NCBI GenBank assembly: GCA_018432935.1
Contig: JAHDSF010000002.1
Location: 62,001-126,000 of the forward strand
Origin: Rhodospirillales bacterium
GTDB taxonomy: Bacteria; Pseudomonadota; Alphaproteobacteria; Rhodospirillales; Shumkoniaceae
DNA length: 64,000 nucleotides
Reading direction: 5' to 3'
Shown here: positions 1 through 64,000 of the stretch, in pieces
Numbering within the stretch: position 1 is the stretch's first letter
How the letters are laid out: the number at the start of each line of letters is the position of its first letter
Notes under the pieces: model-generated
The model's input: only the letters and a program-made list of their open reading frames with translations
Told to the model about the DNA's origin: nothing
Database searches by the model: none
Position numbers and translations under genes: made by a program

Positions 1-37
1 TGTGGTGCGGGGCGGAGCCAGCAAGGGAAGCATCGGC

Positions 38-760
38 ATGGACGGTGAGCATGGCGGCGATCGGACCCGGGAATGGTTCGTGCCGTCGTTCGGACCGCCA
101 CGATTCCGCGTCTTCGTCGGCCTCCTCTTCCTGCCCTACACGGCGATGGTGCTGGGTTTTACCCTGATCGGCGCCATGCTGGCCGAAACCGTCGACTGGA
201 AGCGGGTAATGGCGCTGACCGGCGCGTACTTCATCGCGCTCGGCGTCGGCGCCCACGCGCTCGATGCCGTCGGCAGCAAGGGCCGCAAGCCGTGGGGCAG
301 GGTGTTCGGCGACCGCCAGCTGTGGACGCTGGCCGTCGTCTCGGTGGCGGCGGCCTACGCAATCCTGATCCCCTACATGATCGCCGACGTGCCGCTGCTG
401 TGGCCGATCGCGATCGCCGAGGGCTTCTTCCTGGTCGCCTACAATCTCGAGCTGTTCGGCGGGCGCTTCCATACCGACGGCTGGTTCGCGCTGTCATGGG
501 GCGGGTTGCCGGTGACGGCGGGCTACGTGATGCAGACTGATTCGCTGTCGATTCCGGTGATCATGCTGGCGGGGGCGGCGGCGTTCTTCAGCCTGGTCGA
601 GATCAAGGCGTCGCGGCCCTACAAGGTGTTGCGCCGCGAGGGCTCCTCCGAGGCCGCAGCGGTCGCCCATGCGGCCGCTTATGAGGCGGTGCTGAAATCG
701 ATCAGCGGCGGCGTCGTCCTCACCGCCGCCGGCCTTACCCTGTGGCGCGCCTGGGCCTGA
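38..760 (+). CDS. UbiA-like polytopic membrane protein
   Basis: A 240-residue integral membrane protein with about seven to eight hydrophobic segments. The layout, with a conserved HALD motif in the first cytoplasmic loop and a YNLELFGGRFHTD loop later, resembles prenyltransferase-like (UbiA superfamily) proteins. I do not see the paired Asp-rich DDxxD motifs of active aromatic prenyltransferases, so enzymatic activity is not supported. The ATG at 38 is preferred over the upstream GTG at 2 because GGGAAG lies 7-8 bases before it. The 3' end overlaps the convergent methyltransferase gene by 26 bp. Function unknown. Confidence 0.6.
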   Translation: MDGEHGGDRTREWFVPSFGPPRFRVFVGLLFLPYTAMVLGFTLIGAMLAETVDWKRVMALTGAYFIALGVGAHALDAVGSKGRKPWGRVFGDRQLWTLAVVSVAAAYAILIPYMIADVPLLWPIAIAEGFFLVAYNLELFGGRFHTDGWFALSWGGLPVTAGYVMQTDSLSIPVIMLAGAAAFFSLVEIKASRPYKVLRREGSSEAAAVAHAAAYEAVLKSISGGVVLTAAGLTLWRAWA

Positions 761-1469
761 CAGCCACCGCGGGGGCCGAGCTTCGCTTCGCCGTCACCAT
801 CGCCGAGCCATAGGCGGCGAGATACTCCATCCGCACCTGCTCGAAGCGGTTGGTCCGCAGGGCGTTGTGAAGGTCGTCGACCCAGTTCGTGCGCTCGATC
901 AACTGCGGCAGGCCGAAATAGATCTCCCGCCAGGCCGGGAACATCCGCACGCCCCACCGTTGCAGCAAGCGGAAATAGAGCCGCCAGGTACGCAGCAGCC
1001 AGGGCTGTGGGGGCAGTACGAAGTCATGCATCAGAAGAACGCCGCCGGGGTTCAGCATGGCGAGGCTGTTGGCGGTGAGAAGCGGCAGATCGGCATACTT
1101 GGCGAGGTACGACGAGGCGACGCAATCGAACGGGGCGTCGGCCACGTAATCCTCGGCGCGCGACAGTACCAGCTCGACGTTGCCGAGGCCCGCCTTGCGC
1201 ACTTTGTCGCGGGCGATGGCGAGGTACTCTTCGCGCAGTTCGACGCCGACCACATGGGCGCGGGGCAGGGCGCGGGCGATTGCCATGGTCGAGATGCCGG
1301 TGCCGCACGCCAAGTCCAGGACCCGCCCGGCCTCGCGGGGAATTGCTGCGACGATGCTGCGTTTCCACAGCCGGTCGCAGCCGAAGGTGGCGGCGTTGAC
1401 CATGAAGTCGTAGCTGGCGCCGGTGCCTTCGAAGAAGGTCTCGACGAGAGCGGTGCGGGAATCCCCCAT
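735..1469 (-). CDS. class I SAM-dependent methyltransferase
   Basis: A 244-residue soluble protein with a Rossmann-type SAM-binding domain in the first half. Motif I is VLDLACGTGIS, followed by a GVEL acidic strand end and an ALNPGGVLL-like post-motif region (SLAMLNPGGVLLMHDF). The layout resembles UbiE/small-molecule C- or O-methyltransferases; the substrate cannot be read from sequence. The C-terminus is basic and probably flexible. It ends inside the convergent UbiA-like gene (26-bp overlap) and starts 153 bp from the divergent NDUFS4-like gene, so the two may share a control region. Confidence 0.75.
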   Translation of the reverse strand: MGDSRTALVETFFEGTGASYDFMVNAATFGCDRLWKRSIVAAIPREAGRVLDLACGTGISTMAIARALPRAHVVGVELREEYLAIARDKVRKAGLGNVELVLSRAEDYVADAPFDCVASSYLAKYADLPLLTANSLAMLNPGGVLLMHDFVLPPQPWLLRTWRLYFRLLQRWGVRMFPAWREIYFGLPQLIERTNWVDDLHNALRTNRFEQVRMEYLAAYGSAMVTAKRSSAPAVAVRPRRATG

Positions 1470-1622
1470 GGCGGCTTCCGATCCGGGTGAGGTTTCCCTC
1501 CATATGGGAGGAGGTCGCGGCCTTTACGCGGCCGGCGTCCCGCGGTATCGTCGCCGCGCCCCACGCTGGTTGCCGTTCGGCGGGGGCGGCCTACCTTTGC
1601 AGTGTCAGGAAGCCGAGGAATC

Positions 1623-1931
1623 ATGGCGGACGTCCGCATCTTTCGACCGGCCCGGAACGCGATGCAGTCGGGGCGCAAGCAGACCCGGCAGTGGGTTCTC
1701 GAGTACGAGCCGCAGAGCCCGAAGTTCATCGATCCGCTAATGGGCTGGACGGGCAGCCTCGACACCCGTGACCAGGTGCGCCTGCAGTTCGCCACCAAGG
1801 AGGCGGCGATCGCGTTTGCCGACAGGCACGGCCTCAGCTACCGGCTTCAAGAGCCGGAGGTCGCGGCCCCTGTGCGTCCCGTCAGCTACGCGGAGAAACT
1901 GCGCTCGCCCAGATTGGGGCGGCTCACGTAA
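1623..1931 (+). CDS. NDUFS4-like accessory subunit of respiratory complex I
   Basis: A 102-residue protein of the ETC complex I subunit family (homologues of the 18-kDa mitochondrial NDUFS4/AQDQ subunit). Visible family features are the N-terminal VRIFRPARNAMQSG segment, the WVLEYEP strand, the PLMGWTGS motif and the LQFATKEAAIAFADRHG helix. Known bacterial homologues occur in alphaproteobacteria and attach to the matrix-side arm of NADH:quinone oxidoreductase. The start is the ATG at 1623 with AGCCGAGGAA just upstream; an in-frame ATG at 1602 has no such site. The gene is about 36 kb away from the nuo operon and stands alone, so it must be expressed in trans. Confidence 0.85.
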   Translation: MADVRIFRPARNAMQSGRKQTRQWVLEYEPQSPKFIDPLMGWTGSLDTRDQVRLQFATKEAAIAFADRHGLSYRLQEPEVAAPVRPVSYAEKLRSPRLGRLT

Positions 1932-1945
1932 GGTCCCTTCGGAAT

Positions 1946-2021
1946 GCGCCCGTAGCTCAGCGGATAGAGCAGGAGCCTTCTAAGCTCAAGGTCGCAGGTT
2001 CGAGTCCTGCCGGGCGCGCCA
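1946..2021 (+). tRNA. tRNA-Arg (anticodon TCT)
   Basis: A 76-nt cloverleaf with CCA encoded. The acceptor GCGCCCG pairs with CGGGCGC, the D arm is GCTC/GAGC, the anticodon loop CTTCTAA gives TCT (reads AGA), and the T arm is GCAGG-TTCGAGT-CCTGC. The outermost anticodon-stem pair is a G-A mismatch. It lies between the NDUFS4-like gene and an unassigned gene, 14 bp after the former, and could be processed from a shared transcript. Confidence 0.95.
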
Positions 2022-2053
2022 GTTTTCAGACCTCCATCGGCGCGAGATGCGAT

Positions 2054-2815
2054 ATGGCCGTGCGAGACGTCGAGTTCTGCGGTGACGGCGAGCTCGGCTA
2101 CGAGCGCAGTCGTACCCGGTTCGCGCCGGGCACCGGCCTGGCGATGGACGACGCCTATCGGCTGGCGCACCTGCCGCTGGTGGCGCCCCGGCATTCGCGA
2201 GCGATCGCCTCCCGCCCCGGCAAGCCGTACCTGATGGGGCGCCGGCCACGTTCGTTCTCTCTGGTGCTGCCGATACCGGCGGAGGTTCTGTTCGCCGCGC
2301 CGCCCTATCGCGAGCTGGAGGGCGAGCTACGGGCCGCTTCGTTTGCCGGAAAGGTCGCCTGGGATCTCCTGGAGCCGCGCCGCGACCGTCTCCATGCGAC
2401 ACTCTGCGGCGGTCTCGGGGTGCAGGAGACGGCGCCCATCCTCGACCCGGCGGTGCTCGACGAGCTCGCACGCCTGGGTCCCATCCATGCCGGGGTGCGC
2501 GGCCCGTTTTCGGGCAACGTCAACCTGGGGCGCCTGTATCTTCCGGTCTACCCCGAGCGCCGGGACGGAGAGAACGTGTTCCGCCGCATCCAGCGAATCC
2601 TGGGTCGGCCCGAGACCGATCTCTACCTGGTCGGGCTCCACAACCTGAATGACGACCTCGACGGCGGCGAGGCGGATGCCCTGGCGGCGCTGCTCGAACG
2701 CTGGCGCGACCGGGTCTTGTTGCGTCTTGCGGTCGACCGGCTTTGGCTGCTGGGCACCACCGACGATCTGGTTCTGGACACACCCGTGATCCAGGAGATC
2801 CCTCTGACCGGGTAA
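2054..2815 (+). CDS. unassigned protein with a single 2H-phosphoesterase-like HxT motif
   Basis: A 253-residue soluble protein (from the first ATG) that I do not recognise with confidence. The central part reads as alternating strands and helices, and DRLHATLCGGLG (His114-Ala-Thr116) resembles the first HxT motif of 2H phosphoesterases/RNA 2',3'-cyclic phosphodiesterases. The expected second HxT motif near the C-terminus is absent; that region reads VDRLWLLGTTDDLVLD. It may be a diverged, one-motif member or an unrelated fold. The first ~50 residues are poorly structured in appearance, and the ATG at 2144 is a reasonable alternative start. It follows tRNA-Arg by 32 bp. Confidence 0.55.
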   Translation: MAVRDVEFCGDGELGYERSRTRFAPGTGLAMDDAYRLAHLPLVAPRHSRAIASRPGKPYLMGRRPRSFSLVLPIPAEVLFAAPPYRELEGELRAASFAGKVAWDLLEPRRDRLHATLCGGLGVQETAPILDPAVLDELARLGPIHAGVRGPFSGNVNLGRLYLPVYPERRDGENVFRRIQRILGRPETDLYLVGLHNLNDDLDGGEADALAALLERWRDRVLLRLAVDRLWLLGTTDDLVLDTPVIQEIPLTG

Positions 2816-2893
2816 GCCTACCCCGTCCGGCCGCTGGCAGCCGATGACCATCTTCCCTTATGCTGGACTTGCGAACGGACGAGGGAGGAACGC

Positions 2894-3652
2894 ATGTTCG
2901 GAGGGGGAAAGGCGCTGGTGGCGGCGCTCGCCGCAGGGATTCTGATGCTGCCGGTGGCGGCCATGGGCCAGGGCAGTCTGCTGGATGCCGTCCGCGGCGC
3001 GGTCGGCGGTGCGGCCTCGCCAGGCACTGCCAAGCCGTCGGGGAGCGCCTCGGCTGCCGACATCGCCGGCGGCCTGCGCGAGGCGCTCCGGGTCGGCACC
3101 GAGCGAGTCGTGGCCACGGTGGGAAAGCAGGACGGCTTCAACGCCGACCCCGCCATCCACATTCCGCTGCCCGACAGGCTCGCACAGGCGCAGAGTCTGC
3201 TGCGCAAGGCCGGCATGTCGTCGCTGGCCGACGATCTGGAGCTGCGCATCAACCGCGCGGCCGAGTCCGCCGCGCCGGAAGCCAAGCGCATCTTCTGGAA
3301 TGCCGTCGAGGCGATGACGCTGGAGGACGCACGGTCGATCCTCGACGGCCCGCAGGATGCGGCAACGCAGTATTTCCGTCGTACCATGTCGCCCGAGCTC
3401 AAGACCGGGATGCGGCCGATCGTCGACAAGAGCCTAGCCGAGGCGGGCGCGGTGAAATCCTACGACGCGCTGGTCGGCAAGGCACGCGCCATGCCGCTCA
3501 TGCCCGACCTCAAGGCGAACCTTACCGATCATGCGCTGGACGGCGCCTTGTCGGGTCTCTTCCACTACCTCGCCAAGGAGGAGGCGGCAATCCGCAGCGA
3601 TCCGGCGCGCCGGACGACGGACATCCTGAAGAAGGTTTTTGGCCGAGGATAA
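2894..3652 (+). CDS. DUF4197 family exported protein
   Basis: A 252-residue protein with an N-terminal signal peptide (hydrophobic stretch to about residue 23, likely cleavage after AAMG) and a DUF4197 domain over the rest. Family signatures include the GLREAL segment, the NADPAIHIPLPDRL stretch, and the alternating helices ending DALVGKARAMPLMPDL and HALDGALSGLFHYLAKEE. The function of the family is unknown; most members are periplasmic or lipid-anchored. GAGGGAGGAAC precedes the ATG at optimal distance. A hairpin plus T-rich tract lies 87 bp downstream. Confidence 0.85.
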   Translation: MFGGGKALVAALAAGILMLPVAAMGQGSLLDAVRGAVGGAASPGTAKPSGSASAADIAGGLREALRVGTERVVATVGKQDGFNADPAIHIPLPDRLAQAQSLLRKAGMSSLADDLELRINRAAESAAPEAKRIFWNAVEAMTLEDARSILDGPQDAATQYFRRTMSPELKTGMRPIVDKSLAEAGAVKSYDALVGKARAMPLMPDLKANLTDHALDGALSGLFHYLAKEEAAIRSDPARRTTDILKKVFGRG

Positions 3653-3738
3653 GGCCGCCCCCTGTTGCGGCCGCTCGCCCTTGAATTGTGGTGGTACGTT
3701 ATTACGTAACCGGGCGTTCCTCCCAAACCTGACGCCTG

Positions 3739-3766
3739 GCCCGGCCCTTGCGCCGGGTCTCTTTTC
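3739..3766 (+). terminator. rho-independent terminator after the DUF4197 gene
   Basis: The stem GCCCGGC/GCCGGGT (one G-T pair) with a 6-nt loop is followed by CTCTTTTCTT. It sits immediately before the 3' end of the convergent nuclease-like gene. Confidence 0.6.
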
Positions 3767-3767
3767 T

Positions 3768-4199
3768 TCAGGGGTTACACCAGCCGGCGCGGGTGCCGCC
3801 GTCGTAAGCGCGGGCCAGGCGCTTCGTGGTCAACGTCTCGGCCAGGTCGCGGCCGTCCACCTTCACCGTCGCCAGAACCCGTCCATACTTCTCCCACGTG
3901 GGGTCGCAGAACTCGACCGAGCGTGCCTCGAGGAGAACGCCGCTGACGTAATCGCGCGCGGCGGTGGCAGCCTTTCGCTCGCGCGGGCACTTGCCCTTGA
4001 TCTCGGGGGCGTCGACGCCGCGCAGGCGCACCGACACGGCGGACAGTTCGGGCGGCAGGCCGGGCATGCTGATGCGTATGGTGTCGGCGTCGTAGCTCGG
4101 CCGTCCATCGCCGCCCAGACGCAACGGCCAGCGGTAGCAGGCGGCGTTCGCGGGAAAGGCGACGAAAAACGCAACGACAAGGACCAGAACCCGCGACAC
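3768..4199 (-). CDS. exported thermonuclease-like (SNase fold) protein
   Basis: A protein of the staphylococcal nuclease-like OB-fold family. From the GTG at 4199 it is 143 residues and begins with a compact signal peptide (SRVLVLVVAFFVAFPANA). The catalytic framework is visible: VRLRGVDAPEI supplies the first Arg and the Glu, and KYGRVLA supplies the second Arg. A Cys in GKC and one in EFCDP could form a disulfide. The ATG at 4286 gives a 172-residue form with an unlikely basic leader, so I chose the GTG. It is divergent from the lipoprotein gene; a CCCATATGGG palindrome lies in the shared upstream region at 4305-4314. Substrate unknown. Confidence 0.75.
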   Translation of the reverse strand: MSRVLVLVVAFFVAFPANAACYRWPLRLGGDGRPSYDADTIRISMPGLPPELSAVSVRLRGVDAPEIKGKCPRERKAATAARDYVSGVLLEARSVEFCDPTWEKYGRVLATVKVDGRDLAETLTTKRLARAYDGGTRAGWCNP

Positions 4200-4331
4200 G
4201 CCGACTACCGGACCGGAGGGAAAGCCGCGGGCATGGTGGCCGGCAACCGTTAGCAACCGGTAAAGGGGGGTCGGAGAGGACGGCATGAAACCGGCGCAAT
4301 TCTTCCCATATGGGTGGCAGGAGGTGTCCGG

Positions 4332-4967
4332 ATGCGCCGTAAACTGCCCTTCGTCGCGATGATCCTGCTGCCGCTGCTGTTGGCCGCTTGCGGTCCCACT
4401 CTTGTGCGCACCGACGTGACCCGGTTCCACGCGCTGGCGCCAGCGCCGGCATCCCGCACCTTCACCATCCTGCCCGAACCCGGTCAGGCGGGCAGCCTGG
4501 AGTTCCAGCGCAACGCAGACCTGGTGGCGGCGGCGCTGACCAACCAGGGCTGGCGAGCGATCCCGCCGACATCGAGCGACGCCGATACGGTCGTCACCTT
4601 GCGCTGGGGGGTCGGGGAACCCAACACGATCGTCACCCAGGACCCGCCGCCCACCTTCGGCACCAGCTTCGGTCATGGTCACCGCGGCCACTGGGCGGGA
4701 GCGGGGATCGGCATTCCGCTTGGGCCGTACAGCTGGGAGACCCGGGTCGTGAACTACTACCCGAAGTGGCTGGAGGTCAGGATCGCCGACGCCGCAGCCC
4801 GGCGGCGCGGCGAGCAGCGCCTGCTGTTCGAGGGTCGGGCGGTGGCCGAGGGCACGCGACGCGAGATCACGCCGGTCATGCCCTATCTGGTGGAGGGCCT
4901 GTTCACCGGGTTTCCGGGCGCCAACGGCACCACCGTGCGCGTCGACGTGCCGGTGCCGGAGTCCTGA
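4332..4967 (+). CDS. DUF4136-like outer-membrane lipoprotein
   Basis: A 211-residue lipoprotein. The N-terminus is a lipoprotein signal with LLLAAC lipobox, so Cys20 should be acylated. The mature part follows the DUF4136 pattern: a strand TFTILPEP, a helix NADLVAAALTNQGW, the SDADTVVTLRW strand, a Gly/His-rich loop, and the strand RVVNYYPKWLEVRIAD. Family function is unknown. The ATG at 4332 is preceded by AGGAGG; the in-frame GTG at 4314 would overlap that site. It ends 6 bp from the convergent hisI. Confidence 0.8.
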   Translation: MRRKLPFVAMILLPLLLAACGPTLVRTDVTRFHALAPAPASRTFTILPEPGQAGSLEFQRNADLVAAALTNQGWRAIPPTSSDADTVVTLRWGVGEPNTIVTQDPPPTFGTSFGHGHRGHWAGAGIGIPLGPYSWETRVVNYYPKWLEVRIADAAARRRGEQRLLFEGRAVAEGTRREITPVMPYLVEGLFTGFPGANGTTVRVDVPVPES

Positions 4968-4973
4968 ACCCGC

Positions 4974-5372
4974 TCAGCCATACAATGTCTTGGGATCGAT
5001 CTCGATCTCCGCGATCACCGCCGGGCGCCCGTTCCTCAGCGCGTTGAAGAAGCAGTTGCGGCGCCCGGTATGGCAGGCCACCCCGTGCTGCTCGACCAAC
5101 AGCAGCAGGGTGTCGCCGTCGCAGTCCCAACGGAAGTCGCGCAGCGTCTGGTGCTGGCCTGAGCTTTCCCCCTTGCGCCAGAGCTGGGCCCGCGACCGCG
5201 ACCAGTAGCAGACCCGGCCGGTGCGCAAAGTCTCCGCGACCGCTTCCGCGTTCATCCACGCCATCATCAGGACCTCGCCGGTGTCGTGCTGCTGCGCGAT
5301 CGCCGGAACCAGGCCGTCGGCGTTGAAACGGAGCGCCGCGAGGACGGCGCTGATCTCGGATTCCTCGGGCAT
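4974..5372 (-). CDS. hisI: phosphoribosyl-AMP cyclohydrolase
   Basis: A 132-residue cytosolic enzyme that opens the purine ring of phosphoribosyl-AMP, the third step of histidine biosynthesis. The core signatures are MMAWMN, VCYWSRSRAQLWRKGE, the metal-binding DCDGD (Cys84 with Asp83/85/87) and ACHTGRRNCF (Cys100 and Cys107 for zinc). It is the monofunctional form without a HisE pyrophosphohydrolase domain. No other his gene is nearby. The start faces the zur-like gene across about 114 bp of divergent promoter DNA. Confidence 0.95.
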   Translation of the reverse strand: MPEESEISAVLAALRFNADGLVPAIAQQHDTGEVLMMAWMNAEAVAETLRTGRVCYWSRSRAQLWRKGESSGQHQTLRDFRWDCDGDTLLLLVEQHGVACHTGRRNCFFNALRNGRPAVIAEIEIDPKTLYG

Positions 5373-5486
5373 CGGGGGTCCCCCAATCGGATGACACGGT
5401 CGCGCACTGTATATCGTTCCTGTTGGCGTCGATGGAACAGGACATTATGTTTCTTTTTCTGGAAATGGCCCGAAGGCGGACATCCC

Positions 5487-5981
5487 ATGTTGAACGAGGC
5501 GCGCACCTTCCTTCACGAGCCGCAGGACTACCAGGACTTCCGTGACAGCGCGCTCCATCAGGCCGAGATCATCTGCGAGCACCGCGGCGTGCGCCTGACC
5601 AAGCTGCGCAAGCGGGTGCTCGAAATCCTGTGGCAACGGAATATCCCGATCGGCGCCTACGACATCCTCGACGTGTTGAAGAAGGAGCGCGCCGGCGCCG
5701 CGCCGCCGACGGTTTACCGCGTGCTGGAGTTCCTGGTCGAGAACGGCCTGGTCCACCGCATCGAGCGGCTCAACGCCTACCTCGGCTGCCGCCGGCCGGC
5801 GGAGCGCCATACCGCTCAGTTCCTGCTCTGCAGGGGCTGCGGCGCCGTGGCCGAGATGAGCGACAAGGGGATCGACGAGGCGATCGACGACGCCGCCCGG
5901 GGGATGGGGTTCGAGCTCAGCAACTCGACGATCGAGCTCGAAGGCCTTTGCCCCCGTTGCCGGAGCCGCGGCGCGGAATAG
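5487..5981 (+). CDS. zur: Fur-family regulator, Zur type
   Basis: A 164-residue DNA-binding regulator. A winged helix occupies residues 30-90 (RLTKLRKRVLEIL, PPTVYRVLEFLVENGL), followed by the dimerisation/metal domain. Two CxxC pairs for the structural zinc are present: Cys115/Cys118 (CRGC) and Cys155/Cys158 (CPRC). His108 and Cys101 are candidates for the sensory site. The arrangement fits zinc-responsive Zur rather than Fur, but no zinc uptake genes lie in the window. The ATG at 5487 is used; upstream in-frame codons read through promoter DNA. The 3' end overlaps the convergent merR-like gene by 65 bp. Confidence 0.82.
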   Translation: MLNEARTFLHEPQDYQDFRDSALHQAEIICEHRGVRLTKLRKRVLEILWQRNIPIGAYDILDVLKKERAGAAPPTVYRVLEFLVENGLVHRIERLNAYLGCRRPAERHTAQFLLCRGCGAVAEMSDKGIDEAIDDAARGMGFELSNSTIELEGLCPRCRSRGAE

Positions 5982-6402
5982 GTGGGTCCGCACCGATCGC
6001 CTCGACGATCGGGCACGGCACGTCTTCGGGCATATGCTCGCAATGGTGAACGAGGGTCCTCATCGTCGCGATGAGCTTGCGAAGCGCCTTCTCCCTCCTC
6101 TGCAGGTCGGTGAGGCGGGCCTGGGCGAGGCTGCGGATACGCGTCCGCTCCTGGGTGCTGTCCAACCTCAGGAGTTCGTTGATCTCGGCCAGGGTAAACC
6201 CGGCGGCCTGACCGTTGCGGATGAACCTTAAGCGGCGCAAAGCCGAGACGTCGTACTGGCGCACCTTGCCGTTCGGCGACGGTGCGGGAACCGGCAGCAG
6301 CCCCTGGCGTTGGTAGAAGCGGATCGTCTCGACGCCGACCCCGGCTGCCTCGGCGAGGCGGCCGATCGGACCCCAGGAAAACTCTTCTTGACTCCGTACC
6401 AT
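5917..6402 (-). CDS. MerR-family regulator related to mercury-type sensors
   Basis: A 161-residue regulator. The N-terminal winged helix (IGRLAEAAGVGVETIRFY) and a long dimerisation helix are clear. By alignment with Tn501 MerR, two of the three metal-binding cysteines are kept (Cys121 and Cys130, in HHCEHMPEDVPCPIV, spacing 9), but the first (MerR Cys82) is replaced by Arg86. A mercury sensor needs all three, so the ligand is probably different. The ATG at 6402 lies inside a perfect dyad, and an ATG at 6453 would add 17 unconserved residues. It is divergent from the DUF4396 gene, its likely target. Confidence 0.8.
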   Translation of the reverse strand: MVRSQEEFSWGPIGRLAEAAGVGVETIRFYQRQGLLPVPAPSPNGKVRQYDVSALRRLRFIRNGQAAGFTLAEINELLRLDSTQERTRIRSLAQARLTDLQRREKALRKLIATMRTLVHHCEHMPEDVPCPIVEAIGADPPIPRRGSGNGGKGLRARSSSC

Positions 6403-6418
6403 GGTACGGAATGTAGAG
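6388..6418 (+). promoter_or_regulatory. MerR-type promoter with perfect 18-bp operator
   Basis: TTGACT (6388-6393) is followed by TGTAGA (6412-6417) with an 18-bp spacer, and TCCGTACCATGGTACGGA at 6393-6410 is a perfect palindrome filling the spacer. A long spacer occupied by a dyad is the hallmark of MerR-activated promoters, where the regulator untwists the DNA. The promoter points at the DUF4396 gene. The same dyad contains the start codon of the divergent merR-like gene, so binding should also affect the regulator's own expression. Confidence 0.75.
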
Positions 6419-6451
6419 AGGCTGCATATCGCTTCCAAGGAGATATGCGCC

Positions 6452-6925
6452 ATGAACGGACAATATCACGATCATCCCGGCGGAGCCTCGCTGAACCGCG
6501 TCGCCGCGAGCGCCACCCTGCACTGCCTCACCGGCTGTGCCATCGGCGAAACCCTCGGCATGGTCATCGGCGTGGCGCTTGGGTTCGGTACCGGGCTTAC
6601 GATAGCCCTTGCCGTCGCCCTGGCGTTCGGGTTCGGCTACGCCTTCACGCTGGCGCCCCTGCTGCGGGCCGGCCTGGGGTGGCCGGCGGCGCTGAAGCTG
6701 GCGCTTGCCGCAGACACGGCGTCGATCACGGTGATGGAGATCGTCGACAACACCATCATGCTGTTCATTCCCGGGGCCATGGACGCCGGGTTGACCGAGT
6801 TTCTGTTCTGGGGCGCTCTGGCTTTGTCCCTCGCGGTCGCCGCTCTGGCCGCATTCCCGGTCAACCGCTGGCTTATCGGGCACGGCCGGGGCCATGCCGT
6901 CGTCCATGCCCACCACCGGCACTGA
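6452..6925 (+). CDS. DUF4396 small membrane protein with His-rich ends
   Basis: A 157-residue membrane protein with about four transmembrane segments. Residues 24-33 read HCLTGCAIGE, the DUF4396 signature with a His and two Cys at the head of the first helix. A second charged-in-membrane motif is SITVMEIVDNT. The termini are His-rich (QYHDH at the start, GHGRGHAVVHAHHRH at the end), which suggests metal binding; this is inference. AAGGAGATATG precedes the ATG at 6452. Control by the adjacent MerR-like regulator through the 6393-6410 dyad is likely. The gene ends at a strong terminator, so regulator and target form a self-contained unit. Confidence 0.75.
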   Translation: MNGQYHDHPGGASLNRVAASATLHCLTGCAIGETLGMVIGVALGFGTGLTIALAVALAFGFGYAFTLAPLLRAGLGWPAALKLALAADTASITVMEIVDNTIMLFIPGAMDAGLTEFLFWGALALSLAVAALAAFPVNRWLIGHGRGHAVVHAHHRH

Positions 6926-6943
6926 CGGGGCGAAGCGGGCGGA

Positions 6944-6971
6944 GATCGGCCGGGCGACCGGCCGATCTTTT
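6944..6971 (+). terminator. rho-independent terminator after the DUF4396 gene
   Basis: A perfect 10-bp stem, GATCGGCCGG/CCGGCCGATC, with a GCGA tetraloop is followed by TTTT. It separates the DUF4396 gene from the convergent metC. Confidence 0.85.
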
Positions 6972-6988
6972 CCGTCCGGACCGGCTTG

Positions 6989-8161
6989 TCAGAGGCCGGC
7001 CAGGCGCTTCAGCCCGGAGGCGAGGTCTGCGATCAGGTCATCGGCATCTTCCAGCCCGGCATGGATACGCAGGACCGGGCCGGCATGCGGCCAGCGGGTG
7101 GCGCTCCGGGAGGCCTCGGGATGGGCCGGCACAATCAGGCTTTCGTAACCGCCCCAGCTGTATCCGATGCCGAACACCTCGAGCCCGTCGAGCATGGCCG
7201 CCAGCGCCGTCTTCTCGACCGGGCGAAGGACGAAGCTGAACAGCCCGCAGGCCCCCGAGAAATCGCGCTTCCAGAACTCGTGGCCGGGGTTGCCGGGCAG
7301 CGCGGGATGGTAGACGGCCTCCACCTCGGGGCGGCCTTTCAGCCAGGCGGCGAGCTTGAGCCCGGTCGCCTGGTGGCGGTCCATGCGGGCGGCCAGGGTA
7401 CGCAGGCCGCGCAGGCCAAGATAGCAGTCGTCCGGCCCGGCACACGTGCCAAGCTCGCAGGCGGAACCCTTGACGATCTCGAAGGTGGCGCGGTCGGCGC
7501 AGGTGGCGACCCCCAGCATGGCGTCGGAGTGGCCGACCAGGAACTTGGTTGCCGCCTGCAACGAGATGTCGACCCCGTGCTTGAGGGGCTGGAAGAAGTA
7601 GCCGGCGCTCCACGTGTTGTCGATCACCACGACGGCGCCGGCACGGTGGGCGGCGTCGGCTATCGCGGGAACGTCCTGGACTTCGAAGGTGAGGGAGCCG
7701 GGGGATTCAACGAACACGACCCTTGTGGCCGGCTCGATCAGCTCGGCGATGCGGGCGCCGAGCATCGGATCGTAAAAGGTCGTCCGCACTCCGTAGCGCT
7801 TAAGGAACCCCTCGCAGAACCGGCGGGTCGGGAAATAGGCGGTGTCCGCCATCAGCACGTGATCGCCCGCCTTCAGGAGCGCCAGCAGCACCGAGCAGAT
7901 GGCGCCCAGCCCGGACGGATAGGTGACGGTGCCAAAGCCTTGCTCGAGCGCGGCGACGGCCTCTTCGAAGGCAAAGGTGGTCGGGGTCCCGAAGCGCCCG
8001 TAGCGAACCTTGTCGTAGCCCATCTTCGAGGCGCCCTCGAGGGCCGCCAGGGTGGGGAACAGCACGGTCGAGGCATGGTAGACGGGAGGATTGACGATGC
8101 CGTGGTTCTCCGCGGGGTGGTTGCCGGCGTGGGCAACCACGGTATCCTTGCGTTTCTTCAT
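6989..8161 (-). CDS. metC: cystathionine beta-lyase
   Basis: A 390-residue PLP enzyme of the Cys/Met metabolism family. It cleaves cystathionine to homocysteine, pyruvate and ammonia in methionine biosynthesis. The phosphate-binding YPSGLGA loop, Asp181 (VVIDNTWSAGY) and the PLP lysine in QAATKFLVGHSD (Lys206) are present. Other transsulfuration enzymes share this fold, but the NTWSAGYFFQPLKHG segment fits MetC-type lyases. It lies 9 bp downstream of sseA on the same strand and is probably co-transcribed with it. Confidence 0.9.
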   Translation of the reverse strand: MKKRKDTVVAHAGNHPAENHGIVNPPVYHASTVLFPTLAALEGASKMGYDKVRYGRFGTPTTFAFEEAVAALEQGFGTVTYPSGLGAICSVLLALLKAGDHVLMADTAYFPTRRFCEGFLKRYGVRTTFYDPMLGARIAELIEPATRVVFVESPGSLTFEVQDVPAIADAAHRAGAVVVIDNTWSAGYFFQPLKHGVDISLQAATKFLVGHSDAMLGVATCADRATFEIVKGSACELGTCAGPDDCYLGLRGLRTLAARMDRHQATGLKLAAWLKGRPEVEAVYHPALPGNPGHEFWKRDFSGACGLFSFVLRPVEKTALAAMLDGLEVFGIGYSWGGYESLIVPAHPEASRSATRWPHAGPVLRIHAGLEDADDLIADLASGLKRLAGL

Positions 8162-8170
8162 CGTGCGTCC

Positions 8171-9070
8171 TCAGGATGATTGGTCGTCGGGTGCGACCGG
8201 CGTGTCGTCGTAACGGCTCCACTCGGCCCACGAGCCATCATAGACAGCCACTTCGGTCTTTCCCAGCAGGTGAAGGACGAAGGGAACAACGCAGGCGACC
8301 ACCCCGGAACCACACATGGCGACCATTGGACGATCGATGTCGATGTCCGCAGCGGCGAAGGCGGCGGCAATCTCGTCGGCGGGGCGCACCCGGTATCCCC
8401 GGGCCGGATCAAGCAAACGGTCGAGCGGCAGGTTGCGGGCGCCCGGAATGTGACCGTGGCGGGCTTCACGGCCGTCTTTTTCGGCGAACCAGACGGCAAA
8501 CGGTTCGGGATCGGTGCCCCGGAAGCGCGCCTCCGAGCGGACGTCGACCACCTGTTCGGCCCGGCTTTCGACATTGGCACGCATGTCCTGCAGCGAGCGG
8601 GTCCGGGAGATGCCCATCGCGGGATCGAAGGCGGCCGGCGCCGGCTGCACCACCTCGTCGCTTACCGGCTTGCCGGCCCGCAGCCACGCCGACAGGCCGC
8701 CGTCGAGCACTGTGGTCCGCTCATGACCGTTGCGGCGAAACAACCACCAGGCCCGGAAGGCGGCCGAATAGCCGCCGGAGGAGTCGTAGATGACCACCGG
8801 GGAATCGCGGCGGATCCCCATTTCGCCGGCGGTCTGGGCAAAGCGTCCGGTATGCGAGACGCTGACGGGCAGTTCGCCGGCCGGATCCGAAACGGCGTCC
8901 AGATCGAGGAAGAGGGCCCCCGGGATGTGACGGATCTCGTACTCCTCTGCGGCATCGGCGTCGGAAAACGGGGGATACCACGACGCGTCAACGATACGCA
9001 GGTCGGTATCACCGATGTGCTGTGCCAGCCACTCGACGTCGACGAGGGCGTCCTTGTTCACGAAATCCAT
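8171..9070 (-). CDS. sseA: 3-mercaptopyruvate sulfurtransferase
   Basis: A 299-residue protein with two tandem rhodanese domains. The N-terminal domain (about residues 1-140) is inactive; the C-terminal domain carries the active loop CGSGVVA with nucleophile Cys253. This Cys-Gly-Ser-Gly loop is diagnostic of mercaptopyruvate sulfurtransferases as opposed to thiosulfate sulfurtransferases. The enzyme moves sulfane sulfur from mercaptopyruvate to thiophilic acceptors. Its place between cysK and metC links it to cysteine and methionine turnover. Confidence 0.93.
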   Translation of the reverse strand: MDFVNKDALVDVEWLAQHIGDTDLRIVDASWYPPFSDADAAEEYEIRHIPGALFLDLDAVSDPAGELPVSVSHTGRFAQTAGEMGIRRDSPVVIYDSSGGYSAAFRAWWLFRRNGHERTTVLDGGLSAWLRAGKPVSDEVVQPAPAAFDPAMGISRTRSLQDMRANVESRAEQVVDVRSEARFRGTDPEPFAVWFAEKDGREARHGHIPGARNLPLDRLLDPARGYRVRPADEIAAAFAAADIDIDRPMVAMCGSGVVACVVPFVLHLLGKTEVAVYDGSWAEWSRYDDTPVAPDDQSS

Positions 9071-9089
9071 TAGTGCCTCTCGGTTCTTG

Positions 9090-9205
9090 TTGTCATTCCC
9101 GCGGAAGCGGGAATCCGGACCGTGCCGTTCCGCGCGTTCGGGAACGGCGCTGATGCCGTCGCCAATGGGCTCCCGCTGGCGCGGGACTGCGGCGGAGTTC
9201 GGTCG
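9090..9205 (+). repeat. dispersed palindromic intergenic repeat (decayed)
   Basis: The stretch between sseA and cysK opens with the hairpin ATTCCCGCGGAAGCGGGAAT and later has CTCCCGCTGGCGCGGGAC. Paired arms of this wording are typical of short non-autonomous repeats scattered through alphaproteobacterial intergenic DNA. A related element lies between nuoI and nuoJ. Boundaries are approximate. Confidence 0.55.
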
Positions 9206-9229
9206 TTGTCGGCCTGGCTACGGGCCAGG

Positions 9230-10237
9230 TCAAGTGCGCTCCAGCCATTCCGGCGCGGGCAGCCCCTTGCCCCGCAGGAATTCGGGGTTGAACAGCTTGC
9301 TCTGATAGCGGGTGCCGCTGTCGCACAGGAGCGTCACGATGACGTGCCCGGGACCGATCTGCCGGGCCAGCCGGATCGCCCCCGCGACGTTGATCCCGCT
9401 GGACGCGCCGAGGCAGAGACCTTCCTCGGTCAACAGTTCGAAAACCAGGGGAAGCGCTTCCTCGTCGGGGATCCTGAACGCCTCGTCGACCGGGGCGCCC
9501 TCCAGGTTGGCGGTGATGCGTCCCTGGCCGATCCCCTCGGTGATCGACGAACCCTCGGACTTGAGCTCGCCGGTCTTGTAGTAACTGTAGAGGGCGGCTC
9601 CCATGGGGTCGGCGAGCGCAATCACGACCCCGGGCTTGCGTTCCTTGAGCGCCATTCCGATGCCGGCCAGGGAGCCGCCAGTACCCACCGCGCAGACGAA
9701 GCCGTCGACGCGGCCGCCGGTCTGCTCCCAGATCTCGGGTCCTGTCGTCTGGTAATGACCACGACGGTTGGCCAGGTTGTCGAACTGGTTGGCCCACAGC
9801 GCGCCGTTCGGCTCGCTGGCCGCCAGCTCCTCGGCCAATCGGCGGCTGACGTGGACATAATTGTTGGGATCGCGGTAGGGCACCGCGTCGACCTCGCGCA
9901 AGGTGGCGCCGCACAGGCGCAGCATGTCCTTCTTTTCCTGCGTCTGGGTGCGCGGGATGACAATCATAGTGCGATAGCCGCGGGCATTGCCGACCAGGGC
10001 CAGCCCAATTCCCGTATTGCCCGCCGTGCCCTCGACGATCACGCCGCCGGACCGCAGTGCCCCGCGTTCCTCGGCATCCTTGACGATGAACCAGGCTGCG
10101 CGGTCCTTGACCGATCCTCCGGGGTTGAGGAACTCGGCCTTGCCGAGGATCTCGCACCCGGTCGCCTCGGACGCCTTGCGGAGGCGGATCAGCGGCGTGT
10201 TGCCGATCGCGTCGACGAAGCCGTTGCGGATGGTCAT
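9230..10237 (-). CDS. cysK: cysteine synthase A
   Basis: A 335-residue PLP enzyme that makes cysteine from O-acetylserine and sulfide. NPGGSVKDR carries the PLP lysine (Lys44), EGTAGNTGIG binds the substrate carboxylate, and GTGGSLAGIG binds the cofactor phosphate. The ATG at 10237 fits the conserved family start (TIRNGFVDAIGNTPL) and follows AGCGAGG; an in-frame ATG at 10306 adds 23 unconserved residues. It differs slightly from E. coli CysK in spacing (ADPMGAALYSYYKTGEL), as do other members of the extended CysK/cystathionine-synthase-like group. Confidence 0.88.
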   Translation of the reverse strand: MTIRNGFVDAIGNTPLIRLRKASEATGCEILGKAEFLNPGGSVKDRAAWFIVKDAEERGALRSGGVIVEGTAGNTGIGLALVGNARGYRTMIVIPRTQTQEKKDMLRLCGATLREVDAVPYRDPNNYVHVSRRLAEELAASEPNGALWANQFDNLANRRGHYQTTGPEIWEQTGGRVDGFVCAVGTGGSLAGIGMALKERKPGVVIALADPMGAALYSYYKTGELKSEGSSITEGIGQGRITANLEGAPVDEAFRIPDEEALPLVFELLTEEGLCLGASSGINVAGAIRLARQIGPGHVIVTLLCDSGTRYQSKLFNPEFLRGKGLPAPEWLERT

Positions 10238-10370
10238 GGCCGAACCTCGCTGCGGGGAGACCTTCCGGACAGTGGTGAAGCCGGCCCGGGCGTTCAAGAG
10301 CAGCAACTCCGGCCACGGCGGCGAAACCAGGGTGCTCCGATGGCGATCGTCTCCGGTCGGTGGCTGCCGA

Positions 10371-10994
10371 CTAGGCCCAGCGTGCCTTCACTTCTGCGTG
10401 GTGAATACGCAGCCACTGCAGGGCGATCAGGCAGGTAGCGTTGGTGATGCGACCTTCGTCCAGCCAGCGGAACGCCTCGTCGCAGGGTACCACCCGGACG
10501 CGGATGTTTTCGCCCTCGTCTTCGAGTCCGTGCACCCCGTCGGCCCGCGAGGAATCGACCCGGCCGCAGTAGACGATGAGGGATTCGGTCGACGCGCCCG
10601 GGGTGACGAAGAACTTCGTCATCTCGAACATCTCCTGGATCTCGCAGCCGGATTCCTCGCGCGCCTCGCGGCGGGCCACCTCTTCCAGACCTTCTCCGTC
10701 CTCGATGATGCCGGCGACGATCTCGATCAGCCACGGCGAGTCTTCGGGCCCGAACCAAGGCCTGGAAAGCCCGACATAGGCGCCGATCCGGAACTGCTCG
10801 ATGAGCACCAGGGCATCGCGGTCCGGATCGAACAGCAGAACGGCCACCGCGTGCCCGCGCTCGAACAGCTCGCGCTGCATCGGCTTGGTCCAGCCCCCTT
10901 CGAACTCGCGATGGCGAAGCTGGTAGCGGTCGACCTGGAAATAGCCCTTGAAGACGGTTGTCTTGCTGACGACCTCGACGTCCTGGCGCTTCAT
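10371..10994 (-). CDS. nudF: Nudix ADP-ribose pyrophosphatase
   Basis: A 207-residue Nudix hydrolase with the full Nudix box GIIEDGEGLEEVARREAREESG. The upstream IEQFRIGAY and downstream SPGASTE-like segment (VTPGASTESLIVY) are the ADP-ribose-binding features of NudF, which splits ADP-ribose to AMP and ribose 5-phosphate. The start ATG at 10994 is preceded by AAGGAGCCGCCG. It reads away from the TauE-like gene across a control region holding a perfect inverted repeat. Confidence 0.9.
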   Translation of the reverse strand: MKRQDVEVVSKTTVFKGYFQVDRYQLRHREFEGGWTKPMQRELFERGHAVAVLLFDPDRDALVLIEQFRIGAYVGLSRPWFGPEDSPWLIEIVAGIIEDGEGLEEVARREAREESGCEIQEMFEMTKFFVTPGASTESLIVYCGRVDSSRADGVHGLEDEGENIRVRVVPCDEAFRWLDEGRITNATCLIALQWLRIHHAEVKARWA

Positions 10995-11029
10995 CGGCGG
11001 CTCCTTTGATGACGGGGGCTTTGTGCAAC

Positions 11030-11046
11030 GATCGCGGGCCGCGATC
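11030..11046. promoter_or_regulatory. perfect inverted repeat between nudF and the TauE-like gene
   Basis: GATCGCGG-G-CCGCGATC is an 8-bp perfect inverted repeat around a single base, placed midway in the 123-bp divergent region. The size and symmetry fit an operator for a dimeric regulator, but no candidate regulator gene is adjacent. In GC-rich DNA such a repeat can also arise by chance. Confidence 0.35.
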
Positions 11047-11117
11047 AAGTCCGGTTGCGGCTGGACTCGCGCGCCGGTCGGCTCTACATCGATGCCGCCA
11101 CCGCCAGGAAACCGTGC

Positions 11118-11867
11118 ATGGCTTTCCTCGATCTCGATCCGATGACCCTTGCCGCTCTCGGGGTCGCCTTTCTGCTGGGCGGAGTTCTCAAGGGCGTGGC
11201 GGGCGCCGGGCTGCCGATGGTCCTGGTCTCCGCCGCCGCCAGCGTGATGAGTCCTGCGGTCGCGGTCGCTCTCGCCACCGTGCCCCTGTTTTCGTCCAAC
11301 GTGGTGCAGACTTGGCAGGGCCGTCGCTATTGGCCGCAGATCCTGGGCTTCTGGCCGCTCATGGTGCCTTTGTTTGCGCTCACCGTCGTCGGCGCCCGCA
11401 TCCTGGTGACCGTGGACCCGAAAATCATCGCGCTGATCCTGGGAAGCGTCGTCATCCTCTTCAGCCTGACCCGGTCCGGCAATCCCAGGGTCGCGCCGGC
11501 CTCGATGACGTGGCTGGGACCTCTGGTCGGGAGCCTGTCGGGACTGCTGGGCGGGGTTTCCAGCTTCCATGGGCCGCCGCTGCTGATGTACTTCTCGGCC
11601 CTGCGCCTGCCCAAGGACCTGTTCGTACCGCTGCTGGGCGCTTGCTTCGTGGTGGGCGGCCTGCCGCTGTACGCCAGCCTGGCCTACCACCACGTACTGA
11701 CGCCTGAGGTCTTCCTCGCATCGGTAGTGGCGGCGGTGCCGGTCCAGCTAGGAATGGAGCTCGGCCGGCGCCTGCGCGGGCGTGTTTCCGAGCAGGCGTT
11801 CCGCAAGCTGGTGACGGTGATCCTGGTTGTCATAGGCCTCAATCTCGTGAGGCGCGGTCTCGGCTAG
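11118..11867 (+). CDS. TauE/SafE family sulfite-type anion exporter
   Basis: A 249-residue polytopic membrane protein (about eight transmembrane segments) of the TauE/SafE family. It shows the two-fold repeat with GGVLKGVAGAGLPMVLV near the N-terminus and SLSGLLGGVSSFHGPPLLMYF in the second half. Members move sulfite, sulfonates or related organic acids; the true substrate here is unknown. The start at ATG 11118 (MAFLDLDPM) follows AGGAAACC. The stop overlaps the convergent CopD-like gene by 4 bp. The nearby sulfur-amino-acid genes are suggestive but on the other strand. Confidence 0.8.
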   Translation: MAFLDLDPMTLAALGVAFLLGGVLKGVAGAGLPMVLVSAAASVMSPAVAVALATVPLFSSNVVQTWQGRRYWPQILGFWPLMVPLFALTVVGARILVTVDPKIIALILGSVVILFSLTRSGNPRVAPASMTWLGPLVGSLSGLLGGVSSFHGPPLLMYFSALRLPKDLFVPLLGACFVVGGLPLYASLAYHHVLTPEVFLASVVAAVPVQLGMELGRRLRGRVSEQAFRKLVTVILVVIGLNLVRRGLG

Positions 11868-12337
11868 GGAAATGCCGCCCAGAATCGACCGCCGGCGCCG
11901 ACCGCGACGGTCGCCAGTCCCAGCGCAAGGTTGAGGGCGATGATCCGCCGCATGGCCAGCAGCCGGGGCGCGGCGCCGGCCCAGTCCTGGGCGGCGACGG
12001 CGCGGCGGAAGGCGGGGTAGGGGCCGAAGAACAGGATCAGGAAGGCGATCACCATGATCCAGCCCAGCCCCTGCATCAGGTGAATGAAGCCGTCGGCCCC
12101 GGCGAAGCCACCGTAGAGCATGAACATGACCAGATAGCCGGTCAGCGGGATGATCACCACGGCGTGCCAGATCCAGACGAACCAGCGCCGGAAGATGCGG
12201 GCCAGCAGCGTCAGCCGCTCGGGCGGCGGCATCACGTCCACCGACGGCCGCAGCACCGTATAGGCGAATGCGAGCCCTCCGACCCAGATTGCGGCGAAGA
12301 GACCGTGCAGGGCGAGGAGGATGGCGACGCTGATCAT
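11864..12337 (-). CDS. CopD-like four-helix membrane protein
   Basis: A 157-residue membrane protein with four predicted helices. HGLFAAIWVGGLAFAYTVLRP at the start and the internal FVWIWHAVVIIPLTGYLVMF place it in the CopD/YqiJ-like domain class often annotated copper resistance protein D. The two in-membrane His residues (in LHGLFAAIWVGG and WHAVVI) could bind haem or metal. No CopC partner is adjacent. Function remains unproven. Confidence 0.65.
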   Translation of the reverse strand: MISVAILLALHGLFAAIWVGGLAFAYTVLRPSVDVMPPPERLTLLARIFRRWFVWIWHAVVIIPLTGYLVMFMLYGGFAGADGFIHLMQGLGWIMVIAFLILFFGPYPAFRRAVAAQDWAGAAPRLLAMRRIIALNLALGLATVAVGAGGRFWAAFP

Positions 12338-12414
12338 GACGAAGGCCTCCGCTGGTTTCTCCTGAAGTTGAGGGTTCCGAGGTTCGCGCGCAACGGGGAT
12401 TGCGGAAGGATCCG

Positions 12415-15400
12415 CTAGCGGAAGTCGTGCGACTCGGCGACCGCGATGCTGCGGCGACCGCGCGGCAGGCGTTCGGCGTCGGGAGCCGGGAAAGCTTGGC
12501 CTTGCAGTCCGTGCAGCAGCGCCGTCAGGTCCTCGACGTGGTCGGCCAGCAGGTGAATCACCTTGCCCTCCCGCTGCACCCGGCCGCGCACCGCCAGCAG
12601 ACCGGCGCGCAGGATCTCCTTGCGGTAGCCCTCGAACACCCGCTTCCAGACGATCAGGTTGGCGATCGCGTCCTCGTCCTCGAGGGTGACGAACATGGTG
12701 TCATGGGCGGTGCCGGGGCGCTGCCGGCAGGTGACGACGCCGGCGACCGCGGCGCAGGCGTCGTGGCCGACCCGCTCGAGAATGCGGCAGGGCGCATAGC
12801 CGAGGCGGGCGAGCTGCGGCCGCAGGAGCGCCATCGGGTGGACCTTCAGCGACAGCCGCAGCATGCGGTAATCGTCCATCATCTCCTCGCCCAGGCTCAT
12901 CGGCGGCAGCTCCACCGGCGGCTCGGGCCGCCTCGCGTCGGCGGCGGCGAACAGCGGCAGGGGCGCCCCGTCGTCGAGTGCGCGCACTGCCCACAGGGCC
13001 GGCCGCCGCGTCAGCCCGTGGGAACGGAAGGCGTCGGCGCGGGCCAGGATCTCCAGCGCCGGCTTGGGCACCCCGGCCCGCCACAGGGCCGCCGGCTCGC
13101 CCCGCACCTCCAGCACCCGCGCCACATCCCGCGCCGCCAGCCCCTTGACCTGGCGGAAGCCGAGGCGGAGGGCCCTTTTCCCCTCTCCGCCCTTCAGGGG
13201 GGAGAGGGAGGGGCCCGCCGCGCAGCGGCGGGAGGGTGAGGTGGGCGCCGGCCGGCGCTCTGGAATGGGCGGAGAGGGAGAACGCTCCAGCGTGCAATCC
13301 CAGTCGCTGCGGGAGACGTCGACTGCGCGCACGTCGACGCCGTGCTGGCGGGCGTCGCGGACGATCTGGGCCGGGGCGTAGAAGCCCATCGGCTGGCTGT
13401 TCAGGAGCGCGCAGGCGAACGCCTCGGGATAGTGGCGCTTGATCCAGGCCGAGACGTAGACCAGGAGCGCGAAGCTGGCGGCGTGGGATTCCGGGAAACC
13501 GTAGTCGGCGAAGCCCTCGATCTGGTGGAAGCAGCGCTCGGCGAACCCGGCCTCGTAGCCGCGCTCGACCATGCCGCGCACGAACTTCTCGTGAAAGCCG
13601 TGGATCTGGCCGTTGCGCTTGAAAGTGGCCATCGAGCGGCGCAGGGCGTCGGCCTCGGCGGGAGAGAAGCCGGCGGCGACGATGGCGATCTTCATCACCT
13701 GCTCCTGGAACAGGGGCACGCCCATCGTCTTGCCGAGCACGCTTTCCAGCTCCTGCGAGGGAAAGCTCACCCGCTCCTCGCCGCACCGCCGGCGCAGGTA
13801 CGGGTGCACCATGTCGCCCTGGATCGGGCCCGGCCGCACGATCGCCACCTCGATCACGAGGTCGTAGAAGCAGCGCGGCCGGAGCCTGGGCAGCATGCCC
13901 ATCTGGGCCCGGCTTTCGACCTGGAAGACGCCGAGGGAGTCCGCCTCGCACAGCATGTCGTAGACGCGCGGGTCCTCGGCCGGCACGGTGGCCAGCGTCA
14001 GCGCCCGGCCGTAATGGCCGCGGACGAGGTCGAAGGCCTTGCGGATGCAGGTCAGCATGCCGAGGCCGAGGATGTCGATCTTGAGGATGCCCAGCGCATC
14101 CAGATCGTCCTTGTCCCATTCGATCACCGTGCGGTCGTCCATCGCCGCGTTGGCGATCGGCACCACCTCGGACAAGGGCGTCCTGGTGATCACCATGCCC
14201 CCGGTGTGCTGCGACAGGTGCCGCGGAAAGCCGCGGATCTCTCCCGCCAGTTCCATCACCATGCGCACCGTGTGGTCGGCGGGGTCGAGGCCGCTTTCGG
14301 CGATCATCTCGGGAGTGATGTCGTCCCAGTGGCGGCGCCAGGCGACGCCCTGGAGGGCGACGATCGCATCCTCCGACAGGCCCATCGCCTTGCCGACCTC
14401 GCGCACCGCGCTTTTGCCGCGGTAGCAGATCACGGTCGCGGTCATGCCGGCGCGCTCGCGACCGTACTTGCCGTAGACGTATTGGATGACCTCCTCGCGC
14501 CGCTCGTGCTCGAAATCGACGTCGATGTCGGGCGGCTCGTTGCGCGCCGCGCTGACGAAGCGCTCGAACAGGACGTCGATGCGCGCCGGGTCGACGGCGG
14601 TGATGCCCAGGCAGTAGCAGACCGCCGAATTCGCCGCCGAGCCGCGGCCCTGGCAGAGGATGCCGCGGGAACGCGCGAAGCGGACGATGTCGTGGACGGT
14701 AAGGAAATAGGGGGCATAGGCGAGCCCGGAGATCAGCGTCAGCTCGTGGGCGACCTGGGCGCGCACCTTGTCGGGAACGCCGCCGGGATAGCGCAGGTTC
14801 GCGCCCTTCCAGGCCAACCGCTCCAGCTCCTGCTGCGGCGTGCGGCCGGCCGGCACGGGGTCGACCGGGTACTCGTAGCGCAGCTCCTCCAGGCTGAAGC
14901 GGCAGGCCTCGGCGATCTCGATCGTGCGGGCGATGGCGTCGGGGTGGTCGCGGAACAGCCGCGCCATTTCGTCGCCGGGCTTGAGGTGGCGCTCGGCGTT
15001 GGCGGCCAGCCGGTAGCCCGCCTCATGGATGGTGACGTGCTCGCGGATGCAGGTCAGCACGTCCTGCAACGGCCGCCTGGCCGGGGCATGGGCGTGCACG
15101 TCGTTGGTGGCGACCAGCGGCACCCGGACCTCGGCGGCGATTTCGGCAAGGTAGCGCAGCCGCGCGGCATCGTCGCCGCCATAAAGAAAGGAAGCAGCGA
15201 GGTAGAGCCGTTTCTTGAAGCATACTCTCAGCTCGCGGAGGCCCTCGACGAACTCTTCGCCGGGCTGCTCCGGCGGCACCGCGATCACGATCTGCCCTTT
15301 GCCGTGGGCCATCACGTCCTCGACGTAGAGCTCGCATCCGTCCTTGGGGGCGCGCCGCTTGCCGACGGTGAGCAGGCGGCTCAGACGCCCGTAGGCGGCG

Positions 15401-15648
15401 CGGTCGGTGGGGTAGCAGAGCAGGTGCAGCCCGTCCGCCAGCTCGAGCCTTGCGCCGACCACCAGGCGGATGCCGGCCTCCCTGGCGGCGCCGTGCGCCC
15501 GCACCACGCCGGCGAGGCTGTTGCGGTCGGTGATGGCGAACGCCTTCAGCCCCAGCGTTGCCGCCGCCAGCGCCAGTTCTTCGGGATGCGAGGCGCCGCG
15601 CAGGAACGAGAAGTTGCTGGCGATGTGAAGCTCGGCATAGGGGGTCAT
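12415..15648 (-). CDS. dnaE2: error-prone DNA polymerase III alpha subunit DnaE2 (ImuC)
   Basis: A 1077-residue C-family polymerase for SOS translesion synthesis. The N-terminal PHP domain begins ELHIASNFSFLRGASHPEEL, the DnaE2 form that lacks the full metal-ligand set. The palm motif PDIDVDF (about residues 373-379) supplies catalytic Asp residues, and the C-terminal OB region follows. Residues 789-825 (after DWDCTLE and before ALRLGFRQVKG) are an extra 37-residue, Pro/Ser/Arg-rich segment not expected in the family; its DNA reads as an intergenic palindromic repeat. The ATG at 15648 is chosen because TPYAELH is the conserved start. The gene follows imuB and is the last of the cassette. Confidence 0.95.
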   Translation of the reverse strand: MTPYAELHIASNFSFLRGASHPEELALAAATLGLKAFAITDRNSLAGVVRAHGAAREAGIRLVVGARLELADGLHLLCYPTDRAAYGRLSRLLTVGKRRAPKDGCELYVEDVMAHGKGQIVIAVPPEQPGEEFVEGLRELRVCFKKRLYLAASFLYGGDDAARLRYLAEIAAEVRVPLVATNDVHAHAPARRPLQDVLTCIREHVTIHEAGYRLAANAERHLKPGDEMARLFRDHPDAIARTIEIAEACRFSLEELRYEYPVDPVPAGRTPQQELERLAWKGANLRYPGGVPDKVRAQVAHELTLISGLAYAPYFLTVHDIVRFARSRGILCQGRGSAANSAVCYCLGITAVDPARIDVLFERFVSAARNEPPDIDVDFEHERREEVIQYVYGKYGRERAGMTATVICYRGKSAVREVGKAMGLSEDAIVALQGVAWRRHWDDITPEMIAESGLDPADHTVRMVMELAGEIRGFPRHLSQHTGGMVITRTPLSEVVPIANAAMDDRTVIEWDKDDLDALGILKIDILGLGMLTCIRKAFDLVRGHYGRALTLATVPAEDPRVYDMLCEADSLGVFQVESRAQMGMLPRLRPRCFYDLVIEVAIVRPGPIQGDMVHPYLRRRCGEERVSFPSQELESVLGKTMGVPLFQEQVMKIAIVAAGFSPAEADALRRSMATFKRNGQIHGFHEKFVRGMVERGYEAGFAERCFHQIEGFADYGFPESHAASFALLVYVSAWIKRHYPEAFACALLNSQPMGFYAPAQIVRDARQHGVDVRAVDVSRSDWDCTLERSPSPPIPERRPAPTSPSRRCAAGPSLSPLKGGEGKRALRLGFRQVKGLAARDVARVLEVRGEPAALWRAGVPKPALEILARADAFRSHGLTRRPALWAVRALDDGAPLPLFAAADARRPEPPVELPPMSLGEEMMDDYRMLRLSLKVHPMALLRPQLARLGYAPCRILERVGHDACAAVAGVVTCRQRPGTAHDTMFVTLEDEDAIANLIVWKRVFEGYRKEILRAGLLAVRGRVQREGKVIHLLADHVEDLTALLHGLQGQAFPAPDAERLPRGRRSIAVAESHDFR
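13174..13284 (-). repeat. in-frame palindromic repeat insertion inside dnaE2
   Basis: A 111-bp segment (37 codons, frame kept) with two nested palindromes: CCCTCTCC/GGAGAGGG (13181-13188 with 13201-13208) and CCCGCCGC-GCA-GCGGCGGG (13214-13232). The wording (gagaggg arms, a GC hairpin, then GGTGAGG) is that of common intergenic repeats in GC-rich proteobacteria. It separates two stretches that are contiguous in other DnaE2 proteins. This parallels the protein-coding palindromic elements known from Rickettsia. Confidence 0.75.
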
Positions 15649-15663
15649 GAAGGACCTCCATCT

Positions 15664-15723
15664 CCTCTCCCGCACTGCGGGAGAGGGTACGAGCGCCTCT
15701 GTGTCTCTGCGCCTCTGTGGTTA
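15664..15723. repeat. two short repeat remnants between imuB and dnaE2
   Basis: CCTCTCCCGC-ACT-GCGGGAGAGG is a perfect 10-bp hairpin at 15664-15686. It is followed at 15695-15723 by CTCTGTGTCTCTGC-type sequence, a low-complexity motif widely dispersed in bacterial intergenic DNA. Together they fill the 85-bp gap between two genes that are normally tightly coupled. Confidence 0.6.
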
Positions 15724-15733
15724 CCCCGCATCT

Positions 15734-17293
15734 TCATGCGAAGAACCCGTGCAGGTACCAGCGGGGAAACACGCCCGGCAGGTACACGCCCTCGCGGTAG
15801 AGCCAATAGCGGCGGCCGGCCTTGTCCTCGACCCGGAAGTAGTCGCGCACGCCCTGCTCGGGGGCGGGGGCGCCTTCCAGCCACCATTCGGGGGCGATGC
15901 GCTCCGGTCCCTCGGCGCGGGCGACCTCGTAGGAGGTGCGCCGCCAGCGGAACAGGACCGGCGGATGGTCGGGCACCGGGGCGATCACCTCGATCGCCTC
16001 GGGGGTCGGCAGCAGGCGCACGGGCCGGGGTTGCCTCGGTCCGGGAATGGCCATCTCCGGCAATGACTTGAGGGCGAAAGCGGAGACGGCGCGGCAGGCG
16101 CGTTCCGGAATGTGGCTGGCGCGCGCCTGGAGACGCAGGACGCGCTCCGGCCCCAGCCGGGCGCCCAGGCGATCGACGAGGCGCCCCGCATCGTCCTCGG
16201 GTGCCGCCCGTCCCGAGGCGAGGTCGCGCTGCAGCGGCACCAGCGGTTCGGCGACGAGGACGCCGAGGGCCAGGGTGTCGATGCCGAAGCCGGCGTCCAG
16301 CGCCGGCAGCTTCTCGGCGAACAGCCTGTCCAGATGCTTCGGGTCGCGGGTTGGCCGTGCGGTGCCGACGACGATCTCTGCCAGGGTGCCGTCGGAGCGG
16401 TAGGCAACCAGTTCGAGGCGGCGGGCGCCCTGGTGCCCGTCGGCGAGGTGAACGGCCACTTCATCGAGCAGGCGGCGGGTCGCGGCGGCGATGTCCGCGG
16501 GGTCGGCGATCGGCTCTGGGAAGGTGGCGCGCGTCCGCAGGACAGCCACCGGACGGCGTGGCGAGACCGGCTCGGCCGTCCGGCCCAGCACGAGGTCGAG
16601 GCGGTCGGCCAGGGCCTGCCCGAAGCGGGTTGCAAGCGGCGCCCGCGGTACGTTCGTGAGGTCGCTGATGCGCCGCAGTCCGACCCGCTCGAGGTCGTCG
16701 GCCAGCGCCGTTTCGAGGCGGAGGGCGCGGACCGGCAGCGGCGCCAGCGCTGCCGTCAGCCCGCCCGGCGGAACGACGGCGACGGTCCCCCGGTTGCCGA
16801 AGCGGGCGACCGCCCAGGCGGCGCCGGGCGTCTCGGCGAGCGCCGCCCGGGATGCGACCCCCCACGTGCGCAGGCGGCCGACGATGTCTTCCAGCAGCGC
16901 CGCTTCGCCGCCGAAAAGGTGGGCGCAGCCGCTGGCGTCGACGAGGATACCGGCGCTGCCGTGCGGCTCCGGCGCGTCGATGGTGGTCCATGGCGAGTAG
17001 CGGCCGCACCACAAGGCAAGCGTTTCCAGCGCTCGGAGGTCACCGTCCGGATCGGCCTCGACGGTGAACAGGGCGGGCAGGGTGGCGCGGGCGTCGGTGA
17101 GCGGCATGCCGGGGAACACGCCGCCGGCCCTGGCGGCGGCATCGGCGGCGACGATCCGCTGCCCGCCCCGCACCGCGGCCACGGTTGCCAGCGGCCTATC
17201 CCGTCCGGCGGAGGCGTGCGACCTCGCCAGCCGCCGGCGCAGCCGGTCGGTCGAGAAGGTCGGCAACCACAACGAGATGACCCGTCGCGTCAT
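15734..17293 (-). CDS. imuB: ImuB, inactive Y-family polymerase-like mutagenesis factor
   Basis: A 519-residue Y-family-like protein that recruits ImuA and DnaE2 to the beta clamp during SOS mutagenesis. The N-terminus RRVISLWLPTFSTDRLRRRL and the VDASGCAHLFGGE segment are typical. The catalytic acidic residues of active DinB/UmuC polymerases are not conserved in this family. The C-terminal half (PRRPVAVLRTRATFPEPI onward to YWLYREG) is the ImuB-specific region. Its start lies 98 bp inside the 3' end of imuA, in another frame, so translation of the two is probably coupled. Confidence 0.93.
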   Translation of the reverse strand: MTRRVISLWLPTFSTDRLRRRLARSHASAGRDRPLATVAAVRGGQRIVAADAAARAGGVFPGMPLTDARATLPALFTVEADPDGDLRALETLALWCGRYSPWTTIDAPEPHGSAGILVDASGCAHLFGGEAALLEDIVGRLRTWGVASRAALAETPGAAWAVARFGNRGTVAVVPPGGLTAALAPLPVRALRLETALADDLERVGLRRISDLTNVPRAPLATRFGQALADRLDLVLGRTAEPVSPRRPVAVLRTRATFPEPIADPADIAAATRRLLDEVAVHLADGHQGARRLELVAYRSDGTLAEIVVGTARPTRDPKHLDRLFAEKLPALDAGFGIDTLALGVLVAEPLVPLQRDLASGRAAPEDDAGRLVDRLGARLGPERVLRLQARASHIPERACRAVSAFALKSLPEMAIPGPRQPRPVRLLPTPEAIEVIAPVPDHPPVLFRWRRTSYEVARAEGPERIAPEWWLEGAPAPEQGVRDYFRVEDKAGRRYWLYREGVYLPGVFPRWYLHGFFA

Positions 17294-17942
17294 CGCTCCT
17301 CTCCACGATCCAGGAAGCGGGAAGGCCGTGGCGGCAACGCAGCAGTTCCAGCCGCCAGCGGGGGCGGGGGCTGCCGTAGCGGTCGACCCCGCTGGCGGTG
17401 GCGGCCACGCGCCAGCGCGTGACGGCGGGGCAGGAGGACGTCTCCGCCCCGCTGCGCAGCAGCAGCCCGGTCACCCCGCTGGCCTCGGCCGCCAATTGCA
17501 GACGGCGGGCCGCCGTCGGCGAGGCCTTCTCGGCCTCGCCCAGGACGGCGGCGAGGCAGCCGCTGCGCAGACCCTCCTCCATCGCCCACAGGACGTCGAC
17601 GTCGCTGCCGGCGCGGGCCAGGATCAGCCGTGCGGGATCGAGGCCGAGGGCTGCCAGCCCGGGGCCGTAGAGGTCGCGGCCGCGCCGGCACCACAGGACC
17701 GGCCGGCCGTCTTCGGCGAGGCGGGCGGCGAGCCAGGCCGCGAAGCCGTGAGCCGCGCCGTCGCTGCCCAGAATCTCGTGCAGCGCGCCGCGCGCCAGGC
17801 CGCCGCCCGGCAGCGCCGCGAGGGCGCCGGCGCCGAAAGCGAGCGGGGCGGGAGGGCACGCCGTCCGACCCTGTTCCAGCCGATGAATCTGTTCCCGCAG
17901 CGCTGTCAGCGCCTGGCTGCGGGACAGGGAGAGGGAGGACAT
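17196..17942 (-). CDS. imuA: ImuA, SOS mutagenesis cassette protein
   Basis: A 248-residue RecA/SulA-like protein, first gene of the imuA-imuB-dnaE2 cassette. The RecA-like core is recognisable from LPGGGLARGALHEILG, a degenerate Walker-A region, through PVLWCRRGRDLYGPGL and LGEAEKASPTAARRLQLAAE to the C-terminal RWRLELLRCR. The ImuA C-terminus in other species binds RecA. A canonical alphaproteobacterial LexA box lies 49 bp upstream of the start. The 3' end overlaps imuB by 98 bp. Confidence 0.9.
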   Translation of the reverse strand: MSSLSLSRSQALTALREQIHRLEQGRTACPPAPLAFGAGALAALPGGGLARGALHEILGSDGAAHGFAAWLAARLAEDGRPVLWCRRGRDLYGPGLAALGLDPARLILARAGSDVDVLWAMEEGLRSGCLAAVLGEAEKASPTAARRLQLAAEASGVTGLLLRSGAETSSCPAVTRWRVAATASGVDRYGSPRPRWRLELLRCRHGLPASWIVERSDDATGHLVVVADLLDRPAAPAAGEVARLRRTG

Positions 17943-17990
17943 GCAACAACGACCTTCTGTACGCGTTTTGCGTTCCTGTATTCCTATTTT

Positions 17991-18005
17991 GTTCTATATA
18001 GGTTC
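17991..18005 (-). promoter_or_regulatory. LexA (SOS) box for imuA-imuB-dnaE2
   Basis: GTTC-TATATAG-GTTC is an exact match to the alphaproteobacterial LexA operator GTTC-N7-GTTC. It sits 49-63 bp upstream of the imuA start codon, in an AT-rich patch unusual for this window (TATTTTGTTCTATATAGG). This predicts DNA-damage induction of the cassette. The divergent MFS gene starts 177 bp away and need not be controlled by it. Confidence 0.9.
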
Positions 18006-18181
18006 CGTTCAGAGGTCAAGCGGAGGGTCTTCCCATTCGTGGGCTCCGAACTTGGGTCAGAAGAGGGTTTGGACGATCGCCCTGCTTCCCATTCGGCAAC
18101 GGAAAATTATCGATAGGGGAGTAGGAAAGGGCGAAGTCGCCTTCTATAGTCAAATCCGCCCGGCCACCCCTTGGTTTTCCC

Positions 18182-19459
18182 ATGCTCGCGTTCCTGTCGG
18201 CGTTTGCCGCCCTGTTCCTGAGCTCGGTGTTCCTCAACTTCAGCAACGGCCTGCAGACCGTGGTGCTGCCGTTGCGCGGCTCCGCCGAGGCGTTCTCGAC
18301 CACCGCGATCGGCTTCATCGCCTCGGGCTATTCGTTGGGCTTCATCGCCGGCTGCCTGGGAGTGCCGCTGATCATCCGTCGCGTCGGCCACATCCGCACC
18401 TATGCGGTGCTGGCGGCGGTGGTGGCGATCGCCGTGATGTCCTACGTCCTGGTTCCCAACGCCATCGCGTGGCTGGCCTTGCGCACCCTGAGCGGGGTCG
18501 CCGTCGCCGGCCTGTTCATGGTGATCGAGAGCTGGCTCAACGATCGCGCCGCCAACGAGGCGCGCGCTCGCATCTTCAGCGTCTACCAGATTGTAAACTA
18601 TCTTGCCAACTTCGGCGGGCAAGTTTTTGTTTCGGCTGGTGATCCTCGTGGATTCGGGCTGTTCGCAGCGTGTGGGGCGGCGGTCTGCGCGGCGGTCATT
18701 CCGGTCGGCCTGACCACTGCCGCCACTCCGGTTCCGCCGACCCGAATCTCGGTCCGCCTGATCCGGCTGATCCGACTGTCACCGGTCGGCATGGTGGGCG
18801 CGTTCGCGGCCGGGATGGCGAACAGCGCGTTCTTCTCGATGGGGTCGATCTTCGCCCAGGACGCCGGGCTGGCGCTGTTCCAGATCACCCTGTTCACCGG
18901 TTGCGCCCTGCTTGGCGGCGCCGCCACCCAGTGGCCGCTGGCGATGATCGCCGACCGCACCGATCGGCGCCGCGTGATCGCCGGCTGCATGCTGGCGGCG
19001 TGTCTGCTCGGCTTGGTGCTCGCCTTCACCAGCGGGCAGCTCCGATTCGGCGGCGAGCCGCTGCTGCCGCCCCTCTTCACGGGGACGGCGCTGATCGTCG
19101 TCGCCAGCCTCTACGGCTTCGCCGCCCACCCGCTGTACGGACTCTCCGCGGCCCACATGAACGACTTTGTCGAGCGTCAGGAGTTCGTCGAGGCAAGCAG
19201 CGGCCTGCTGCTGGCATGGGCGATCGGCGCCACCATCGGGCCCTCGCTCGCTTCGGTGACCATGCAGGCCTGGGGGGCGGGCGCCCTGTTTCTCATCACG
19301 GCGGGCGTGCATGCCACCCTGTTCGCGTTCACGCTCTACCGGATGAGCCGCCGCGACGCGCCGGCAGAGACGCGCAAAACCGAGTTCGTGCCATCGGGGA
19401 TTGCCAAACCGTCGCCGACGATCGGCGAACTCGACCCGCGCGCCTCCAGGGACGAGTGA
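18182..19459 (+). CDS. MFS transporter, YcaD-like
   Basis: A 425-residue, 12-helix major facilitator superfamily protein. The SGYSLGFIAGCLGVPLIIRRVGHIRTYA loop contains the first-loop MFS motif, and FMVIESWLNDRAANEARARIFSVYQ is typical of the YcaD subgroup of uncharacterised drug/metabolite exporters. The loop AMIADRTDRRRVIAG is the repeated motif in the second half. The final ~45 residues are a polar cytoplasmic tail. No substrate can be assigned. No clear ribosome-binding site precedes the ATG. Confidence 0.8.
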   Translation: MLAFLSAFAALFLSSVFLNFSNGLQTVVLPLRGSAEAFSTTAIGFIASGYSLGFIAGCLGVPLIIRRVGHIRTYAVLAAVVAIAVMSYVLVPNAIAWLALRTLSGVAVAGLFMVIESWLNDRAANEARARIFSVYQIVNYLANFGGQVFVSAGDPRGFGLFAACGAAVCAAVIPVGLTTAATPVPPTRISVRLIRLIRLSPVGMVGAFAAGMANSAFFSMGSIFAQDAGLALFQITLFTGCALLGGAATQWPLAMIADRTDRRRVIAGCMLAACLLGLVLAFTSGQLRFGGEPLLPPLFTGTALIVVASLYGFAAHPLYGLSAAHMNDFVERQEFVEASSGLLLAWAIGATIGPSLASVTMQAWGAGALFLITAGVHATLFAFTLYRMSRRDAPAETRKTEFVPSGIAKPSPTIGELDPRASRDE

Positions 19460-19531
19460 TCCCGGCTATGCGGTAATGGCACGTGACGCACGACGGCGGC
19501 GATCTATGATCTCGCGTGTCGCTCTGAAAGG

Positions 19532-20446
19532 ATGGGACATCAAGTGGCGGTTTTAGCGCAAAGCTTGCCGGGCGCCCGGCCGGACCGGATCGGGCTGGGC
19601 CTCGCGCTGGCGGTGCTCACCTTCGCGACGTGGTCTACCAACGACGCCATCGTTAAATGGGTCAGCGGCGGCTATTCGGTGTTCCTGATCGTGTTCGTCA
19701 TCACCGGATTCGCCGTTATCCCGGCGGCAGCGCTGGTTGGGGCTACCGGGCTGCGGTCGCTGCGGCCCCGCTATCCGCTGGTCGTGCTGGTGCGGGCGGT
19801 CATCCTGCTCGCCTCCACCTTGTGCATCTTCACGGCGTTGCGCTCGCTGACGATGGCCGAGGCCTACACCATCGTCTTCACCTCGCCCCTCATCATCACC
19901 CTGTTGTCGGTCCCGGTCCTGGGAGAGAAGGTGGGTTGGCGCCGCAGCGTGGCGGTGGCGGTCGGCTTTGCCGGCGTGCTGGTGATGCTGCGGCCGGGCA
20001 TGCAGACGCTCGGTACGGGACACCTGGCCGCCCTCGGATGCGCCCTGACTTACAGCGCCGGCGCCCTGATCGTGCGTCGCTACGGGGCCGAGGCCCCGGC
20101 GGCGATGCTGACGCCCATGGTGGCGGTCAAGCTTGCCGCCTCGGCCATCCTGGTGACGGTCGTCGACGGCTGGGTGATGCCGAACCTTGTCGACCTCCTC
20201 CTGATGGCGGCGGCCGGCCTTTGCTACGGTACCGGCCATATCCTGTTCATTCTTGCCTTCCGCTACGCCCCGGCGGCGATCGTGGCGCCTTTTCAGTACA
20301 GCCAGATGGTGTGGGCGACGGTGTTCGGGATCGTCCTGTTCGGCAACTGGCCGGACGGCTTCACCCTGCTTGGCGCGACGGTGGTGGTCGGAAGCGGCCT
20401 CTACATCGCGGCGCGGGAGAACACCCTCAGGAAGCGGCGTGCATGA
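19532..20446 (+). CDS. EamA/DMT transporter, copy 1 of a tandem triplet
   Basis: A 304-residue drug/metabolite transporter with ten predicted helices in two EamA halves (about residues 20-155 and 170-300). Signature stretches are TWSTNDAIVKW, AEAYTIVFTSPLIITLLSVPVLGEKVGWRR and IVAPFQYSQMVWA. It is the first of three paralogues in a row. The ATG at 19532 touches its AAAGG site; the GTG at 19544 has better spacing and could be the true start. Substrate unknown. Confidence 0.8.
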   Translation: MGHQVAVLAQSLPGARPDRIGLGLALAVLTFATWSTNDAIVKWVSGGYSVFLIVFVITGFAVIPAAALVGATGLRSLRPRYPLVVLVRAVILLASTLCIFTALRSLTMAEAYTIVFTSPLIITLLSVPVLGEKVGWRRSVAVAVGFAGVLVMLRPGMQTLGTGHLAALGCALTYSAGALIVRRYGAEAPAAMLTPMVAVKLAASAILVTVVDGWVMPNLVDLLLMAAAGLCYGTGHILFILAFRYAPAAIVAPFQYSQMVWATVFGIVLFGNWPDGFTLLGATVVVGSGLYIAARENTLRKRRA

Positions 20447-20518
20447 TGCGCTATTTTTCGCGTGACGCGGGGAGCGCGGCCCCTATGATCGCGCCGTGTC
20501 GGGACAGCGGAGCGTGAA

Positions 20519-21433
20519 GTGGGCGAGCGGGCCAGGCAGGCGGACCGTATAGGGTTCGGAATTCTCTGTTGCATCGGCACCTTCTTCATCTTCTCGACCA
20601 ACGACGCGGTCGTGAAGCTGCTGGGCGGCCGCTATTCGGCGTTCATGATCACCTTCGGCATGTCGCTGTTCGCGCTGCTGCCCAATGCGGCCCTTGTTGC
20701 CGCAACCGGGGGGCTGGCGGGGCTGCGGCCGCGGTCGCCGGTGCTGGTGATGGTGCGCGCGGTGCTCATGCTGGTCGCCACCTTGGGCACGTACACGGCG
20801 TTCAAGACGCTTTCGATCGCCGAGACCTATACGCTGGTCTTCACCTCGCCTCTCATTGTGACGGCGCTCTCCGGGCCGGTGCTGGGTGAGCACGTCGGCT
20901 GGCGGCGATGGCTGGCGGTCGCGGTCGGCTTTGCCGGCGTTCTGGTCATGCTGCGGCCGGGGGTGAACCCGTTGGGGTTCGGCCACTTGGCGGCATTTGC
21001 CAGTGCGGCGACCTTCGGCCTCAGTTCGCTGATCCTGCGGCGCGGCGGCAACGAGACGAGCAGCGCCCTGCTGACGCCGATGATCGTCGTCAAGGGAGCG
21101 GGCTGCGGGCTGCTCATGCTGGTCATCGAGGGGAGTTGGGGGATGCCGACGCTGCCCGACCTGGGGCTGATGGCGTTCATCGGGATCGGCTATGGGGTCG
21201 CCCACATCCTGCTGATCATCGCCTTCCGGCACGCCCCGGCAGCGGTGGTGGCGCCGTTCCAGTACCTGCAGATGGTTGGTGCCGTGTTCTACGGGGTGCT
21301 CCTGTTCGACACCTGGCCCGACGTCTACACGGTGCTCGGCTCGGCCATCGTGATGGCGAGCGGTATCTACATCGGCATGCGCGAGAGCGTGCGGCGGCCG
21401 GCGGCCGTGAAGGCGGAGGAAGCCCAACGATGA
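20519..21433 (+). CDS. EamA/DMT transporter, copy 2 of a tandem triplet
   Basis: A 304-residue paralogue of the preceding gene with the same two EamA halves: FIFSTNDAVVKLLGGRYS, AETYTLVFTSPLIVTALSGPVLGEHVGWRR and VVAPFQYLQM. The segment VAVGFAGVLVMLRPG is identical to copy 1. It starts with GTG at 20519, seven bases after GGAG. The stop overlaps the start of copy 3 (ATGA), so copies 2 and 3 are translationally coupled. Confidence 0.8.
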   Translation: MGERARQADRIGFGILCCIGTFFIFSTNDAVVKLLGGRYSAFMITFGMSLFALLPNAALVAATGGLAGLRPRSPVLVMVRAVLMLVATLGTYTAFKTLSIAETYTLVFTSPLIVTALSGPVLGEHVGWRRWLAVAVGFAGVLVMLRPGVNPLGFGHLAAFASAATFGLSSLILRRGGNETSSALLTPMIVVKGAGCGLLMLVIEGSWGMPTLPDLGLMAFIGIGYGVAHILLIIAFRHAPAAVVAPFQYLQMVGAVFYGVLLFDTWPDVYTVLGSAIVMASGIYIGMRESVRRPAAVKAEEAQR

Positions 21434-22311
21434 ACGGCAATGTGCGGCGCGGCGTCATCTACGCGGTGCTGGTGTTCGCCTGCTTCTCGACCGGTGATGC
21501 CCTCGTCAAGTGGCTGACGACCGGATACTCGATTTTCCAGCTCACCTTCGTCAGCTATCTGTTCGCGGTGATCCCGATCGGCGCCCTGGTGGCCCGAACC
21601 GGGGGCTGGGCATCCTTGCGGCCGAGGCACCCGGGGTGGGTGATCGTGCGCAGCCTGATGCTCGCCACCGAGGGTCTGCTCTGCTACTACGCCTTCTCGC
21701 GGATGCCGCTGGCCGAGGTCTACCCCCTGATCTTCGTGACGCCGATCCTGGTCACGCTGCTGGCGGTTCCGCTGCTTGGCGAGCGCGTCGGGTGGCGCCG
21801 GATGACCGCCGTGGTGGTCGGCTTCCTCGGCGTCGTGATCGTCCTGCGGCCGGGGTTCCGCGTCCTCGACGCGGGACATGCTGCGGCACTCGCCTCGACC
21901 CTCTGCTTCTCGCTTTCCATCCTCATCCTGGGCCGCCTGCGGAACGAGAACTACGGCGCGCTGCTCGTCACCCTGGTGGCGGTCAAGATCGTGATCGGTG
22001 CCGCCCTGATGCTCCCGTTCGGCGGCTTCACGCCGATGGCCCCGACCGACATCGTCCTGGTGGCGGCGGTCGGCATCCTCGGCGGCCTCGCTCATGTGTT
22101 CCTGGTGTTGGCGGTCCGCGACGCGCCGGCCAGCCTGGTGTCGCCCTTCCAGTACAGCCAGATGCTGTGGGCGATCTTCTACGGCGCCGTGGTGTTCGGC
22201 GACTGGCCGGACGGCGTCACTCTGGTGGGCGCCGCCGTCATCATCGGCGCCGGCATGTTCATCATGGAACGGACCAAAAAGGTGCGCCAGGAAGAGCCGG
22301 CGCGCCCCTAG
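21430..22311 (+). CDS. EamA/DMT transporter, copy 3 of a tandem triplet
   Basis: A 293-residue DMT transporter, more diverged than copies 1 and 2 but with the same landmarks: CFSTGDALVKWLTTGYS, AEVYPLIFVTPILVTLLAVPLLGERVGWRR and LVSPFQYSQMLWAIFYG. GGAGGAAG lies upstream of the ATG, within the end of copy 2. It ends with a 4-bp overlap with the convergent ProC-like gene. Confidence 0.8.
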   Translation: MNGNVRRGVIYAVLVFACFSTGDALVKWLTTGYSIFQLTFVSYLFAVIPIGALVARTGGWASLRPRHPGWVIVRSLMLATEGLLCYYAFSRMPLAEVYPLIFVTPILVTLLAVPLLGERVGWRRMTAVVVGFLGVVIVLRPGFRVLDAGHAAALASTLCFSLSILILGRLRNENYGALLVTLVAVKIVIGAALMLPFGGFTPMAPTDIVLVAAVGILGGLAHVFLVLAVRDAPASLVSPFQYSQMLWAIFYGAVVFGDWPDGVTLVGAAVIIGAGMFIMERTKKVRQEEPARP

Positions 22312-23078
22312 CGGCCTTCGATGCGTGTCAGGATGCGGTCGAGGGAGGGGCCGATCGGGTCGAACGACCCGGCTTCGGTGAGTTCCCGCACCACCTGCTC
22401 GTTGAGACCGCCGGGGGTGGCGGCTTCGGCGGACATCGCGGCGAAATCCTCGTCGCAGCCATCGGCCTGCCGGGCGAGAGCATGGAACATGGCGGCAATG
22501 AAGCGGCGGCCCTGCGCCGACGCCACCCCCTGGTCCGTCAGCCAGCCGGCCGCGACATCCTCGAGCTTGAAGAAGGTGCTGATCAGGCTGGTGGTGGCGA
22601 TCAGGCGGTCGAACTCCGCCGCTTGCGCGACCGCCACCACGGTGCCGATGCGTCCGAACAGGGCCGCCGTCTCGGCGTCGTCGGGGCACAGCGGAATCGG
22701 ACCGACGTGGCCGGCCACCGTCGGCAGCGGGTTCGCCCGGACCACCCGCACGGCGGGCGCCGCCAGCCGGGCCAACTCGGCCGGGCCGAGAGTGGCGATA
22801 ACGCTGACCACCCGATGATCGGGGCGGAACCGCAAGCCGCCGATCACCTCGCGGCTGATCGGCGGCCGCACGGCCAGAACGACCCAGTCGCTGCCGTCGA
22901 GGACGGCCTGGTTATCGGATGCGACCTCGACGATGCCGGGAAAGGCGGCGGCGAGGCGCGCCGCGGTTCCCGCGTTGCGGGGCGAGACCAAGACGCGCGT
23001 CGGCTTCTCGGTCGCGGTGCAGAAGCCGGTGACCATGGCGGCGGTGATGTTGCCGGTGCCGACGAAGCCGAGACGCAT
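22308..23078 (-). CDS. pyrroline-5-carboxylate reductase family protein (ProC-like)
   Basis: A 256-residue NAD(P)-binding protein of the ProC family. The N-terminal Rossmann motif is MRLGFVGTGNITAAMVTGF, followed by VVLAVRPP and VVRANPLPTVA, where ProC proper has MPNTP. The C-terminal helical dimerisation region keeps EAATPGGLNEQVVREL (ProC: TSPGGTT). The altered proline-site residues suggest a side-branch member with a different imine or keto substrate rather than the housekeeping ProC. The ATG at 23078 follows GGGAG and matches the family start. Confidence 0.78.
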   Translation of the reverse strand: MRLGFVGTGNITAAMVTGFCTATEKPTRVLVSPRNAGTAARLAAAFPGIVEVASDNQAVLDGSDWVVLAVRPPISREVIGGLRFRPDHRVVSVIATLGPAELARLAAPAVRVVRANPLPTVAGHVGPIPLCPDDAETAALFGRIGTVVAVAQAAEFDRLIATTSLISTFFKLEDVAAGWLTDQGVASAQGRRFIAAMFHALARQADGCDEDFAAMSAEAATPGGLNEQVVRELTEAGSFDPIGPSLDRILTRIEGR

Positions 23079-23187
23079 CAAAGGTTCTCCCTTCAGGTGG
23101 AGCGTCACCTTACGGAGCCCGGCCGGGCCAGGCAAGATGCAGGGAGGAGGGGAAGGCCGCGCGAGCTGCGGCGTCCCCTCCACCGGC

Positions 23188-24876
23188 TCAGGCGGCCTTG
23201 ACGTCGAGCAGGAACGTCTCGACCGCGAGCTTCAGCTGGTCCGACTGCCGCGCCAGGTCGGAAGCCGTGCTCTTGAGCTGGGCGGCCGCGCTGCCGGTCT
23301 CCTGGGCCGCCTGGGTGACGCCGAGGATGGTCGACGAGACCTCGTGGGTACCGCTCGACGCCTGCTCGACGTTGCGGGCGATCTCGCGCGTCGCTGCCGA
23401 CTGCTCCTCGACCGAGGAGGCGATCGACGAGGCGATCTCGTCGACTTTCTCGATCGTCTTGGTGATGGCCATGATCGCCTCGACCGCTTCCCTGGTCGAG
23501 GACTGGACGCCGGAAATCTGGGCGGCGATCTCCTCGGTGGCCCGGGCGGTCTGATTGGCCAAGCTCTTTACTTCCGAGGCGACCACGGCGAAGCCCTTGC
23601 CGGCGTCGCCGGCCCGTGCCGCCTCGATCGTGGCATTGAGGGCCAGCAGGTTGGTCTGGTCGGCGATGTCGTTGATCAGCTTCACCACGTCGCCGATCTT
23701 CTGGGCCGCGTCGGCGAGGCCCTGAACCTTGGCGCTGGTGTCGTTGGCCTGACGGACGGCAGTGGACGCGATCTCCGAGGCGGCGCCCACCTGGCGGCCG
23801 ATCTCGGCGATCGACGCCGACAGCTCCTCGGTCGCGGCTGCCACCGTCTCGACGTTGGCCGAGGCCTGCTCCGAGGCGGCCGCCACCGTGTCGGCGCGGC
23901 GCGAGGTCTGATCCGCTGCCTCGCCCATCGACTCCGACGACGACTGCATCTGGGCCGCCGCCGCGGCTACCGAATTGACGGCGGCCGCCGACGCCGCGTC
24001 GAACGCGCCGCACAGCTCTTCGATCCGCCTCGCCCGCTCCGCCCTGGCCTCCTGCTCCCGCCGCTGCTCCTGGGCCAGGCGTTCGGCTTCGATCATCCCC
24101 TCCTTGAACACCTGGACCGCGGTCGCCATCGCGCCGATCTCGTCGCGGCGGTCGCGGGCCGGGATCTCGATCGTCCGGTCTCCTTGCGCCAGGATCCCCA
24201 TGACCCGGGTCATCTCGTTGACCGGCTTGGTGATGCTGCGGGCGATCCGGGACGCGACGAACACCACCACCAGCAGGGTCAGCGCCGAGACGCCGCCTGC
24301 CAGCACCGCCTTGCGCCAGAACGTCGTCTCGACGTCTTCGACGAAGACGCCGCTGCCGATCACCCACCCCCACGGCTTGAAGCCGGCCACGTACGAGACT
24401 TTCGGCTGGGCCGACTTGCTCTCGGGCGGCCAGAAGTATTTGTAATGGCCGGCCCCGGACCTCTTCACCACCTCGACCATGTCCGAGAAGATGTGCTCGC
24501 CGTGGGCGTCCTGAAGCTTGAGCAGACTGGTGCCGACCAGCTTGGGCGAGGTCGGATGCATCAGCATGACGGCATCCATGTCGTTGACCCAGAAGTACTG
24601 CTCCCCCTCGTAGCGCAGGCCTTTGATCGCGAGCAGGGCCGCCTCCTTGGCCTTGTCTTCGGGCATCTCGCCCCGCTGGGCCCGGGCGTGGAAGTCCCGC
24701 ACCAGGCTGTGGGCCACTTCGACGATCCGTCGCGTTTCGTCCGCCTTCTGTTCGTAGAGGGCGTCGCGCAAGCCCACCAGATTGAAGGTGTCGACGCCGA
24801 CGTACATCAGGGCGAACAGCCCGACCAGAGCCATCAGGCGCTGACCGATCTTCCAGTGGCCGAACTTCAAACTCAT
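23188..24876 (-). CDS. methyl-accepting chemotaxis protein with single Cache sensor
   Basis: A 562-residue transmembrane chemoreceptor. TM1 is about residues 12-28 and TM2 188-209. Between them is a periplasmic sCache-type domain with the hallmark [15 protein letters not shown] and [16 protein letters not shown] follows (about 210-263), then the MA signalling domain with the hairpin tip [19 protein letters not shown]. Such Cache domains usually sense small carboxylates. No other chemotaxis genes are near, so it signals to a kinase encoded elsewhere. Confidence 0.92.
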
Positions 24877-25183
24877 CCCTTCCCCCCTCGGCTTGAATCG
24901 TTGCAGCGCCGATTACGGCGCCATGTCAATGTATGACGGCGGTCTTTCACGGAATTGCGGGCCATCCGAAGCCGGGGAACCGCCGAGGCTGCCCGGCACA
25001 CCCGAACAGGGAGCGCCATCGTATTACAAATGTTGTCTACATTATCCTTGTTTGCGCCGTCAAGCGGACCCGCACCAGCAAACGGCTCTCGGGGCCTAGG
25101 CACAATGCGCGCGGCAGGGGCTTTCTCACCCCGCAGCCATGACCTATACTGCGCCGCCCTTTCCCCGGGACAGCGGTGCAGCC
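24877..25183. other. gene-free divergent region between chemoreceptor and purC
   Basis: This stretch of 307 bp separates two divergent genes. It includes a relatively AT-rich patch near 25020-25050 (TATTACAAATGTTGTCTACA) that could hold promoter elements. I see no RNA gene, repeat or coding frame that resembles a protein. Confidence 0.5.
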
Positions 25184-26170
25184 ATGGACGCCAAGGACAT
25201 CCAGAAGCTTCTCGAAGGCAGACTTGTCGACGCGCACTTTCCGCAGTTGCCGAACTTCCAGCGCGGCAAGGTGCGTGATTCCTACGATCTGCCGGACGGC
25301 CGTCGCATCATGGTGGCGACCGACCGCCAGTCGGCGTTCGACCAGGTCCTGGCCGCGGTGCCGCTGAAGGGACAGGTGCTGAACCAGACGGCGCGGTTCT
25401 GGTTCGAGAAGACCGCCGACGTCTGCCCGAACCACGTGCTCGATTTTCCCGACCCCAACGTGGTGGTGGCGAAGAAGCTGACCATGCTGCCGGTCGAGAT
25501 GGTGGTGCGCGACTACATCACCGGATCGACCAGCACCAGCATCTGGACCATGTACCAGCGGGGCGAGCGGGTGGTCTACGGCGAGCGTCTGCCGGAAGGG
25601 CTGGTCAAGAACCAGAAGCTGCCGAAGACGATCCTGACTCCGACCACCAAGGGGCAGGGCAAGGCCCACGACGCGCCGATCACGCCCAGGGAGATCGTCG
25701 CCCAGGGCCTGCTCACCCAGGCCCAGTGGGACGAGCTGGCGGCCCTGAGCCTTGCGCTGTTCGCCAGGGGGCGCGAGATCGCCGCCCGCAACGCCCTGAT
25801 CCTGGTCGACACCAAGTACGAGTTCGGCCTCGACGAGCAGGGGCGGATCGTGCTGGCCGACGAGGCGCACACGCCGGATTCCAGCCGCTACTGGCGCGCC
25901 GCTTCCTACGACGCCCGGTTTGCCGCCCACGAGGAACCGGAGAGCCTCGACAAGGAGTTCCTGCGCCTGTGGGTGACCAAGCGCTGCGACCCCTACAAGG
26001 ATCCGCTCCCCGAGATCCCCGCCGAGACCCTGATCGCCTTCAGCGACAAGTACGTGCAGCTCTACGAGCAGGTGACCGGCCACAAGTTCGTCCGCCCGCA
26101 CGCTCACGAGAACGTGCGCGACCGCGTCGAGGCGAACCTGCGCAAGGTGTTCCCCGAGTATTTCAAGTAG
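25184..26170 (+). CDS. purC: SAICAR synthase (purine biosynthesis)
   Basis: A 328-residue long-form phosphoribosylaminoimidazole-succinocarboxamide synthase, which joins aspartate to CAIR in purine synthesis. Signatures are [26 protein letters not shown] (ATP site), [24 protein letters not shown] and [14 protein letters not shown]. The long form is common in some alphaproteobacteria and resembles the yeast Ade1 layout. The ATG at 25184 ([12 protein letters not shown]) is preferred; an ATG at 25139 would add 15 residues without an evident ribosome-binding site. Confidence 0.95.
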
Positions 26171-26219
26171 GCGGCGGGAGCACAGGGCCGCGGATCCGCC
26201 CCTGCGTCTTTGGCGCGCG

Positions 26220-27470
26220 CTAGAAGCGCGATACGTCCAGTCCTTCGGGCGAAATCTCGGGCGCACGGCCGGACACCAGGTCCGCGATCAGGCGGCCGCT
26301 GCCGCAGGCCATCGTCCAACCGAGCGTGCCGTGGCCGGTGTTGAGGAACAGGTTGCGGTAGCGGGTGGGCCCGATCACCGGCACGCTGTCCGGCGTGGTC
26401 GGGCGCAGGCCGGCCCAGAACTCGGCTTTGCCGGGATCGCCGCAGTCGGGGAACAGGCGCATCGCCGCGTTCAGGATCGGCCGCGTCCGTTCCTCGCGCA
26501 CCGTGGTGTCGTAACCAGCGATTTCAGCGGTGCCGGCGACCCGCAGCCGCTGTCCCAGCCGCGAATAGACGATCTTGCGCTGATCGTCGATGATGGCCAC
26601 CGACGGAGCGCCGGCGTGGCCGTCGACCGGGATCGTCACCGAGTAGCCTTTGGCGGGATAGACGGGCAGCCGGATGCCGATCCGCCGCACGAGCAGCGGC
26701 GTGAAGCTGCCCAGCGCCACCACGCAGGCGTCGGCCGTCAGGCGCTCGCTTCCGGCCTGCACAGCGGTCAGACGGTCGCCTTCGGTGGCGAAGCCTGTCA
26801 CCGTGACGCCGTAGCGGAACTGCACGCCGGCGGCGCCAGCCAGCTCGGCCACGCGGCCGGTGAAGACATGGGCGTCGCCGCTCTCATCGTCCGGGCTGAA
26901 GGTGCCGCCGACCAGCTCGTCCCGGGACGCCGCGAGCGCCGGCTCGATCGCCACGCACTCCTGCGGCGTCAGCACCTTGCGGATGCAGCCCAGTTCGCTC
27001 ATCGCGGCCGCCTTGGGCACCGCCTGCTCGAACTCCCGGGGATCGGAATAGACGTGGAGGATGCCCTTGCCGAGATGGTCGTACGCGATCCCGGTCTCCG
27101 CCCGCAGCGCCCGTAGGCAGTCGCGGCTGTAAACCGCGACCCGGAGCACGCGCTCGGTGTTGATGCGGCTGCGGCCGGCGGTGCAGTTGCGAAGAAAGCG
27201 CAGGCCCCAGGCCCACTGCGCAAGGTCGGCGCGGAAGCGATAGAGGAGGGGCGCATCGGCGCGTCCCAGCCACTTGACGATCTTGGCCGGGGTGGCGGGG
27301 CCCGCCCACGGATCGGCGTGGCTCGCGGAAATCTGTCCTCCGTTGGCGAAGCTTGTTTCCAGGCCCGGACCGGGCTGGCGGTCGATGACCGTGACGTCGT
27401 GTCCTGCCTTCGCTAGATAATAGGCGGAAGTGACGCCGACCACGCCGGCGCCGAGCACGAGGATCTTCAT
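26220..27470 (-). CDS. dadA: D-amino acid dehydrogenase, FAD-dependent
   Basis: A 416-residue flavoprotein of the DAO/DadA family that oxidises D-amino acids to keto acids and feeds electrons to the respiratory chain. The N-terminal FAD motif is VLGAGVVGVTSAYYLAKAGHDVTVID. NGGQISASHADPWAGP and YPAKGYSVTIP are DadA landmarks, and NTGHGTLGWTMACGSGR is the C-terminal FAD contact. No alanine racemase is adjacent. It faces nnr across 159 bp. Confidence 0.93.
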   Translation of the reverse strand: MKILVLGAGVVGVTSAYYLAKAGHDVTVIDRQPGPGLETSFANGGQISASHADPWAGPATPAKIVKWLGRADAPLLYRFRADLAQWAWGLRFLRNCTAGRSRINTERVLRVAVYSRDCLRALRAETGIAYDHLGKGILHVYSDPREFEQAVPKAAAMSELGCIRKVLTPQECVAIEPALAASRDELVGGTFSPDDESGDAHVFTGRVAELAGAAGVQFRYGVTVTGFATEGDRLTAVQAGSERLTADACVVALGSFTPLLVRRIGIRLPVYPAKGYSVTIPVDGHAGAPSVAIIDDQRKIVYSRLGQRLRVAGTAEIAGYDTTVREERTRPILNAAMRLFPDCGDPGKAEFWAGLRPTTPDSVPVIGPTRYRNLFLNTGHGTLGWTMACGSGRLIADLVSGRAPEISPEGLDVSRF

Positions 27471-27629
27471 GGAAGCGACTTCCAGGCTTCAGGGTCGTCG
27501 AGCGATGTGAGCGGTCGCGTTTATAGGCCGTCTCGCCGGCGCAGGATAGAGAAAAGCGGGCACCGCCGGTTTCCCGCGCCGGTGCGGCGGGATAGAGTGC
27601 GGACACATCAGATCGGAGGCGAATCCGTT

Positions 27630-29099
27630 ATGGACGCGAATGCGATCCTGACCACCGGCGAGATGTACGAGGCGGACCGCCACGCCGCCGCGGCGGGTGT
27701 TCCCAGCCTCGAGCTGATGGAGGCGGCCGGCGAGGCGGTGGCGCGGGAAATCCGTCGCCGCTGGTCGCCGCGGCCCGTCGTCGTCCTTTGCGGCCCCGGC
27801 AACAACGGCGGCGATGGCTTCGTCGTGGCCCGATTGCTGGAGCGGCGCGGCTGGCCGGTGCGCGTCGCCCTTCTGGGACGGCGGGACAGCCTGCGCGGCG
27901 ACGCCGCGGTGAACGCCGAACGCTATGCCAGGGCGCCGGTCGAACTGTCGCCCGATGTGCTGGACGGCCGCACGCTGGTGGTGGATGCCCTGTTCGGGGC
28001 CGGACTTGCGCGGCCGCTCGAAGGACCGACGCGGGAGGTGGTGGAGGCGGTGAATGCCCGCCGCCTGCCGTGCGTGGCGATCGACGTGCCAAGCGGCGTC
28101 CACGGCGACAGCGGTACGGTGATGGGAGCGGCCCCGCGGGCCGAGGTCACGGTGACCTTCTTTCGCCTCAAGCCCGCGCATGTGCTGCTGCCGGGACGCG
28201 AGCTCTGCGGCGACTGCGTTCTGGCCGACATCGGCATCCCCGCAGACGTGCTCCGCGATATTCGCCCCGGCCTGTGGGTGAACGGGCCGCCGCTGTGGTC
28301 GGGGATGCTGCCCTGGCCGCATCCGGCCGACCACAAGTACAAGCGGGGCCATGCGGTGGTATCGGGCGGCGCCGCCATGACCGGCGCCGCGCGGCTGGCG
28401 GCGGTCGCCGCGCGGCGGATCGGCTGCGGCATGCTGACCCTGGCCGCCTCGCCGGAAACGACCGGTATCTACGCTTCGGGCAACCCCGGGACCATCGTCC
28501 ACACAGTCGTCGACGAGGCCGAGTTCCACGTCCTGATCGCCGACCCGCGACGCAACGCCATCCTGATCGGCCCCGGAGCAGGCGCCTCGGCGGGCACGCG
28601 CAGCCGGGTCCAGTCGGCCCTGCGCATGGAGAAGGCGACGGTGCTCGACGCCGATGCCCTGAGCGCCTTTGCGGATTCACCCGAAACCCTGTTCTCGGCG
28701 ATCACCGCGCCGTGTGTGCTGACCCCCCACGAAGGGGAGTTCGCGCGCCTGTTCCACCATCTGGAGGGCGACAAGATCACGCGGGCCCGGGCGGCAGCCC
28801 GATACGCCCGGGCCGTGGTGGTGCTGAAGGGCTCCGACACCGTGATCGCGGCACCCGACGGGCGGGCGGCGGTGAATGTCAACGCCCCCGCCGAACTGGC
28901 AACCGCCGGCAGCGGCGACGTTCTGTCGGGGTTCGTGCTGGGCCTGGTCGCCCAAGGCATGCCACCGTTCGAAGCCGCTTGCGCCGCCGTCTGGATGCAC
29001 GGCGAGGCGGCGCGGGCCATCGGGCCCGGCCTGCTCGCCGAGGATCTGCTGGATGCCGCTCCGGGCGTTCTGGCCGACTTGCGAGAGGCTCAGGCCTGA
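27630..29099 (+). CDS. nnr: bifunctional NAD(P)H-hydrate epimerase/dehydratase
   Basis: A 489-residue metabolite-repair enzyme. The N-terminal YjeF_N epimerase domain (about 1-215) has [13 protein letters not shown] and [16 protein letters not shown]. The C-terminal ADP-dependent dehydratase domain (about 225-485) has the [21 protein letters not shown] and [17 protein letters not shown] motifs of the ribokinase-like fold. It restores hydrated NADH and NADPH. The start at 27630 has CGGAGG upstream. It overlaps the convergent chemoreceptor gene by 10 bp. Confidence 0.94.
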
Positions 29100-30412
29100 C
29101 GGATCCCGGCCAGGAACTTGTCGACCCCCTTGCTGAGGCTGTCGGCCCGTGAAGACAGGTCGCGAGACGCCTGATGGAGCTGTCCCGCGGAGTCTCCGGT
29201 CTCGCGGGCCGATTCCGTGACGCCCGCAATATTGCGGGTGACCTCGGCGGTGCCGATCGAAGCCTGCTCGACGTTGCGGGCGATCTCGCCGGTCGCGGCT
29301 CCCTGCTCGTGGACCGCCGCCGCGATCGTCGAGGCGATCTCGTTCATCTGGACGATGACGCCGGCGATGCCCTTGATGGCCTGGACCGCTTCTCCGGTCG
29401 CCTGCTGGATGCCACTGACCTGGGCACTGATGTCGTCGGTCGCCTTGGCGGTCTGTTTGGCAAGGTTCTTGACCTCGGAGGCGACGACGGCGAAGCCCTT
29501 GCCGGCTTCGCCGGCGCGCGCCGCCTCGATCGTCGCGTTGAGGGCAAGCAGGTTGGTCTGGTTGGCGATATCGGTGATCAGCTTGATGACGTCGCCGATC
29601 CGCTGCGCCGATTCCATCAGGCTCTGCACCTTCGCGTTGGTGCGTTCGGCCTCGCTTGCGGCCACCCCGGCGATCCGGGACGACTCGGCCACCTGATGGC
29701 CGATCTCGGAGATCGAACCGGAAAGCTGTTCCGCCGCGGTGGCGACCGTCTGCACGTTGCTGGAGGCCTCCTCGGCCGCGGCGGCGACGGCAATCGTGCG
29801 CTCGCTGGTGGCGGAAGCGATCGACTGCATCCTGGACGCGGTCGCCTCCAGCTTTCCGGAAGCCTCCACGACGCCGTGCAGAATGGACTTCACGTTGGCC
29901 TCGAAGCCCTCGGCCTGGGCATTGAGGAGGCGCCGGAACGCAAGATCGCGGAAGACGTCGAGCCCCAGGCTCATGTCGAGATACACCGTCTTGTTGACCG
30001 CTTGCAGCATCCGTTGCACCTGGTCGGGCTTCTTGCCCCAGGTCTGCACGACGAGAGCGGTCAGTTCGTTGAGCACCAGGCAATAGCCGGCCATGTACCA
30101 GCCCGGCTCGACACCAAGGCCGAGATGTGCCCGGGCGATCGCCTGGACGGTGGTCGCGAACTCGGATCCGAAGCGGCCCGCGAAGACGTTCTCCAGCCAG
30201 TGCTTCTTCTGCCCCTGCCTGGCGCGGCGGAGGGCATCCGGCGAGGCCAGCAGTGCACGGGTGGCATCCTGACGGGTGAAGTGCCCGTAGAAGACGTCGA
30301 GGATGGCATCGAGGCGCGGCTCCAGCACCTTCCGGAATTCTTGCAGCAGCGAGACGGTCTGGGAATCGAGCAGAAGAAGCCGGGACTGCTGACTGACGTC
30401 GAGGGCGGGCAT
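29090..30412 (-). CDS. globin-coupled chemoreceptor (soluble, HemAT-like)
   Basis: A 440-residue cytosolic receptor with no transmembrane segment and no HAMP domain. Residues 5-160 form a globin-coupled sensor domain: proximal haem ligand His96 ([18 protein letters not shown], aligned with HemAT His123) and Tyr42 in the VFYGHF helix at the distal site. Residues 185-440 are an MA signalling domain with [19 protein letters not shown] at the tip. It should sense oxygen or another gas through haem. AGGAG lies 8 bp before the ATG at 30412; the frame stays open further upstream but without homology. Confidence 0.9.
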
Positions 30413-30607
30413 TTCGAGCGCTCCTGGAGGGAGGAATTGGGAAATATGCCCATCTTGCAAAAATTCTGGGTGCGAAGCTATTGAAATCCGGATGCCCCTC
30501 TGTTCGAGAGTTCCGAAATATAAGACACGAGCCAACCCTCCGCGGCGAGGTGACGTCGCCTGCATGGCGACGGCCGCCGCTACCGCCATTTTCCATCAGC
30601 AACCGCA

Positions 30608-30635
30608 TTGACAGGGACGTGCAATCGGATAGAGT
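30608..30635 (+). promoter_or_regulatory. sigma-70 type promoter for tRNA-Leu (and possibly tig)
   Basis: TTGACA at 30608-30613 is followed after 16 bp by TAGAGT at 30630-30635. The predicted start is about 20 bp upstream of the tRNA. The perfect -35 fits a stable RNA gene. Confidence 0.65.
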
Positions 30636-30662
30636 CGCGCGCCCACTCGGCTTGCGCTGACC

Positions 30663-30749
30663 GCGGGCGTGGTGGAATTGGTAGACACGCCAGGTTTAGG
30701 TCCTGGTGGCGGCGACGCCATGGGGGTTCAAGTCCCTCCGCCCGCACCA
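30663..30749 (+). tRNA. tRNA-Leu (anticodon TAG)
   Basis: An 87-nt class II tRNA with a long variable arm and encoded CCA. The acceptor GCGGGCG pairs with CGCCCGC, the anticodon stem CCAGG/CCTGG encloses TTTAGGT (anticodon TAG, reads CUA), and the T arm is GGGGG-TTCAAGT-CCCTC. It ends only 52 nt before the tig start codon, with no terminator between. Confidence 0.96.
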
Positions 30750-30801
30750 GCCGCTGCGCTTCGACCGGCCGCCCGACAATCACTCTCCAGGCAGGATCCC
30801 C

Positions 30802-32211
30802 ATGCAGGTAACAGAGACCAAGAACGAAGGACTTAAGCGGGAATTCAAGATCGTCGTCCCGGCCGGCGATATCGACGGCCAGGTCAACACGCGCCTGGAA
30901 GAGCTGAAGCGCACCGTCCGCATTCCCGGGTTCCGTCCGGGCAAGGCGCCGGTTTCGTTGATGAAGAAGAAGTTCGGCCCCGCCGTAATGGGCGAGGTGC
31001 TGGAGAAGGCGGTCGGAGAGGCGACCCAGAAGACGCTGGCCGATCGCGGGATCCGGCCGGCGACCCAGCCGAAGGTGGAGGTCAATTCGTTCGCCGAGGG
31101 GGCAGATCTCGAGTACACGCTGTCGGTCGAGGCACTGCCCGAGATCGAGTTGCAGGACTTCAACGGCCTCGAGCTCGAACGGCTGGTCGCCGAGCCCGAG
31201 GAGCACGAGATCCAGGCGGCGCTCGATCGCCTCGCCGCCGCCAACAAGAGCTCCGAGCCGATCGCCAAGGCGCGGGAATCCCAGAAGGGCGACATCCTGC
31301 TTATCGACTTCGTCGGCAAGATCGACGGCGAGGCGTTCCCGGGCGGCAAGGCCGAGGGCTACGAGCTCGAGCTCGGCACCGGCACCTTCATCCCCGGGTT
31401 CGAGGATCAGCTGACCGGCGTCGCGGCCGGCGCGCACGTCGACGTCAAGGTCCAGTTCCCCGAGGGCTACGGGGCCCAGGAGCTGGCCGGCAAGGACGCC
31501 GTGTTCGAGGTCGACGTCAAGGAAATCCGCGAAGGCAAGCCGGCGGCGATCGACGACGAGCTGGCCAAGAAGGTGGGGGCGGAGAACCTGGACGGCCTGA
31601 AGAAGAACATCCGTGACGAGCACGAGCGCGAGCTCAAGTCGCTGTCGCGGCTGCGCCTGAAGCGTACCCTGCTCGACAAGCTTGCCGAGCAGTACACGTT
31701 CCCGGTCCCCGATGCGATGGCTGACGCCGAGACCAATGCGATCTGGCAGCAGTTCGAGGAGCAGCGCAAGGCGGGCCGGCTCGACCTTTCCGAGTACGAA
31801 GGCAAGTCGGACGACGAGATCAAGGCCGAGTTGCGCGGCATCGCCGAACGTCGCGTCCGCCTCGCCCTGGTGCTTGCGGAAGTCGGCCGGACCAACGACA
31901 TCCAGCTCGGGCGTGACGAGCTGAACCGGGCACTGGCCAACGAGGCGCGCCGCTATCCGGGCCACGAGAAGGAAGTGATCGAGTACTACCGCAAGACCCC
32001 GCAGGCGCTCGAAAGCCTGCGGGGTCCGTTGATCGAGGATAAGGTCGTCGACTTCATCGTCGAGCTTGCCAAAGTGGCCGAGAAGAAGGTCTCGGTGGCC
32101 GAACTGCTCAAGGACCCGGACGAGGAGAAGGCGGAGGACAAGCCCGCTGAACCCAAGGCCAAGAAGAAGTCGCGCAAGGCGGCGGCAAAAGACGAAGGAG
32201 CGGGGGCTTAG
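30802..32211 (+). CDS. tig: trigger factor, ribosome-associated chaperone
   Basis: A 469-residue chaperone that meets nascent chains at the ribosome exit. The ribosome-binding signature is GFRPGK (residues 43-48). The FKBP-type PPIase domain (about 160-245) runs from [16 protein letters not shown], and the C-terminal helical arms follow. The tail ends in a Lys/Ala-rich segment ([14 protein letters not shown]) longer than in E. coli. It is followed by clpP and clpX, the usual arrangement. Transcription may begin upstream of tRNA-Leu. Confidence 0.97.
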
Positions 32212-32267
32212 GGGTTAGCCCATCCGGGGTGGTGGACGCGGGCGGAGCACACAGGCGGAGAACAGGC

Positions 32268-32912
32268 ATGACGGGCGAGCGCGACTATAACTATATGAGC
32301 AACCTCGTGCCGATGGTCGTCGAGACCACCAATCGGGGCGAGCGCGCCTACGATATCTATTCGCGTCTCCTCAAGGAACGCATCATTTTTCTCACCGGCG
32401 GCGTGGACGACTACGTCTCCAGCCTGATCTGCGCCCAGCTGCTCTTCCTGGAATCGGAAAACCCCAACAAGGACATCGCCTTCTACATCAACTCGCCGGG
32501 CGGCATCGTGACCTCGGGCCTCGCCATCTACGACACCATGCAGTACATCCGCCCGGACGTCTCCACCGTCTGCATCGGTCAGGCGGCTTCGATGGGTTCG
32601 CTGCTATTGGCGGCCGGAGCCGCCGGGAAGCGCTTTGCGCTGCCCAACGCGCGGATCATGGTCCACCAGCCCTCGGGAGGGTTCCAGGGCCAAGCCACCG
32701 ACATCGAGATCCAGGCCCGCGAGATCCTCGCTCTGCGCAGCCGCCTCAACGAGATTTACGTAAAGCACACGGGGCGGAAGCTGACCGAGATCGAGGATGC
32801 TCTCGAGCGCGACAAGTTCATGACGCCCCAGGAGGCGAAGAGCTTCGGCCTGGTCGACGAGATCGTCGCCTCCCGTCCGCGCCCCGAAGGCGAGGACAAG
32901 GAGCCGCGCTGA
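32268..32912 (+). CDS. clpP: ClpP, proteolytic subunit of ClpXP/ClpAP
   Basis: A 214-residue serine protease. The catalytic triad is Ser108 (GQAASMGS), His133 (MVHQPSGG) and Asp182, all in the expected spacing. The start at ATG 32268 ([18 protein letters not shown]) includes a short N-terminal propeptide, so Met10 or later should begin the mature form. GGCGGAG precedes the start. It lies 56 bp downstream of tig and 157 bp upstream of clpX. Confidence 0.97.
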
Positions 32913-33069
32913 CGGACGCTGCGCCGACTTTCGCAAGCCGTTTTGAAGACCATATTTATGCCAGCGGCCCGACCCTCAGGAGGGGAGCTGCGCGCATTGG
33001 GGATTGTGCGCGCGCGGCTCCAGCGGTTAACATGGTCCTGAAGGAGCCGGTTCATCGATCGGAGTACCC

Positions 33070-34356
33070 ATGAGCAAGCCGACCGGCAGCGATTCAAAGA
33101 ACACCCTTTACTGCTCGTTCTGCGGCAAGAGCCAGCACGAAGTCCACAAGCTCATCGCCGGACCGACCGTGTTCATCTGCGATGAATGCGTCGAGCTGTG
33201 CATGGACATCATCCGCGAGGAGCACAAGAGCAATCTCGTGAAATCCCGCGGCGGGGTGCCCAGCCCGCGGGACATCTGCGATGTCCTCGACGACTACGTG
33301 ATCGGTCAGGATCACGCCAAGCGCGTCCTTTCGGTGGCCGTTCACAATCACTACAAGCGCCTCGGCCACGGTACCAAGACCGAGGGTGCCAATGCCAAGG
33401 CCGGCGACATCGAGGTCGCCAAGTCGAACATCCTCCTGGTCGGGCCGACCGGGTGCGGCAAGACGCTCTTGGCGCAGACGCTGGCGCGCATCCTCGACGT
33501 GCCGTTCACGATGGCCGACGCCACCACCCTGACCGAGGCCGGCTATGTCGGAGAGGATGTCGAGAACATCATCCTCAAGCTGCTGCAGGCCGCCGACTAC
33601 AACGTCGAGCGCGCGCAGCGCGGTATCGTCTACATCGACGAGGTCGACAAGATCTCGCGCAAGTCGGACAACCCTTCGATAACCCGGGACGTGTCGGGCG
33701 AGGGCGTTCAGCAGGCGCTGCTCAAGATCATGGAGGGGACCATCGCCAGCGTGCCGCCGCAGGGCGGCCGCAAGCACCCGCAGCAAGAGTTCCTGCAGGT
33801 CGACACGACCAACGTGCTCTTCATCTGCGGCGGTGCCTTCTCCGGGCTGGAGAAGATCATCCAGGCCCGCGGCAAGGGCACGTCGATCGGCTTCGGCGCC
33901 GACGTCCGTTCCGTGGACGAGCGCCGCACCGGCGAAATCCTGCGCGAGGTCGAGCCGGAGGACCTGCTGAAGTTCGGCCTCATCCCCGAGTTCATCGGCC
34001 GGCTGCCGGTGATCGCCACCCTCGACGATCTCGACGAGGCGGCGCTCGTCGACATTCTGACCAAGCCGAAGAACGCCCTCATCAAGCAGTACCAGTACTT
34101 GTTCGAGATGGAGGACGTGAAGCTCACCTTCTCCGACGGGGCGATGGCCGCGATTGCCCGCAAGGCGGCGAACCGCAAGACGGGCGCCAGGGGCCTTCGT
34201 TCGATCCTCGAGGCGATCCTGCTCGACACCATGTTCGAGCTTCCCGGCCTGCAGGGAGTCGAGGAGGTGGTGATCAATCGCGAGGTGGTGGAGGGACGCT
34301 CCAAGCCGCTCAGCATCTATTCCGATCGCCGCGGGGACATTGAATCCAGCGCGTGA
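33070..34356 (+). CDS. clpX: ClpX, AAA+ unfoldase of ClpXP
   Basis: A 428-residue AAA+ unfoldase. The N-terminal zinc-binding domain uses Cys15, Cys18, Cys37 and Cys40. Walker A is GPTGCGKT (125-132), Walker B is [10 protein letters not shown], the pore loop is GYVGED, and the ClpP-docking loop IGF is in GTSIGFGAD. It feeds tagged or regulated substrates to ClpP; in alphaproteobacteria these include cell-cycle regulators. Its gap from clpP may contain a second promoter. Confidence 0.98.
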
Positions 34357-34363
34357 GCGCGCC

Positions 34364-34390
34364 TTGACAACCCTTCCCGGCAAGCCACCT
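34364..34390 (+). promoter_or_regulatory. candidate promoter for lon
   Basis: CTTGACA (TTGACA at 34364-34369) is followed about 15 bp later by CCACCT (34385-34390). The pair resembles the heat-shock sigma-32 pattern more than a housekeeping -10 box. lon is heat-inducible in many proteobacteria. The call rests on one strong half-site. Confidence 0.3.
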
Positions 34391-34464
34391 TTCGAGACAG
34401 CGAAACCGACGACTTTTCGCCGTTTTCGACGGTGGCAGTCGGCAAGCCGAGAGGAATTGGTGTA

Positions 34465-36879
<2,415 letters not shown>

Positions 36880-36903
36880 CGCGTCATATGCCAGTAAAAC
36901 GTG

Positions 36904-36929
36904 CGGCGGCGACCTCCGGGTCGCCGCCG
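36904..36929 (+). terminator. GC hairpin after lon (possible terminator)
   Basis: CGGCGGCGACC and GGTCGCCGCCG form a perfect 11-bp stem with a 4-nt loop, 24 bp after the lon stop. There is no U-tract, so it may stabilise the 3' end or act with Rho rather than terminate alone. Confidence 0.4.
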
Positions 36930-36987
36930 TCGCGTATCTGGGGCCGGCAAAAACCGCGAAAAGGTGCGGAAAACAGCGGTTCTCCGA

Positions 36988-37017
36988 TTGACGAGCGGGC
37001 GGACCCCGATCTACACT
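36988..37017 (+). promoter_or_regulatory. sigma-70 type promoter for hup
   Basis: TTGACG at 36988-36993 and TACACT at 37012-37017 are separated by 18 bp. The predicted transcript would begin about 55 bp before the hup start codon. This independent promoter fits the high level of HU. Confidence 0.6.
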
Positions 37018-37077
37018 CGCGGCTGTCAACGCACGACACCATGATCTTCCGATTGCGTCAGAAGAGGGGGCCTCAAG

Positions 37078-37350
37078 TTGAATAAGAATGATCTCGTTGC
37101 GACTGTGGCGGCCAGCACCGGGCTTTCCAAGTCGGATGCCGCGAAGGCGGTAGACGGCGTGTTTGGCGCCATCGCCGACGCTCTGAAGAAGGGCGAGGAA
37201 GTGCGTCTGGTGGGATTTGGGACGTTCAACGTTGCCAAGCGTGCGGCTACCGAGGGCCGCAACCCGAGGACCGGCGAGAAGATCAAGATCCCGGCGTCGG
37301 TCCAGCCGAAGTTCAAGGCGGGCAAAGGCCTTAAGGATGCGGTGAACTGA
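37078..37350 (+). CDS. hup: HU-type nucleoid DNA-binding protein
   Basis: A 90-residue histone-like protein. The N-terminal helices (NKNDLVATVAASTGLSKSDAAKAVDGVF) give the dimer body. The beta arm core is VGFGTFNVAKRAATEGRNPRTGEKIKIPA with the DNA-intercalating Pro in RNPRTGE. The start codon is TTG (37078), set by AGAGGGGGCC just upstream. Position after lon is the classical location of hup/hupB. Confidence 0.97.
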   Translation: MNKNDLVATVAASTGLSKSDAAKAVDGVFGAIADALKKGEEVRLVGFGTFNVAKRAATEGRNPRTGEKIKIPASVQPKFKAGKGLKDAVN

Positions 37351-37448
37351 TCACCGCCATCTGACCAGAGGTTTCCGGGGCCGGCCGTGCCGATGACGCG
37401 TGGCCGGCCTCGTCGTCTGGAGCGGCGAGCCCGTTCTCGAACGCAGGC

Positions 37449-37524
37449 GGGCGATTAGCTCAGTTGGTAGAGCGCCACGTTTACACCGTGGATGTCGGCG
37501 GTTCGAGTCCGTCATCGCCCACCA
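37449..37524 (+). tRNA. tRNA-Val (anticodon TAC)
   Basis: A 76-nt cloverleaf with encoded CCA. The acceptor GGGCGAT pairs with ATCGCCC, the anticodon stem CCACG/CGTGG encloses TTTACAC (anticodon TAC), and the T arm is GGCGG-TTCGAGT-CCGTC. It follows hup by 98 bp. Confidence 0.96.
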
Positions 37525-37668
37525 TCTCGCTTGCGGCTTCCGTCCCCGGTGCGCCGAAGGCCACCGGACAGAGGCGGAGGGTTGGCGTTCTGACAGTGCC
37601 TCCAGTGGGCGGCGTCGACGCCCCGCAGCGGGAACTACCCGGACGCGCCGAGGCGTCGATTACGTGTC

Positions 37669-37697
37669 TTGACTCAGTCGTCACCGTGCTCTATGTC
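37669..37697 (+). promoter_or_regulatory. candidate promoter for tRNA-Asp
   Basis: TTGACT (37669-37674), a 17-bp spacer and TATGTC (37692-37697) lie about 45 bp before tRNA-Asp. The rest of the 218-bp gap between the two tRNAs shows nothing recognisable. Confidence 0.5.
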
Positions 37698-37742
37698 ATC
37701 GCGACTTGCTGCGGCGGGGCGGTTTCCTCCCGCAGGACAAAT

Positions 37743-37819
<77 letters not shown>

Positions 37820-37824
37820 GTTTC

Positions 37825-37864
37825 GCAAAAAGGCCGGAAGCACGCCTGCTTCCGGCCTTTTTGC
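37825..37864 (+). terminator. strong rho-independent terminator after tRNA-Asp
   Basis: A perfect 18-bp inverted repeat GCAAAAAGGCCGGAAGCA with a 4-nt loop (CGCC) ends in CCTTTTTGC. The A-tract before and T-tract after the GC core make it able to act on both strands. It insulates the tRNAs from the nuo promoter. Confidence 0.93.
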
Positions 37865-37879
37865 ACGCCGCCAGCGCGC

Positions 37880-37907
37880 TTGAACTGCTGGCCGTCGCTG
37901 ACAATAT
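37880..37907 (+). promoter_or_regulatory. candidate promoter of the nuo operon
   Basis: TTGAAC (37880-37885) and CAATAT (37902-37907) are spaced by 16 bp, placed after the tRNA terminator and about 185 bp before nuoA. The leader that follows holds a T-run and no obvious coding frame. It is the best match in the 228-bp gap, but not a strong one. Confidence 0.4.
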
Positions 37908-38092
37908 GGTGGGGCGTGGAGTTCGCCGTTTCCTTCCACCGGATCTGCCACGATAGCGACCGCCCGCAAGAGGCGTTGGCGGGGTTGTGGTGCGCCGCTC
38001 CCATACAAAGCCACGTCCGGCCGTTTTTTTCGTTCGTTCTGCGCGCGAGATTTGTTAAACGGTGAACTCCGACCCTGGAATGGCGGGGCACG

Positions 38093-38458
38093 ATGAAGAC
38101 CTTGCTCGTCGAGTATCTTCCGATCTTGCTGTTTCTGGTGATCGCAACCGCGATGTCGGTGGGAGCGGTCGTGGCCTCCTACGTGGTCGGTCCGAAGAAG
38201 CCCGATCCGGAGAAGAATTCCGCTTACGAATGCGGCTTTGATCCGTTCGGTGACGCGCGGCAGCGGTTTGACGTGCGCTTCTACCTGGTGGCCATTCTGT
38301 TCATCATCTTCGACCTCGAAGTGGCCTTCCTGTTCCCGTGGGCGATCTCGCTCGGCAGCATCGGCGTGTTCGGCTTCTGGTCGATGATGGTGTTCCTGGG
38401 CGTGCTGACCATCGGGTTCGTGTACGAGTGGAAGAAGGGAGCATTGGAGTGGGAGTGA
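38093..38458 (+). CDS. nuoA: NADH-quinone oxidoreductase subunit A
   Basis: A 121-residue membrane subunit with three helices. The family loop [19 protein letters not shown] with the conserved Cys, and the [12 protein letters not shown] segment, are both clear. It sits at the junction of the hydrophilic and membrane arms near the quinone channel. First gene of the operon. The last codons overlap the start of nuoB. Confidence 0.98.
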
Positions 38459-38991
38459 ACGCGTCGATCGAACGTCCGATCCCGCCCGGTCCCGCCCAGG
38501 ACGAGATTCTGCGCCAGCTCGGCGAGGACCTTACCGAGAAGGGGTTCGTCACCGCCCAGCTGGACAAGCTGGTGAACTGGGCCCGCACCGGCTCGATGTG
38601 GCCGATGACTTTCGGGCTGGCCTGTTGCGCCATCGAGATGATGCACGCTTACATGGCGCGCTACGACCTTGACCGCTTCGGTGTGGTGCCGCGGCCGAGC
38701 CCGCGGCAGTCCGACGTGATCATCGTGGCCGGAACCCTGTGCAACAAGATGGCGGTGCCCTTCCGCAAGGTCTACGATCAGATGGCCGAGCCCCGGTACG
38801 TGATCTCGATGGGTTCGTGCGCCAACGTCGGCGGGTATTACCATTATTCCTACTCGGTCGTGCGCGGCTGCGACCGCATCGTTCCAGTCGACGTCTACGT
38901 CCCCGGGTGCCCGCCGACCGCTGAGGCACTGGTCTACGGCATCATGCAGCTGCAGAAAAAGATCAAGCGGACGGGCACCCTATGGCGGTGA
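38449..38991 (+). CDS. nuoB: NADH-quinone oxidoreductase subunit B (N2 cluster)
   Basis: A 180-residue subunit that carries iron-sulfur cluster N2, the direct electron donor to quinone. Ligands are Cys59, Cys60 (LACCAIEM), Cys124 (GSCAN) and Cys154 (PGCPP). The start is a GTG at 38449, seven bases after AGGGAG and inside nuoA; a GTG two codons later is the alternative. It overlaps nuoC by 10 bp. Confidence 0.97.
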
Positions 38992-39638
38992 ACGAAGACA
39001 AGGACCGCAAGCCTGCGGTCGACGAGCTGGCGGGGATCGACGAGATCAGCGAACTGGTATCGCTGGCGCTTCCCCACGACGTCCTTTCGACCGAGATCAA
39101 GCTGGGCGAACTGGAGGTGAGGGCGCGTGCCGGCGCGATCGTCCGCGTCCTGACGTTCCTGCGCGACGAGGTGAATTGCCAGTTCAAGATGCTGATCGAC
39201 CTTTGCGGGGTCGACTACCCCGAGCGCGAGAACCGGTTCGATGTCGTCTACCATCTGCTGAGCCTCAGCCATAACCGTCGCATCCGCGTCAAGATCGAGA
39301 CCGACGAGGAAACGCCAGTGCCTTCCGTGGTTGCCGTCTTCCCGGTCGCCAACTGGTTCGAGCGGGAGGTCTGGGACATGTACGGGGTGCGTTTCAGCGG
39401 CCATCCCGATCTGCGGCGGATCCTCACCGACTACGGATTCGAAGGCTTTCCGCTGCGCAAGGACTTCCCGCTGACCGGCTTCGTCGAGGTCCGCTATGAC
39501 GAGGACCAGAAGCGCGTCGTTTACGAACCGGTCCGGCTGACGCAGGAGTTCCGAAGCTTCGACTTCCTGTCGCCGTGGGAGGGTATTCCCGACGAGATGG
39601 GACGCCTCCGCCGCGACGGCAGCGAGAGGGAGCAGTGA
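38982..39638 (+). CDS. nuoC: NADH-quinone oxidoreductase subunit C
   Basis: A 218-residue 30-kDa subunit of the peripheral arm. The family signature [44 protein letters not shown] is split across the C-terminal half. It is separate from nuoD, unlike the fused CD of E. coli, which matches alphaproteobacteria and mitochondria. The first ~20 residues are charged and variable. Stop and the nuoD start share one base. Confidence 0.97.
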
Positions 39639-40816
39639 TGGCCGAGAAGACGCTGCACAACTATTCCATCAACTTCGGCCCTCAGCACCCGTCGGCGCAT
39701 GGTGTGCTGCGCCTGGTGCTGGAACTCGACGGCGAGGTGGTCGAACGCGCCGACCCGCATATCGGGCAGCTCCACCGCGGCACCGAGAAGCTGATCGAGT
39801 ACAAGACCTACCTGCAGGCGGTGCCGTATTTCGACCGCCTCGATTACGTGGCGCCGCAGAACCAGGAGCATGCCTTTGCCCTGGCGGTGGAGAAGCTGCT
39901 GGGCATCGAGGTGCCGCCGCGGGCCAAGTACATCCGCTGTCTGTTCGCGGAGCTGGGGCGGATCGAGAAGCACCTGTTCTCGATCGGCGCCGGGGCGATG
40001 GACGTTGGCGCCATGACGCCGATGGTGTGGGCGTTCGAGCCGCGCGAGATCATCATCGAGTTCAAGGAGCGCGTCAGCGGGGCGCGCTTTCACATGAACT
40101 ATTTTCGGCCCGGCGGCGTGGCCGGTGACCTGCCGCCCGGCCTGCTCGAGGATATCGGCGCCTGGGCCGACAGGTTCATGCCCTTCATCGACGACATCGA
40201 GCAGCTGCTGACCGAGAATCGAATCTTCAAGCAGCGCCTGGTCGACATCGGGCGGATCACCAGGGAAGAGGCGATCGAATGGGGCTTCACCGGCCCCAAC
40301 CTGCGCGCTAGCGGCGTGCCCTGGGACCTGCGCAAGGCGCAGCCCTACGACGCCTACGCCGATCTCGAGTTCGACGTGCCGGTCGGCAAGACCGGGGACT
40401 GCTACGACCGCTACTTGGTGCGTGTCGAGGAACTGCGCCAGGCGGTGCGGCTGGTCCAGCAGTGCGTGGCCAAGATGCCGGCCGGCCGCTGGCGGGTCGA
40501 CGACCGCAAGGTGGTGCCGCCTCCGCGCGCCGAGATGAAGTCGTCGATGGAGGCGCTGATCCACCACTTCAAGCTCTACACGGAGGGCTTCCACGTGCCC
40601 GCCGGGGAGACCTATACGGCGGTCGAAGCCCCGGTCGGCGAGTTCGGGGTCTATCTGGTCGCCGACGGCACCAACCGACCATACCGCTGCAAGATCCGGG
40701 CCCCGGGCTTCCCGCACCTGCAGGCTCTCAACCATCTCAGCAAGAGCCATATGCTGGCGGACGTGGTCGCCGTCATCGGCTCCCTGGATGTCGTGTTCGG
40801 CGAGATCGATCGATGA
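39638..40816 (+). CDS. nuoD: NADH-quinone oxidoreductase subunit D
   Basis: A 392-residue 49-kDa subunit that lines the quinone pocket together with NuoB. The [10 protein letters not shown] loop near the N-terminus, HRGTEKLIE, and [20 protein letters not shown] are conserved. The protein descends from [NiFe] hydrogenase large subunits. It starts at the ATG that overlaps the nuoC stop and ends in a 4-bp ATGA overlap with nuoE. Confidence 0.98.
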
Positions 40817-41442
40817 GCACCAATAACGCACCGATGTGCGGCCAGCCGGCGGAGTTCGCCTTCAGCGCCGAGAACGCGGCGGAAGCGAAGCGGATCCTGG
40901 CCCGCTATCCCGAGAGCTTCAAGTCGAGCGCCCTGATGCCGCTGCTGACCCTGGCTCAGGACCAGATCGGGGGATGGCTGTCGAAGGCTGCCATCGACCA
41001 TGTCTGCGACCTTTGCGGGGTGGCCCGCATCCAGGGATACGAGGTGGCGACCTTCTACTCGATGTACAACCTGCAGCCGATCGGTCGTCATCACGTGCAG
41101 GTATGCACCAACATCTCGTGCTGGCTCCGCGGTTCGGACGAGATTCTCGAGACCTGCAAGACCTTCCTCGGCATCGGCGTGGGCGAGACCACCGCCGACG
41201 GCCTGTTCACCCTCAATGAGGCGGAATGCCTGGGTGCCTGCGTCAACGCGCCGATGGTGCAGATCGACCGCGACTACTACGAGGACCTGGACCGGAACCG
41301 CATCGAGGCGGTCCTGCTGGCGCTCAAGGCGGGCACGGCCCCGAAGCCCGGCCCGCAGAACGGGCGTCGCAGCAGCGAGCCCGTCACCGGACTTACCACG
41401 CTCGAGCCCGATGCTGCGGGCGCCAAGGCAGGAGGCGCCTGA
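40813..41442 (+). CDS. nuoE: NADH-quinone oxidoreductase subunit E (N1a cluster)
   Basis: A 209-residue 24-kDa subunit with a thioredoxin-like fold and the [2Fe-2S] cluster N1a. Ligands are Cys98, Cys103 (CTNISC), Cys139 and Cys143 (CLGAC). The last ~40 residues form a Pro/Gly/Ala-rich tail beyond the conserved fold. ATGA overlap with nuoD and a 1-bp overlap with nuoF suggest coupled translation. Confidence 0.97.
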
Positions 41443-42731
41443 TGCTGCGCGACAAGGACCGCATCTTCACCAACATCTACGGCCTTCAGGACGTCAGCCT
41501 CGAGGCGGCACGCCGCCGCGGCGACTGGAAAGGGACCGCCGAGTTCATCGCCAAGGGCCGTTCCTGGCTGGTCGACGAGGTCAAGAACTCGGGCCTGCGC
41601 GGGCGCGGCGGCGCCGGCTTCAGCACCGGCATGAAATGGTCGTTCATGCCCAAGGAGATCGGCGATCGGCCCCATTACCTGGTGATCAACGCCGACGAAG
41701 GGGAACCCGGCACCTGCAAGGATCGAGACATCCTTCGCCATGAGCCGCACAAGCTGCTCGAAGGGATTGTTCTGGCGTGTGCGGCGGTCGGCGCCCATGC
41801 CTGCTACGTCTACACGCGGGGCGAGTTCTTCCGCGAGGCCGAAGCGCTGCAGACGGCGATCGACGAGGCGGCCGCCGCCGGACTGCTGGGTAAGGACGCG
41901 TGCGGCAGCGGCTGGGCGGTCGACGTCCACGTGCACATGGGGGCGGGCGCCTACATCTGCGGCGAGGAATCGGCGCTGCTGGAAAGTCTGGAGGGCAAGA
42001 AGGGGATGCCGCGGCTGAAGCCGCCGTTCCCGGCCAACGTCGGCCTGTTCGGCTGCCCGACCACGGTCAACAACGTCGAATCGATTGCCAGCGTGCCCGA
42101 GATCCTGCGCCGCGGAGCCACATGGTTCGCCGGCCTCGGGCGTCCCAAGAACACGGGAACCAAGCTGTTTTGCATTTCCGGCCACGTCAACGCGCCGTGC
42201 ACGGTCGAGGAGGAGATGGGCGTCTCGCTGCGCGAGCTCATCGAGACTCACTGCGGCGGCGTGCGCGGCGGCTGGGACAACTTGCTGGCGGTGATCCCCG
42301 GCGGTTCGTCGGTGCCGGTGATCCCGAAGTCGGTGTGCGATAGCGTGCGGATGGACTTCGACTCCCTTCAGGAGGTGAAGTCCGGTCTCGGCACCGCCGC
42401 CGTCATTGTGATGGACAAGTCGACCGACATCGTGCGCGCGATCACGCGGCTGGCCCGCTTCTACATGCACGAGAGTTGCGGCCAGTGCACGCCCTGCCGC
42501 GAAGGTACCGGTTGGATGTGGCGGATGTTGGAGCGGATGTCGGTGGGCGACGCGGCTCTGGAGGAAATCGACGTCCTGGACGACGTGACGCGGCAGGTCG
42601 AGGGGCATACGATTTGCGCCCTGGGCGATGCCGCGGCGTGGCCGATCCAGGGCCTGATCCGTCACTTTCGGCCCGAGTTGGAGCGCCGCATCGCCGCGTT
42701 CCACGAGAGCAAGACCAGAAAGGTGGCTTGA
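41442..42731 (+). CDS. nuoF: NADH-quinone oxidoreductase subunit F (NADH site)
   Basis: A 429-residue 51-kDa subunit that binds NADH and FMN and carries the N3 [4Fe-4S] cluster. [16 protein letters not shown] and the [15 protein letters not shown] loop form the nucleotide sites. The cluster uses Cys346, Cys349, Cys352 ([11 protein letters not shown]) and a downstream Cys in HTICALGD. It is eight bases upstream of nuoG. Confidence 0.98.
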
Positions 42732-42739
42732 GAAGCGAC

Positions 42740-44812
42740 ATGCCCAAGCTGACGATTGACGGCATCGAAGTCGAAGTCGAGGCCGGCCTGACCATCCTCC
42801 AGGCCTGCGAGAAGATCGGCATCGAGGTGCCTCGGTTCTGCTACCACGAACGGCTGTCGATCGCGGGCAACTGCCGCATGTGCCTGGTTGACCTCGAGCG
42901 CTCGCCGAAACCGGTCGTGGCGTGCGCCATGCCCGCCGCCGACGGCATGATCGTGCGCACCAATTCGGAGAAGGCCCGGAAGGCGCGCCGCGGGGTGATG
43001 GAGTTCCTGCTGATCAACCATCCGCTCGACTGCCCGATCTGCGATCAGGGCGGCGAGTGCGACCTGCAGGACCAGGCGCTGTTCTACGGCATGGACCGCG
43101 GCCGCTATCGCGAGGCGCGGCGGGCGGTGCCCGAGAAGTACATGGGTCCGCTGATCAAGACCTACATGACCCGCTGCATCCACTGCACGCGATGCGTGCG
43201 TTTCGCCACCGAGGTCGCCGGGGTTCCCGAGATCGGCGCTGTCGGTCGCGGCGAGCGGATGGAGATCATCACCTCCGACAACAAGGCGTTCGGCTCTGAG
43301 CTGTCGGGCAACGTGATCGATCTGTGCCCGGTCGGCGCTCTGACTTCGGGGCCGTACTCGTACGCGGCGCGCCCGTGGGAGCTGGAGAAGACGCAGTCGA
43401 TCGACGTTCTGGATGCACTGGGCAGCAACATCCGCGTTGATTCCCGGGGCACCGAGGTCAAGCGCGTCCTGCCCCGCACCTCCGAGGAGATCAACGAGGA
43501 GTGGATCTCTGACAAGACCCGCTTCGCCGTCGACGGGCTGAAACGCCAGCGGATCGACCGGCCCTACGTTCGGGTCAACGGACGGTTGCGGCCGGCCACC
43601 TGGGGCGAAGCGTTCACCGCCATCGGCCGTGCCCTGGAGGGGGTCTCTGGGAGCCAGATCGCGGCGATCGCCGGCGACCTTGCCGACTGCGAGTCGATGC
43701 TGGCGCTCAAGGACCTGATGGAAGCCCTGGGATCGCCCAATCTCGACTGCCGCCAGGACGGCGCCAAGCTCGATCCTTCTTGCCGGGCCGGCTACCTGTT
43801 CAACTCGACCATCGCCGGCGTGCTCGCCGCCGACGCCTGCCTGATGATCGGCACCAACCCGCGCATCGAGGCGCCGGTGCTCAACGCCCGCATCCGCAAG
43901 CGCTGGATCAGGGCCGGGCTGCCGGTGTTCCAGATCGGCCCGGAGGCGGACCTGACGTACCCGGCGCGGCACATCGGCAACGACGCCGGCCTGCTGCAGG
44001 CGATCGCGGGCGGCCGTCACGAGGTGGCCAAGCTGCTGAAGGGCGTCGAGCGGCCGATGCTGATCCTCGGCCAGGCGGCACTGCGACGGCCGGACGGGGC
44101 GGCGATCCTGGCGCTCGCGCGCGAGATCGCCGAGACGCTCGGCATGATGAAGCCCGACATCGGCTGGAACGGCTTCAACGTCCTGCACACCGCGGCGGCT
44201 CGTGTCGGCGGGCTGGACATCGGATTCGTGCCCGGTTCCGGCGGCCTTGACACGGCCGGCATCATCGCGGCGGCTGGTGGGGGCGAGATCAAGGTCGTCT
44301 ATCTGCTGGGCGCCGACGAAATCGACACCTCGGGGCTCGGCTCGGCGTTCGTCATCTATCAGGGCCATCACGGTGACGCGGGAGCGCACCGCGCCGACGT
44401 CGTGCTGCCGGGGGCGGCCTACACCGAAAAGGCGGCTACCTGGGTCAATACCGAGGGACGCCCGCAGCGCAGCAACGTGGCGGTACTCCCGCCCGGCGAG
44501 GCGCGCGAGGACTGGAAGATCCTGCGCGCCTTGTCGGAGGTTCTCGGCTGCCGCCTGCCGTACGACACCCTGCGCCAGATCGCGATCCGCCTGCGCGACG
44601 TCAACCCGATCTTCACCGAGACCGGCCAGGTCGTGCCGGCCGCCTGGGGCGACTTCGGCGCCAAGGGCAAGCTCGACGCGACACCGTTCGTTCCGGCAAT
44701 CAGCAATTTCTACATGACCGATCCGATTTCGCGGGCGTCCGTCACCATGGCGAAGTGCACCGAGGTCTTCGTCGCCCGGCGCGACGAGGAGAGGACGGGA
44801 ACCCATGCCTGA
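42740..44812 (+). CDS. nuoG: NADH-quinone oxidoreductase subunit G
   Basis: A 690-residue 75-kDa subunit of mitochondrial-like length (shorter than the E. coli protein). The N-terminal ferredoxin domain holds N1b (Cys34, 45, 48, 62), N5 (His94, Cys98, 101, 107) and N4 (Cys146, 149, 152, 196). The remaining molybdopterin-oxidoreductase-like region carries no cofactor in this family, and the N7 ligand set of E. coli is not evident. Overlaps nuoH by 8 bp. Confidence 0.97.
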
Positions 44813-45851
44813 ATTCATCCAGCCCTACCTCTGGCATGGCGAGATCTGGGACGGCTACGTGTGGCCGACGGTCTGGGTGTTCATCCAGATCATGATCGTG
44901 ATCGGCGTGGTCATGGTGGCGATGCCCTACCTGACGTTCGTCGAACGCAAGGTGATCGGGGCCATGCAGCTGCGACGCGGCCCCAACGTGGTGGGGCCGT
45001 TCGGGCTGTTCCAGCCGATCGCCGACGGCCTCAAGCTGTTCGTCAAGGAGATGGTGATTCCAACCCGGGCCAGCGTCGGGGTGTTCCTGATTGCGCCCTG
45101 CCTGACCTTCATGCTGGCTCTGGTCGGCTGGGCCGTCATCCCGTTCGACGATGGCTGGGTGATCGCCGACATCAACGTCGGCATCCTGTACCTGTTCGCC
45201 GTCTCCTCGCTCGGCGTCTACGGCATCCTGATGGGGGGGTGGGCCGGCAACTCGAAGTACAGCTTCCTCGGCGGCCTGCGCTCGGCGGCGCAGATGGTGT
45301 CGTACGAGGTGTCGATGGGCTTCATCATCGTCACCGTCATCCTGATCGCCGGCTCGATGAACCTGAGCGACATTGTCAGGGCACAGAAGGACATCTGGTT
45401 CGTCGTGCCGCTGCTGCCGATGGCTGCCATGTTCTTCGTCTCGACCCTGGCCGAGACCAACCGGCATCCGTTTGACCTGCCGGAGGCCGAGGCGGAACTG
45501 GTGGCCGGCTTCAACGTCGAGTACGGCGGCATGGCGTTCGGCCTGTTCTACCTCGGCGAGTACATCAACATGATCCTGATGTCCGCCATGACGTCGATCC
45601 TGTTCCTCGGCGGCTGGCTGCCTCCGATCGACGTGGCGCCGCTCAACTGGATCCCGGGCGTCATCTGGCTGGCCCTCAAGATCTCCTTCTGCCTGTTCGT
45701 TTTCATCTGGGTTCGGGCGACGCTGCCGCGGTTTCGATACGACCAGCTGATGCGTCTGGGGTGGAAGGTGTTCCTGCCGGTTTCGCTGGCCGCCGTGGTC
45801 GTCGTGTCGGGCGTGCTCGTCGCCTTCGACCTCGCCCCGGCGGCGCGCTAG
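44805..45851 (+). CDS. nuoH: NADH-quinone oxidoreductase subunit H
   Basis: A 348-residue membrane subunit with eight or more helices that forms the base of the quinone chamber. [21 protein letters not shown] and [24 protein letters not shown] are the conserved loops; the acidic residues there link quinone chemistry to proton transfer. It is followed 18 bp later by nuoI. Confidence 0.98.
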
Positions 45852-45869
45852 CGGAAAGGAAGCGAGTTC

Positions 45870-46358
45870 ATGGGTGTGTTGGACCGGACCGCGCGCACGA
45901 TCTTCTGGACCGAGATCCTTTCGGGACTGTCGCTGACGCTGCGCTACATGTTCCGCCAGAAGGTGACCCTCAACTACCCGTTCGAGAAGTCGCCCACCAG
46001 CCCGCGCTTCCGCGGCGAGCACGTGCTGCGCCGCTACCCGAACGGCGAGGAGCGCTGCATCGCCTGCAAGCTGTGCGAAGCGGTGTGCCCAGCGCTGGCG
46101 ATCACCATCGAGTCGGAGCCGCGGGCGGACGGCAGCCGCCGCACCACGCGCTATGACATCGACATGATGAAGTGCATCTACTGCGGGCTGTGCCAGGAGG
46201 CGTGCCCGGTGGACGCCGTCGTGCAGGGCCCGAACATGGAGTTCTCGAAGGAGACCCATGAGGAGCTGATGTACGACAAGGCCAAGCTGCTCGACAACGG
46301 CGACCGCTGGGAAACCGAGATTGCGGAACGGCTGCGCGTCGACGCGCCGTACCGGTAG
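45870..46358 (+). CDS. nuoI: NADH-quinone oxidoreductase subunit I (N6a/N6b)
   Basis: A 162-residue 23-kDa subunit with two [4Fe-4S] clusters. Ligands come in two ferredoxin motifs: Cys63, 66, 69 with Cys73 ([12 protein letters not shown]), and Cys102, 105, 108 with Cys112 ([12 protein letters not shown]). The N-terminal amphipathic helix anchors it to the membrane arm. The next gene is 123 bp away, the only loose junction within the nuo genes. Confidence 0.98.
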
Positions 46359-46375
46359 GGCAGTCGCCATGGGAG

Positions 46376-46470
46376 GGGGAATGACGCGAAGACACCATCG
46401 TCGCCCCGGTGCAAGCCGGGGGCCAGGGCAATCCTGGCTTCCGGCGTACGCCGGAATGACGACCGCCGCA
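46376..46470. repeat. dispersed palindromic repeat between nuoI and nuoJ
   Basis: The gap holds GGGGGAATGACG at one end and GCCGGAATGACGACC at the other, with CGTCGCCCCGGTGCAAGCCGGGG and TTCCGGCGTACGCCGGAA as internal hairpins. The wording matches a common class of short mobile-like intergenic repeats. All other nuo junctions are 0-18 bp, so this is an insertion within the operon that leaves the reading frames intact. Confidence 0.7.
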
Positions 46471-46481
46471 CAGGTGACGCC

Positions 46482-47093
46482 ATGATCATCGAGGCCGTGA
46501 CCTTCTACATTCTCGCCACGGTGGCGGTGTTTGCCGGCGTCATGGTCGTGGCGTCGCGCAACCCGGTCCACTCCGTGCTGTTCCTGGTGCTTGCCTTCAT
46601 CAACGTCGCCGGGCTGTTCATCCTGATGGGGGCGGAGTTCCTGGGCCTCATCCTGGTGGTTGTCTACGTCGGCGCGGTCGCCGTCCTCTTCATGTTCGTC
46701 ATCATGATGCTGAACCTCGACTTCCGCGAGCTCAGGCGCGGCTTCCTGAAATACGCGCCGTTGGGCGCGGCGGTCGGCATCGTTCTGTTGGCCGAAATCC
46801 TGATCGTGCTGGGCGGCTGGTCGATCGCTCCCGAGGGCGGGCAGCGTTTTGCGGCTGCTCCGATCCCTGACGGCCTCACCAACACCGACGCCCTCGGGCG
46901 GCTGCTCTACACCGACTACATCTACCTGTTCCAGGCGGCGGGCCTGATCCTTCTGGTGGCGATGATCGGCGCCATCGTGCTGACCCACCGCAGCCGGGAA
47001 GGGGTGCGCCGCCAGCGCATTTCCGACCAGCTCCGCGTCCGCAAGGAAGAGCGCGTCGAGGTGCGCAAGGTTCCGACGGGAAGGGGGATCTGA
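46482..47093 (+). CDS. nuoJ: NADH-quinone oxidoreductase subunit J
   Basis: A 203-residue membrane subunit with five helices. Conserved stretches are [23 protein letters not shown] and [23 protein letters not shown], the latter containing the pi-bulge helix that links the quinone site to the proton pumps. The C-terminal tail is basic and variable. It overlaps nuoK by one base. Its ribosome-binding site comes from the repeat-bearing gap (CACAGGTGACGCC). Confidence 0.97.
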
Positions 47094-47404
47094 TGACCGA
47101 AATCGGCCTCGGCCATTACGTGACCGTCGGCGCGATCCTGTTCGTGCTCGGCGTCTTCGGCATCTTCCTGAACCGCAAGAACGTGATCACGATCCTGATG
47201 GCGATCGAACTGATCCTGCTGGCCGTCAACGTCAATCTGGTCGCGTTCTCGACCGCGATGTCGGACCTGGTCGGCCAGGTGTTCGCGATGTTCGTGCTGA
47301 CGGTCGCCGCCGCCGAGGTGGCGATCGGGCTGGCAATCCTGGTCGTGTTCTTCCGCAACCGCGCCACCATCGCGGTCGAAGACATCAGCTCGTTGAAGGG
47401 GTGA
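47093..47404 (+). CDS. nuoK: NADH-quinone oxidoreductase subunit K
   Basis: A 103-residue three-helix membrane subunit. [19 protein letters not shown] and [15 protein letters not shown] contain the two buried glutamates of the proton path. A one-base overlap with nuoJ and a 7-bp gap before nuoL keep it in the translational chain. Confidence 0.98.
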
Positions 47405-47411
47405 CGCGGGC

Positions 47412-49370
47412 ATGAGCGCAGCAGCAGCCGTCTTCCTGCCGTTGATCGGCGCCCTCGTCGCCGGCGCCCTCGCGTTCGTCCATGGCCGCAAGGAAACCAA
47501 GGCCGGCGCCGACCGTGCCGCGCAACTGGTGACGTGCACGCTGATGGTGCTGAGCGCGCTTGCCGGCATCTTCCTCTTCAACAGCGTCGCACTGGAGGGC
47601 GGCGGCGGCACGATCACGATCTTCACCTGGGTCGATTCGGGCTCGCTCGAGTTCGCCTGGGCGCTGCGGCTTGATACGCTGTCGGCGGTGATGGTGGCGA
47701 CGGTCACCATCACCTCGGCCATGATCCACATCTACTCGATCGGCTATATGCACCACGACCCGGGCAAGCCCCGGTTCATGGCCTATCTCAGCCTGTTCAC
47801 CTTCTTCATGCTGATGCTGGTGACGGCCGACAACCTGGTCCAGCTGTTCTTCGGCTGGGAAGGGGTGGGCCTGTGCTCGTACCTGCTGATCGGTTTCTGG
47901 TATGACCGCCCGTCGGCCAACCGCGCCGCGCTCAAGGCCTTCGTCGTCAACCGGGTCGGCGACTTCGGGTTCATCCTCGGCATCGTCGCCATCTACCTGC
48001 TGTTCGACACCGTCCGCTTCGAGACCATCTTCGCGGCTGCGCCGTCGCAGGCCCAGGCGACGATGAACGTGTTCGGCGGCACCTTCCACGCGATGACGGT
48101 GATCACGCTGCTCCTGTTCGTCGGCGCGATGGGCAAGTCGGCGCAGATCGGCCTCCACGTCTGGCTGCCCGATGCCATGGAAGGCCCGACGCCCGTCTCC
48201 GCCCTCATCCACGCCGCGACCATGGTCACCGCAGGCATCTTCATGGTCGCCCGCATGTCGCCGCTGTTCGAGCTGTCCGAGACCTCGCTGGCGGTGGTCA
48301 CCATCGTCGGCGCCTCGACGGCGATCTTCGCCGCCACCATCGGCTGCGTGCAGAACGACATCAAGCGGGTGATCGCCTATTCGACCTGCTCGCAGCTCGG
48401 CTACATGTTCTTCGCCTGCGGGGTGTCAGCCTATTCGGCCGGCATCTTCCACCTGATGACCCACGCCTACTTCAAGTCGCTGCTGTTCCTCGGCGCCGGC
48501 TCGGTAATCCATGCCATGTCCGACGAGCAGGACATGCGCAGGATGGGCGGGATCTGGCGGATGATCCCGGTCACCTACGTCCTGATGTGGATCGGCTCTC
48601 TGGCATTGGCCGGTATCTGGCCGTTCTCCGGCTTCTTCTCGAAGGACGTCATCCTCGAGGCGGCCTATGCCGCCGGCAGCGGGGTCGGCGCCTATGCGTT
48701 CTGGATGGGCGTGGCAGCCGCCTTCCTGACCGCCTTCTATTCCTGGCGCCTGTTGTTCATGACCTTCCACGGCAAGCCGCGAATGGACGAGACGACGCTG
48801 GCGCACGTGCACGAAAGTCCGAAGGTCATGCTGTGGCCGCTGTTCGTGCTGGCGGCAGGAGCGACGCTCGCCGGTCTGCTGGGTTACGAGGCGTTCGTCG
48901 GCCACGACGCGGGCGGCTTCTGGAGAGACTCGATCCTGGTCGCGCAGGGCCACGACGCCCTGGCCCGGATCCACGATCTTCCGGGCTGGGTGCCATGGGC
49001 GCCGACCATCGTCGGCGCCGCGGGCATCGGGCTGGCGGTCGTCTTCTACCTGCTGGCACCGCATCTGCCGGCGAAGCTCGCTGCGAGCTTCGCCGCCGTG
49101 TACCGCTTCCTGCTCAACAAGTGGTACTTCGACGAGCTTTACGACCGCCTGTTCGTGCGGCCGGCGATGGCGATCGGCCGCGGCTTCTGGAAGGTGGGCG
49201 ACGGACTGGTGATCGACGGTTTCGGGCCTGACGGCATCGCCGCCCGCACGGTCGCCATCGCGCGCTGGGTGGCGGCGCGGCAGACCGGGTACATCTACCA
49301 CTACGCCTTCGCGATGCTGTCCGGCGTGGTGATCCTGGTCTCCTGGTACCTGTTCCAAACGGCCGGATGA
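47412..49370 (+). CDS. nuoL: NADH-quinone oxidoreductase subunit L (proton pump)
   Basis: A 652-residue antiporter-like subunit at the distal end of the membrane arm. [20 protein letters not shown] holds the key Glu, and [32 protein letters not shown] the key Lys and His residues. The C-terminal lateral helix that braces the other pumps is included in the length. Next gene 7 bp downstream. Confidence 0.98.
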
Positions 49371-49377
49371 GACGGCG

Positions 49378-50892
49378 ATGTATCAGCTCCCGATCCTTTC
49401 GCTGGTGACGTTCCTGCCCCTGGTGGGGGCGCTGCTGATCCTGACCGTCCGCGCCGAGCCCGAGCTGGTGCAGCGCAACGCCCGCAGCGTCGCGCTATGG
49501 ACCTCGGTCATCAATTTCGTGCTGTCGCTGTTCCTGTGGTTCCGGTTCGACCGCACCACGGCCGACTTCCAGTTCGTCGAGAAGTCGGACTGGCTGCCGG
49601 TGATCGGCGCCTCCTATCACATGGGCGTCGACGGCATCTCGATGCTGTTCGTGCTGCTGTCGACCCTGCTGACCCCGATCTGCGTGCTGGCGAGCTGGCG
49701 CACCGTCAAGGACAGGGTGAAGGAGTACATGATCGCCTTCCTGGTCATGGAGACCATGATGGTGGGCATGTTCAGCGCCCTCGATCTGGTGCTGTTCTTC
49801 ATCTTCTTCGAGGGCGTCCTGATCCCGATGTTCCTCATCATCGGGGTCTGGGGCGGCCCGCGCCGGGTCTACGCCGCCTTCAAGTTCTTCCTCTACACCC
49901 TGGTCGGCTCGCTGCTGATGCTGCTGGCGATCCTCGCCATGTACTTCATCTCGGGCACCACCGATATCCCGCAGCTGCTCGCCTATGACTTCCCCGCCGG
50001 CGTGCAGACATGGCTGTGGCTGGCTTTCTTCGTCTCGTTCGCGGTCAAGATGCCGATGTGGCCGCTGCACACCTGGCTGCCGGACGCCCACGTCGAGGCG
50101 CCGACCGCCGGCTCGGTGATCCTGGCGGGGGTGCTGCTGAAGTTCGGCGCCTACGGGTTCCTGCGGTTCTCTGTCCCGATGCTGCCCGACGCCACCGCGC
50201 AGTTCACGCCCCTGATCTTCGTCCTCAGCGTGATTGCGGTCGTCTACACCTCGCTGGTCGCGCTGGCCCAGGAGGACATGAAGAAGCTGATCGCATACTC
50301 GTCGGTCGCCCACATGGGGTTCGTCACCGCGGGCACCTTCTCGCTGACGGTGCACGGCATCGAGGGCGCGATCTTCCAGGCGCTCAGCCACGGCATCGTC
50401 TCGGCCGCGCTGTTCCTCGTGGTCGGCGTCGTCTACGACCGCATGCACTCGCGCGAGATCGCGACCTACGGCGGCCTCGTCCACCGGATGCCGAAGTACG
50501 CCTTGTTCTTCATGCTGTTCATGCTGGCCGGGGTCGGCCTGCCCGGAACCAGCGGCTTCGTCGGCGAGTTCCTGGTCATCACCGGGACGTTCCGGGCCAA
50601 CACCTGGGTGGCGGCGCTGATCGCCACCGGCCTGATCCTGGGCGCCGTCTACATGCTGTACCTGTACTGGCGCGTCATCTTCGGCAAGCTGACCAAGGAC
50701 AGTCTCAAGGGCATTCTCGATCTCAGCGAGCGGGAGGTATTGATTTTCGCGCCGCTGGCTCTGCTGGTGATCTGGATGGGCGTCTACCCGATGTCGTTCC
50801 TGGAGGTGATGCACGTGTCGGTGACCAAGCTGGTGAACGACTTCGAGCTGGCTCGGGCGGCGGCCGACATGCTGCCTCTCGCGGCACGCTGA
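49378..50892 (+). CDS. nuoM: NADH-quinone oxidoreductase subunit M (proton pump)
   Basis: A 504-residue antiporter-like subunit with 14 helices. [21 protein letters not shown] and [22 protein letters not shown] carry the conserved Glu, Lys and His proton-channel residues. It pairs with NuoL and NuoN in the membrane arm. Thirteen bases separate it from nuoN. Confidence 0.98.
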
Positions 50893-50905
50893 GGGGAGGA
50901 GAGCG

Positions 50906-52372
50906 ATGTCGCCCGCCAGTCTTCCCAACTTCGTTCCGGCGGTGCCGGAGATCTTCCTCGCCGCCGCCGCGATGGCGCTCCTGATGCTGGGGGTGCTGCA
51001 GCGTGCGGTCGCCGTCGGCGAGCAGGTAAGGATCTCGCGGGTCGTGACATGGATGTCGGTCCTGGCGCTGCTGCTGGCGATCCTGCTGGCCAGCGCGGTC
51101 ACGGGAACCCGGATCGCCACCTTCGGCGGGATGTTCGTCAACGACGGCTTCGCGCTGTTCTTCAAGGTGCTGGCGCTGCTCGCGACGGCGCTATCGCTGG
51201 TGATCTCGATGGGCTACCTCGAGCGCCACGACATCGCCCGGTTCGAGTACGCGGTGCTGTACCTGTTCGCTGCCGTCGGCATGATGATGATGGTGTCGGC
51301 GAACGACCTGATCTCGCTCTACGTCGGCCTGGAGCTGCAGAGCCTGGCGCTTTACGTGGTGGCGGCGTTCCAGCGCGACGATAGCCGCTCGACGGAGGCG
51401 GGGCTCAAGTACTTCGTCCTCAGCGCCCTTGCGTCCGGGTTCATCCTTTATGGAAGTTCTCTGGTCTACGGTTTTACCGGAACGACGAATTTCGACGTGA
51501 TCGCCAGGGCCCTTGATGGCACCCCGGTGCTCGGCGTCGTGTTCGGGCTGGTGTTCGTGTTGGCCGGGCTTGCCTTCAAGGTCTCGGCGGCGCCGTTCCA
51601 CATGTGGACGCCCGACGTCTACGAGGGCGCGCCGACCCCGGTCACCGCGTTCTTCTCGGTGGCGCCCAAGATCGCCGCCCTGGGCCTCCTGCTGCGCGTC
51701 GTCACGGGGCCGTTCGGCGACCTGGTGCAGCAGTGGCAGCAGGTGATCTGGATCGCTTCGGTGCTGTCGATGGTGATCGGCGCCTTCGCCGCCATCTCGC
51801 AGCGCAATATCAAGCGTCTGATGGCCTACAGCTCGATCGGCCACATCGGCTACGCCCTGATCGGCCTTGCCGCCGGCAGCCGCGACGGGCTGGAAAGCGT
51901 GCTGATCTACATGGCGATCTACATCACCATGAATCTGGGCACCTTCGCCGCCATCCTGTGCATGCGGCGCAGCGACCGCATGGTCGAGGGGATCGACGAT
52001 CTGGCCGGGCTGTCAAAAAGCCATCCCGTGCTTGCGGCGGCGTTCGCGCTGATGATGTTCTCGATGGCCGGCATCCCGCCGTTGGCCGGGTTCTTCGGAA
52101 AGCTCTACGTGTTCAAGGCGGCGATCACTGCCGAGTTCTACGGCCTGGCAGTCATCGGCGTGCTGACCAGCGTGGTGGCGGCCTTCTACTACCTGCGCAT
52201 CGTCAAGGTGATCTACTTCGACAACCTGACCGATGCGCTTGATCGCGCCGTGCCCAAGAACCTCACGTTCGTGCTCCTCGGCACCAGCGCGGCCATTCTG
52301 CTGTTCTTCCTGTGGCCGGATCCGCTTCTCGCCAGCTCGCAAAGCGCGGTGGCCTCGCTGCTCGGCGGATGA
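50906..52372 (+). CDS. nuoN: NADH-quinone oxidoreductase subunit N (proton pump)
   Basis: A 488-residue antiporter-like subunit with 14 helices. [21 protein letters not shown] and [23 protein letters not shown] are diagnostic. GAGGGGAGGAGAGCG precedes the ATG. The stop overlaps the birA start (ATGA), so the operon continues into cofactor and RNA genes. Confidence 0.98.
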
Positions 52373-53124
52373 ACCCTGCGCTGCCGCCGGGCTGGCTCCT
52401 GCACGCCCACGAGTCGCTGGCCAGCACCAACGAAGAGGCGTTGCGGCTGGCCAGCGACGGCGCCGCCGAGGGGACGGTGGTGCAGGCGAGGCGCCAGCAG
52501 GCCGGGCGAGGCCGCCACGGCCGGCGCTGGATCTCGGAAGAGGGCAACCTCTACTGCACCACGGTGATCCGCCCGCGATGCCCGCCGGCACAGGCCGCCG
52601 CGGTCGGCTTCGTTGCCGCGGTGGCGGCGTCCGAGGCCATCGATCGGGCGGCGGGAGAGGGCCGTCGCACCGCCATAAAGTGGCCCAACGATATCCTCCT
52701 CGAGGGGCGGAAGATCGCCGGCATCCTGATCGAGGCCGATACCGACGGCGACGGAAGCGTCGCCGCAATGGTGATTGGCATCGGCGTCAACGTAGCGCAC
52801 GCGCCGGAGCTGCCCGGCTATCCGACCGCCTCGCTGCGGCAATGCGGCGGCGCGCTTGGGGTGGACGCGGACGCCGTGCTGGAGTATCTGTGCGCGGCGC
52901 TGCACGATGGCCTCCGGCGGTGGCGCAGCGAGGGCTTCGGCATCATTCGCGACCAGTGGCTGGCGCGGTGCGCCGGTCTGGGCGGGCCGTTGACGGTGAA
53001 AACACCGGCCGGCACGCTCGGCGGCCGCTTCGTCGGACTCGACGAGGACGGAGCGCTGCTGTTGGAGACCGGGGGCGGGGTGCGGCGGATCGTCGCCGGC
53101 GACGTCCTGCTGGGCGTCGTCTAG
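52369..53124 (+). CDS. birA: biotin--[acetyl-CoA-carboxylase] ligase, monofunctional
   Basis: A 251-residue enzyme that makes biotinyl-AMP and attaches biotin to carboxylase carrier domains. The biotinyl-AMP loop is [11 protein letters not shown], the catalytic lysine region is [19 protein letters not shown], and a small C-terminal SH3-like domain follows. There is no N-terminal DNA-binding domain, so it does not act as the bio repressor. ATGA overlap with nuoN. Confidence 0.94.
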
Positions 53125-53137
53125 GGAGTGCCGAGAG

Positions 53138-53920
53138 ATGCTGCTTGCGATCGATTCCGGCAACACGAACATCGTGTTCGCCGTATTCGACGGTTCCGGC
53201 GAGGTCCGCGGCAAGTGGCGGGTCTCGACCAACGTCAACCGCACTGCGGACGAGCTCGGCGTCTGGCTGATGCAGCTGATGGGCCTGGACGGGCTCGAGC
53301 GCGGCGCGGTCGACGGTGCGGTGATCGCCACCGTCGTTCCCGACACCATGTTCTCCCTCAAGGCGCTGTGCCGAAAGTACTTCAAGGTCGAGCCGCTGAT
53401 CGTCGGCGAGCCCGGCGTGGCGCTGCAGGTGGAGAACATGACGGACCGCCCCGACGAGGTCGGTGCCGACCGCCTGGTCAACGCGATGGCGGCCCATGCC
53501 TTCCACAGCGGTCCCTTGATCGTGGTCGACTTCGGCACCGCCACCACGTTCGACGTCGTCGACGGGAACGGCCGGTACTTCGGGGGTGTCATCGCGCCGG
53601 GCATCAACCTGTCGCTGGAGGCGCTCCACATGGCGGCGGCCAAGCTGCCGCGGGTGGCCATCAAGCGTCCGGCAAAGGTGATCGGATCGAGCACGGTGAC
53701 CGCCATGCAGTCCGGGATCTTCTGGGGATACGTCGCCCTCATCGAGGGCATGGTGGCCCGCATCCGGGCCGAGTTCGGCGCTCCCATGAAGGTGATCGCG
53801 ACCGGCGGCCTCGCGCCTTTGTTCGCAGGCGCCACCTCGGCGATCGAGGAGGTCGACGGCGACCTCACCCTGCGCGGTCTTCTTCTGGTGCATCGACTGA
53901 ACAGCAAGGAGCGGTCGTGA
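53138..53920 (+). CDS. coaX: type III pantothenate kinase
   Basis: A 260-residue ASKHA-fold kinase that phosphorylates pantothenate, the first step of CoA synthesis. [13 protein letters not shown] is the phosphate-1 loop, [10 protein letters not shown] contains the catalytic Asp region, and [15 protein letters not shown] is the phosphate-2 loop. The type III enzyme needs a monovalent cation and is not feedback-inhibited by CoA. It overlaps rnj by 4 bp. Confidence 0.95.
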
Positions 53921-55572
53921 GCAGCGACATCGTCTTCGTGCCGCTGGGCGGCACCGGCGAGATCGGCATGAACCTGAACCTGTACGGTCGCGGGCGCGCC
54001 GACGACCGCGACTGGCTCATGATCGACATGGGCATCACCTTCGGCGACGGCAGCATTCCCGGCGTCGACATCCTGATGCCCGATCCCGCCTTCATCGAGG
54101 AGAAGCGTGATCGGCTCGCCGGCCTGGTGCTGACCCACGCCCACGAGGATCACCTGGGCGCCGTGCCGTACCTCTGGGAGCGGCTGCGCTGCCCGATCTA
54201 CGCCTCGCCGTTCACCGGCTCGGTGCTGCGCCGCAAGCTGACCGACGTCGGCCTGCAGAACGAGGTGGCGCTGCACATCGTGCCGTTGCAGGGCCGCTTC
54301 CAGGTCGGTCCGTTCGATCTCGAGATGGTGACCCTGACCCACTCGATTCCCGAGCCGAACGCGGTTGCCCTTCACACCGACCACGGCATCATCCTGCACA
54401 CCGGCGACTGGCGCCTCGATCCGCGGCCGGTGATCGGGGAAAAGGCCGACCTCGAAGTGCTGAGGGCCTTCGGCGACACTGGCGTGGCGGCGCTGGTCTG
54501 CGATTCCACCAACGTGTTCGTCGAGGGGCAGAGCCATTCCGAGGCCGACCTGCTGGCCAGCCTGACCGAGCTGTTCGGCCGCTTCGAGAACCGCATCGCG
54601 GTCACCTGCTTCGCCAGCAACGTGGCCCGGCTGGAGACGATCGCCCGCGCTGCCGATGCGGTCGGACGCAGCGTCGTGGTCGCGGGCCGCGCCGTCCAGA
54701 GGATCGTGGAGGCGGCGCGGGAGAACGGCTACCTGCTCGACGTGCCTCCGTTCCTCGACGAGGAGGCGTTCGACCAGCTGCCGCGAGAGCAGACGCTGGT
54801 CCTGTGCACCGGCAGCCAGGGCGAGCCGCGGGCGGCGCTGGCGCGGATCGCCGCCAAGACCCATCCCAGGGTGATGCTGGAGGAGGGCGACGTCGTCGTC
54901 TTCTCGTCGAAGGTGATCCCCGGCAACGAGCGGGCGATCGCCCGGGTGCAGAACGGCCTCGTCAAGCTGGGCGTGAAGGTGATCGGCGAAAGCGACCACT
55001 TCGTCCACGTTTCCGGGCATCCGGGGCGGGACGAGCTGGAAACCATGTACAGTCTGGTGCGGCCGAAGATCAGCGTCCCCGTCCATGGCGAGGCACGCCA
55101 TCTGGCGCAACATGCCGAGCTGGCGCGAACCTGGGGAGTCGCCTCGGTGGTCGAGGCCGAGAACGGCTCGGTGGTGCGCCTGACCCCGGGCAAGGCCGGA
55201 GTGATCGACGAGGTCCCGGTCGGTCGGCTGGTGCTCGAAGGGAACCGCGTGGTTCCGCTGGAGGGCCTGCTGGTGCGCGGGCGCCAGAAGGTGGTCTTCA
55301 ACGGCTCGGCGGTGGTCACCGTGGTGGTCGACGGCTGGGGCCAGATCCTGGCCGAGCCGCAGATTGCGGCGGTGGGGCTGGTCGATGACCCCGATGACGA
55401 GGTCATCGGCGAGGCGATCGACGCCATCTGGAAGGCCGTCGACGGCCTTTCCAAGGGAGCGAGGCGGGACGACGACACCGTGCGCGACGCGATCCGGCTT
55501 GCGGTGCGGCGCGTGTTCCGGGAACGCCTCGGCAAGAAGCCGATGACCGAGGTCCACTTCGTCAGGGTCTGA
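53917..55572 (+). CDS. rnj: ribonuclease J family metallo-beta-lactamase RNase
   Basis: A 551-residue RNase J type enzyme for rRNA maturation and mRNA decay, with 5'-exonuclease and endonuclease activity in studied members. The zinc motif [10 protein letters not shown] gives His74, His76, Asp78 and His79. The beta-CASP region includes [16 protein letters not shown] and [10 protein letters not shown], and [10 protein letters not shown] is the last metal/catalytic motif. The start is GTG at 53917 with AAGGAGCGGTC before it and a 4-bp overlap with coaX. Last gene of the long nuo transcript. Confidence 0.95.
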
Positions 55573-55600
55573 TACCGGCGCGTCATCGGTCGGACCCGCA

Positions 55601-55675
55601 CACCCTCATCCTGAGCCTGTCGAAGGATGAGAGCGGCCGCCCGAATCGCAAGGTTCGACAGGGGCTTCACGGCAT
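55601..55675. repeat. dispersed intergenic repeat after rnj
   Basis: CTCATCCT and AGGATGAG form an 8-bp inverted repeat around GAGCCTGTCGA; the composite CTCATCCTGAGCCTGTCGA with its trailing GGTTCGACAGGGGC is a very common short repeat family in proteobacterial genomes. It starts about 30 bp after the rnj stop. No protein is encoded. Confidence 0.65.
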
Positions 55676-55680
55676 GGCCT

Positions 55681-55691
55681 GGGGGGGGGGG
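55681..55691 (+). repeat. homopolymer tract of 11 G
   Basis: Eleven consecutive G residues follow the dispersed repeat. It is the longest homopolymer noticed in the window and is not inside a gene. It may vary in length by slippage, or be a sequencing or assembly artefact. Confidence 0.7.
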
Positions 55692-55719
55692 AGGTAGCCC
55701 CGACGCCTACGGCCGGGCG

Positions 55720-55751
55720 AAAAAAACGGCAAGACCTGGAGAGGTCTTGCC
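55720..55751 (-). terminator. rho-independent terminator on the minus strand
   Basis: Read on the minus strand, GGCAAGACCT/AGGTCTTGCC is a perfect 10-bp stem with a 4-nt loop, followed by G and seven T. It is 248 bp beyond the stop of the permease gene, too far to be a simple terminator for it alone. Confidence 0.88.
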
Positions 55752-55862
55752 CGCTTGAGCACTGCGTTCCGTTCTTACGAGGGTAACCGGTTGATCGGTT
55801 CCCTTCGTTGATTTCCTCCCAAAACCCAGGCCGTCGAGTCTGACGAGCTTCCCGCCAGACAG
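55720..55862 (-). ncRNA. candidate small RNA of about 143 nt, family unknown
   Basis: An apparent stand-alone transcription unit on the minus strand: promoter (55869-55897), then a hairpin GTCTG/CAGAC near the 5' end, an unpaired segment with GGGAGGAAAT, a strong hairpin ACGAAGGGAACCG/CGGTTACCCTCGT, and a terminator with seven U. No start codon follows the GGGAGG segment, so a peptide is unlikely. The 5' and 3' ends do not pair, which argues against 6S RNA. It lies after the azgA-type gene and could also be processed from its mRNA. Confidence 0.5.
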
Positions 55863-55868
55863 AGGCGC

Positions 55869-55897
55869 ATTTTGACGTTTGTGTGGCACAGCTTCAA
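55869..55897 (-). promoter_or_regulatory. promoter for the candidate small RNA
   Basis: On the minus strand TTGAAG (55897-55892) and CAAAAT (55874-55869) are spaced by exactly 17 bp. An A/T-rich run (GTTGAAAAAAAGTG) lies just upstream like an UP element. The predicted start is near 55862. Confidence 0.5.
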
Positions 55898-55944
55898 CAC
55901 TTTTTTTCAACCAAACGGTAACCTTGGCAGAGGCATTTGGGCAT

Positions 55945-55981
55945 CGCCGCCGGTGCGCCTGATGGGCGCGCACCGGCGGCG
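55945..55981. terminator. perfect 14-bp GC hairpin after the permease gene
   Basis: CGCCGCCGGTGCGC and GCGCACCGGCGGCG are perfect complements around a 9-nt loop, 18 bp after the permease stop on the minus strand. No U-tract follows on either strand. It may shield the mRNA 3' end or help Rho-dependent termination. Confidence 0.45.
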
Positions 55982-55998
55982 TGCGTGGGCAGGTTGCC

Positions 55999-57294
55999 TC
56001 AGGCGCCGAGGAACGCGAACTTCAAGAGGAACAGCGCTGCCAGCACAAGTACGGCAGGGGTGGCTTCACGGGCGCGGCCGCCGACGAGCTTGACGACGGC
56101 ATACGTGATGAAGCCAAGCCCGATGCCGTTGGCGATCGAGTAGGACAGGGGCATGGCGATCGCCGTCACCACGGCGGGCGCGACGTCGGTGATGTCGTTC
56201 CAGTCGATCTCGGCAATGCCGCGGGTCATCAGGCAGGCCACGAAGATGAGGGCCGGAGCCGTGGCGTAGCTGGGCACCGTGGCGGCGAGCGGCGACAGGA
56301 AGATGCAGAACAGGAACAAGAGGGCCACCACCACCGCGGTGAGCCCGGTACGGCCGCCGGCGTTGATGCCGGAGGCGCTCTCGACGTAGCTGGTCACCGT
56401 CGAGGTGCCGACCATCGCACCGACGACGGTGCCGGTGCTGTCTGCGACCAAAGCCTTGGAGAGACGTGGCAGCTTGCCGTCCTTGTCCAGCAGGTTGCCG
56501 CGATGGGCGACGCCGATCAGCGTGCCCGCGGTGTCGAACAGGTCGACGAACAGAAACGTGAAGACGACCGCCAGCATGCTCATCTCGAGAGCGCCGGCGA
56601 TGTCCATCTGGAACAGCACCGGGGCCATGGACGGCGGCGGACCGAAGATGCCCTTGAACTCGGAGACGCCGGTCAGGACTCCGATGACGGTGACGCCGAG
56701 GATCGACAGGATGATCGCCCCGGGGATGTTCCAGGCGGTCAGGACCACCATCGAGAAGAAGCCGAGGACGGCGAGCATCACCGACGCCTGGGAAAGGTCT
56801 CCGAGAGCGACCAGGGTGGCGGGGTGGTCGACGACGATGCCGGCGTTCCGCAGTCCGATCAGGGCCAGGAACAGGCCGATGCCGGCCGCGATGGCCATCT
56901 TCATCGACATCGGGATGCTGTTGATGATCCATTCCCGCACCGGCAGGATGCTCAGGATCAGAAACAGGATGCCGGAGACGAAGACGGCTCCCAGGGCTAC
57001 CTGCCAGGTGTGCCCCATGCCGAGGACGACGGTGAACGAAAAGAAGGCGTTGAGACCCATGCCCGGGGCAAGGGCGACCGGGTAGTTGGCGTAGAGCCCC
57101 ATCACCGCGGTGGCGAAGGCGGCGCCGATGCAGGTGGCGACCATCACCGCGCCGAAGTCCATGCCGGTCTTGCTGAGGATGTCAGGGTTGACGAAGACGA
57201 TGTAGGCCATCGTGAGAAACGTCGTCAGGCCGGCCATCAGCTCGGTCCTGACGTCGGTGCCGTGCTCGGTGAGCTTGAAGTACTTGTCGAGCAT
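55999..57294 (-). CDS. AzgA-type purine (adenine/guanine/hypoxanthine) permease
   Basis: A 430-residue NCS2/AzgA-family membrane transporter with about 14 helices. LMAGLTTFLTMAYIVFVNP, LAPGMGLNAFFSFTVVLGMG, VDLFDTAGTLIGVAHRGNL and GTSTVTSYVESASGINAGGRTG are typical of the adenine/guanine/hypoxanthine group. The ATG at 57294 (LDKYFKLTEHGTDVRTE) matches the family start; AGGGGATCC lies upstream. It interrupts an otherwise co-oriented region and is divergent from the small exported protein gene. Confidence 0.9.
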   Translation of the reverse strand: MLDKYFKLTEHGTDVRTELMAGLTTFLTMAYIVFVNPDILSKTGMDFGAVMVATCIGAAFATAVMGLYANYPVALAPGMGLNAFFSFTVVLGMGHTWQVALGAVFVSGILFLILSILPVREWIINSIPMSMKMAIAAGIGLFLALIGLRNAGIVVDHPATLVALGDLSQASVMLAVLGFFSMVVLTAWNIPGAIILSILGVTVIGVLTGVSEFKGIFGPPPSMAPVLFQMDIAGALEMSMLAVVFTFLFVDLFDTAGTLIGVAHRGNLLDKDGKLPRLSKALVADSTGTVVGAMVGTSTVTSYVESASGINAGGRTGLTAVVVALLFLFCIFLSPLAATVPSYATAPALIFVACLMTRGIAEIDWNDITDVAPAVVTAIAMPLSYSIANGIGLGFITYAVVKLVGGRAREATPAVLVLAALFLLKFAFLGA

Positions 57295-57377
57295 GTCCGT
57301 GGATCCCCTATGATCTCTGGCAAATCGCGTGTTAGGATCGCAGCCAGGATGACCTGGCCTGCGGCGTGGGAAGGCCA

Positions 57378-57788
57378 ATGCTTAGGGCACTGATCGCGAT
57401 CCCCCTCTTCGTTGCCGGTACCTCCCTCGCAGGGGAGACAGTGACGGTCACCAAAGAGAGTTGTCAACGGCTTGTCGTCCATACGGCGAGCGCAGATGCC
57501 GAGTTCCGTCCCGGAGTGGATGTCGCCGGCCGCCCGGTGGCTCCCGCCGACCTCTCGGGCAGCCCCTCGATCGCCCTGCCGGAGCAGATCGCGATCACGA
57601 TCGCGATCGAGCTCGACGAGCGCATCGGCCTTGGCCAGGGGGGCCGCTACAAAGGCACGATGCCGATCGGCGAGGTCACCGTCAGGGATGGCCGGGTCTA
57701 TTTCGACGGCCAGTTGTTGGCGGATCGCAACCAGGCGGCCATCGCCGCCGCCTGCCGCGACCTGCTGGAAGTGCCGCCGCGCCATTGA
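57378..57788 (+). CDS. small exported protein of unknown function
   Basis: A 136-residue protein with a signal peptide (LRALIAIPLFVAGTSLAGE). The mature part has one or two Cys, a DVAGRPVAPADL stretch and a GEVTVRDGRVYFDGQLL strand pair. I recognise no known domain. GGGAAGG lies upstream of the ATG at 57378; an in-frame GTG at 57366 is less likely. It is 63 bp upstream of proS on the same strand. Confidence 0.65.
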   Translation: MLRALIAIPLFVAGTSLAGETVTVTKESCQRLVVHTASADAEFRPGVDVAGRPVAPADLSGSPSIALPEQIAITIAIELDERIGLGQGGRYKGTMPIGEVTVRDGRVYFDGQLLADRNQAAIAAACRDLLEVPPRH

Positions 57789-57851
57789 TGTCGCGCCGGC
57801 CATCGCCTAAAGTCGCCGTCCGTTTCAAGCAGCAGCCGAACGAGGAAGTCG

Positions 57852-59165
57852 ATGCGCCTGTCCGCGTATTTCGTGCCGACGATGAAGGAAACGCCCGCCG
57901 AGGCGCAGATCGTCTCGCATCGGCTGATGCTGAGGGCGGGGATGATCCGTCAGATGAGCGCGGGCATCTACGCCTGGCTGCCGCTCGGCCACCGGGTGCT
58001 GCGCAAGGTCGAGTCGATCGTCCGCGAGGAGCAGGACCGCGCCGGCTGCCAGGAAATGCTGATGCCGACCGTGCAGTCGGCGGATCTATGGCGGGAAAGC
58101 GGCCGCTACGACGCCTACGGCCCGGAGATGCTGCGCATTTCCGACCGCCATGAGCGCGAGATGCTGTACGGCCCCACCAACGAGGAGATGATCACCAGCA
58201 TCTTCCGCGAGGAATGCCGCAGCTACCGCGATCTGCCGAAACTTCTCTATCACATCCAGTGGAAGTTCCGGGACGAGGTGCGGCCGCGGTTCGGGCTCAT
58301 GCGCGGACGCGAGTTCCTGATGAAGGACGCCTATTCCTTCGACATGAATTTCGAAGGAGCGAGAAAGTCTTACAACAGGTTCTTCGTGGCCTACCTGAAA
58401 ACGTTCGCGCGCATGGGGTTGAAGGCGATTCCGATGAAGGCGGCGAGCGGCCCGATCGGCGGCGACATGAGCCACGAATTCCTGGTGCTTGCCGACACGG
58501 GCGAATCGGCAGTGTTCTGCCATCGCGGCCTGCTGGCGTTGGAGCCGCCGGGCGACGACGTCGACTACGGGGGCGACCTGCAGCCGATCGTCGACACCTG
58601 GACGTCGCTCTACGCGGCCACCGACGAAGAGCACGACCCTGCCCAGGAGGCGGCTCTCGGCGGCGATCTCGTGAAGGCACGCGGCATCGAGGTCGGGCAC
58701 ATCTTCTACTTCGGCACCAAATACTCGAAGCCGATGCGCGCGGTCGTCGCCGGTCCCGACGGGCAGGATATTCCCGTCGAGATGGGTTCGTACGGGATCG
58801 GGGTGTCGCGGCTGGTTGCGGCGATCATCGAGGCCAGCCACGACGACGCCGGGATCATCTGGCCGGAGAGCGTGGCGCCGTTCCGGGTCGGTCTCGTCAA
58901 CCTGAAGGCCGACGACGCGGGTTGCGCCCAGGCGTGTGAGACCTTCTATGCCAATCTCGGGCGGGCCGGCGTCGATGTGCTCTACGACGACCGCGACGCG
59001 CGGGCGGGGATCAAGTTCGCCGACATGGACCTGATGGGGCTCCCCTGGCAGCTTGTGGTGGGACCTCGGGGCTTGAAGAACGGCCTCGTCGAGATCAAGA
59101 ACCGGGCCACCGGAGAGCGCCAGGAAGTGACCATGGAATCGGCGATGTCGCACCTGATGGGGTAG
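57852..59165 (+). CDS. proS: prolyl-tRNA synthetase (short form)
   Basis: A 437-residue class II aminoacyl-tRNA synthetase. Motif 2 is in [21 protein letters not shown], motif 3 in [17 protein letters not shown], and the anticodon-binding domain is the last ~100 residues. It lacks the large editing insertion of the E. coli enzyme, as is usual in alphaproteobacteria. GAGGAAG precedes the ATG. Next genes encode the Lol exporter. Confidence 0.97.
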
Positions 59166-59213
59166 GGGGTGCCGCCCCGGGACGGAAGAACCGGCCCTGA
59201 ACGGAGGTAGATC

Positions 59214-60447
59214 TTGTTCTCGGCGTTCGAATGGATGGTCGCCGTCCGTTACCTGCGGGCCCGGCGCCAGGAAGGCTTCATCTCGATCATCGCCTGGTTC
59301 TCGCTGCTGGGCATCGGGCTCGGGGTCGCCACCCTCATCATCGTGATGTCGGTGATGAACGGCTTCCGGCTCGAGCTGCTGTCGCGCATTCTCGGCATCA
59401 ACGGCCACCTCCACGTCTCCGCCGTCGGTCCGGCGATGACCGACTTCGACCGGGTCGCCGGACAGGTGCGCGAGGTGCAGGGGGTTCGCCTGGTGGTGCC
59501 GCTGATCGAGGGCCAGGTGATGGCGACGGCCGGGGGCAGCGCCCGCGGCGCCGTGGTGCGCGGCGTGCGGATGGACGACCTCGCCAGGCGGGCCCTGATC
59601 GCCAACAACATCCGCGCCGGGTCCCTGGCGGACGTCGCGCCGGGCTCGGTGATGATCGGCACCAAGATGGCGCAGCGGATGGGGCTGCGGCTGGGCGACC
59701 GCATCACGCTGGTGTCGCCGAAAGGCAACACGACCGTGTTCGGCACGGTGCCGCGCATGCGCGCCTTCCGCGTCGCCGCCCTGTTCGAGGTCGGCATGTT
59801 CGAGTACGATTCCAGCTTCGTCTTCATGCCGCTCGAGGATGCCCAGTCCTTCTTCAGCCTGCCGGACGCGGTGAACAACCTGGAGGTGTTCATCGACGAT
59901 CCCGACCGCGCCGGCGAGACCATCGGCCGCATCATGATGCACGTGAAGGGGATCGGCGGCGCCACCGACTGGCAGAACGCCAACTCCAGCTTCTTCAATG
60001 CGCTGCAGGTGGAGCGCAACGTCATGTTCCTGATCCTGACGTTGATCATCCTGGTCGCCGCGTTCAATATCATCTCCAGCCTGATCATGCTGGTGAAGGA
60101 CAAGGGGCGTGACATCGCGATCCTGCGCACCATGGGCGCGACGCGCGGCATGATCATGCGCATCTTCTTCCTCGCCGGGACCAGCGTCGGGGTCATCGGG
60201 ACCATGGCCGGGGTGGCGCTGGGGCTGGCCTTCTCGATCAACATCGAGACCATTCGGCGCTGGATCGAGGCGCTGTCCAACACCAACCTGTTCGCCGACG
60301 AGATCTACTTCCTGTCCAAGCTGCCGGCGGTGGTCGACCCGGTCGAGGTGGTTGCGGTGGTGGGGATGGGTCTCGGCCTGTCGTTGCTGGCCACCGCGTA
60401 CCCGTCGTGGCGGGCGGCGCGGCTCGATCCGGCGGAGGCGCTGCGCT

Positions 60448-60455
<8 letters not shown>
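59214..60455 (+). CDS. lolC: Lol lipoprotein-releasing ABC transporter permease (LolC/E type)
   Basis: A 413-residue inner-membrane permease with four helices and a large periplasmic domain (about residues 45-265). It releases outer-membrane lipoproteins for Lol[31 protein letters not shown] and [20 protein letters not shown] are diagnostic. Only one permease gene is present; alphaproteobacteria often use a single LolC/E-like protein (called LolF elsewhere), presumably as a homodimer. The start is TTG at 59214 with ACGGAGG upstream. Confidence 0.92.
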
Positions 60456-61108
<653 letters not shown>

Positions 61109-61131
<23 letters not shown>

Positions 61132-61549
61132 ACGACCGGTCGTCGCGACGATCGCCGCGGTCGTCAGGGACGGCCGTGTCCTCATGGTTCGGCGCAGGAA
61201 TCCGCCGGATGCCGGCCGCTGGGGCTTCCCCGGCGGTCGCGTCGAGCTGGGGGAAACGATCGCCGAGGCAGCCATACGCGAGCTGCGCGAGGAAACCGGC
61301 GTCGAAGGAATGGCCGGCCGCGTCTTCGATGCCGTCGACGTGATCGACCGCGCGGAAGACGGTTCCCTGCGCTTCCACTACGTATTGGTCGCCGTGCTTT
61401 GCCGCTGGATCGCGGGCGAGGGCGCGGCCGCCGATGACGCCCTGGAAACGGCGTGGATGAGGCCGGACGACATCCGGGCGGCCGAGACGGCTTTCAGCCT
61501 GGACGTGTACAAGGTCGCGGAGCAAGCGCTGCGGCTGACCTCTGGGTAG
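61109..61549 (+). CDS. Nudix hydrolase
   Basis: A 146-residue single-domain Nudix hydrolase with complete box [23 protein letters not shown]. The [14 protein letters not shown] lead-in resembles the ADP-ribose/NADH or NTP sanitising group; the substrate cannot be told. The start at ATG 61109 is within the last codons of lolD, in another frame, with GCAGG beside it. It ends 3 bp from the convergent channel gene. Confidence 0.85.
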
Positions 61550-61552
61550 GCC

Positions 61553-63913
61553 TCAGCGCGATACGGCGGCGATCACCGGCTGCTCGCGATGATCCGGCTG
61601 GCGCCGGATCCGGACTTCCTGCTGCGGGTAGGGGATCTCGATGCCCGCCGCCATGAAGGCGCGGAAGATGGCGGTGCGCAGATCGCTCGCGACCACCGCC
61701 GAATTGGCCTCGCCGATGCGGATGAAGGCCCACAGATCGAACACCAGGGCACTCGAGCCGCAGTCGGTGAACAGCGCCTGTGGCGCGGGATTGCGCAACA
61801 CGCGCGGGTGAGCGGCCGCGGACTGCAGCAGAATTCTGCGCACCAGGTCGAGGTCGGCCCCGTAGTCGACCCCGAACCGCAGCTCGATGCGGCGGGTGGG
61901 ATCCTTGAAGGTCCAGTTGGTCACCGCACCCGAGATGATTTCGGAATTGGGGATCAGCACCGACGCCATCTGGAAGGTCTGGATCTCGGTGGCGCGCACG
62001 CTGATGCGTTTGACCACCCCTTCGTGGCCATTGATGACGACCCAGTCGCCGACCTTGATCGGTCGCTCGGCCAGCATCAGCAAGCCGGAGAGGAAGTTGT
62101 TGACGATGGTCTGCAGGCCGAAACCGATGCCGACCGACAGCGCGCCCGCCACCAGGGCGAGCTTGCCAAGGTCGATGCCGAGCGCCAGCAGGCCCGCCAG
62201 AACCGCGATTCCCAACCCGAAATAGCCGAAGCCGCTTTTCAGCGCGCTCTTCGCGCCGGGATCCAGGCTGACGCGGCGGAAGACCCGATCTTCCAGGCCG
62301 GACTGGACAACGCGGGTGAGCACGATGATGGCGACGAACACCGCCACCGCGGTCGCGGCGTCGACGACCGAAAAGTGGTAGCTGCCGATGTCGATCCCGG
62401 ACAGAAGGCCTTCGCTCCAGTTCAGAAGCTGGACGGGATCGAGCGCCCAGACCAGCGAGACGGCGGCCACGGCAACCACGACCAGCACGGCGCCGAGCGT
62501 CGTCTGCAGCGCAAGTTCGAGGATCTGCGTGTTGGCGCGCCGCAGCGGCCGGCTGAACCAGAACAGAAGCAGGGGCCGGGCGATCCTTCGCACGAACAGC
62601 GGCACTCCATCGCCGATCAGCACGAAGACGTAGCCGACCGCCGCTGCCAGGGCCACCGTGCCGAGGCTGCCGAACAGCAGCCAGTCGCCGAGCGCCTGAT
62701 AGCCGATGCCGAAAAGCACCGGGTGCAGCGTCACCGCGATCGCCGTCGCGGTCAGTACCAGGCGTGCCGCCAGCCAGCCGAACGCGACCTTGTGCCGATG
62801 CGGCCGACTGGCGCTATCCGATCCCGGCCGATGCAGCGCCCACCGCCACAGGCGCAGGGTGAGAACGACCTGGGCGAGCCCGGCCAGGAACTTGCCGACC
62901 ACGAACAGGTTCGGCCAGTAGACGAACTCCCGCCCGGTGGTGTCGAGGAACACGAACAGACCGAAGAAGAGAACCAGGAAAACCAGACTGCGAACCGGCT
63001 CTCCGGGCGAGACATCGGCGGTTCGCACCAGCTCGGGCAAACGTGCCATCATCGCCATGCCGGCCACGGCCAGGCCCGCCACCAGGCAGGCGCGCGTCAG
63101 GAGCTGGCATTCGGGATCGCCCAAAGCGCCGTAATAAGAGAGCGAGAGGACGGCGGCTGCCACCGCGGCGACGGGAACCAGGCTGCGGGGAAGATCGCGC
63201 AGCAACAGCGCGGCGACGGCCCCGAGGCCGGTTCCCGTGGGCCGCGGTACGTGCCGCACCGTCTGCAATGCCTTGGTCGCCGCGTAGATGACCAGTGTCG
63301 CGAGCACCAGGAACTCGATGATTGCAGGACTGAAGCGGGCGGCGAAGGTGCCTTCCCTGTCGGCCGGTGCTGCCCACTCGGCGACCAGCGCTTCGGCGAC
63401 GAGGCGGATCTCACCCAGCGCAGTGCCCCACAGGGTGTGGTCGATGATCGGGGTGCCGCGGGTGGTCAGCTCGCCGGTCCGCAGCCGGGCGGCGATCTCG
63501 GCGATGCGACCCTTCAGGCTCTGGCTTTTGGCGAGTACCAGCTTGGCGTGCTTCTGGCTCGACTCGTAGGCGTTGATAAGGGTGGAGATCTCCTGCCGGG
63601 TCTTGGCGATCTCGGGGCTTTCGCCTTGCCCCTCGCCGGGCGCGGGCCCCAAGGCGGCCAGCAGCCCCTTCTGCTGGTCGGCATTGCGGGTTGCCGCCTC
63701 GAGCAGGACCTTGGCCTTCCCCTCCAGACCCTCCAGGCGGGAGCGCAGCTCCGGCAGCTGCGAACGCCAGATCCACGGCCTGTCAAGCATGCGCTCGACA
63801 TCGCCGATGCTGCGATCGATACCATCAAGGGCCTGCGCGTCCTCGGCGGGCGCCTGAGCAAGCGCGGGAAGCGCCGTTGCGAGCAGGAGGAAAAGGAGCA
63901 GGACGATGCGCAT
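61553..63913 (-). CDS. large MscS-family mechanosensitive channel with DUF3772 domain
   Basis: A 786-residue inner-membrane channel. A signal peptide (ends ALPALAQA) is followed by a periplasmic coiled-coil/DUF3772 region to about residue 190, then about ten helices. The last helix and cytoplasmic beta domain form the MscS core: LVAGALSVGIGFGLQTIVNNFLSGL (pore) and ERPIKVGDWVVINGHEGVVKRI. The layout resembles MscK/YbdG-type channels that relieve osmotic stress. Gene stands alone on the minus strand. Confidence 0.92.
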   Translation of the reverse strand: MRIVLLLFLLLATALPALAQAPAEDAQALDGIDRSIGDVERMLDRPWIWRSQLPELRSRLEGLEGKAKVLLEAATRNADQQKGLLAALGPAPGEGQGESPEIAKTRQEISTLINAYESSQKHAKLVLAKSQSLKGRIAEIAARLRTGELTTRGTPIIDHTLWGTALGEIRLVAEALVAEWAAPADREGTFAARFSPAIIEFLVLATLVIYAATKALQTVRHVPRPTGTGLGAVAALLLRDLPRSLVPVAAVAAAVLSLSYYGALGDPECQLLTRACLVAGLAVAGMAMMARLPELVRTADVSPGEPVRSLVFLVLFFGLFVFLDTTGREFVYWPNLFVVGKFLAGLAQVVLTLRLWRWALHRPGSDSASRPHRHKVAFGWLAARLVLTATAIAVTLHPVLFGIGYQALGDWLLFGSLGTVALAAAVGYVFVLIGDGVPLFVRRIARPLLLFWFSRPLRRANTQILELALQTTLGAVLVVVAVAAVSLVWALDPVQLLNWSEGLLSGIDIGSYHFSVVDAATAVAVFVAIIVLTRVVQSGLEDRVFRRVSLDPGAKSALKSGFGYFGLGIAVLAGLLALGIDLGKLALVAGALSVGIGFGLQTIVNNFLSGLLMLAERPIKVGDWVVINGHEGVVKRISVRATEIQTFQMASVLIPNSEIISGAVTNWTFKDPTRRIELRFGVDYGADLDLVRRILLQSAAAHPRVLRNPAPQALFTDCGSSALVFDLWAFIRIGEANSAVVASDLRTAIFRAFMAAGIEIPYPQQEVRIRRQPDHREQPVIAAVSR

Positions 63914-63965
63914 GACGGCCCCCCGGACGGCAGGTACGGGGCGAAGCTAGCCTCGGCGAAAGGCC

Positions 63966-63987
63966 GAAAAAGGGCGATACTCGCCCT
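63966..63987 (-). terminator. terminator for a minus-strand gene outside the window
   Basis: On the minus strand AGGGCGA/TCGCCCT is a 7-bp stem with a 3-nt loop followed by TTTT. It faces leftward, so it probably ends a transcript that starts to the right of the window. Nothing else is seen in 63914-64000. Confidence 0.6.
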
Positions 63988-64000
63988 ACTGAGGACACAT

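Follow-up and report, generated by a model that had tools for sequence, protein, structure and literature searches.

What a MerR-type regulator senses when one of its metal-binding cysteines has been replaced, and what such a regulator controls, are the questions raised by two divergent genes in the window, by which we mean the whole 64-kb stretch of DNA analyzed here. Proteins of the MerR family bind dyads located in promoter spacers of 19–20 bp, repressing transcription without their ligand and activating it with ligand by bending the DNA (PMC9909328). Selectivity for +1 or +2 metals is set by a residue of the other subunit, Ser77 in CueR, Cys77 in CadR, Cys79 in ZntR and Cys82 in MerR (PMC9909328). 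In the window this residue is an arginine, and the facing gene encodes a membrane protein of the DUF4396 family. The first-pass annotation read the two genes as a sensor and effector pair for an undetermined metal or thiol-reactive compound. As a pair for a soft metal that reading is well supported by the data presented herein, and the metal can be narrowed to copper or silver as the most likely. We lean towards reading the locus as a response unit of one regulator and one effector that serves a soft monovalent metal, Cu(I) being the likeliest and Ag(I) or Au(I) further candidates. The regulator family, the DUF and the operator-effector design of MerR systems are all known; what is new is a previously unremarked clade of arginine-bearing regulators and an exchange of partner within it. 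The literature on DUF4396 is close to nil, limited to one paper that names it in passing where it borders a metal-resistance island, and a search with most subscription journals outside it returned no description of the arginine clade or of a DUF4396 function.

Gene arrangement, operator and promoter

The regulator gene (161 aa; 5917–6402, minus strand) faces the DUF4396 gene (157 aa; 6452–6925, plus strand), as annotated in the first pass, and between them lies the sequence TTGACT-CCGTACCATGGTACGGAAT-GTAGAG. The –35 element TTGACT (6388–6393, plus strand) belongs to a promoter directed at DUF4396, and its –10 region (6413–6419, plus strand) can be read either as GTAGAG (6413–6418), which gives a spacer of 19 bp, or as TAGAGA (6414–6419), which gives one of 20 bp. 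In both cases the spacer is filled by the perfect 18-bp dyad TCCGTACCATGGTACGGA (6393–6410), just as had been claimed, and a ribosome-binding site, AAGGAG (6437–6442, plus strand), precedes the DUF4396 gene. The –10 region is a weak match to consensus, at a place where relatives of the regulator mostly have TATA-like hexamers. A sigma-70 scan of the intergenic region for spacers of 16–18 bp found no promoter, as is to be expected when the spacer exceeds 18 bp.

The dyad has the layout of the mer operator, and in sequence and spacing alike it is placed as that operator is, within a promoter spacer of 19 bp. CCGTAC-N4-GTACGG occurs in a single perfect copy in the 5.05-Mb genome, which is the dyad itself. 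The rarity of the palindrome was rejected as evidence in its own right, there being three perfect 18-bp palindromes in the window; the significance of the dyad comes instead from its mer-operator layout in the promoter that serves the gene opposite, and from its conservation in relatives, described below.

The dyad also overlaps the 5' end of the regulator gene, whose ATG start codon (6402–6400, minus strand) lies at the dyad center. Since there is no further start codon inward before the helix-turn-helix, this ATG is the sole feasible start, and the first codons of the regulator (MVRSQ) are therefore encoded by the operator. In many relatives the codon at the dyad center is ATA and the annotated start lies a few codons downstream. 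No ribosome-binding site is visible ahead of the ATG in the window (6400–6445, minus strand), and the minus strand upstream carries TTGGAA-17 bp-TACATT, from which transcription would start near the ATG; this suggests that the regulator message may be leaderless.

At its other end the regulator gene overlaps by 65 bp (5917–5981) the 3' end of a gene for a Fur/Zur-like regulator (5487–5981, plus strand). Its C-terminal extension is mostly antisense to the 3' end of that gene, is not found in relatives, and is probably run-on sequence. Beyond the DUF4396 gene lies one for a PLP-dependent cysteine/methionine enzyme (6989–8161, minus strand), named by eye from its sequence. The copper genes searched for in the window were not found, and to this extent the description of the locus as self-contained stands.

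A MerR clade with arginine in place of a metal ligand

The regulator belongs to the MerR family by its matches to PF13411 (57.4 bits) and PF09278 (49 bits), both above cut-off, and the closest protein of solved structure, in the PDB set, is the MerR of Tn501 (85.8 bits). It falls below the equivalog cut-offs both of mercury MerR (TIGR02051, 103.1 against 150.85 bits) and of CueR (TIGR02044, 70.7 against 147.4 bits). In the alignment to Tn501 MerR, Arg86 (codon at 6145–6147, minus strand), Cys121 and Cys130 correspond to the three Hg ligands Cys82, Cys117 and Cys126, so that the first of these is replaced and the other two are retained, in agreement with the original reading of the sequence. 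The protein likewise lacks the Ser77 and C-x7-C of CueR, having arginine and C-x8-C, and lies outside the CueR clade. Among 317 genomes of the order, no MerR homologue exceeds 43% identity.

Relatives gathered from plasmids and from 385 genomes of the class gave 28 aligned members, the window protein included, that form what we define as the Arg-MerR clade by three properties: arginine at the Cys82 position, the operator TTGACTCCGTAC-N4-GTACGG, and monophyly. The window regulator has all three. All 28 members have the arginine and both loop cysteines, and in a maximum-likelihood tree they occupy one branch (support 99/93) that is sister to the Tn501-type MerR proteins, with CueR located elsewhere. 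At 27 of the 28 loci the facing promoter is TTGACT-CCGTAC-N4-GTACGG, with no more than two of 18 letters changed; TTGACT itself is present in 25, a TATA-like hexamer mostly follows at 19–20 bp, and the control search for the operator pattern among the 385 genomes gave no control matches. The exchange of arginine for cysteine is thus a trait of the whole clade and not a peculiarity of the window gene, and it affects the very residue that is said to set +1/+2 metal selectivity. Within the alphaproteobacterial Arg-MerR clade the window protein sits on a long branch and has a C-x8-C loop where C-x7-C is usual, and because of both features its metal preference may have drifted.

The usual partner of the clade and its genomic company

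Apart from the window regulator the clade has 27 members, and 25 of them directly face a gene for a glutaredoxin-MauE fusion (one copy, at L110, is incomplete). In one of the remaining two (L189) such a gene is close by without facing the regulator, and in the other (genome G320, L129/L181) only an apparent C-terminal end of it, read by eye, is beside the operator. The rest of the facing gene in G320 has apparently been deleted, and a gene for a Met/His-rich protein follows; its reading as CopB had no match in our copper-gene search and it was left out of the copper evidence. The facing gene at L110 (Sinorhizobium meliloti ABS7, pSymA) matches residues 1–99 only and seems broken, and that of S. 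meliloti M162 (L180) is whole. A CcdA/DsbD-like membrane gene (FVEPC[ST]IG) lies downstream of the fusion gene in G691 (L132/L184), and at L118 a gene of similar type comes after a classical MerR.

In S. meliloti the fusion protein is SmGrx3 (SMa0280), whose function, according to a review, remains to be elucidated; it has low deglutathionylation activity, and the review's table gives heat shock as its sole inducing condition and lists no transcription factor (PMC6315971). The Arg-MerR clade is likely to supply the regulator of SmGrx3. Literature searches on DUF4396 with copper regulators and on MerR with MauE gave nothing relevant beyond that review. The genome of the window encodes no SmGrx3-like protein, the best match having 30% identity over 70 residues. 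Since the fusion is the norm of the clade and DUF4396 takes its place opposite the window regulator, we conclude that the partner has been swapped at this locus.

Copper genes are frequent around the clade. Among 22 clade loci read over about 12–16 kb each, 11 have core copper-resistance genes within about 7 kb (multicopper oxidase, CopB, CopC, CopD, CusA/CusF, DUF411 or P1B ATPase); the other half have none close by, and many of the copper-linked loci are on related sphingomonad plasmids. The arrangements vary (CopAB-DUF305-DUF411, Cus-CusF, CopCD, CopABCD, P1B ATPase) and are therefore not copies of one island, even if several still come from these related plasmids. In the annotated clade loci examined, no merA, merT or merP is listed.

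The DUF4396 protein and its neighbors in other genomes

The facing protein matches PF14342 with 143 bits (cut-off 27) and has the conserved HC-x2-G-C motif of the family. Both of its ends are His-rich, as the initial reading had it, and HCLTGC (residues 24–29; 6521–6538, plus strand) lies inside the first of four predicted helices (12–43, 47–72, 77–105 and 117–143). AlphaFold2 models the protein as four long helices packed into a bundle (pLDDT 84.9). A fold search of this model in the PDB gave no match at E ≤ 0.001, so any activity of the protein stands without structural support. Columns invariant in 83 close homologues include His24, Cys25, Gly28, Cys29 and Glu33 as well as Ser91, Met95, Glu96, Trp120 and Pro136; in distant subfamilies Cys25, Gly28, Gly32, Trp120, Pro136 and Asn138 are invariant, and Cys29 is either Cys or Asp. 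A long variant (L144, L150, L165) has extra N-terminal sequence and the motif HCVAGD, with Asp replacing the second Cys. The Cys, Met and His residues in the helices and tails would fit a soft-metal site.

DUF4396 is present in 51 of the 385 genomes of the class and also in many actinobacteria and haloarchaea. At eight loci (L006, L010, L012, L018, L053, L115, L163 and L164) a CueR-type gene, marked by C-x7-C and by Ser as the selectivity residue, is beside or near it; L059, whose MerR-type gene is longer, unrelated and about 0.7 kb distant, was left out. At three of the eight, in alphaproteobacteria (L006, L163 and L164), the CueR-type gene and DUF4396 diverge, and the promoter that reads towards DUF4396 has a spacer of 19 bp: TTGACT-CTCCAGTTACTGGAAACAC-TACGTT and TTGACC-TTCCTGTCACAGGAAAGAT-TAGGGT at L163 and L164, the dyad of L006 being less clear. 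Three small AT-rich genomes of the class (L155, L158 and L159) have a CsoR-type regulator (C-x24-H-x3-C) beside DUF4396. The CsoR-type gene is directly divergent from DUF4396 in L158 and L159, and a cupredoxin-like gene lies between the two in L155. CopA occurs within 6 kb of DUF4396 at 9 of the 80 best loci, compared with about 0.8% per locus expected from a density of three CopA-type genes in 5 Mb (P of about 3e-8, rising to 2e-4 when the background is tripled, the loci not being fully independent). CopA, CueR, CsoR, CopC or CopD is found within 6 kb at 12 of these 80 best loci, with no match at the other 68. The neighbors in these loci were therefore rejected as general proof of a copper role, and the copper claim for DUF4396 rests on the enrichment and on the type of regulator.

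The first-pass annotation had proposed a survey of whether the two genes occur together with the same dyad, and had named lack of conservation of the pair or the dyad in relatives as grounds for refutation. By that measure the outcome is divided. The dyad is kept with the regulator clade, and the exact pairing of an Arg-MerR with DUF4396 was not found beyond the window in the genomes searched: the three other clade-bearing genomes tested have no DUF4396, which is instead often accompanied by other Cu(I) regulators.

A proposed mechanism and its alternatives

The genomic company of the two halves points independently to copper, in that relatives of both accompany copper-resistance genes, and it is on this basis that we regard the locus as a probable copper (or silver) response pair. 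For the inducer, the DNA binding, the activity of DUF4396 and the direction in which metal would move, we infer the following. A MerR-type dimer would occupy the 18-bp dyad within the DUF4396 promoter, whose spacer is over-long, and the apo regulator would keep this promoter silent. Metal held by Cys121 and Cys130 would then cause the DNA to be bent and DUF4396 to be activated, as with MerR and CueR. Two loop cysteines without a third fit linear Cu(I) or Ag(I), and Arg86, replacing the third ligand (Cys82 in MerR, Ser77 in CueR), would disfavor trigonal Hg(II) and tetrahedral Zn or Cd and could compensate for the dithiolate charge. In DUF4396, Cys25 and Cys29, buried Met and acidic residues and the His-rich tails may bind copper and move or hold it. 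Since the dyad covers its start codon, the regulator is likely to curb expression of its own gene.

Any such mechanism must be weighed against the absence of a copper gene beside the window locus and against other readings of the pair. The regulator could sense Hg(II) with two cysteines, and DUF4396 could be an Hg(II) carrier replacing MerT, MerC or MerF; the operator is essentially that of mer, the clade is sister to the Tn501-type proteins, the closest PDB match is a mercury MerR, and linear dithiolate binding of Hg(II) is chemically possible. We nevertheless consider this unlikely, as the third Hg ligand is arginine throughout the clade, the score is under the mercury MerR cut-off, and clade loci have copper genes at half of the sites and, in the annotated loci examined, none of the mer genes noted above. 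Even the C82Y change in Tn501 MerR seriously affects dimerization and Hg binding (PMC5027573). We give the same low weight to a response to thiol or redox stress, in which the cysteine pair would react with oxidants, electrophiles or glutathione and DUF4396 would be a membrane thiol protein. The glutaredoxin-MauE fusion as the usual partner, and the low deglutathionylation activity and heat-shock induction of SmGrx3 (PMC6315971), speak for it, whereas DUF4396 is tied to Cu(I) regulators rather than to redox regulators, and the glutaredoxin-MauE pair is often within copper islands, where a glutaredoxin would fit thiol damage caused by copper.

Slightly less probable still is that the adjacency is accidental, the regulator having lost its original partner and come to face DUF4396 through a rearrangement, the two being coupled in function hardly or not at all. 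The uniqueness of the pair among the genomes searched, the long branch of the regulator, the weak –10 region and the seeming loss of the facing gene in G320 (L129) all speak for such an event. The operator, however, is perfectly kept, DUF4396 begins immediately after it and has a good ribosome-binding site, both reading frames are open and encode the key residues of their families, and in other genomes CueR-type genes stand opposite DUF4396 in this same layout.

Through the window locus and its relatives, DUF4396 gains a role in copper handling that can be tested. More tentatively, the DUF4396 proteins might form a new class of small membrane proteins that transport or retain Cu(I), and the Arg-MerR clade a new class of monovalent-metal sensor, although we think this wider proposal rather doubtful at present. 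Were it true, the DUF4396 class would span several bacterial phyla and the haloarchaea, and the arginine would replace the selectivity ligand and balance the charge at a metal site made of two cysteines.

Comparison with known systems

Among the known systems closest to the window is the MerR of Tn501/Tn21 (mercury resistance) with its operator. Common to both are the protein fold, the sister clade, the divergent arrangement, the two loop cysteines and a promoter whose long spacer holds the operator arms CCGTAC/GTACGG. The window differs in the arginine for Cys82, the score under the MerR equivalog cut-off, the lack of mer genes, the start codon of the regulator within the dyad and the target, DUF4396. 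The CueR/DUF4396 loci (L006, L163 and L164) also have a divergent MerR-family gene, a long-spacer promoter directed at DUF4396 and a two-cysteine metal loop without a third Cys, but the window regulator lies outside the CueR clade and has Arg rather than Ser and C-x8-C rather than C-x7-C, and the operator sequences differ. The Arg-MerR/SmGrx3 (SMa0280) pairs of rhizobia and sphingomonads have the same regulator clade, operator and divergent layout, and about half of them have the start codon in the dyad, as in the window; their effector, however, is the glutaredoxin-MauE membrane protein rather than DUF4396, and their usual loop is C-x7-C. Within PF14342 itself the window protein is an ordinary member, with every residue that is invariant in its close subfamily, and it is only its regulator that is unusual.
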